From Acidobacteriota bacterium (GTDB taxonomy: Bacteria; Acidobacteriota; Terriglobia; Acidiferrales; UBA7541), in the NCBI GenBank assembly GCA_021818865.1, contig JAKASX010000034.1, forward strand, positions 1 to 33,891: DNA of 33,891 nt. Direction: 5' to 3'. The notes under the pieces were generated by a model. It was not told the DNA's origin. It was given only the letters and a program-made list of their open reading frames with translations, and searched no databases. A program made the position numbers and the translations under genes. Below are positions 1-33,891 of this stretch, piece after piece. The number at the start of each line of letters is the position of its first letter. Position 1 is the stretch's first letter.

Positions 1-20
1 CCTTTCAGGGGCTTTACCAG

Positions 21-1562
21 GTGAACGGGTTCGACCTGGCCTGGATGATTCCTTATTTTCTGGTGCTCGGGATTCTGGCGTTCTACGGAATTCACCGGTA
101 TTGGCTCGTCTACGATTATTTCAAATACCGCCGGAACGTTCCGCCCACACCGCCTGAACCGTCAAGTTCCGACTGGCCGAAGGTTACCATACAGCTGCCC
201 ATCTTCAACGAGCGGTACGTAATCGAGCGGCTGGTGGACGCGGTGGTCGCCTTCGATTATCCGCGAGACAAGCTGGAAATTCAGGTCCTCGACGATTCGA
301 CGGACGAAACCCAGCAGATCGCCGCGGGCGTTGTGGAGCGGTATCGCGCCATCGGCGTGCCCATCCGCTACCTCCATCGCACGAATCGCGTGGGATTCAA
401 GGCCGGAGCGCTGCAGGAGGGTCTGGCGCAGGCCACCGGCGAATTCGTCGCCATTTTCGACGCCGATTTTCTGCCGCCGGCGAATTTCCTGCGGCGGACG
501 CTGCCCTATTTCCTGGCCGATCCCAAGGTCGGCATGGTGCAGACGCGGTGGAGCTACCTGAACCGGCACTATTCCGCGCTGACGGAAATCGAGGCGATTT
601 TGCTCGACGGCCATTTCGTCATCGAGCACGGTGCGCGGTCGCGCCGCGGCATTTTCTTCAATTTCAACGGCACGGCCGGCATCTGGCGCCGCGCCACGAT
701 CGACGACGCTGGCGGCTGGGAACACGACACGCTCACCGAAGACACCGACCTTTCCTATCGCGCGCAGCTGCGCGGCTGGCAATTCCTCTATCTGCCGCAC
801 ATCGAGTGCCCGTCGGAGCTGCCGGTGGAAATGAACGCGTTCAAGGTGCAGCAGGCGCGCTGGGCGAAAGGGCTGATGCAGACGGCGAAAAAGACGCTGC
901 CGCGAGTGTTCCGCTCGAAGGCCGGCCCGCGCATCAAGGCCGAGGCGTTTTTGCACCTGACGGCAAACGTCAGCTATCCGCTGATGGTCGTGCTTTCGCT
1001 GATTCTGCTGCCGGCCATGGTGGTGCGTTTCTACCAGGGCTGGTTCCAGATGCTGCTGATTGATCTGCCGCTGTTTTTGGCGGCCACGTGGTCGGTTTCG
1101 AGCTTCTATCTGATCAGCCAGCGCGAGCTTTATCCGAAAAACTGGAAACGCGCGCTCTTCTACCTGCCGTTCGTGATGGCGGTGGGCATCGGGCTATCGG
1201 TGCGGAATTCGAAAGCGGTGATCGAAGCGATTCTGGGCAAGAAATCGGAATTCGCGCGCACGCCGAAATACCGGATCGAAGGCAAGCAAAAGGCCCAGGC
1301 CCCAGCGAAAAAGGCGTACCGGCGCGGAGCGGGCTGGTCGCCCTACATCGAGCTGGCGCTGGGCGTTTATTTCCTCGGCGCGGTCGCCTACGCCATCGAA
1401 AACCAGAATTTCTTCACGCTGCCGTTCTTGCTGCTTTTCGTCTGGGGCTATTTCTATACGGGGCTAATGTCGCTTGGCCAAACCTACTTCGAGCGTTTCC
1501 GCTCGCGCCAGGAACCACCACCCGACGCCCAGCCGGCCTCCGCGGACGCACCCACCGCGTGA
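21..1562 (+). CDS. Membrane family 2 glycosyltransferase (processive beta-glycan synthase-like)
   Basis: A 513-residue inner-membrane GT2 enzyme that should polymerise or transfer sugars from nucleotide-sugars, in the cellulose synthase/CslA-like group. One N-terminal membrane segment (residues 9-30) precedes the cytoplasmic GT-A domain. Catalytic landmarks are visible: DD at 91-92, DAD at 147-149, TED at 239-241 and QQARW at 277-281, the last typical of processive synthases. Several membrane helices follow (about 310-400 and 435-480), and the C-terminus is a Pro/Ala-rich tail. No PilZ domain is seen. The GTG start at 21 has AGGGG at 7-11 at good spacing, but the frame stays open to the window edge, so a longer N-terminus cannot be excluded. 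The sugar substrate cannot be told; a glucan or mannan is possible. The next gene, 55 bp on, is unrelated. Confidence 0.88.
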   Translation: MNGFDLAWMIPYFLVLGILAFYGIHRYWLVYDYFKYRRNVPPTPPEPSSSDWPKVTIQLPIFNERYVIERLVDAVVAFDYPRDKLEIQVLDDSTDETQQIAAGVVERYRAIGVPIRYLHRTNRVGFKAGALQEGLAQATGEFVAIFDADFLPPANFLRRTLPYFLADPKVGMVQTRWSYLNRHYSALTEIEAILLDGHFVIEHGARSRRGIFFNFNGTAGIWRRATIDDAGGWEHDTLTEDTDLSYRAQLRGWQFLYLPHIECPSELPVEMNAFKVQQARWAKGLMQTAKKTLPRVFRSKAGPRIKAEAFLHLTANVSYPLMVVLSLILLPAMVVRFYQGWFQMLLIDLPLFLAATWSVSSFYLISQRELYPKNWKRALFYLPFVMAVGIGLSVRNSKAVIEAILGKKSEFARTPKYRIEGKQKAQAPAKKAYRRGAGWSPYIELALGVYFLGAVAYAIENQNFFTLPFLLLFVWGYFYTGLMSLGQTYFERFRSRQEPPPDAQPASADAPTA

Positions 1563-1617
1563 ACCTCCGTCCAGCTGCCGCCCCTTTCCTGGGCAAAGTT
1601 CGCGAGCGTAGCACCGC

Positions 1618-2346
1618 GTGGCACGATTGATTTACCATTCTCCCGGACCCATGATCGCTCCTGGCGACGTTTTGTCCTACATCGACATGTGCAAGGAGGA
1701 AGTCGCGTCCCTGCAGAGGGGGATGAACTTCAAGCTACGCAGAGGGCGCAGTGTCATTCTGATGAGCCGACGCAAGGGAGCCCCCTACCAGGACACGCTC
1801 GAAGAGGGCGGTAAGATTCTTGTCTATGAGGGTCACGACGTTCCACGGACATCTTCGACACGGAACCCCAAAAGAGTTGACCAGCCCTACGTCACTCCCA
1901 GTGGTCGCCCCACCCAAAACGCCCTGTTTTATGACGCTGCACAGCGCGCCAGCCGCGGCGAAGCAACCGCGGAGCTGGTGCGCGTATACGAGAAAATCAA
2001 GCCGGGAATTTGGGTCTACAACGGCACTTTCTTCTTGAGGGACGCCTGGAAGCAACGGGAATCGGGGCGAAGCGTTTTCCGTTACAAACTTGAACTGGCG
2101 GAACAAGTCACGCCCGCCTCCGGAAGCGAAGCGCCAACGACGGGCAACACTCGCGTCATCCCGACAGACGTCAAACTTGCCGTTTGGAAGAGGGATCGCG
2201 GCCGGTGCGTGCTGTGTGGAAGCACGGAAAATTTACATTTCGACCACGATATTCCCTACTCGAAGGGCGGTTCTTCGGGCACGGCCAGGAACATTCGGCT
2301 GCTCTGTGCCAGGCACAATCTTGCGAAGCACGACCGCATTGAATAG
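1618..2346 (+). CDS. SRA/YDG-like plus HNH endonuclease, probable type IV (modified-DNA) restriction enzyme
   Basis: A 242-residue two-domain protein. The C-terminal HNH nuclease (187-242) is intact: zinc ligands C197/C200 and C230/H233, the DH pair D209-H210 followed by PYSKGG, N225 and H233. The N-terminal half (about 42-160) has the SRA/YDG pattern: GGKILVYEG at 64-72, DQP at 88-90, N101-A-L followed by a helix, VRVYE at 121-125, WVYNGTFF at 132-139 and SVFRYKLEL at 152-160. SRA domains flip out and read 5-methyl- or 5-hydroxymethylcytosine, and SRA-HNH fusions are known type IV enzymes (ScoMcrA, TagI). That this one cuts modified DNA is inference. It stands alone, with no methylase nearby. 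It uses AGA, AGG, CTA and ACA codons more freely than its neighbours, hinting at transfer. The GTG start lacks a clear Shine-Dalgarno; ATG at 1648 is the alternative. Confidence 0.8.
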   Translation: MARLIYHSPGPMIAPGDVLSYIDMCKEEVASLQRGMNFKLRRGRSVILMSRRKGAPYQDTLEEGGKILVYEGHDVPRTSSTRNPKRVDQPYVTPSGRPTQNALFYDAAQRASRGEATAELVRVYEKIKPGIWVYNGTFFLRDAWKQRESGRSVFRYKLELAEQVTPASGSEAPTTGNTRVIPTDVKLAVWKRDRGRCVLCGSTENLHFDHDIPYSKGGSSGTARNIRLLCARHNLAKHDRIE

Positions 2347-2411
2347 GAAAGGCGCGAGACGATGCGCCGCGCGGTCTGCCACTGCTATATGGCGCTGGAT
2401 TTGACCGCGCG

Positions 2412-2440
2412 CGGCCCGCAGATTCACTCTTTGCGGGCCG
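2412..2440. terminator. Hairpin between convergent HNH and RNase E/G genes
   Basis: A perfect 9-bp GC-rich stem (2412-2420 with 2432-2440) and an 11-nt loop lie 13 nt beyond the stop of the minus-strand RNase gene and 66 nt beyond the plus-strand HNH stop. No T-tract follows on either side, so it may be a weak bidirectional terminator or a 3'-end stabiliser. Confidence 0.5.
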
Positions 2441-2453
2441 GCGCGGGCTGGAA

Positions 2454-5075
2454 TCAGTAAATATCGTACTGTTCGAAATGGAGCGTGGCGTCGGACTGGA
2501 TGACGATGTTCTTGTGCGTCAGCCGCTCGAGTTCCTCGATCAGGTTCGCTTCGCGCGTCTTGAGCGCCTTGGCGATTTCCGGATGGACGCGCAAGGTGAT
2601 ATTGGGGCTGTCGAGTTCGCCAGCCATTTTCCTGGCTTCGGCGGCGATTTCGTAGCAGATCGTCGGCACCGATTTCACCATGCCCGAGCCGGAGCAGTAG
2701 GGGCAGGGCTGGCAGAGCACCTTTTCGAGCGCCTGCTTGGTGCGCTTGCGCGTGATCGCCACCAGACCGAATTCATTGAACGGAAGCACCTTCGACGGCG
2801 CGCGGTCCTGCCGCAGGGCGTCTTCGAGCGCCTGGAGCACTTTTTCGCGGTTGCGCCGCTCCTCCATGTCGATGAAGTCGACGACGATGATGCCGCCGAG
2901 GTCGCGCAGGCGGATCTGGCGGACGATCTCCTTCACCGCGTCGATATTGGTTTTGACGATCGTGTCTTCCAGGCGCGTTGAGCCGCGGCCGACGTATTTG
3001 CCGGTGTTGACGTCGATCGCGACGAGCGCTTCGGTGTGGTTGATGACGATGTAGCCGCCCGATTTCAACCACACTTTCGGCCGCAACGATTTGTCGATTT
3101 CCTGCTGGACGCCCATCTCCTCGAAAATCGGCGTTTCCTTCGTGTAGAGCTTGACCCGGTTGACCAAGTCCGGCTGGAACCGGCTGACGAAATCCACCAC
3201 GCGGGTGAACTCCTCTTCCGAATCCACCCAAACCGCCGAGAAATCGCGGTTCAGGCAGTCGCGCAGCAGCCGCTCGACGAGGTTCAGATCGCGGTGCAGC
3301 AGCGCCGGCGAATGCCGCTGCTCGCCTTTCGAGCGAATTTCCTGCCAGGTGCGGGTAAGGTATTCGGCGTCGGTGCGAATGTCGTCTTCGGTGGCCGCGC
3401 CGGCAGCCGTCCGCGCGATGAATCCGCCCGGATGGCCCTGGCGCAGTTCCTCGACGAGCCGCCGCAAGCGGCCGCGCGTTTCCGGCGTGCCGATCTTGCG
3501 CGAAATGCCCACGTGATCGAGCGTCGGCATGTAAACCAGGAAACGGCCCGGCAGCGCCACGTGGCTGGTGATGCGGGCGCCTTTCTTACCGAGCGGTTCC
3601 TTGGTGATCTGAATGATCACTTCCTGCCCGGCCTTCAGCAGATCGGAAATCAGTTGCGGGCGCCGCTGCGGAGCATGCTGCATGCGGTGGTCGTGATGCC
3701 GTTCGTGTTCGCGGTCGCGATCTCCGCGCTGATGCCGGTGGCGCCGGCCCCCGCGGCGGCGTTCGCGCATCTGCGGGCGTTCCAGGCGCGAGCGCGACGG
3801 CTGATCCATGCGGACGCGGGTGATTTCGTTGCCCGGCTGCGGACCCGATTCCTCCTCGAGTTCGGCGGATTCGACGAGCGAGGTTTCAGGACCGGATGCT
3901 GCCGCTTCGTTTCCTTCGCCTTCTCCCTCGTGCTCCTCGCCCGGTTCGGCTGCGGCTTCGAGCACACCTTCCTGACGCTCTTCGGCGAGCGTTTCGGTGA
4001 TGGCGGCGGTTTCCTCGAAGCTCAATTCCTCGCCCTCGGCAGCGACGTGCGGCAGCGGCGTTTCGCCTCGGATTTCCTCCGCCGCGGCGCGCTCGGTTCC
4101 GTGCGGCTGAGCGGCGGCTTCGGGCTCGCGTTCGGGCAGATCGGCCGGCGCAGCGGAGGGCTTGGGCGCAGTTTCGCGGTCGAACCAGCGCCGCTCGCGC
4201 GGCTCCTCTTCCCAATCCGCGGCGCGCTCTTGCGATTCGGCGCGTTCCATCTCCTCGGAAACCTCGGGCGTTTCGGCCGGTCGAGGCACTTCGATCTCCG
4301 GGGCCGCGGCAAATTCTTCGCGTTCGGCGAAACGCTTGGCTGCCGACGTTTCCTCGGCGGGTGCAACGGCCGGTTCCACGGGCGCAGCGGCCGATTCCAT
4401 CGGTTCCGGCACTTCAGGCGCGGGAGCGGCCGGCTGTGGGGTACGGTCCTTGTATTTCGCCAGAGATTCGCCGGGCAAAATCACCGGAACGTAACCGGAA
4501 GGCTCGCTCGGCTGGGGCTCGGAAGGTTCCGAACTGACGTATTTCGAAGGCGGAAGATCGCGGCGCGGCCCGCGTCCGCGGCGATCGAAGCGCCCGCGGC
4601 GATCGAAACGCCCGCGCCCATGGCGAGAATCGGGATGTCCGCGGCGCTGGTCGTAGCGCGGCGCGGAGACGGGCGGCGCAGGCTGCGGCGTCTCACTTTC
4701 GGCGGAAGGTCGCGGCTGTTCTTCTTCGGCTTCGGCGGGAGCGGGAGCCGGAGCCGGAGCGGCCACGGCAGCCGGCGGCGCGGCGGCCGGCTGGGCTGGT
4801 CGCGCCTGATTTTCCGCGCCCGAAGGCACGCTTTCGTAATCCTCGATTTCCTCGAGAACGTCGCTGACGTACAGGAAAGCGTCGGTATCGAGCCCGATAT
4901 CCACGAAGGCCGACTGCATGCCCGGCAGGACGCGCGTCACGCGCCCTTTGTAGATGCTGCCGACCAGCGCGTATTCCTTCTCGCGCTCGATGTAAATCTC
5001 ACATAGCTGCCCATCCTCCAGGATGGCCACCCGCGTCTCGTGCGGGCTGGATGAAATGATCAATTCTTTCGACAT
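2454..5075 (-). CDS. rng: Ribonuclease E/G with a large insertion inside the S1 domain
   Basis: An 873-residue endoribonuclease of the RNase E/G family, which makes single-strand cuts in mRNA decay and rRNA/tRNA maturation. The S1 domain begins at about 38-72, is broken by about 400 low-complexity residues rich in Pro, Ala, Glu and Arg (about 82-470), and resumes at about 475-513. The RNase H-like and DNase I-like parts follow. Catalytic aspartates are D688 (in VAIDVNTG) and D733 (in VVDFIDM), matching E. coli D303 and D346. The zinc-link CPYC is at 791-794. Only about 79 residues follow, so there is no C-terminal degradosome scaffold. The ATG at 5075 has GGGGAG five bases upstream; an upstream in-frame start lacks this. 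It is the last gene of the mre-rodA cluster, 135 bp after rodA. Confidence 0.95.
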   Translation of the reverse strand: MSKELIISSSPHETRVAILEDGQLCEIYIEREKEYALVGSIYKGRVTRVLPGMQSAFVDIGLDTDAFLYVSDVLEEIEDYESVPSGAENQARPAQPAAAPPAAVAAPAPAPAPAEAEEEQPRPSAESETPQPAPPVSAPRYDQRRGHPDSRHGRGRFDRRGRFDRRGRGPRRDLPPSKYVSSEPSEPQPSEPSGYVPVILPGESLAKYKDRTPQPAAPAPEVPEPMESAAAPVEPAVAPAEETSAAKRFAEREEFAAAPEIEVPRPAETPEVSEEMERAESQERAADWEEEPRERRWFDRETAPKPSAAPADLPEREPEAAAQPHGTERAAAEEIRGETPLPHVAAEGEELSFEETAAITETLAEERQEGVLEAAAEPGEEHEGEGEGNEAAASGPETSLVESAELEEESGPQPGNEITRVRMDQPSRSRLERPQMRERRRGGRRHRHQRGDRDREHERHHDHRMQHAPQRRPQLISDLLKAGQEVIIQITKEPLGKKGARITSHVALPGRFLVYMPTLDHVGISRKIGTPETRGRLRRLVEELRQGHPGGFIARTAAGAATEDDIRTDAEYLTRTWQEIRSKGEQRHSPALLHRDLNLVERLLRDCLNRDFSAVWVDSEEEFTRVVDFVSRFQPDLVNRVKLYTKETPIFEEMGVQQEIDKSLRPKVWLKSGGYIVINHTEALVAIDVNTGKYVGRGSTRLEDTIVKTNIDAVKEIVRQIRLRDLGGIIVVDFIDMEERRNREKVLQALEDALRQDRAPSKVLPFNEFGLVAITRKRTKQALEKVLCQPCPYCSGSGMVKSVPTICYEIAAEARKMAGELDSPNITLRVHPEIAKALKTREANLIEELERLTHKNIVIQSDATLHFEQYDIY

Positions 5076-5172
5076 GAATTCTCCCCGGGAATGACGGACG
5101 CACGACCGCACGGCGCTCGCTTGGGCGCTCGAGGGCTCGTTTGCCTGGAGCGATTGGCTTCATGAGAATGCG

Positions 5173-5196
5173 TCCGTTTCTCTTCCCCAGAACGGA
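5173..5196 (-). other. Hairpin in the rodA-RNase E/G intercistronic region
   Basis: TCCGTT (5173-5178) pairs with AACGGA (5191-5196), and with one bulge the stem grows to about eight pairs. It lies 15-38 nt past the rodA stop and about 100 nt before the RNase start. No T-tract follows, so it is more likely a partial attenuator or processing site than a full terminator. Confidence 0.35.
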
Positions 5197-5210
5197 TTTC
5201 CGGCCCGGTG

Positions 5211-6299
5211 TCAATTTACGTAGCGCCTCAGGCGCACGCTCATCACCAGGCCCAGTGCCATGAACACAAACAGCGTGGCTGACCCGCCGTAACTCACCAG
5301 CGGCAGCGGAATGCCAGTTACCGGCATCCAGCCGATCACCATCGCCGAGTTCACGAAAATATGGAACCCCAGAATTGCCGTCACGCCCCCCACCAAATAC
5401 ATTCCGGCTCGGTCCTTCGCCTGCCGGGCATTCTGAACGAGACGGAGCAGCAATCCCACGTAGAGCAACAGCGTCAAAAAAACTCCGGCAAAACCCAATT
5501 CCTCGCCGAGAGCCGCCAGAATAAAATCCGAATACCGCACCGGAACGAACCCGAGTTGATTCTGGCTGCCCTTCCCGAGTCCTTTCCCCCACAATCCTCC
5601 CGAGCCAACCGCGATTTCCGACTGCAAAATCTGGTAGCCGGAACCAAGCGGGTGTTTCTCGGGTTCCAAAAACGTCATGATGCGGGCCTTCTGGTAAGGT
5701 TTCAGCACGAAATGCCAGGCGACTGGAATTGCCAATCCCGCCAAGATCACCAGCGCCAGAGCGTGTTTCCATCGAATCCCCGCCAGGAAAGCCCCGACAA
5801 TCGCAATCGGCGCCAGCGTCAGCGCCGTGCCCAGATCCGGCTGGAGCAAAATCAGGACCAAGGGCAATCCGACCAGCGCGCCGAGCTTGAGCAAATCCCT
5901 CAGCGTCAGCCGATCCGTCCGCACCCCCATAAAGAAGCGCGCTAACACGATGATTATAACCAACTTCGCAAATTCCGACACCTGAAACGGCACCCCGCCG
6001 ATTTCCACCCACCGCCGCGCCCCAAATCGCACGTGCCCCACGACCAAAACCAGTAGCAGCGCGCCGATCATCAGCAGATAGAAAAGCGGGGCGTGATCGA
6101 GCAGCCAATCGTAATCGAGGCGCGAAAGCAGCCAGAGCGCGGCGAAACCCATGGCGATCCAACCCAGTTGACGCCAAACCATCCCCGACATCCCGTGCTC
6201 GGTGGCCGAATACAATTCCAGCAAGCCGACCAGGCAGAGCGCGCAGACGAGCGCCAGCAGCCACCAATCGAGGTCCGCGGTATGGACGCGTTCGCGCAT
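5211..6299 (-). CDS. rodA: RodA, SEDS-family peptidoglycan glycosyltransferase
   Basis: A 362-residue polytopic inner-membrane protein with about ten hydrophobic helices. SEDS proteins polymerise lipid II into glycan strands and work with a cognate class B PBP, here encoded immediately upstream. The family signature is clear: FGARRW at 92-97, LLQPDLGTA near 151-159, the loop GFVPVRYSDFILAALGEELG (250-269) carrying the essential aspartate D258 (E. coli RodA D262), and the C-terminal GIPLPLVSYGGSA. Length matches RodA (about 360-400) rather than FtsW. The start at 6299 has only a weak GAGCC upstream and lies 11 bp after the mrdA stop, so translational coupling is likely. Transcription probably comes from the mreB promoter. 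Confidence 0.96.
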   Translation of the reverse strand: MRERVHTADLDWWLLALVCALCLVGLLELYSATEHGMSGMVWRQLGWIAMGFAALWLLSRLDYDWLLDHAPLFYLLMIGALLLVLVVGHVRFGARRWVEIGGVPFQVSEFAKLVIIIVLARFFMGVRTDRLTLRDLLKLGALVGLPLVLILLQPDLGTALTLAPIAIVGAFLAGIRWKHALALVILAGLAIPVAWHFVLKPYQKARIMTFLEPEKHPLGSGYQILQSEIAVGSGGLWGKGLGKGSQNQLGFVPVRYSDFILAALGEELGFAGVFLTLLLYVGLLLRLVQNARQAKDRAGMYLVGGVTAILGFHIFVNSAMVIGWMPVTGIPLPLVSYGGSATLFVFMALGLVMSVRLRRYVN

Positions 6300-6310
6300 G
6301 GCAAAAAGGC

Positions 6311-8167
6311 TCAGTTGTTATCCGCCTGGGCGGTTCCAGCGCCCGCCGGTTTGGCCGCTTTGGGTGGTGGGGCCAAATACGCGAATTGCTGCGGCCAGTG
6401 CTCCTGATAATAAGCTTCGATGATGTCGCGGGCGATTGGCGCGGCGGTTTCCGCTCCCTCTATGCCGCGCTGGACCAGCACCGCAACGATGATTTTCGGG
6501 TCGGTGCGCGGCGCGAAACCGACGAACCACGCGTTGTCCTGGTAGCGCGCGCCGCCGCCCAGCCGTTTCCGTTCCTGATCGCTCACCAACTGCGCCGTGC
6601 CCGTTTTCCCGCAAAACTGGATGCCCTTGATGCGCGAGGTTGCGGCGGTGCCGTCGCTTTCATTCACCACACCATACATCGCCTCGGTGATGGTGTTCAC
6701 CGTCGAGGGGCGAAGCGGAAAGCGCATTTCGACGGCCGGGTCGTCCGTTTTGAGCAGATGAGGTCGCATGAAGACGCCGCCCTCGATGATTCCCCCGATG
6801 GTGTAGGCGAGCTGGAGCGGGGTGACCATGGTCGCTCCCTGGCCGATCGCGACCGGAATCGTTTCGCCCGGATACCAGGGATGATGATACACGCGCTCCT
6901 TCCAGGCGGCCGAAGGCACCAGGCCCGGTTCCTCGCCCGGTAAGTCGATTCCTGTGCGGCGACCGAGTCCGAGCTGCTTGGCGTAATACGCGATGCGCTG
7001 GATGCCCAGTTGCTGGCCGACGTTATAGAAAAACACATCGCAGGATTGAACGATCGCGCTATGCAGGCCCACCCGGCCGTGGCCGCCCTTTAGCCAGCAA
7101 TGGAACACCCTCCCGTAAAACACGCCGTAGCCGGGGCAGAAAGCGTGGTAATTCGCCGCCGGAATGCCCGATTGCAGCATCGCCGTCGCCATGATGATTT
7201 TGAAGACCGAGCCGGGCGCCAGTTGCGCCTGAATCGCGCGGTTCAGCAGCGGATGCTCGGGATCGTCGTTCAGCTGTTTCCACTCGGCCGGCGTGATGCC
7301 CCGCGCGAATTCGTTCGCGTCGTATCCCGGCCGGCTCGCCATCGCCAGCACCGCCCCCGTGCGCGGATCGAGCGCGACTACGGCGCCCGCTTTGCCCGCC
7401 AGATCGTTTTCCGCCACCCGCTCCAGGTTCTCGTCGATCGTCAGCTGAATGGTGTGGCCGGGGATCGCCGGCGTTTCTCCGAGCGTGCCGCGCACGCGGC
7501 CGCGGCTGTCCACCACCACGCGCTTGCTGCCGTCGACGCCCATCAGAATGCTGTTGTATTCGCGCTCGATTCCCGTTTTGCCCACCACGTCGCCCGGACG
7601 ATAGCGGCCCTTGCTGCGCGCTATGTCCTCGGGACCCACGTCGCCCACGTAGCCCAGCACGTGCGACATGAAATCATCGGGCGGATACTGGCGCCGCTGC
7701 ACCATCAGCAGATCCAGGCAGGGAATATCCACACGATGCGATTCGACGAACGCGATATCGGCATCGGTGGCGTTCGTTTTGATCACCAGCGGCTGGTAGC
7801 GCGGCAAATCCGCCGCCTGATGCACTTCGTCAGTGAGTTGCGCCGGATCCAGGCCAAGCCCGACGGCGATCTGCGCCAAGTGCTGCTTCACTTCCCCGGG
7901 AGAATCGCGTTCCAGCAACACGCTGAACGAGGGGTAATTGTTCAGAAGTACATGGCCGTGACGGTCCAGGATGCGCCCGCGCGGCGCGATGATCGGGATC
8001 AGGCGGATGCGGTTCCGCTCGGCGAGTTTCGAGTAATGCTGGGTTTCCAGCACCTGCATGCGCCAGAAACCGAACAAAATCCCCAGCGCCGCGACCACAA
8101 TCACGATCGAGAACGCAGTTAGACGGAACTGGGGAAGCCTCTGATCGTCCTCAAGGCGATGTACCAA
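6311..8167 (-). CDS. mrdA: Penicillin-binding protein 2 (MrdA), elongasome transpeptidase
   Basis: A 618-residue class B PBP that cross-links the strands made by RodA. An N-terminal anchor helix (about 16-36) is followed by the pedestal domain, with RNRIR at 51-55 and PRGRILDR at 62-69, and then the transpeptidase domain with S320-VFK (SxxK), S375-C-D (the PBP2 form of SxN) and K521-TG. The C-terminus is a short Pro/Ala tail. The start is TTG at 8167 with GGAG ten bases upstream. No ATG or GTG is available upstream before an in-frame TAA, and the next ATG would remove the anchor, so the rare start is well supported. It lies between mreD and rodA, the usual mre-pbp2-rodA order. Confidence 0.95.
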   Translation of the reverse strand: MVHRLEDDQRLPQFRLTAFSIVIVVAALGILFGFWRMQVLETQHYSKLAERNRIRLIPIIAPRGRILDRHGHVLLNNYPSFSVLLERDSPGEVKQHLAQIAVGLGLDPAQLTDEVHQAADLPRYQPLVIKTNATDADIAFVESHRVDIPCLDLLMVQRRQYPPDDFMSHVLGYVGDVGPEDIARSKGRYRPGDVVGKTGIEREYNSILMGVDGSKRVVVDSRGRVRGTLGETPAIPGHTIQLTIDENLERVAENDLAGKAGAVVALDPRTGAVLAMASRPGYDANEFARGITPAEWKQLNDDPEHPLLNRAIQAQLAPGSVFKIIMATAMLQSGIPAANYHAFCPGYGVFYGRVFHCWLKGGHGRVGLHSAIVQSCDVFFYNVGQQLGIQRIAYYAKQLGLGRRTGIDLPGEEPGLVPSAAWKERVYHHPWYPGETIPVAIGQGATMVTPLQLAYTIGGIIEGGVFMRPHLLKTDDPAVEMRFPLRPSTVNTITEAMYGVVNESDGTAATSRIKGIQFCGKTGTAQLVSDQERKRLGGGARYQDNAWFVGFAPRTDPKIIVAVLVQRGIEGAETAAPIARDIIEAYYQEHWPQQFAYLAPPPKAAKPAGAGTAQADNN

Positions 8168-8426
8168 GAACGCTTGACTCCACGTGCGGCGCGCGTATGG
8201 CGCGAAGTTTTAAGCTAGCACCCGCAAAGCCGCCCTGCAACAACCCCTCGCGCCTCGTCGCACCGAAAGTCACCCCACACCCGCCCCACCCCCTGCCTCA
8301 CCCGCGCAGCCCGGAAACAATCGCAAATGGCAAGGGCAAGATCTACGTAAGGATGGTACTGACCGCGGACCGGCGGGAGGGGAACCGGTCTACGGCCCTG
8401 GCATCCAGCACGGACGGCGCACCGCT
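8168..8426. other. Gap between mreD and mrdA without a recognisable gene
   Basis: This 259-bp stretch is the longest gap inside the elongasome cluster. It is strongly C-rich on the plus strand. I see no convincing promoter, only a 3/6 plus 3/6 match (TTGCAG-17-TAGCTT, read on the minus strand) just before mrdA, and no RNA gene. An open frame on the plus strand here has no start signal and unusual composition. Confidence 0.4.
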
Positions 8427-8942
8427 TCAGGATTTTCGCAAGCGATCGAACTGAGGGAACAGGAAGACGGCGAGCGTAGCAGTGAGCACGGAGCCCAGCA
8501 GCCAGTAGCGGCTGAAGAACGGCCCCGGCTGCTCGAGCAAAAAGCGGCGAATCAGGGCAATCACCGCACGCTCGAAATCGTAAAGGAGAAACGTGACGCC
8601 AAACCGGCTCAGCGCCAGGTCCACATCAATCCGGTAGCCGATCCACGCCGCGGCGTAGCCGACCGCGGTCAGCGCGATCCCGTATACGCCGAGCGGCAAA
8701 TGGCTGACGGCGTCCTGAAACAAGCCCATCGCCGCGCCGAGCAGCAGTCCGGACGCTGCGTTGCGCCTTCCCATGGAAAAATAGACGGTAACGAGCAGCG
8801 GCAGCTCCAGCATTTCCGCATGGGGGATGTATTTCGGCAGAAACGCTTGCAATGCCAATGCGACCACCGCCGCGGCAAGCACCGATCCCGCGCGGTATTT
8901 GTGAACTTCGATGTACTTATCGTCTTGGGCCGTTAGCGCCAT
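8427..8942 (-). CDS. mreD: MreD, rod-shape determining membrane protein
   Basis: A small polytopic inner-membrane protein of 171 residues, the usual MreD length. It begins with a short polar stretch and then has about five hydrophobic helices. The central segment with GAAMGLFQDAVSHLPLG, a G-x(3)-G-x-hydrophobic-x-D run, is the conserved MreD signature. MreD bridges MreC and the RodA/PBP2 pair. I chose ATG 8942; ATG 8951, three codons upstream, is equally possible, and the longer frame back to 9053 adds a basic stretch foreign to the family. It lies between mreC and mrdA on the same strand, 134 bp after mreC. Confidence 0.88.
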   Translation of the reverse strand: MALTAQDDKYIEVHKYRAGSVLAAAVVALALQAFLPKYIPHAEMLELPLLVTVYFSMGRRNAASGLLLGAAMGLFQDAVSHLPLGVYGIALTAVGYAAAWIGYRIDVDLALSRFGVTFLLYDFERAVIALIRRFLLEQPGPFFSRYWLLGSVLTATLAVFLFPQFDRLRKS

Positions 8943-9076
8943 CGGTGGCATCCGCCGGAGCGAGCATTGTAGACCCCGCAGGCGCGGCGTGGCGACTCCG
9001 AAGCCGCGCAAATTGCGAAGAATGGCAATTGGGAACGCGGAGCTTGCGGCCAATCCGGCGTCGCGGCTCTCTCGAC

Positions 9077-9943
9077 TCAGAACAAGCGTCGGATTTTCGG
9101 ATCGGCGGCCGGCGCGGCCGGCGGGGCCGGGGGCCGTTCGAGGATCACCAGTACGTCTTCCAGCCGGTCCAGATGCGCCGCCGGCTTGACCACGATTCTT
9201 TCGAAGGGCGACGAGTGCGTTGCGGTAATCACCGTGCCTACCGGCAAATCCTTGGGAAAAATCTGGTCGAGCCCGTCTGTCAGCACCTGCTCGCCGATGG
9301 CGACCTTTTCGGTGTTCTCCACGTAGTCCATGCGCAAGAGCGGTCCGCCGGTGCCTTCCGCCACGCCCTGCACGCGGTCCGCGGCCAGCAACGCGCCCAC
9401 CCCGCTTTCCCGATCGGAGATGAGCAAAACCTGGGCGCTATCGGGAGAAACCTCGAGCACCTTGCCCACCACCCCATCCGGCGTAATCACGCCCATGTTC
9501 GCCTGAACGCCGCTGCGCGATCCGCGATTGATGTAGATTACGCGCGTCGCGAGCGTCGGGTTGGCGCTGATCACTCGCGCGGCCAGCAAGGGAAGCCGCG
9601 GATGCGACTGGCGGAAACCGAGCAGGCCCGCCAAACGCTTCGCCTCGGCCGCCTGCCCCTGCAGCCGGCTCACCTGAAGTTGCAACTCGCCCACCTGCGC
9701 GCGCAACTGGTGATCCTTTTCGCGCGCTCCGTGCAAGTCCAGGTATCCGGTCCACAGACCGGCCAGCCAGTGCACCGCGCTCGTGCCGGCGCTTTCGACC
9801 GGCGTGAGCGCTTCGAGCGACCACAATCGGATCAGGCGAACGTTGTTTTCGCGGCGAACCTGAAAGGCGAGCAGGAGGAGTTGCGCGGCCACCGCCGCGG
9901 CGAACAGCAAGAGCGGCCGGCGCGGCGTGGGAACCTTCATCAT
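9077..9943 (-). CDS. mreC: MreC, rod-shape determining protein
   Basis: A 288-residue bitopic inner-membrane protein: a short cytoplasmic tail, one membrane helix (about 9-26), a coiled-coil segment with regular Leu/Gln/Arg spacing (about 72-108), then the periplasmic beta-barrel domains. The beta domain begins near AARVISANPTLATRVIYINR and shows the family motifs GVITPDGVVGKV and VLLISDRESGVGA. MreC forms filaments that activate PBP2-RodA. The Pro/Ala-rich C-terminus is short. The start at 9943 (tandem Met-Met) lies 10 bp after the mreB stop, so it should be coupled to mreB; the Shine-Dalgarno is weak. Confidence 0.94.
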   Translation of the reverse strand: MMKVPTPRRPLLLFAAAVAAQLLLLAFQVRRENNVRLIRLWSLEALTPVESAGTSAVHWLAGLWTGYLDLHGAREKDHQLRAQVGELQLQVSRLQGQAAEAKRLAGLLGFRQSHPRLPLLAARVISANPTLATRVIYINRGSRSGVQANMGVITPDGVVGKVLEVSPDSAQVLLISDRESGVGALLAADRVQGVAEGTGGPLLRMDYVENTEKVAIGEQVLTDGLDQIFPKDLPVGTVITATHSSPFERIVVKPAAHLDRLEDVLVILERPPAPPAAPAADPKIRRLF

Positions 9944-9953
9944 GGCTCGGCGC

Positions 9954-11314
<1,361 letters not shown>

Positions 11315-13111
11315 TTATGCGGGGCCGGGCGCGACGGGATCGGAGGGTTTCCCGCCGGCCGCGGCAGGGGAAACGGTACGCGAAGCGGCCCCTGCACCGC
11401 CCGAAGCGAGCGCATCGAGCACGTCCGTTTTCGTGACGATGCCTTCGAGCTTGCCTGCTTCGGACTCGACCAGAACCATGTCCTGCCCGCGCTGACTTCC
11501 CAGCAGCCGCAGCGCATCGTGCAGTTCGCAGTCTGGCCGCACGCGTGGCACGTTCCGCTCGGCAATTTCGCGGACCTTCGTTTCCGCCCATTTTTCCGGG
11601 GGGATTCCGTTCACCGCTCGCATCGCCACCATGCCGATCGCGTGGCCATTCTCGAAAACGGGATACGCGGCGTGGGGAGAGAACGGGCCCAGGCTCTTGA
11701 GAAATTCCCGCACAGTCGAGTCGGCGTCCGCCTTGGCTACCTGGCGTTTCATTACGTCGGCCACGGGAATTCGCCACAATTCGGGCACTTTCACCGCCTC
11801 GTGCAGACGCTGATCGGCGGAAACCGACGATTCTCCGGAAACGGCATACGCGACCGCCGCGGCGATGAGCGCCGGGATGATGTAGGAATGGCCGCCGGTG
11901 GCTTCGGCGACGAAAATCACCGCGGTAAGCGGCGTTTTGTAACCGGCGGCAAGAAACGCCGCCATGCCGACCGCAGCGTAGAGATCGAGCGCGTGCGCCT
12001 GCCCGGTGATTTGCGCGAACGCCGCGCCGAAGCTCCCGCCGGTGAGAAACAGCGGCACGAACATCGCGCTCACCCCGCCCACGCCGAGCGAAAAGAGCGT
12101 GGCGGCCAATTTCATCGCGCCGAAAACAATCAACTCAAGCGTTCCGTGCGCCTGTTGCAGAATCTGGCCTACCGCTTCGTAGTTCGGTCCGATCGGCACC
12201 AGATGCCCGCCAAACATCGCGAGAAAAGCCCAGCCGCAAACTCCGGTCAACAATCCGCCTACGGCCATTTTCAGCCAGTGCGGCACTCCCAAGCGTATCA
12301 CGAAACGCCGCACGCGACGAAAAATGATCGAGAAAACCATGGCGATGCCGCCGCAAACAAGTCCCAGCAGCGCCGCCCACAGAAGTTCGCGCCCGGAAAA
12401 CGTGGTTTTACCGGTGAAATTGAACAGCGGCGCGGTGCCGAGAAAAGACGCAAGCGTGGCATAAGCAACGACCGAAGCGACGAGCGACGGCAAGAGCGCC
12501 TCGTGCGCCAGATCGTCCTTGTAGGGCATCTCCATCGCGAAGGCGATGCCCGTGAGCGGAGCGCGAAACACCGCTCCCATTCCCGCCGCCGCGCCGCTGA
12601 TCAGCAGGATGCGGCGATCCTGCGGCTCCAGGCCCAGCCGGCGCAATTTTCCCCAAAGCCAGGAACCGAGCGCGCCGCCCGCATAAATGGATGGTCCTTC
12701 GAGCGCGGCGCTGCCGCCAAAACCCACCGTGGCGATTGCGGCTGCCAATTTGGGCACCAGCGGACGCATCTTTACGTCGCCTTGATGCTCGTGATACGAA
12801 CGAATGATTTCCTCGGTGGAATGCTCGTTCGGATCGGGCGTCAGGTATTGCATCAGCAGCCCGGCAATCAGAAACCCGACAACGAGGCAGGGAATCATGA
12901 TGAACGGATGGCGCACGTACCAGGCGAGCAGCGGCGGCCACATCCATTTCAGGATGATTTCCGCGATCAGCGTGACGATGAGGCCGGTGAGCACGCCGAT
13001 GACGGGCGCGATGGCAAGCCATTTGTGCAGGTCGCGCGAATACGTGGCCGAAAGATCGTGCCGAACGATCCCGGTGTATTTCCGCAGCAGGGGATGATCG
13101 AAGAGTTTCAT
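11315..13111 (-). CDS. CLC-family anion channel/antiporter with C-terminal CBS pair
   Basis: A 598-residue membrane protein: a CLC core (about 30-425) and a cytoplasmic CBS-domain pair (about 440-575), then a Gly/Ala/Pro tail. The gating glutamate is kept in GGSAALEGPSIYAGG. The helix-N region reads GVGGVSAMFVPLFLTGG, the CLC GxFxP region. The usual GSGIP selectivity motif on helix D is not recognisable; RSYHEHQG occupies that region, so ion choice (chloride or another anion) is uncertain. CBS pairs often bind adenine nucleotides and gate such transporters. ATG 13111 is preferred; an in-frame TTG at 13144 would add 11 residues, and neither has a strong ribosome site. The MarR gene is 85 bp upstream on the same strand and could be cotranscribed. 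Confidence 0.9.
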   Translation of the reverse strand: MKLFDHPLLRKYTGIVRHDLSATYSRDLHKWLAIAPVIGVLTGLIVTLIAEIILKWMWPPLLAWYVRHPFIMIPCLVVGFLIAGLLMQYLTPDPNEHSTEEIIRSYHEHQGDVKMRPLVPKLAAAIATVGFGGSAALEGPSIYAGGALGSWLWGKLRRLGLEPQDRRILLISGAAAGMGAVFRAPLTGIAFAMEMPYKDDLAHEALLPSLVASVVAYATLASFLGTAPLFNFTGKTTFSGRELLWAALLGLVCGGIAMVFSIIFRRVRRFVIRLGVPHWLKMAVGGLLTGVCGWAFLAMFGGHLVPIGPNYEAVGQILQQAHGTLELIVFGAMKLAATLFSLGVGGVSAMFVPLFLTGGSFGAAFAQITGQAHALDLYAAVGMAAFLAAGYKTPLTAVIFVAEATGGHSYIIPALIAAAVAYAVSGESSVSADQRLHEAVKVPELWRIPVADVMKRQVAKADADSTVREFLKSLGPFSPHAAYPVFENGHAIGMVAMRAVNGIPPEKWAETKVREIAERNVPRVRPDCELHDALRLLGSQRGQDMVLVESEAGKLEGIVTKTDVLDALASGGAGAASRTVSPAAAGGKPSDPVAPGPA

Positions 13112-13167
13112 GGGTGCCGTGCTGCCGAACGCCGGCGCGCGCAACTGGATTCCGCGCTAGAACCCAT

Positions 13168-13207
13168 AAGGAAAAGGGCAACGTGGTAACCAGCGTTCAT
13201 TTTCCTT
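13168..13207 (-). terminator. Inverted repeat at the 3' end of the MarR gene
   Basis: AAGGAAAA (13168-13175) and TTTTCCTT (13200-13207) form an 8-bp perfect inverted repeat with a 24-nt loop. One arm overlaps the last codons and stop of the MarR gene. On the minus-strand transcript it ends in TTTTCCTT, loosely terminator-like, but the stem is A/T-rich and the loop long. Confidence 0.3.
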
Positions 13208-13655
13208 GCCGTCTTCGTCCGTTCTTGCCTTCGGATTTCATCCGCTCGGCGAAGGTCAGCCCGGCAAGATCCTCCAATCGACCGAGTTCCCGCCGATGCA
13301 GCGCGCTCAGGCGATTGAGGATGCGCCGGCCTTTGGGCGTCAGCTCGACGCGGACCAAGCGGCGGTCGCGCGCAACCGTCTGTTTGCGCACCAGGCCCGC
13401 CTGCCGCGCCCGTTCGGCGAGCCCCACCACCGCGTTGTGGCGTTCCTGGAGGAATTCGGCCAGTTCGGAAATCGTCGCCCAGCCGCGGCCGGTGTGGCCG
13501 GCAATGCCCAGCAGCAGCTGGTGCTGCTGTGGCGTGAGGCCGGCCTCGCGCGCGGCGCGTTCGCTGAAACGGAGGAATCGACGCAATTGGTAACGGAAGC
13601 GGGCGAGTGCGGCAATCATTTCCGGCGAAGGCGGTCCGGAAGACGATCGTGTCAT
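13197..13655 (-). CDS. MarR-family transcriptional regulator
   Basis: A 152-residue winged-helix protein of normal MarR length. The sequence shows the N-terminal dimer helices, LTPQQHQLLLGIAG, the recognition region TISELAEFLQERHNAVVGLAERARQAGL (written here as helix 3-4), and the wing with RDRRLVRVELTPKGRRIL, the DxR wing motif of the family. The C-terminus is Lys/Arg-rich. Such dimers usually repress their own gene and a neighbour until a phenolic or similar ligand binds. ATG 13655 has GGAG six bases upstream; ATG 13661 and the longer frame to 13913 are less likely. A palindrome overlaps the -10 box just upstream, so autorepression is expected. The likeliest partner is the CLC transporter gene downstream. 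No ligand can be assigned. Confidence 0.9.
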   Translation of the reverse strand: MTRSSSGPPSPEMIAALARFRYQLRRFLRFSERAAREAGLTPQQHQLLLGIAGHTGRGWATISELAEFLQERHNAVVGLAERARQAGLVRKQTVARDRRLVRVELTPKGRRILNRLSALHRRELGRLEDLAGLTFAERMKSEGKNGRRRQGK

Positions 13656-13672
13656 TTCCATCTCCACCGGAA

Positions 13673-13692
13673 ATAATATCACATTGCGATAT
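13673..13692 (-). promoter_or_regulatory. Promoter -10 and palindromic operator of the MarR gene
   Basis: ATATC (13676-13680) and GATAT (13688-13692) form an inverted repeat with a 7-bp centre, 17 bp overall, a usual size for MarR sites. A -10-like TATTAT (13673-13678, minus strand) overlaps one arm. No good -35 is visible. The patch is A/T-rich against a GC-rich background and sits 18 bp before the start codon. Confidence 0.5.
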
Positions 13693-13777
13693 GTATGGCG
13701 CTGGATGGCCGAGACCAGGAAAACAGAGGAATGCGGTTGGGCCGCGCGATTGCGGCTTCTTTGCCCGGATCCGGAAT

Positions 13778-14287
13778 TCAGGCGAGCCGCTTGCGAAACG
13801 CGTGTTGCGTCTTCACCACCGCGTAGCCCAGCCGCTCGTAGAAGGCGTGCGCGCCCGCACGCACCACGTTCGATCGCACCGTCATCGCGCTCACGCCGCG
13901 CTCGCGCGCCCACGCCTCGCTCCGCTCCACCAGCGCGCGGCCGAGTCCGCTGCCGCGCCGCGCTTCATCCACCACCAGGCCGCGAATTTCCACCGCCGGC
14001 CCCGATTCCACCGTCACCGAATCCATCACGTGAATCCACCCGGCGAGCATTCCCTCGATTTCCACCACAAAAACCGCCTGCGCCGGATCGGCAAGCAGGC
14101 GCTCGAGCCGCGCCCGCACTTCGTGCGCCGTCGCCGGGTAGCCCAGTTGGCCGGAAAGCGGCGCCAGATCAGCGGCATCAGAAATCCGCGCGCCGCGTAT
14201 CGCCGGGCCTTCGCCGCTCGGCGCTCGGCTTGGGGCCTTCCCTCCCGAATGCGATCTTCCTTTGCTGTTTCCGCGTTTTTGGGGCAT
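13778..14287 (-). CDS. GNAT-family N-acetyltransferase
   Basis: A 169-residue single-domain acetyltransferase. After a basic, Ser/Gly-rich N-terminal tail (1-30), the GNAT fold starts with IRGARISDAADLAPL. The acetyl-CoA loop is R111-GSGLG (RxxGxG), preceded by the strand VEIRGLVVDEAR, and the C-terminus has the typical AHAFYERLGYAVVKTQHAF segment. The substrate (small amine, antibiotic or protein N-terminus) cannot be told. The start at 14287 has a weak GGACGG upstream; a later start that removes the disordered tail is possible. The gene follows dtd by 18 bp and may be cotranscribed with it. Confidence 0.88.
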   Translation of the reverse strand: MPQKRGNSKGRSHSGGKAPSRAPSGEGPAIRGARISDAADLAPLSGQLGYPATAHEVRARLERLLADPAQAVFVVEIEGMLAGWIHVMDSVTVESGPAVEIRGLVVDEARRGSGLGRALVERSEAWARERGVSAMTVRSNVVRAGAHAFYERLGYAVVKTQHAFRKRLA

Positions 14288-14305
14288 CGCGTCCGTCCGC
14301 TGCGC

Positions 14306-14755
14306 TTAAAACGTCTTTTCGCTATCGAGCAAAATCGTCACCGGGCCTTCGTTCGCCAGCTCCACCGTCATCTGCGCCTGAAAAACGCCCGTTTCGACGC
14401 GCACACCATGCCTACGCAATTCCTCGACAAATAATTCGTAGAGGGCTTTGGCCGGCTCGGGCGGCGCGGCGCGATCAAAACCCGGACGCCGGCCGCGACG
14501 CACGTCGCCATAGAGCGTGAATTGGGAAACGACGAGCGCGGCACCGCCGGTTTCGACGAGCGACCGGTTCATTTTCCCTGCCTCATCCTCGAAAACGCGG
14601 AGATTCGCGATTTTTTCCGCCAGGTATTCCGCAGCTTCCGGGCCGTCTTCGCGGCCCACGCCCAAAAGCACCATCAGCCCGGGCCCGATCTCGCCCGTGA
14701 CGTTTTCGCCGACGCTCACCCGCGCACGGCTCACCCGTTGTATCACGGCTCGCAT
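14306..14755 (-). CDS. dtd: D-aminoacyl-tRNA deacylase (DTD)
   Basis: A 149-residue cytoplasmic enzyme that hydrolyses D-amino acids (and glycine mischarged on tRNA-Ala) from tRNA. It begins [15 protein letters not shown], carries SQFTLYGD, and ends with the cross-subunit motif [11 protein letters not shown], whose Gly-cisPro forms the chiral proofreading site. Length is the family norm. The longer open frame to 15136 is a shadow of mutM; ATG 14755 has GGAA about seven bases upstream. It follows mutM by 38 bp, so the two are probably cotranscribed. Confidence 0.95.
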
Positions 14756-14793
14756 TACCGTTCCGGCGCCGCCGACTCTACCGCACCCGGCCC

Positions 14794-15687
14794 TCAGCTT
14801 CCAAGCGGCTTTTTTCGCTTCCCGGCGCCGCGGCGATTTGCACGGGCGCGGTGCGCGGGCTGGCACTGCGGGCAGAAATGGCTTCCGCGCCCCGCGACGA
14901 CGATCCGCTCGATCGCCCTTCCGCAGCGTTTGCACGGCTGGCCCGCGCGACGGTAAACACGCAGGCGCTTCTGGTAACTTCCCGGCCGGCCATTGGCATC
15001 CACGTAATCCGATACCGAAGTTCCCCGCAGGCGAATCGCTTCCCGCGCCACGCTGCGAATCGCGCGCCACAATCGCGCGAGTTCTTCCCCGCTCAATTCC
15101 GCGCCGCGCCGCAAGGGATGAATTCGCGCCCGCCACAGGCTCTCATCCGCATAGATGTTTCCCAGCCCGCGCAGCACGCCCTGATCGAGCAGGATGGATT
15201 TCACCCGCGCGCGGCTCGCGCCCAGCCGCCGCCGGAATTCCTCTTCGCTCACTTCGAGCGGATCGGCGCCGAGCGGCGCAACGATCGCCGCGAGCTCTTC
15301 AGCCGTGGCGAGCCGCATTCGCCCGAAGCGCCGAATATCCACGTATCGTAATTCGCGCCCGTCATCGAGGGAAAACCAGACGTGCGTGTGCGGCGCGGAG
15401 GGCTCGGAAGGTTCGCGTAAAACGAGCTGGCCGGTCATGCCGAGATGAATCAACAGCCAAAGTCCTTCTCCGCGCTCCTTTGCGGCTGCCGCTTCACGCT
15501 CCAGCTCAATCAGAAGCAGCTTGCCCCGCCGGCTGACCGTCACCAGCCGCGTTCCCGGCAGAAGCGAAGCGAGCCGCCGCGGATCGGCGATGAAATCCGT
15601 TTTGCCGAATCGCACGCCGAGTATGCGCCGTCCCACGAGCGGCCGCAAACCGCGCGCCACCGTTTCCACTTCCGCCAGTTCCGGCAT
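14794..15687 (-). CDS. mutM: Formamidopyrimidine-DNA glycosylase (Fpg/MutM)
   Basis: A 297-residue base-excision repair enzyme that removes 8-oxoguanine and formamidopyrimidines and cleaves the strand. The nucleophile P2 and catalytic E3 are present in MPELAEVET; the usual Pro at position 5 is Ala. K56 sits in VSRRGKLLL, the helix-two-turn-helix includes [15 protein letters not shown], and the zinc finger CKRC...CPQC carries the conserved Arg in GRGSHF. A small Ala/Glu/Arg insertion lies at about 63-73, and the C-terminus has a basic tail of about 20 residues. ATG 15687 has GGAG eight bases upstream. It is flanked by ada and dtd on the same strand. Confidence 0.96.
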
Positions 15688-15721
15688 TCATTTCGCTCCG
15701 AGTGCGGCCGGGCCGCGCCCA

Positions 15722-16855
15722 TCAACCGTCGTTTGGCGCCGTTTTCGCTTTTTCCGTTTCGAGCAAAGCGCGCTTGCGCACCATGCCCCAGCGGTATCCC
15801 GACGCCTGGCCATCGGCGCGCACAACGCGATGGCAAGGAATCACAACGGCTGCGGGGTTCGCGGCGCAGGCGCGTGCCACCGCGCGCGTGGCGCGCGGTT
15901 TGCCGATCGCGCGCGCGATTTCCGCGTAGCTGCGTGTGGTTCCGTAGGGAATTTTCCGCAATTCCTCCCAAACGCGGCGCTCGAATGCCGTCGCCCGCAC
16001 GTCGATCGGCAGATCGAGCCGCGGCTGCGCTCCCGCCAGGTGGCGTACGATCGCGCGCGTCCATCGTCCGAGTCCGACGCGATCCTCGCGCAGCGCCGCG
16101 CGGGGAAATTCGCGCCGCAATTCAGCCTCCAGCCGGCGCTTCGAATCGCCCAGGCATACGGCGGCGATGCCGCGCGAGGTCGCCGCCACCAGCACCAATC
16201 CGAGTGCGCAAGGCTCGATCGCGTAGCGCAGCTCGACGTTTTCTCCGCCGCGGCGATACGTGAGCGGCGTCATGCCCAGTTGCCGCGGCGCGCGCTCGTA
16301 TAACCGGCTGCTCGAACCATAGCCCGCGTCGTAAAGCGCCTGTGTCACGCTCGCGCCGTCGCGCAGGAAATCCTTGAGCGCCTGGAGCCGCTTCGCGTCC
16401 GCGTATTGGCCCGGCGAAATGCCCAGTTCGCGCCGAAAGATGCGCCGCAGCGCGTTTGGGCTCATCCCGCAGCGCGCCGCAAGCTCGCCAATCGTCGTTC
16501 GGCCCTCGCCCGTCGCGGGCGTCATTCGCTCGATCTCATCGAGCAGCCGCGCCAGTTGCTCGCGCTGGCCGCCGCCATCCGCGCTGTGGGGATGGCAGCG
16601 TCGGCAGGCGCGGAAACCTTGGCTTTCCGCCGCTTCCGGCGTCGCGAAAAACAGCATACGATCGGCGCGCGGCCGCCGCGCCGGACACGAAGGCCGGCAA
16701 TAAATGCCAGTGCTGCTCACGGCGAAAACAAACGCGCCGTCGTATCGCGCATCGCGGCGCGTAACGGCTTGGCGTCGCGCCGCCTCGGAAGTAACCCCGG
16801 GTGCGACCCGGCTCGCTGCGGAATTCGCGCCCGCGGAAGAAATATTCGTGGACAT
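15722..16855 (-). CDS. ada: Ada: bifunctional alkylation-response regulator and O6-methylguanine-DNA methyltransferase
   Basis: A 377-residue three-part protein, all parts intact. The N-terminal zinc domain has C53, C57, C84 and C87, spaced exactly as C38/C42/C69/C72 of E. coli Ada; C53 would accept methyl groups from phosphotriesters and switch on DNA binding. An AraC-type helix-turn-helix follows (about 105-205). The C-terminal methyltransferase domain has the acceptor C341 in PCHRV and the SGYRWGMVRK segment. Methylated Ada normally activates its own gene. ATG 16855 has GGAGG seven bases upstream; the longer frame to 16978 overlaps the upstream gene and lacks such a site. It is followed by mutM after 34 bp, making a small DNA-repair run. 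Confidence 0.96.
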   Translation of the reverse strand: MSTNISSAGANSAASRVAPGVTSEAARRQAVTRRDARYDGAFVFAVSSTGIYCRPSCPARRPRADRMLFFATPEAAESQGFRACRRCHPHSADGGGQREQLARLLDEIERMTPATGEGRTTIGELAARCGMSPNALRRIFRRELGISPGQYADAKRLQALKDFLRDGASVTQALYDAGYGSSSRLYERAPRQLGMTPLTYRRGGENVELRYAIEPCALGLVLVAATSRGIAAVCLGDSKRRLEAELRREFPRAALREDRVGLGRWTRAIVRHLAGAQPRLDLPIDVRATAFERRVWEELRKIPYGTTRSYAEIARAIGKPRATRAVARACAANPAAVVIPCHRVVRADGQASGYRWGMVRKRALLETEKAKTAPNDG

Positions 16856-16965
16856 GCTGTGCCTCCGCAGCCAAGCTACGCGATCGCCGCGCCCGGCGTC
16901 TATCCGCTTTCCGCCGTCAAATCCGGTGCCCGCAGGTGCCGTTCGTTTCCGTTTTGTCCGCGCCG

Positions 16966-17427
16966 TCACTTCGCCCACCCCGCGTGCTCAGCCAGGTGTT
17001 TCAGCCGCTGGAGATCACGGAGGTCGCGCATGCGCACCGCGCGCCGGGTGAAGATGCGGTCCCAAATCCTGCCGATTCGGCCGGGTAATTCGTATTCGTC
17101 GCGCAAATGGACGCGCGCGCCGTTACCCGCGCTTTCGATTTCCCAGCGCTGCATCCCGCTGACGCCGTAGGAATCGCGAAATCGCCATTCGAGCAGCCGC
17201 GCACGCTGGTACGCCGTGACGACGGCCACCAGCGAAACCTCGCGTTTCGCCAACTGGCCGACGATGCGCACTTTCAACCCGCTCTCGAATTCCGAAGCGC
17301 CGCGCTGCACTTCGAACCGGCAATCCATTTCCTCGCCGAACCAATACGTCATGCGCTGCGGAACGAAGAACGCTCCCACCAAATTCAACGGTGCGGCGAT
17401 GTCGATGGAAAGCTCGATCTTGGCCAT
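16966..17427 (-). CDS. SRPBCC (START-like) domain protein
   Basis: A 153-residue protein with the helix-grip fold pattern. It begins AKIELSIDIAAPLNLVGAFF, the usual first strand and helix of polyketide-cyclase/AHSA1-like proteins, continues with alternating strands (VRIVGQLAKREVSLVAVVTAY, LLEWRFRDSYG, GARVHLRDEYEL) and ends in a long basic C-terminal helix. Such domains bind hydrophobic ligands in a deep cavity, but no ligand can be predicted here. ATG 17427 has GGAG four bases upstream. It lies 110 bp upstream of ada on the same strand and is divergent from the P450 gene. Confidence 0.8.
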   Translation of the reverse strand: MAKIELSIDIAAPLNLVGAFFVPQRMTYWFGEEMDCRFEVQRGASEFESGLKVRIVGQLAKREVSLVAVVTAYQRARLLEWRFRDSYGVSGMQRWEIESAGNGARVHLRDEYELPGRIGRIWDRIFTRRAVRMRDLRDLQRLKHLAEHAGWAK

Positions 17428-17548
17428 TTTGCTCCGCCGAGCCTTTCCCCGGCTTCGGCGTTCCGTTTCCAGCTTACGGCATTCCGCCGGGCGCGGTGAA
17501 ACGCCGCACTCGCCGCCGAGGTTTCCTCGCGCGGCGGCGGTTCGGCAC

Positions 17549-17562
17549 TAAAATAGAAGGCC
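17549..17562 (+). promoter_or_regulatory. Likely -10 box and ribosome site of the P450 gene
   Basis: TAAAAT at 17549-17554 is a 5/6 match to the -10 consensus, but no -35 is seen at usual spacing. AGAAGG follows at 17555-17560, only two bases before the GTG start, so the leader would be very short. Confidence 0.35.
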
Positions 17563-18900
17563 GTGCCGCTCAACCACCATTCACCGCCGGGGCCGCGTGG
17601 ATTGCCGTGGCTCGGCGTCACGTTCGATTTGGTTCGCAACCCGCTCGAGTTGCTCGAACGAATGGGCCACACCTGCGGCCCGATTTCGGAAATGCGGTAC
17701 TGGCGCGGCTCGCGGGTGCTGCTCAACGATCCCGCGGCCATCGAGCAGGTGCTGGTGGTGCAGCACCAGAAATTCATCAAGGGCGTTCTGCTGCGGCTCA
17801 CAGCGCAGCGCCTGCTCGGCCGGGGATTGCTGACGAGCGAAGGCGAATTGTGGCGCCGGCAGCGGCGCCTGATGCAGCCGGCGTTTCATCGCGCCCGCAT
17901 CGCGGATTACGCACAGGCGATGGTGCGAATCGCCGCCGAGCAGGCAGAGGATTGGCGGCCGGGCGAGCAGCGCGACATCGCCGCCGAAATGATGAATATC
18001 TCGCTTCGCGTCGCGGTTCACACGCTGTTTGGCCTGGAAATGAAATCGGAGGCGCGTCCGATCGGTCAGGCGCTTTCGGCAATCATGCGGCGCGATCTGC
18101 GGCGATTGCGCTCGCCGGTGCGCCTGCCGAATTCGTTTCCCACCCCGGCGAATCGCCGCGCCGAAGGCGGCTACGCCCTGCTCGAATCGCTTGTGAGCGG
18201 GATCATCGAGGAAAAACGGCGCAACGGTCACTCGTCGGACGATCTGCTTTCGCGCCTCATCGCCGGCGGCGACGCCGAGGGCGCTCCGATGTCCGCGCGC
18301 CAGTTGCGCGACGAAACGATGACGCTCCTGCTCGCCGGCCACGAAACCACCGCCCTTGCGCTCACCTGGACCTGGTACCTGCTCTCGCAGAACCCCGAGC
18401 CCGAAGCCGCGCTACATCGCGAAATCGACAACGCCCTCGCCGGCCGCTCACCCACTCCCGAGGACCTCGACCGGATGCCCTACCTTGCCGCCGTGATTCA
18501 GGAATCGCTGCGGCTCTATCCGCCCGCTTACACGGTCGGCCGATCCTCGATCGAACCGATGGACATCGGCGGCTACCATTTTCCGGCCGATACCGTTTTC
18601 CTAATGTCGAGTTGGGTGACGCAGCGCGACCCGCGCAATTTCCCCGACCCGCTCGCTTTCCGGCCCGAGCGATGGATCGAGGGTCCGACCGTCGAAGGTT
18701 TCCGTTATTTCCCGTTTGGCGGAGGGCCGCGACGCTGCATCGGTCAGCCATTCGCGCTGATGGAACTTGGCCTGGTGGTGGCGCTGCTGGCTTCGCGTTT
18801 CCGGTTCCGGCTCACGCCGGGACATCGCGCGATTCCCGAGCCGCTCGTGACGCTCCGTGCGAAACACGGGATGCCGATGCGGATCGAGGAAAGAAGGTGA
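17563..18900 (+). CDS. Cytochrome P450
   Basis: A complete 445-residue P450. It shows the Pro-rich start (PPGPRGLPWLG), C-helix WRRQRR (97-102), I-helix oxygen-activation motif AGHETT (258-263), K-helix E314-SLR, the meander FRPERW (366-371), and the heme loop FPFGGGPRRC with thiolate C392. There is no membrane anchor and no fused reductase, so it is probably soluble and uses separate redox partners, none of which are in this window. The sequence resembles class E-type, fatty-acid or terpenoid hydroxylase-like P450s, but the substrate is unknown. It starts with GTG at 17563. The next gene begins 3 bp after its stop, so the two form an operon. Confidence 0.95.
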   Translation: MPLNHHSPPGPRGLPWLGVTFDLVRNPLELLERMGHTCGPISEMRYWRGSRVLLNDPAAIEQVLVVQHQKFIKGVLLRLTAQRLLGRGLLTSEGELWRRQRRLMQPAFHRARIADYAQAMVRIAAEQAEDWRPGEQRDIAAEMMNISLRVAVHTLFGLEMKSEARPIGQALSAIMRRDLRRLRSPVRLPNSFPTPANRRAEGGYALLESLVSGIIEEKRRNGHSSDDLLSRLIAGGDAEGAPMSARQLRDETMTLLLAGHETTALALTWTWYLLSQNPEPEAALHREIDNALAGRSPTPEDLDRMPYLAAVIQESLRLYPPAYTVGRSSIEPMDIGGYHFPADTVFLMSSWVTQRDPRNFPDPLAFRPERWIEGPTVEGFRYFPFGGGPRRCIGQPFALMELGLVVALLASRFRFRLTPGHRAIPEPLVTLRAKHGMPMRIEERR

Positions 18901-18903
18901 GCC

Positions 18904-19710
18904 ATGGCAAGGAACATTTGTAAACGGTGGCGATTCCCAGCGCCGGCGCTGATTATTTTCCTCTTGCTGTTCGCGTTCTCCTTGTTTCGCGCGCAACCTG
19001 CCGGCGCCGCTACGCAAAACGGGGAAAGCGCAACCGGATCGTCCGCAATCGTCTTTCCGCTGGTTCCGGGAAGCAAGTGGAAGTATCAGGCGATGCTGAG
19101 TTGGAGCGAAAATAATTCGGCGGAAGTCCATCAGAAACTCGTCGACTGGAAGATGGAAGTCGGGCGGATGATTCCGCGGCGCGAGGGCGATCGAGCTTAC
19201 GACGCCTATGCCATCAAGGGTTTCCCGCGCGACCTCGACGGTTCCCATGGCGATACCGCTCCGGCTGATTCCCTCATTATCGAATCCCGCAAAATCGGCT
19301 CCGATTCGATCAAGTTCTACTGGATTCCGCCCGCGGAAACTCCGAAAGCGCTCGCCCGGTTCGAAGATGCGTCCGATTCCCTCGCGGACGTGGTGAACGC
19401 CGATGAACTGTTTCTGGAATTTCCACTCGTGCGCGGACAAAGATTTTGCGGGCCGACCGGAATGATTCGCACCGACCAGTTCTACTGCTGGGTGGTGGGC
19501 AAGCCCGAAGCGGCGGATCTTTCGGGAATCGAGGGCGCGCCTAAACTTCCCTCACCCGTCGCGTATCCGGTCGAGTTCCTCACGGCCCAGCATTCCACGT
19601 CGTTCGATTTCGTTCCTGGCGTGGGAATCACGCGCTACAGCTATCAGGTGGCTGGCACGTCTTCCGATACGGAACTCACCCTGGTCGCCATCGAGCGCAA
19701 AGCACACTGA
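18904..19710 (+). CDS. Exported protein of unknown function paired with the P450
   Basis: A 268-residue protein that I do not recognise. A basic N-terminus and hydrophobic core (about 13-29) ending AGAA-T make a Sec signal peptide, so it is periplasmic or secreted. The mature part begins FPLVPGSKWKYQAML, a G-x-x-W-x-Y opening seen in many exported beta-rich proteins of unknown function, and continues as likely beta-strands. Two cysteines in the later part (in RFCGPTG and QFYCWVVG) could form a disulfide. The ATG is preceded by AGGTGA and lies 3 bp after the P450 stop, so coexpression is very likely. Whether it binds the P450 substrate or product is open; the P450 is cytoplasmic. Confidence 0.8.
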   Translation: MARNICKRWRFPAPALIIFLLLFAFSLFRAQPAGAATQNGESATGSSAIVFPLVPGSKWKYQAMLSWSENNSAEVHQKLVDWKMEVGRMIPRREGDRAYDAYAIKGFPRDLDGSHGDTAPADSLIIESRKIGSDSIKFYWIPPAETPKALARFEDASDSLADVVNADELFLEFPLVRGQRFCGPTGMIRTDQFYCWVVGKPEAADLSGIEGAPKLPSPVAYPVEFLTAQHSTSFDFVPGVGITRYSYQVAGTSSDTELTLVAIERKAH

Positions 19711-19743
19711 GGGCGTGGCCGAGAAGCGCTCGGGGATGATGCA

Positions 19744-19773
19744 CCGAGCGCCAAAATCCCTCTCGGCGCTCGG
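19744..19773. terminator. Bidirectional terminator-like hairpin
   Basis: A perfect 9-bp stem, CCGAGCGCC (19744-19752) with GGCGCTCGG (19765-19773), and a 12-nt loop lie between two convergent genes: 34 bp after the plus-strand stop and 25 bp after the minus-strand stop. No strong T-tract is present. Confidence 0.55.
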
Positions 19774-19798
19774 CGCGAACGAATGGAATCTTCGACCG

Positions 19799-20461
19799 TC
19801 AGTTTCCGCCTGGCCCAGTTCCACTTGGCGCGGCACCGGGTTGACCCGCTCCGGCCGGAAAATGCAGACGGTGAATGGTGATTCGAGTGCCGGAGAAACC
19901 GCGCATCCACGCGCGGCGCATTTCGAGCAGTTTCTGGCGCTGTTCGGGAGTGAACGCGCCGCGCATCGCCAGCCGGAAATCCACCGCCGATTTCTCCTGC
20001 ACGAGCCTCAAATCGCTCATTTTCTGCAGAGTGGCGTCGATCGCGGCGCGGTCGGGATGGTCGGCTGTGATTTGATTGCGCAAATCGAGCCGCTGAATTT
20101 CGAGGTCGGCGCGATTGCGTATCTGGCCTTTCAGAAAATCCGTCGCCTGCTGGCGAATCTTATCCGCCTGCTCGGGAGTGATGTTCAGCCGCTGCCGCAT
20201 TTCCGGGCTATTCACCAGCCGCAGCAGCATCGATCCCGCCATGGGCCCTCGCCCGCGCATTCCGCCGCCCATCCAACCCATTCTCCCTGGCGCCCGCCAG
20301 CCGCCTCCACGCATCGGTCCCTGCCACGGACCGCGTTCCGCCGGAGGGGTTTGCCAGCCGGACTGCGTCCGCGTTTGAGGGCCGGGCGCCTGCGCGCAGG
20401 CGGCAGGCAGGGCAAAGGCGAGTGAAAAAAGGAAAGCAAAGACGGACATTCGATATCGCAT
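19799..20461 (-). CDS. Periplasmic Spy/CpxP-like protein
   Basis: A 220-residue exported protein. The signal peptide (MRYRMSVFAFLF... to ACA-Q) is followed by a Gly/Arg/Met/Trp/Pro-rich low-complexity part (about 35-80), then a helical domain with two LTxxQ-like motifs, LNITPEQADKIR and AFTPEQRQKLLEMR, the hallmark of Spy/CpxP/ZraP proteins. These act as periplasmic chaperones or metal-stress sensors. The C-terminal tail is Gly/Pro-rich. ATG 20461 has GGAG eight bases upstream; a longer frame to 20491 lacks a ribosome site. It is divergent from the Ca2+-ATPase gene across a 340-bp gap. Exact function and metal response are inferred. Confidence 0.78.
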   Translation of the reverse strand: MRYRMSVFAFLFSLAFALPAACAQAPGPQTRTQSGWQTPPAERGPWQGPMRGGGWRAPGRMGWMGGGMRGRGPMAGSMLLRLVNSPEMRQRLNITPEQADKIRQQATDFLKGQIRNRADLEIQRLDLRNQITADHPDRAAIDATLQKMSDLRLVQEKSAVDFRLAMRGAFTPEQRQKLLEMRRAWMRGFSGTRITIHRLHFPAGAGQPGAAPSGTGPGGN

Positions 20462-20801
20462 CGCTGATTCTCCGTTTCCGAAAAGCTCCACTCTCTATTC
20501 GTCCCGGCCGGCTGTTCGAGTTCCAAAATCTGGCGCCGGCCCCCGGAATCGCGGCAGGACGCGCGTTTCGCGTTCGTGCTGTTTGGGCGAAGCACACGTT
20601 AGCAAGAAGCTCATGTTCCGTCCGTCGTTCCCATGATGAAATATTCGCAAGACTGGGTGGAAGACCCGAAAGCGATTTTGAAAGCGGCGGACGCCGTGTA
20701 TTTGCGTTCGGCCGGGGCGGGTCCGGAATGCAACTCGAACGGCGGATGGCGGTGAGCCGAGGTTCCAGTTTACGGGCGCCGGATTGTCGGCGGTTTTGCT
20801 G
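20462..20801. other. Divergent gap between the Spy-like gene and the Ca2+-ATPase
   Basis: A 340-bp stretch without a confident gene. On the minus strand GGAACT (20519-20524) and CGAAT (20497-20501), 17 bp apart, weakly resemble an ECF promoter for the Spy-like gene. On the plus strand a 40-codon open frame (20633-20755, tandem ATG start, ending GGWR) has no Shine-Dalgarno and no known relative to my eye; it may be a relic or chance. No clear promoter for the ATPase is visible. Confidence 0.4.
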
Positions 20802-23522
20802 ATGGCCGTCTCACCGATCGTTGCGGGCGAAGCAAAACAAGAGGAAAAAGGCGCCGGTTGGCACGCGCTCGATTCCGGCGAAGTGATTCGCCGGTGGCAG
20901 ACGAACGCGGAGCGTGGCCTCGAATCACGCGAAGCGGAGCGGCGCCTGGCGCAATACGGCCCGAACGCCTTTGCCGCCGCGCGCAAGGCGGCGTGGACGC
21001 AGATTCTGCTTCGGCAGTTTCTGAGCGTCCTCATCGTGATTCTGGTGATCGCGGCGGCGATTTCCTACGCCGTGGGCCACGTGGTCGACGCCGTGGCCAT
21101 CCTGGCGATCGTCGCCGTCAATGGCGTGCTCGGTTTCGTCCAGGAATGGAAGGCGGAAGAGGCGCTCGAAGCGCTGCGCCGGATGCTGGCGCCGCGGGCT
21201 CGCGCCGTCCGTGACGCCCGGGAAGTCGAAATCGAGGCGCGCGCGCTCGTTCCCGGCGATATCGTCCTGCTCGAAACCGGTGACCGCGTTCCCGCCGATC
21301 TTCGCATCGCGGAATCCATGGCGCTTCGCGCGGATGAATCGCTGCTCACCGGCGAATCGGTATCCGTGGCGAAGCAGTCGGCGCCGTCGAGTCACGACGC
21401 GGCGCTCGCCGAGCGCGGTTCGATGCTCTGGATGGGCACGAACGTGACGAGCGGCTGGGCGCGCGGGGTGGTCGTCGCCACCGGCGAAACGACCGAATTC
21501 GGCCGCATCGCCCACATGACCGAATCGCTTGGCGAGGAAAAAACACCTCTCGAAAGGCGGCTGGCGGGGCTCGGCCGGCAAGTCGGGATTTTCGCGATCG
21601 GCGTTTCGGCGATCGTCGCCGTGGGCGGCTGGCTGATGGGCAAGCCGGCGCTGGAGATGTTTTTGACCGGCATTTCGCTCGCCGTCGCCGTGGTTCCGGA
21701 GGGTTTGCCGGCGGTGGTGACGATTGCGCTGGCACTCGGTGTAAACGCGATGGCGCGCCGGCGCGCGTTGCTCCGCCGCTTGCAAGCAGCCGAAACGCTG
21801 GGCGCGGCTTCGGTGATTTGCACCGACAAGACCGGCACGCTCACCCAAAACGAAATGACGGTGACTGCGATCTGGCTACCGGCCGATGGCCGAATCGACG
21901 TCACAGGCACCGGCTACGCGCCGGTGGGCGACTTTCGCCGCCAGGGCGCGCCGCTCGGTGCGGAAACGCAAACGGCGCTCGACGACCTGCTCGAATCGGC
22001 GCTGCGGTCGAATCACGCTCGCGTTTACCGCGAGCAGGACGGCTGGCAACGCCTGGGTGAGCCGACCGAAGCGGCGCTGGTCGTCGCGGCGATGAAGGCC
22101 GGCATCGAGCCCCAGGACAGCAGCGAATTCGCGGCCGAATTTCCCTTCGATTCCGAGCGCAAGCGGATGACGGTGGTCGTGCGACGCGGCGCCGGCCTGG
22201 AAGCCCACGCGAAGGGCGCACCGGAAGTACTTCTCGATCGTTCCAACCGCTTGGCCGACGGCCCGACCACACGGGAAATCACGCCCGGGGACCGCGCGCG
22301 CATCCTGGCCGCAGCGGACGAGATGGCCAGGGAAGGTTTGCGCGTGCTCGCGATGGCGCGGCGGCGTCTGCCGGCTGGAATTCCGCTCGCGCCCGACGCG
22401 GTGGAAAAGGAAATGACGTTTCTGGGATTGGCGGGAATGATGGACCCTCCGCGGCCCGAAGTGCCAGAAAGCGTGCGGCAGGCGCGCGCGGCCGGAATCA
22501 AGGTAATCGTGGTGACGGGCGATTCCCCGGCGACCGCGACGACCATCGCCGGCCGCGTCGGTTTGCCGGTCAATCGCGTGCTGACCGCGCAGGACCTCGC
22601 TCAACTTTCCGACTCGGACCTGCAAGCGGCTTTGCGGGAAGACGTGCTGTTCGCGCGCATCACCCCGGAAGACAAAATCCGGATCGTCGAGGCGTTGCAG
22701 AGACTCGGCCACGTGGTCTGCATGACCGGCGACGGCGTCAACGACGCCCCAGCGCTCAAAAAGGCCGATGTGGGCGTGGCGATGGGTATGCGCGGCACCG
22801 ACGTGGCGAAAGCGGCGTCCGACCTGGTTCTCACCGACGACAATTTCGCTTCCATCGTCGCCGCGATCGAAGAGGGACGCCGCCAGTGGGACAATATCCG
22901 GAAATTCGTCCGCTACCTGCTCTCGTCGAACATCGGCGAAGTCGTGGCGATTCTGGTCAACACCTTTCTCGGCGGTCCGCTGATTCTCATGCCCGCGCAA
23001 ATCCTCTGGATCAATCTGGTCACCGACGGCGCTTGCGCGGTCGCCCTGGCGGTCGAACCGGCCGGCAAGCAGGTTCTGCGCCAACCCCCGCGTCCGGTTC
23101 GCGAACCGATTCTGGGCCGCGCGGGAATGTTCAGGGTGCTCGCGCTCGGCGGCTATTTGGGATTCGGCACGATTTGGCTGTTCCATCATTATTTGGCGGC
23201 GGGGGCGCGTCCCGAGATGGCCGCGACGATGGCCTTTTGCGGCCTCGTGATTCTGGAGCAACTGAACGTCTTCAATTTCCGGTCACTCTCCGAGCCGATT
23301 CATTCGATCGGCTGGGCGTCCAACCGGCCGCTCTTGGCCGCCTGGGTGGCGACCATCGGTCTGCAGTTGGCCGGCGTCTACGTTCCCTTCCTGCAGAGCG
23401 CGCTACACACGGTCCCGCTCTCCTGGCACGACTGGGCAGTGATTGTGGTGTTTGCCCTGCCGGTGTTTCTCATCCCGGAAACGGTGAAATGGATTCGCTG
23501 GCGCCGGACAAGCCGGGCTTAG
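20802..23522 (+). CDS. Ca2+-transporting P-type ATPase (type IIA, SERCA/PacL-like)
   Basis: A 906-residue inner-membrane pump, complete. It has the N-terminal cation-ATPase domain, the actuator TGES (183-186), phosphorylation site D342-KTGTLT, nucleotide-binding KGAPE, and the hinge GDGVNDAPAL. The transport residues match SERCA: PEGLP in M4 (E300), N710 and E713 in M5, N738, T741 and D742 in M6, and E819 in M8; the spacing from N710 to D742 equals N768 to D800 of SERCA. Two-site Ca2+ binding is therefore plausible, which favours Ca2+ over Na+ or Mn2+. ATG 20802 is chosen; an in-frame TTG at 20784 is possible and neither has a good ribosome site. Its TAG stop overlaps the stop of the convergent gene. 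Confidence 0.93.
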   Translation: MAVSPIVAGEAKQEEKGAGWHALDSGEVIRRWQTNAERGLESREAERRLAQYGPNAFAAARKAAWTQILLRQFLSVLIVILVIAAAISYAVGHVVDAVAILAIVAVNGVLGFVQEWKAEEALEALRRMLAPRARAVRDAREVEIEARALVPGDIVLLETGDRVPADLRIAESMALRADESLLTGESVSVAKQSAPSSHDAALAERGSMLWMGTNVTSGWARGVVVATGETTEFGRIAHMTESLGEEKTPLERRLAGLGRQVGIFAIGVSAIVAVGGWLMGKPALEMFLTGISLAVAVVPEGLPAVVTIALALGVNAMARRRALLRRLQAAETLGAASVICTDKTGTLTQNEMTVTAIWLPADGRIDVTGTGYAPVGDFRRQGAPLGAETQTALDDLLESALRSNHARVYREQDGWQRLGEPTEAALVVAAMKAGIEPQDSSEFAAEFPFDSERKRMTVVVRRGAGLEAHAKGAPEVLLDRSNRLADGPTTREITPGDRARILAAADEMAREGLRVLAMARRRLPAGIPLAPDAVEKEMTFLGLAGMMDPPRPEVPESVRQARAAGIKVIVVTGDSPATATTIAGRVGLPVNRVLTAQDLAQLSDSDLQAALREDVLFARITPEDKIRIVEALQRLGHVVCMTGDGVNDAPALKKADVGVAMGMRGTDVAKAASDLVLTDDNFASIVAAIEEGRRQWDNIRKFVRYLLSSNIGEVVAILVNTFLGGPLILMPAQILWINLVTDGACAVALAVEPAGKQVLRQPPRPVREPILGRAGMFRVLALGGYLGFGTIWLFHHYLAAGARPEMAATMAFCGLVILEQLNVFNFRSLSEPIHSIGWASNRPLLAAWVATIGLQLAGVYVPFLQSALHTVPLSWHDWAVIVVFALPVFLIPETVKWIRWRRTSRA

Positions 23523-23956
23523 CGCGGCGTGGCGCGCTCGGCTAAAATCCTCAACGAACTGCCTAGCGCGCCGAGCGGGACTGCCACGTGGACCGTTTCC
23601 CGCGGATCGTTCACGTCGACCACCAGCGAGCCGTCGCGCTTGCTCACGTTCACCTGCTCCACTCGATCCGTCACTTCCACCAACGGGCCGTCCGGACACT
23701 TCTCCAGTTCGGACGCGGCTGCCGTGGCTGCCGGCAGCCACTCCCGAGCGTTGTCAATCGCGTTTTCAAGCCGACGGCGGGGTATCAGCCGCAGCGCGAT
23801 CGGCGCGGCCATCGCCGGCGCCGCGAGCCAGATGTGCGTTCCGCCCGACCGATGTTCCTGGACGCTAACGCGAACGAATCCTTCGCTCGAAACGATTCCG
23901 CCCGCGACCAGCGCCGTGCCCAGCAGGCCCAACCCTATTTTTGCCGCCAGAATCAC
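23519..23956 (-). CDS. Membrane-anchored paralogue of the adjacent repeat protein, unknown function
   Basis: A 145-residue protein that I cannot name. A hydrophobic segment (about 2-22) should anchor or export it. Two related beta blocks follow: GFVRVSVQEHRSGG...IWLAAPAMAAPIALRLIP (27-59) and GPLVEVTDRVEQVNVSKRDG...VHVAVPLGALG (90-132), separated by a helical stretch with an Arg patch (60-63). Both blocks align with those of the upstream 185-residue protein, so the two are paralogues. The GTG start at 23956 has AGGAGG six bases upstream, which is strong. The gap to the upstream gene is 21 bp, so they form an operon. Its TAA stop overlaps the TAG of the convergent Ca2+-ATPase by two bases. Confidence 0.75.
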   Translation of the reverse strand: MILAAKIGLGLLGTALVAGGIVSSEGFVRVSVQEHRSGGTHIWLAAPAMAAPIALRLIPRRRLENAIDNAREWLPAATAAASELEKCPDGPLVEVTDRVEQVNVSKRDGSLVVDVNDPRETVHVAVPLGALGSSLRILAERATPR

Positions 23957-23977
23957 GGCGTTCCTCCTGCCGACGGC

Positions 23978-24535
23978 TTACTGGTCGTCGTTGTGCGAAT
24001 CGATCCAGATGCGAACCGACTGCCGGTCGCCGGTCACCGTCACCAGCGTCATGTCGCCGGCGTTTTCGAGCGCCTGAATGGCCGCCTCGACGTTCAATTC
24101 GTGCGAATTGGCGCTTGATGTCAGCGCTTCGGCCACCGCCCACGGCACGGTCACGTCCACGTTCTCTTTTTCGCCCTTCGTGTTCACCACGTGTACGATC
24201 AGCACGCCATTCTTTTTTGCCACGCGCACGTTCTGACCCGGCTGCTCCACGGTGACGAATTCGCCGTCGGGAGCGTTTTTGAGCGCGGCCAGAATCTGCG
24301 TCACGTTCACGCCGTTCGCCTGGAAATTGCCGATCCGCACCTTGCCGTCGCGCAGCTTGCCGTTATCGATGGCCGGAATCACCTGCGCCGCCAGCGAAAG
24401 CGGGATGTTGACGCGCACTTTCTGCCCATCGCGCGCGTTATCCACGCGAACGTGCAGATACCGCTCGCCGGGCGCGGCCCATGCCGCCGCCGTGGCGACG
24501 AAAATCAGTGCCAGTACCGCGAACACTTTTTTCAT
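23978..24535 (-). CDS. Exported internal-repeat protein of unknown function, ECF-promoter driven
   Basis: A 185-residue periplasmic or secreted protein. The signal peptide is 1-21 (cleavage near AWA-APG). The mature chain is built from repeats: a beta block at 26-56 (YLHVRVDNARDGQKVRVNIP), a helix at 77-88, a second beta block at 91-140, a second helix at 147-160 and a truncated third block at 162-180. Helix plus block repeats: VNVTQILAALKNAPDG matches LNVEAAIQALENAGD, and FVTVEQPGQNVRV matches LVTVTGDRQSVRI. No catalytic motif is visible; it may be a structural or binding module. ATG 24535 has AGGAGG nine bases upstream; the much longer open frame upstream is a shadow. It is the first gene behind an ECF-type promoter and is followed 21 bp on by its paralogue. 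Confidence 0.8.
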   Translation of the reverse strand: MKKVFAVLALIFVATAAAWAAPGERYLHVRVDNARDGQKVRVNIPLSLAAQVIPAIDNGKLRDGKVRIGNFQANGVNVTQILAALKNAPDGEFVTVEQPGQNVRVAKKNGVLIVHVVNTKGEKENVDVTVPWAVAEALTSSANSHELNVEAAIQALENAGDMTLVTVTGDRQSVRIWIDSHNDDQ

Positions 24536-24566
24536 GACCGTTTTCCTCCTCGGTCCTTCTGCTTGT

Positions 24567-24594
24567 GTTACGCAGCAGCCGGGCGAAAGGTTCC
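24567..24594 (-). promoter_or_regulatory. ECF sigma-factor type promoter
   Basis: On the minus strand GGAACC (24589-24594) is followed after exactly 16 bp by CGTAAC (24567-24572), the classic ECF arrangement of GGAAC and CGT boxes. The predicted transcript would start about 25 nt before ATG 24535, just ahead of its AGGAGG. No sigma factor or anti-sigma gene is in the window, so the controlling sigma acts from elsewhere. Confidence 0.6.
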
Positions 24595-24636
24595 CGGCTC
24601 TCCGGCTCCGTGTGGCCGCGTGTGCAGGGGGCGAAG

Positions 24637-25113
24637 TTACGAGGTGTGATCGACGATGATGCGCCAACCGGCGCGCGTTTTTTGGAAGGTGAGCGTGAAA
24701 AAGCCGCCGATATCGCCGCCGTTCGCACGCGTGCGTTCGAGGTGCCACTGGCCGATCGCCAGCGCGTGGCTCGCGTCGAACAGCAGAATTTCCAGATGAG
24801 TGAACGTGAGCGAGCCCATTTTCCCGCGCCCGCCCGAGGCGTACGCTTTTTCGTAGCGTGCGCGAATCGCCTGCCAGCCGCGCACAAGCCCGGTCGAGCC
24901 GATGTAGATGGTTTTGGGCGAATTCCGATAGCTGGCGAGGAAGGCGTTCAGGTCGCCGCGGTTCCACGCGGCCACGCTACGATCGAGCACCTGTCGGATG
25001 GCGGTTTCCGCCGCACCCGCGTGCGCCGATTTCGCCCCTTGCGCGCGCCCTGGCGCCGGGAACATCAGAAAACCGAAAAGTCCGCAGAAAATCAGCCAGC
25101 GTCCCGTCTTCAT
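24637..25113 (-). CDS. Exported SnoaL/DUF4440-like (NTF2-fold) protein
   Basis: A 158-residue protein with a signal peptide (MKTGRWLIFCGLFGFLMFPA, cleavage near RAQ-G). The mature part has the NTF2-like pattern: a long helix AIRQVLDRSVAAWNRGDLNAFL with the W-N-x-G-D motif, then a helix WQAIRARYEKAY, and three long strands ending FTLTFQKTRAGWRIIVDHTS. Secreted DUF4440-type proteins are common but mostly without a known role; a small-ligand pocket is likely. ATG 25113 has GGGAGG six bases upstream; the longer frame to 25260 runs into an intergenic repeat region. The neighbour downstream, 101 bp away, has its own promoter. Confidence 0.85.
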   Translation of the reverse strand: MKTGRWLIFCGLFGFLMFPAPGRAQGAKSAHAGAAETAIRQVLDRSVAAWNRGDLNAFLASYRNSPKTIYIGSTGLVRGWQAIRARYEKAYASGGRGKMGSLTFTHLEILLFDASHALAIGQWHLERTRANGGDIGGFFTLTFQKTRAGWRIIVDHTS

Positions 25114-25150
25114 CGCCGTCCTCCCTGGTTCAGCGCGGCAGAACCCGACT

Positions 25151-25260
25151 TTCCTCATGGTCGAGGAAACAGCACATTCCTCGTCCCGACCTTTCGGGGC
25201 TCGGAATGACCACGCACTTTGTGGTGCCGCGGCTTTCGGTGCGAGCCGGTGCCGCGGCAC
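25151..25260. repeat. String of intergenic inverted repeats
   Basis: Three hairpins follow one another: TTCCTC/GAGGAA (25151-25168), ATTCC...GGAAT enclosing CCCGA/TCGGG (25176-25207), and a 10-bp stem GTGCCGCGGC/GCCGCGGCAC (25224-25260). The minus-strand text of the middle part, a CATTCCGAG...GAGGAAT pattern, resembles a motif I associate with dispersed intergenic repeats in several soil bacteria. The last hairpin lies 14 bp beyond the MBL gene stop and can act as its terminator. Confidence 0.5.
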
Positions 25261-25273
25261 TTTGGAACGCTCT

Positions 25274-26662
25274 TCAGGTCAGCTCCACCGTTTCCCGGTA
25301 TTCGGCGATCTTCACCGGCCAGTGGAACGCTTCCCCGAGCGTTTTTTCGAGCGCTTCCGATCCGGCTTCTTCGCCGTGTACCAGAAACATCTGTTTTGGC
25401 GGCGCTTCGAAATTCTTCAGCCAACGCTCGAGTTCGTTGCGGTCGGCGTGCGCGGAAAATTGCGGCAGATCCACCACCTCGGCGCGAGCGCTAACCTCCT
25501 CGCCGTGCAGCCGCAGACGCCGCGCGCCGTTGAGCAGCGCCCGGCCCGGCGTCCCCTCCGCCTGGTAGCCCACCAGCAGCACCAGATTGCGCGGCTCGGG
25601 CAACCGGCGAATCAGGTGGTGCACTACGCGCCCGCCGGTGGCCATGCCGCTGGCGGAAAGAATCACGCAGGGCGTTTTGACGGCGTTGATCGCTTTCGAT
25701 TGCTCCACGGTGCGCGTCATCCGCACCTCGTGGCAATTCAGCGGGTCGCCCTTTTGCTCTTCCTTGACGAAAATCAGGTCGTGATCTTCGCGGTGTTTCT
25801 CGTAAAGATCGGTCACGCTGATCGCCATCGGGCTATCGAGGAACGTCGGCAAGCGCGGAATCCGGTTCTGATCTTCGAGTTGCCGCAGGACGTAGAGCAG
25901 AGTCTGCGTGCGGCCCACGGCGAACGCCGGCACCACGATCACCCCGCCACGCCCGGCGGCGCGATTCACCGCATCGGCCAGTTGGTCGTAGCGTGAATCG
26001 GTGGGATGCTCGCGGTCGCCATAGGTGGATTCGCACACCAGGTAATCGGCGCGGCGCACCGGCGCCGGATCCTTCAGGATCGGCTGGCTGTAGCGTCCTA
26101 AATCGCCGGAGAAAACCACCACCGTCTTTTTCCCGTTTTCGTTGATGGTCAATTCGACGATCGAGGACCCCAGAATGTGCCCCGCGTCGTAGAGGCAAAC
26201 GGAAAATTCCTCACTGATCTGGTGCGGACCCGAGCGCGGAATCATTTGGAAGCGCGCGAGCGCCCTTTCGGTTTCTTCCACGGTGTAAAGCGGCAGCGGC
26301 GGCTTGTGCCGGCTGTAGCCTTTCTTCTCCGCGTACAGCGCGTCTTCTTCCTGCAGGTGGGCGGAATCGCGCAGCAGGAGCTGGCACAGCTCGAATGTCG
26401 CTTCATTCGCCAGCACCGGGCCTCGGAATCCGTCGTTCAAGAGACGCGGCAAATAGCCGGTGTGGTCGATGTGCGCGTGAGTGAGAACCACCCAGCTGAT
26501 GCTCGAGGGTTCCACCGGGAAGGGCTCCCAGTTGTGCTCGCGCAATTCGCGCTCGCCCTGGTACAGTCCGCAATCCACCAGCAGCCGCTTCCCATTTGCT
26601 TCGACCAAGTGTTTCGAACCGGTCACGCAACCGGCGGCACCAAGAAACGTCAGTTTGGCCAT
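25274..26662 (-). CDS. Beta-CASP metallo-beta-lactamase RNase-like protein
   Basis: A 462-residue cytoplasmic protein of the CPSF/Ysh1-type metallo-beta-lactamase family, which cut RNA with two zinc ions. Motif 2 is H62-AHIDH67; motif 3 is DAGHILGS; motif 4 is SGDLGR. The beta-CASP domain includes ESTYGDREH and VVPAFAVGRTQTLLY, then SASGMATGGRVVHHL and the C-terminal FSAHAD and VHGE motifs carrying the last metal ligands. The length fits the bacterial short form without KH domains. ATG 26662 has GAGG four bases upstream. A TAGAAT box (26673-26678, minus strand) and an 8-bp inverted repeat lie directly upstream. It appears monocistronic. RNA substrate unknown. Confidence 0.93.
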   Translation of the reverse strand: MAKLTFLGAAGCVTGSKHLVEANGKRLLVDCGLYQGERELREHNWEPFPVEPSSISWVVLTHAHIDHTGYLPRLLNDGFRGPVLANEATFELCQLLLRDSAHLQEEDALYAEKKGYSRHKPPLPLYTVEETERALARFQMIPRSGPHQISEEFSVCLYDAGHILGSSIVELTINENGKKTVVVFSGDLGRYSQPILKDPAPVRRADYLVCESTYGDREHPTDSRYDQLADAVNRAAGRGGVIVVPAFAVGRTQTLLYVLRQLEDQNRIPRLPTFLDSPMAISVTDLYEKHREDHDLIFVKEEQKGDPLNCHEVRMTRTVEQSKAINAVKTPCVILSASGMATGGRVVHHLIRRLPEPRNLVLLVGYQAEGTPGRALLNGARRLRLHGEEVSARAEVVDLPQFSAHADRNELERWLKNFEAPPKQMFLVHGEEAGSEALEKTLGEAFHWPVKIAEYRETVELT

Positions 26663-26672
26663 GGCGCCTCGT

Positions 26673-26699
26673 ATTCTAGCAGTTTAGGGAAAAACTGCT
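26673..26699 (-). promoter_or_regulatory. -10 box with adjoining inverted repeat before the MBL gene
   Basis: On the minus strand TAGAAT (26673-26678, 5/6) sits 10 bp before the start codon. AGCAGTTT (26678-26685) and AAACTGCT (26692-26699) form an 8-bp perfect inverted repeat that fills the -10/-35 spacer. This is the position of an operator, although a weak hairpin cannot be excluded. No convincing -35 is seen. Confidence 0.4.
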
Positions 26700-26916
26700 C
26701 TCCGTGGCGCGTCAAAACAAGAAGAAAAGCTGCGCACGCCGGGCCTCGGCCTGGAGCCGTGCAGAAAATCCTACTCTTCCAGGCGAACCTCCGCGATAAT
26801 GCGGCCTGCCGCGCATTCGCCGCCGAGCAGAGGGATTGCGAAATGTGGCGTCGATGGATTGGCGCCTGCTTCTCGGGATCGCCCGGCGGCCGCCAGTGCG
26901 AAAGGATGGAAAGGCC

Positions 26917-27330
26917 ATGAACGAACGCAAGCTCGTGCGGCCCAAGGACGCCGCGCAAATCCTCGGCATCAGCTATTCCACGCTCAAGCAGTGGCTTTAT
27001 CGCGGGAAATTGAAAAGCGTGAAAACCGCCGGCGGCCATCACCGCATCCCCGAGGCGGAACTGGATCGATACCTGCATCGCGCCGGACCGAAAAAAGAGC
27101 CCGTCGAGCGGCGGCGGGCGTTTCGCCGGGTGAGCGGGCGCAATCAGCTCGTGGGGCGCGTGGTGGACGTGAAAACGAGCGGCCTCATGGCACAAGTCAC
27201 GCTTTCGATCGGCGGCCAGCACATCACCTCGATCATCACCGCCGACGCGGTGCGGGAAATGGGCCTGCGAAAGGGCGACGTTGTGGCCGCGCTAATCAAG
27301 GCCACCGAAGTGATGATCATGCGCGTCTGA
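26917..27330 (+). CDS. One-component molybdate-responsive regulator (HTH plus Mop/TOBE domain)
   Basis: A 137-residue protein: an excisionase/MerR-type winged helix at 7-53 (PKDAAQILGISYSTLKQWLY and TAGGHHRIPEAELDRYL), a basic linker (59-71), and a single Mop (TOBE) domain at 73-136. The Mop part starts SGRNQLVGRVVDVKTSG and ends ALIKATEVMIM, the classic molbindin pattern that binds molybdate or tungstate at subunit interfaces. It is not ModE, whose DNA-binding domain is different. The gene is followed after 138 bp by the mod operon on the same strand, with a palindrome in the gap. Repression of mod genes by the metal-bound form is the likely role, by inference. ATG 26917 has AAAGG close upstream; longer in-frame starts back to 26836 seem less likely. 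Confidence 0.88.
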   Translation: MNERKLVRPKDAAQILGISYSTLKQWLYRGKLKSVKTAGGHHRIPEAELDRYLHRAGPKKEPVERRRAFRRVSGRNQLVGRVVDVKTSGLMAQVTLSIGGQHITSIITADAVREMGLRKGDVVAALIKATEVMIMRV

Positions 27331-27373
27331 CGGAGCCGCCGACCCCGGCGCCGGCGGGCATTTCACCTAAATT

Positions 27374-27395
27374 CATATCAAATCGTATTGACATG
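27374..27395. promoter_or_regulatory. Near-palindromic operator over a TTGACA box, mod operon
   Basis: A 22-bp near-palindrome, CATaTCAAatCGtaTTGAcATG, with 8 of 11 pairs matching (mismatches in lower case). A perfect -35 hexamer TTGACA occupies 27388-27393. The -10 is unclear: CAATAT at 18 bp or TATACG at 21 bp spacing. The site lies in an A/T-rich patch between the HTH-Mop regulator and the first mod-operon gene, so it is the best candidate for that regulator's target. Confidence 0.55.
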
Positions 27396-27421
27396 ACGAA
27401 TTTATCCGTAACAATATACGC

Positions 27422-27472
27422 ATGTCTTGGGGGCGACACCCGAAAATGGATTCCCTGTGCGCTTGCGTATGA
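27422..27472 (+). other. 16-codon leader open frame coupled to the barrel gene
   Basis: A short frame, MSWGRHPKMDSLCACV, starts at ATG 27422 and stops at TGA 27470-27472, overlapping the next gene's ATG as ATGA. It has no Shine-Dalgarno. Because the barrel gene also lacks one, ribosomes ending here could reinitiate. This may be chance. Confidence 0.25.
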
Positions 27473-28320
27473 AGACCGCGACGGCCTTGTTCGTTCTGCT
27501 GCTCGCCGCGCTGCCGACCTGCGCAAGCGCCGCGTCGAAGTCCAATCGGCACGCCGCGGAGAAACATCGGCACGGCTGGTGGGCGCGCGTGCGCCACGTG
27601 CGCGCAACCCAGCCCGGCTGGATCACTCCGCTCGTCACCGTCACCCCGCTGCTCGAACAGGAATTCCGTTTCGATGAAGTGCGCCAGGTTTCTCCGAGTG
27701 ACGCCGTAACTTACGATTCCTTCGACGGCAAGGGGCTCGAGCTGATCCCGACCGAGCATATCGAGCTGATCGCTGGCGTTCCGGCTTACTTCCACCGGGG
27801 GCCGGGCGCGGCGACGCCCAGCGGTTGGGGCGATTTCCCGACTCTGGTGAAATACCGCATCCTGAGCTCGCCCGAGCGCGAAGGGAATTTCGTGCTCACC
27901 GGTTTCCTCGGGGCGACGTTTCCCGTCGCAACGAACGATAATGGCGCCGGCCGCGTGGTGTTGAACCCAGCGATCGGATTCGGCAAGGGCTGGGGCGATT
28001 TCGACGTGCAAGGCACGTTTGGCGCGTCGCTTCGGGCGGGTAGCTGGCAGCGCACGGGCTCGCCGCTTGCCTTGAACGTTGCTTTCCAATATCACGTTCT
28101 GGAAAAATTCTGGCCGGAAATGGAAGTGAATTCCACGGCCTGGCCGAATGGCGCGAATGCGGACAAAAAGGAAACATTTTTGACGCCGGGAATCGTAATC
28201 GGCCGGTTTCCGTGCTGGGGACGCGTGGGTTTGGTCGTGGGAGCGGGAATGCAGATCGCCGTTACGCACTTTCACCGCTCGAATCACAATCTGATCATGA
28301 CGGTTCGCTTTCCCTTTTGA
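27469..28320 (+). CDS. Probable outer-membrane beta-barrel protein of the molybdate operon
   Basis: A 283-residue exported protein. The signal peptide (MKTATALFVLLLAALPTCASA) is followed by a His/Lys/Arg-rich stretch and then alternating strands typical of small porin-like barrels: PLVTVTPLLEQEFRFDEV, HIELIAGVPAYFHR, NFVLTGFLGATFPV, RVVLNPAIGFGKGW and LALNVAFQYHVL. It ends MTVRFPF, with the C-terminal Phe that outer-membrane proteins need for BamA assembly. It resembles the transporter-type barrels grouped with phenol-degradation MetA proteins. Placement between the Mop regulator and modABC suggests oxyanion passage across the outer membrane, which is inference. The gene starts at ATG 27469; GTG 27457 is possible. 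It lacks a clear ribosome site. Confidence 0.78.
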   Translation: MKTATALFVLLLAALPTCASAASKSNRHAAEKHRHGWWARVRHVRATQPGWITPLVTVTPLLEQEFRFDEVRQVSPSDAVTYDSFDGKGLELIPTEHIELIAGVPAYFHRGPGAATPSGWGDFPTLVKYRILSSPEREGNFVLTGFLGATFPVATNDNGAGRVVLNPAIGFGKGWGDFDVQGTFGASLRAGSWQRTGSPLALNVAFQYHVLEKFWPEMEVNSTAWPNGANADKKETFLTPGIVIGRFPCWGRVGLVVGAGMQIAVTHFHRSNHNLIMTVRFPF

Positions 28321-28351
28321 ACCGGCGGCCGTTTCGCAGGAGGAAGCGCGA

Positions 28352-29185
28352 ATGAAGGCGAGGCGCGGTACGCGAAAACTTTTCCGGAAAATTCTGCACG
28401 CGCGGTTCGGTGCGGTCGGCGCGGCGTTGGCGCTAGCGGTCGCGCTCGCGGTCCCGTCTCCGGCGCGCGCTTCGGGCCAACTCACCATTGCCGCAGCGGC
28501 CGATCTCGATAGCGCGCTGCACGCGCTGATCGCCAGATTCGAGCGGCAAACGGGCGCCGAGGTGCGGCTGGTGCTGGGATCCTCGGGAAACCTGACGGTG
28601 CAGATCGAGCATGGCGCGCCTTACGACCTGTTTTTTTCGGCCGACGTCGCGCATGCGGTCAAGCTCGAGCGGGAAAATCTGATCGTGCCCGGCTCGCTCG
28701 TTCGCTACGCGGTGGGCCGCCTGGTGGTTTACGTTCCCCGCGATTCCTCGCTCGATTTCGCAGAGCGAGGCCTCGCCGCGCTCGCCGACCCTTCGGTGCG
28801 GAAAATCGCGATTGCGAATCCGCGCTTTGCGCCCTATGGCCAGGCGGCGGTTGCGGCGCTGCGCCACGCGAATCTTTATGCGGAACTCGAGCCGCGGTTG
28901 GTTCTGGGCGAGGACGTTTCGCAGACCACCGAGTTCGTGGTTTCCGGCAACGCGCAGGCCGCTCTCACCGCGCTTTCGCTGATGTTCGCTCCGGCGACGC
29001 GCGCCGCCGGGCGCTACTGGCTGGTTCCGCAAAGCGACTACCCGCCGATCGAGCAAGCGGTCGCGATCGTCGGCCGGTCGCGCGAAAAGACCCTCGCGCG
29101 CAAGTTCCTCGATTTCATCGAAACGAAAGAAGGCCGCGCGATTTTCCGGCAGTACGGCTTCGCCACACCGGAGAAACGGCCGTGA
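28352..29185 (+). CDS. modA: Molybdate ABC transporter substrate-binding protein
   Basis: A 277-residue periplasmic binding protein that captures molybdate (or tungstate) for ModBC. The signal peptide runs to about residue 40 (PARA-S). The mature fold shows LTIAAAADLDSAL, with the oxyanion-contacting segment, GSSGNLTVQIEHGAPYDLFF, and the hinge and second-lobe motifs IAIANPRFAPYGQAAVAAL and DVSQTTEFVVSGNAQAALTAL. The end, LDFIETKEGRAIFRQYGF, is typical of ModA. ATG 28352 has AGGAGG seven bases upstream. The stop overlaps the modB start by four bases (GTGA), so translation is coupled. Confidence 0.96.
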   Translation: MKARRGTRKLFRKILHARFGAVGAALALAVALAVPSPARASGQLTIAAAADLDSALHALIARFERQTGAEVRLVLGSSGNLTVQIEHGAPYDLFFSADVAHAVKLERENLIVPGSLVRYAVGRLVVYVPRDSSLDFAERGLAALADPSVRKIAIANPRFAPYGQAAVAALRHANLYAELEPRLVLGEDVSQTTEFVVSGNAQAALTALSLMFAPATRAAGRYWLVPQSDYPPIEQAVAIVGRSREKTLARKFLDFIETKEGRAIFRQYGFATPEKRP

Positions 29186-29856
29186 ATTGGCAGGCGCTCG
29201 AGCTGACGCTTCGGCTATCGTGCGTGACGGCCGCGATCCTGATCGTGTTGGCGCTGCCGACCGCCTATTGGGTGGCGTATTCGCGCCGCCCGTGGAAATT
29301 CCTGGTGCAGGCGCTCGCTTCACTGCCGCTCGTGATGCCGCCGACGGTGCTGGGATTTTACGTGCTGGTGGCGTTCGGGTCGTCGAGCCCGCTCGGGCGG
29401 CTGTGGCAGCGGTGGACGGGCCACACGCTGGCGTTCACGTTTGCGGGACTCGTGGTCGGGTCGGTACTCTACAGCTTTCCGTTCGCCGTGCAGCCGCTGG
29501 TGAATTCGTTTCTGGCGATCGATCCGAAGCTGATTGACGCGTCGCGCGTGCTGGGCGCTTCGCGGCTCTCCACCTTTTTTCGCGTGATCCTGCCGCTTTC
29601 CGCGTCAGGCCTGGCGACGGCCATCGCGCTGACCTTCGCGCACACGTTCGGGGAATTCGGCGTGGTGCTGATGGTCGGCGGCGATATTCCCGGCGTCACA
29701 CGAACCATTTCGATCGACGTTTTCGACCAAGTGCAGGCCGGCAACTACGCCGCCGCGAACGTCACTTCGCTGGTCCTGCTTGCGGTATCCTTCCTGGTTC
29801 TGGCGGCCATCTACGCGTGGAACCGCCGCGCGTGGCCGCGCGCGCCATGGGCGTAA
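29182..29856 (+). CDS. modB: Molybdate ABC transporter permease
   Basis: A 224-residue inner-membrane permease with about five to six helices, forming the channel of ModB2C2. The EAA coupling loop, which docks on ModC, is in DASRVLGASRLSTFFRVILP. LPLVMPPTVLGFYVL and THTFGEFG-like FAHTFGEFGVVLMVGGDIPG are characteristic of ModB. It starts with GTG inside the modA stop (GTGA), and its TAA lies within the modC start region, so all three subunits are translationally coupled. Length is normal for the family. Confidence 0.96.
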   Translation: MNWQALELTLRLSCVTAAILIVLALPTAYWVAYSRRPWKFLVQALASLPLVMPPTVLGFYVLVAFGSSSPLGRLWQRWTGHTLAFTFAGLVVGSVLYSFPFAVQPLVNSFLAIDPKLIDASRVLGASRLSTFFRVILPLSASGLATAIALTFAHTFGEFGVVLMVGGDIPGVTRTISIDVFDQVQAGNYAAANVTSLVLLAVSFLVLAAIYAWNRRAWPRAPWA

Positions 29857-31022
29857 GGGAGGGCCGCACACTGTCTCCTGCGGGCGACGAGCGCGAAGGC
29901 ACGGCAAACGAAATTCTGCTCGACGTGGCGATCCAAAAACGCTACGCCGATTCGACGGGTTCCGGCTTCACACTCGACATCCGTTTTGCCGTTCCCGCCG
30001 GCTTCACCATCCTGTTCGGGCGCTCCGGCGCGGGAAAGACGACGACGCTGGAGGCGATCGCGGGGCTCGTCGCGCCGGATGCCGGCCGGATTCGGCTCGC
30101 CAGACGCGTGGTTTTCGATTCCGCCTCGCGCGTGAACGTGGACGTATCGCGCCGCGGCGTAGGCTACGTATTTCAGAATTCGGCGCTGTTTCCGCATCTG
30201 ACGGTCGAGCGCAACGTGCGCTACGGCTTGCGCGGAGTGCCGGAAATCGAGCGCAGACAACGCGTCGGCGAAATTCTCGACTCCTTTCGCATCGTCTCGC
30301 TCGCCGGCCGCCTGCCGCGCACGATTTCCGGCGGGGAACGCCAGCGCGTGGCGCTGGCTCGCGCGCTGGTCACGCGCCCGGACGTACTGCTGCTCGACGA
30401 ACCGCTCGCCGCGCTCGACGCCGCCACCAAAGGCCGCATCGTGGACGATCTGCGCGCGTGGAATCGGGCACGGCGGATTCCCATCCTCTACGTGACGCAC
30501 AGCCGTGAAGAGGTTTTCGCACTCGGCGAACGCGTTTTCGCGATCGAGCGCGGCAGCATCGCCGCCGAAGGCTTGCCGCAGGACGTCCTCGAAACGCCGC
30601 GTGAGGAAACCGTCGCCCAGCTCGCCGGTTTTGAGAATATTTTCGACGCCCGCATCGCCGCGCTTCACGAAGAGGCGGGAACGATGACGTGCCTGCTCGC
30701 ACCTGGGGCGATCGAAATTGAAACGCCGCTCGTGCGCGTCGAGCCGGGCGCACCGGTGCGCGTGGGCATTCGCGCAGGGGACATTCTGCTGGCAACCGAG
30801 CGGCCGCGAGGCCTCAGCGCGCGAAATGTGCTCGAAGGAACGATCGAAGCGATTGAAGAGAGGGATTTTCGGGTGCTGGCGCGGGTGAATTGCGGCGCCA
30901 CGTTCGCCGTCCTGCTCACGCCCGCCGCGCGACGCTCGCTCGGCCTCGCCGCAGGACGCCGCGTTTGGCTCATCGTCAAAACGCATTCCTGCCATCTGCT
31001 GCGCCCCGCCGCGGAGGATTGA
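29847..31022 (+). CDS. modC: Molybdate ABC transporter ATP-binding protein
   Basis: A 391-residue ATPase that drives the transporter. The first 25 residues are a poorly conserved lead. Walker A is G58-RSGAGKTT, the signature is S161-GGERQRVAL, Walker B ends in D184-E185, and the switch histidine is H218. The C-terminal third (about 290-390) is a regulatory oligonucleotide-binding (TOBE/Mop-like) region, which in ModC can bind molybdate and cause trans-inhibition. ATG 29847 overlaps modB by 10 bp; a start at 29817 is possible. It is the last gene of the mod operon, convergent with the Cu+ ATPase gene. Confidence 0.95.
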   Translation: MGVREGRTLSPAGDEREGTANEILLDVAIQKRYADSTGSGFTLDIRFAVPAGFTILFGRSGAGKTTTLEAIAGLVAPDAGRIRLARRVVFDSASRVNVDVSRRGVGYVFQNSALFPHLTVERNVRYGLRGVPEIERRQRVGEILDSFRIVSLAGRLPRTISGGERQRVALARALVTRPDVLLLDEPLAALDAATKGRIVDDLRAWNRARRIPILYVTHSREEVFALGERVFAIERGSIAAEGLPQDVLETPREETVAQLAGFENIFDARIAALHEEAGTMTCLLAPGAIEIETPLVRVEPGAPVRVGIRAGDILLATERPRGLSARNVLEGTIEAIEERDFRVLARVNCGATFAVLLTPAARRSLGLAAGRRVWLIVKTHSCHLLRPAAED

Positions 31023-31092
31023 TTTCATTTGGGGGAAACCGCGGCAGGGGCCGGTTCCATGGCATACCACGGCTTTCCGCGCCACGCCGAAT

Positions 31093-31131
31093 GCCGCCCT
31101 CCCGACTCTGCCGGGACAGGTTCCGGGCGGC
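31093..31131. terminator. Nested hairpin between modC and the Cu+ ATPase gene
   Basis: GCCGCCC (31093-31099) pairs with GGGCGGC (31125-31131), enclosing a second stem TCCCG/CGGGA (31100-31104 with 31112-31116). It lies 70 bp after the modC stop and 35 bp after the stop of the convergent gene. Without a T-tract, its role as a bidirectional terminator is a guess from position and stability. Confidence 0.45.
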
Positions 31132-31165
31132 GCTACACAGAGATCTTCGGAACGATAGGTTGGGG

Positions 31166-33871
31166 CTAGAGCGCGACGCGGCGCAGGCGCAGCGCGTTCG
31201 ATACCACCGAGACCGAACTGAAGCTCATCGCCGCCGCCGCGATCACCGGGCTCAGGAGCAGGCCGAACACGGGGTAGAGCACGCCCGCGGCGATCGGCAC
31301 GCCGAGCGAGTTGTAAACGAACGCGAAAAACAGGTTCTGCCGGATGTTTTTCATCGTCGCGCGACTCAGCACGCGCGCCCGCACGATGCCGCGTAAATCA
31401 CCTTTCACCAGCGTCACGCCCGCGCTTTCCATCGCCACGTCCGTGCCGGTGCCCATCGCGATGCCCACGCGCGCCTGCGCTAGCGCCGGCGCGTCGTTGA
31501 TGCCGTCGCCCGCCATCGCGACGAAGCGTCCTTCCGATTCGAGCCGCTCCACCACGCCCGCTTTGTCTTGCGGCAAAACTTCCGCGATCACTTCGTCCAC
31601 GTGCAGCCGCGCCGCAACCGCCTGCGCCGTGGTTCGGCTGTCGCCGGTCAGCATCACCACGTGGATGCCGTCTTCCTGCAACCGGCGAATCGCTTCCGGC
31701 GTGGTTTGTTTTATGGGATCGGCCACGGCGATGAGTCCGGCGATTTTGCCGTTCACGATCGCATACATTACCGTCTGGCCGTCGGCGCGCATCGTTTCCG
31801 CATTTTCCGAAAGCGCGCCGGCATCGATCCCAAGCTCCGCGAGCAGCTTTCCGTTGCCAAGCGCCACGTCCACGCCATTCACACGCCCGCGCACGCCGCG
31901 GCCGGTGAGCGACTCGAAATTCTCCACAGAGCCGAGGTTCACCCCGCGCGTCTCGGCGCCCTTCACGATCGCCGCCGCCAGCGGATGCTCGCTCGCCCGC
32001 TCGAGCGCCGCGGCCAGCGCGAGCACCTGGTTGTCGTCGAATCCCGCGGCCGGCTCGATCGCGGCCAGTTGCGGCTTGCCCTCCGTCAGCGTGCCGGTTT
32101 TATCCACCACCAGCGTATCCACCTTGCGCATCAACTCGATCGCTTCGGCGTTTTTGAACAGGACACCCATCGTCGCGCCGCGTCCCATGGCCACCACGAT
32201 CGACATCGGCGTGGCCAGCCCCAACGCGCAGGGGCACGCGATGATGAGCACCGCGACGGCATTGACGATCGCGTGCGCCATGCGCGGGCTAGGGCCCCAA
32301 ATCGCCCACGCGGCAAACGTCAGAATCGAAATGCCGACCACCGCCGGAACGAAATATCCCGCCACCACGTCCGCAAGTTTTTGAATCGGCGCGCGGCTGC
32401 GCTGCGCTTCGCTCACCATCCGCACGATCTGCGCGAGCAGGGTATCCGAGCCCACGCGCTCGGCCCGCATCACCAGCAAGCCGGTGCCGTTGACGGTCGC
32501 CCCGGTCACGCGCGCCCCGGCGCTTTTTTCAACCGGAATCGGCTCGCCGGTGATCATCGATTCATCCACGCTGCTCAGCCCTTCGAGCACCACGCCATCC
32601 ACCGGAATTTTTTCTCCCGGCCGCACGCGCAATTTGTCGCCGGCTTTCACCTGATCGAGGGGAACGTCCGTCTCCGAGCCGTCCTCGCCAATTCGCCGCG
32701 CCGTCTTCGGCGCCAATCCCAGGAGCGCCTTGATCGCCGCGCCAGTCCGGCTACGCGCGCGGAGTTCGAGCACCTGCCCCAGCAGCACCAACACCGTAAT
32801 CACGGCCGCGGCTTCGAAATAGACGGCTACCTCGCCCGTCGCCCCTCGGAACGACGGGGGAAACGCGTAGGGGAAGATAGTCGCCACTACGCTGTAGCTA
32901 TAGGCGACGCCCACACCGAGCCCGATCAGTGTGAACATGTTCAGGCTGCGATTCACCAGCGAATTCCATCCCCGAACGAAAAATGGCCAAGCGCCCCACA
33001 ATATGATCGGCGTCGCCAGCGCCAGTTCGAACCACTGGCGCCCGCGCGGCGAAACGAAACCCAGCAGAGAGCGAAGCCCCGGCAGAAATTCGCCCATCGC
33101 CACGACGAGGATCGGAATCGTGAGCGCGACTGAAACCCAGAATCGCCGCTTCATTTCCGCCAGTTCCGGATTTTCTTCCTCCTCGAGTGCGACGATCTTC
33201 GGCTCGAGAGCCATCCCGCAGATGGGGCACGAACCCGGCTCCGAACGGACGATTTCCGGATGCATCGGACACGTGTACTCGGTCTTCTGCATCGGCGCGA
33301 AATCGAGCGGTTCGAGCGCCATGCCGCACTTCGGGCACGGCTCCTGTTTTTTCGCTTTCACTTCGGGATGCATCGGACAGGTGTACGCCGCTTCGGCTGA
33401 CGCGGCATGCGCGTGCGCGGTTTTTGCCGCTTCAGGCGCCGGCAGCGTTGCGGCGGGAGCCGGGTGGCCGGCCGGCGCACCCAGCGAAATCAGCGCCCCC
33501 GCCGGCGCTGCCGGTTTTTTCGCTAGATATATTTCCGGATCGGCTTCGAATTTCGTTCGGCAGCCCGCGCAGCAGAAGTAATAAGTATTACCGCAATATT
33601 CCGACTTCGCCGCGGCCTTCTCGGGGTTCACCTTCATGCCACAAACCGGGTCGATCGCCTGCACGGCCCGCGCGGCCGCTTGCTTCGCCAGATATTTCTC
33701 GGGATCCGCCTCGAATTGCGCGCGGCAGCCCGCGCAGCAGAAAAAGTACGTTTTCCCCTGATACTGGAGTTTCGTTGAGGCCTTTTCCGGATTCACCTTC
33801 ATCCCGCAAACGGGATCGATGGCCGGGTTTCCCGTCGCGATGGGAAGTGTTGAATGCTCGTGTCCATTCAT
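31166..33871 (-). CDS. copA: Cu+-exporting P1B-type ATPase with two YHS and two heavy-metal-binding domains
   Basis: A 901-residue inner-membrane copper exporter. The N-terminus has two YHS domains (17-63 and 72-118, each with DPVCGMKV and FCCAGC), an Ala/Pro-rich linker, then two heavy-metal-binding domains (163-189 and 199-225, each YTCPMHPE...CGMALEP). There is no HMA ferredoxin-like domain. The pump core has the actuator TGEP (441-444), the transmembrane C546-PC, phosphorylation site D590-KTGT, SEHP and [10 protein letters not shown] in M7 and MSFSS in M8 are the P1B-1 Cu+/Ag+ signature. ATG 33871 has AGCAGG about nine bases upstream. The promoter lies outside the window. A silver or broader metal role is possible. 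Confidence 0.95.
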
Positions 33872-33891
33872 CGGCGTGCCTGCTTTCGAGG

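Follow-up and report, generated by a model that had tools for sequence, protein, structure and literature searches.

The stretch of DNA analysed here (the window, 33,891 nt) contains the gene of a small regulator with a helix-turn-helix (HTH) and a Mop domain. It is followed by a gap (27331–27456) that holds the site discussed below, then by the gene of a predicted secreted or outer-membrane protein, and then by modA, modB and modC. The genes are:

26917 to 27330, + strand: HTH-Mop regulator, 137 amino acids, with the HTH at about residues 8–55, a flexible linker and one Mop/TOBE domain at about 71–135
27457 to 28320, + strand: predicted secreted/outer-membrane protein, an open reading frame without a Pfam family and the first gene past the putative operator
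28352 to 29185, + strand: modA, molybdate-binding protein (TIGR01256, 1.2e-55, above cut-off)
29182 to 29856, + strand: modB, permease (TIGR02141, 1.4e-65, above cut-off)
29817 to 31022, + strand: modC, ATPase with a C-terminal TOBE domain (TIGR02142, 1.3e-87, above cut-off)

The original prediction placed the site in the gap between the regulator and the mod operon. It does lie in the gap after the regulator, but the next gene is not modA, so the description is valid only if the intervening gene is counted in the operon. Its position and its conservation in congeners suggest that it is part of the operon. Comparison with congeners sets its start codon at GTG 27457, and homologues of its product, for which a Pfam search gave no match, follow the same site at five other loci (L004, L005, L197, L018 and L050). 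An Rfam search of 26600–28700 found neither a Moco riboswitch nor any other RNA.

The regulator was said to use an excisionase-type HTH instead of the ModE fold, and the domain searches bear this out. It matches HTH_17 (1.9e-13) and TOBE (6.2e-15) in Pfam, and Mop (TIGR00638, 2.8e-19, above cut-off) and excise (TIGR01764, 5.3e-12) in NCBIfam. A winged-helix domain of the ModE type is absent: the NCBIfam ModE model covers only the Mop part, residues 71–135, with 23.6 bits against a cut-off of 369. By sequence, the only solved relatives found for the HTH are BldC structures (PDB 6ama and 6amk; E 3e-5), while the Mop half matches MopII, ModG and tungbindin. The predicted structure has two confident folded domains joined by a low-confidence linker (residues 56–73), and a fold search with it ranks Mop proteins and the Mop domains of ModE first, followed by BldC (TM by target 0.74–0.82). 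Across 24 relatives the Mop-domain residues S73-G74-R75-N76 (SGRN), T108, K128 and T130 do not vary; they probably include oxyanion ligands, judging by alignment with solved Mop proteins and by general knowledge of Mop sites. A TOBE search of the whole genome yields just two proteins, this regulator and ModC, and so no second TOBE regulator and none of the ModE type. The regulator was matched in 101 of 151 related genomes, although in a few of them the match was to the Mop half alone, and in 51 of 297 genomes sampled across the phylum.

Motif discovery, run on 71 non-redundant loci and unseeded by the window, gave AaTCGTATaaAaTCGTATAgAtT, present in about 72% of the loci. The motif is itself periodic, since its matrix correlates with itself at 0.83 for a lag of 10 and at no more than 0.34 for other lags. 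Copies on the same strand 10 bp apart number 22 pairs, compared with 0.8 in shuffled sequence (z 27), and spacings of 13 and 23 (z 6 and 7) and of 33 are also enriched. Within the genus, the only parts of the gaps that align are those around AATCGTATTGACnTAACGATT and a −10, whereas in many other genera the regulator stands directly before modABC and the same motif is found upstream of the regulator instead. Strong sites occur even outside the class, at L239 and L242 (scores 30.4 and 28.5; shuffled maximum 7.5). A search for a wide (48-bp) motif was dropped when it locked onto the coding sequence of modA.

Applied to the window, these results resolve the conserved element into a tandem direct repeat, TTCATATCAA followed at once by ATCGTATTGA, and two weaker copies 13 bp on. 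The repeat consensus is AATCGTATnA with a period of 10 bp, and the features of the gap are:

27372 to 27381, + strand: putative operator repeat 1, TTCATATCAA, a copy of the 10-bp direct-repeat motif and part of the top match of the leave-genus-out matrix (in the window) and of profile R1 (in its own genome)
27382 to 27391, + strand: putative operator repeat 2, ATCGTATTGA, overlapping the −35, on the same basis of motif, matrix and R1
27388 to 27393, + strand: −35 hexamer TTGACA, read from the sequence; TTGAC is present in 5 of 5 same-genus promoters
27395 to 27404, + strand: putative operator repeat 3, GACGAATTTA, weaker, +23 from repeat 1, placed by the enriched spacings of 13 and 23 and by the anchored alignment
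27405 to 27414, + strand: putative operator repeat 4, TCCGTAACAA, weaker, +33 from repeat 1, placed by the enriched spacing of 33 and by the anchored consensus
27410 to 27416, + strand: probable −10, AACAAT (spacing 16) or ACAATA (spacing 17), weaker than in the congeners

The array consists of two pairs, each with its copies 10 bp apart, and the second pair starts 13 bp on from the second copy of the first. The four copies, starting at 27372, 27382, 27395 and 27405, surround the −35 in a layout common to the relatives. Repeats 3 and 4 of the window are weak, with 4 of 6 core matches each; the congeners have AACGATT, AACGAAT or AGCGAAT at repeat 3.

The relation to the promoter recurs across sites. 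With spacers of 16–18 bp allowed, a promoter-like pair of hexamers is found in 28 of 48 sites and in 13% of shuffles. Where a promoter can be recognised, the candidate operator overlaps it mostly at one of two fixed registers, +16 and −7 from the best pair of repeats. These differ by exactly 23 bp, the same offset as that of one pair of repeats from the other, and a single layout therefore fits both registers. Aligned on the −35, the sites read AatCG.At.aAa.CGtaTTGACtTatCGttTt.AatCgtaTAaAtTcgta, with repeats before, on and after the hexamer.

The site is also specific. A matrix built from other genera only, the one comparison in which the window's genus was left out, scores it at 26.2, compared with 7.7 for the best match elsewhere in the window on either strand. 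The sequence-only profile R1, which like our first matrix includes the window's own site, places it ahead of every other match in the 3.97-Mb genome (E 0.006, against 1.1 for the runner-up). The pattern TCGTATNNNATCGTAT, allowed 2 mismatches, has 28 matches in the genome, whereas its reversed form has 7; it was rejected as too unspecific to define a regulon on its own. From the comparison of sequences, the flagged stretch is very likely a true control site for the molybdate-uptake genes of this soil acidobacterium. We put at roughly three in four the probability that 27372–27414 is the operator of the adjoining HTH-Mop regulator, a direct-repeat array controlling the promoter of the outer-membrane-protein gene and modABC.

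We infer DNA binding, the response to a ligand (molybdate or tungstate) and the sign of regulation as follows. Given the 10-bp period and the homologous HTH, the binding mode of BldC and the phage excisionases is the best guess: each repeat would take one HTH domain, and neighbouring protomers would bind cooperatively, head to tail. In Mop and ModG, the Mop domains assemble into multimers and hold oxyanions where subunits meet, so that ligand binding could help the array to form. Molybdate or tungstate held between Mop domains would then promote the multimer and fill the array when oxyanion is sufficient. Once filled, the array would cover the promoter from ahead of the −35 as far as the −10, shutting off uptake. 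With the core promoter covered in this way, the most likely outcome is repression at plentiful oxyanion: by analogy with these systems, the oxyanion-bound regulator would multimerise along the repeats and so block the promoter. A fuller version of this scheme, which we hold only tentatively, is a ligand-gated filament of the excisionase/BldC type, in which oxyanion between Mop domains assembles a head-to-tail array on repeats one helical turn apart over the promoter. It would form a steep, multi-subunit molybdate switch, in contrast to the ModE dimer bound to a palindrome, and would serve across Acidobacteriota for a regulon that includes TonB-dependent receptors.

The sign could in principle be the opposite, with the regulator acting as an activator that turns on uptake at low oxyanion, for instance by acting on the promoter in the manner of MerR. 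The HTH has a distant likeness to MerR, and TaoR, whose HTH is reportedly excisionase-like, is said to act as both activator and repressor. We nevertheless consider activation unlikely, since the repeats extend over both promoter hexamers and the spacer between them, and since the commonest spacer within the scanned range is 17 bp, whereas MerR targets usually have 19–20 bp.

A different transcription factor could instead read the array, with the HTH-Mop protein a mere neighbour, but the presence of the site follows that of the regulator. Profile matches were found in 44 of 74 regulator-bearing family genomes and in 0 of 13 without the regulator (Fisher p 4e-5), counts that are not fully independent because some training sites come from the same genomes. 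If two genomes with a Mop-like match only (G012 and G024) are counted as lacking the regulator, the latter figure becomes 2 of 15 (p 0.001). Over 89 family genomes, the best profile match lies on the same strand and within 300 bp of the regulator gene in 33 of the 46 genomes with a match, where about 0.01 would be expected. The motif abuts the HTH-Mop regulator across Acidobacteriota, in many genera of differing gene order, and its period suits the type of HTH domain. In one congener (G004) the mod operon lies on a different contig from the regulator, and the four-repeat site stays before the outer-membrane-protein/mod operon. The four assessable mod operons in regulator-less genomes (L201, L203–L205) have no site. 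What speaks for a different factor is that several regulator-bearing genomes (e.g. L007, L011, L015, L199 and L200) have no detectable site near the regulator or mod, which we read as variation in the targets. Overall, we regard a separate factor as quite improbable and keep the HTH-Mop protein as the candidate that binds the array. In several genera (L007, L010, L011, L015, L017 and L036) the regulator is present with neither mod genes nor the repeat motif nearby.

The anatomy first proposed for the site was a 22-bp near-palindrome, 27374–27395, which reads CATATCAAATCGTATTGACATG and would serve a symmetric regulator dimer. The perfect TTGACA that it was said to overlap is there, at 27388–27393, and 8 of 11 positions do pair with the reverse complement; palindromes are, moreover, the targets of most dimeric bacterial repressors. 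However, a palindrome of equal quality arises in 13–18% of dinucleotide shuffles of the gap, and 101 22-mers within the window pair as well, so the palindrome by itself is no evidence. Conservation in relatives had been named as the test that could refute it, and in this register the four congeners have just 6, 5, 2 and 4 of 11 positions paired, a loss for which we rejected a palindromic site. Over 48 sites, from the window and its relatives, the mean in this register is 4.75 of 11, whereas the 10-bp direct repeat is kept at the same place. Pairs of the motif on opposite strands show scattered small excesses only, without a peak comparable to the direct one at 10 bp. A palindromic operator is therefore very improbable; the part of the prediction that stands is a regulatory site tied by comparative evidence to the HTH-Mop regulator and to oxyanion transport genes. 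It is scarcely credible that the conserved AT-rich block is a mere constitutive sigma-70 promoter, for although TTGACA and a −10-like hexamer are present, this would leave unexplained both the ATCGTAT repeats at 0, 10, 23 and 33 outside the hexamers and the repeat arrays that stand in other promoter registers.

A direct-repeat operator read by the HTH-Mop regulator would resemble several known systems in part. The closest described group is the TaoR family (Rajeev et al. 2019, Environ Microbiol 21:784, as cited in PMC11980592), whose members regulate tungstoenzymes and Mo/W transport and carry an HTH-17 domain. Shared with it are the HTH_17-type domain, the linkage to Mo/W transport genes (here modABC, TonB receptors and an oxyanion-type ABC operon near the regulator or the site) and, presumably, the response to oxyanions. 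TaoR-like proteins are described in that paper as HTH, PBP-like and TOBE, whereas by Pfam and NCBIfam the regulator here, in Acidobacteriota, has the HTH and one Mop domain only. BldC of Streptomyces, with its homologous HTH, lines up head to tail on 9-bp direct repeats and distorts the DNA (PMC5859096). It differs in having no sensor domain and in a 9-bp period with the consensus AATTNNNNC, as opposed to 10 bp, AATCGTATnA and a Mop domain. Cooperative binding to direct repeats one helical turn apart is likewise seen in phage excisionases and RDFs (lambda Xis, Apl of 186), among which Apl represses promoters by occupying arrays of this kind (PMC7498355). Unlike the regulator they are recombination proteins without a ligand sensor, and the window locus offers no integrase context.

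ModE of E. coli shares the molybdate-binding Mop fold in a regulator of modABC, but has another N-terminal DNA-binding fold, two TOBE domains and an inverted-repeat target (PMC545781), as against one TOBE and direct repeats here. The site was predicted not to look like the E. coli ModE box, and indeed has no resemblance to the inverted E. coli-type consensus printed in PMC545781, though the unit ATCGTAT loosely resembles the ModE half-site ATCGNTAT. The more general claim of a distinct molybdate-responsive switch is only partly borne out: regulators of Mo/W genes with a reportedly excisionase-like HTH have already been described (TaoR), and this one differs from them in pairing the HTH with a single Mop domain. 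We found no description of an AATCGTATnA direct-repeat operator in the literature searched, and as far as that literature goes the operator appears to be new. It would give a widespread acidobacterial molybdate regulator, itself undescribed in the papers searched, a precise target in the form of 10-bp direct repeats over the promoter, and would link the binding mode of BldC and the phage excisionases to a sensor of metal oxyanions.

The genes that follow the site include modABC and that of the window's outer-membrane protein. Also found after it are genes of TonB-dependent receptors that have carboxypeptidase-regulatory and plug domains, a porin-like gene that precedes modA, and an ABC operon of oxyanion type whose binding protein is SBP_bac_11. 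In the congener at L003 a large TonB-dependent receptor with a carboxypeptidase-regulatory domain replaces the gene of the 27457–28320 type, and in several other genera (L062, L071, L090, L091, L208, L210 and L212) a TonB-dependent receptor follows the site. Molybdate or tungstate may cross the outer membrane through these receptors and the unclassified protein, which are candidate parts of such uptake in soil bacteria. Weaker profile matches lie before unrelated or no clear genes (L209, L211 and L213–L216) and may be due to chance.

Three further observations concern individual loci. At L198 (G011:C338, 3555–4041) a second, diverged protein, with 38% identity to the regulator over residues 23–118, precedes modABC; sites of the same motif lie near it on both strands, and the genome has a normal regulator elsewhere. 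At L172 (G026:C76) the match to the mod permease contains one in-frame TAG and the adjoining match to the regulator comprises the Mop half only (76% identity), so that this locus may be decaying or badly assembled. Finally, in a loose core search, the −10 region of the window (27401–27418) matches the ModE-like core TATAT-N8-ATATA with one mismatch, one of 2 such matches in the window where 0.44 are expected by chance, and the congeners read GTATTAATAAATAC or similar at this stretch.
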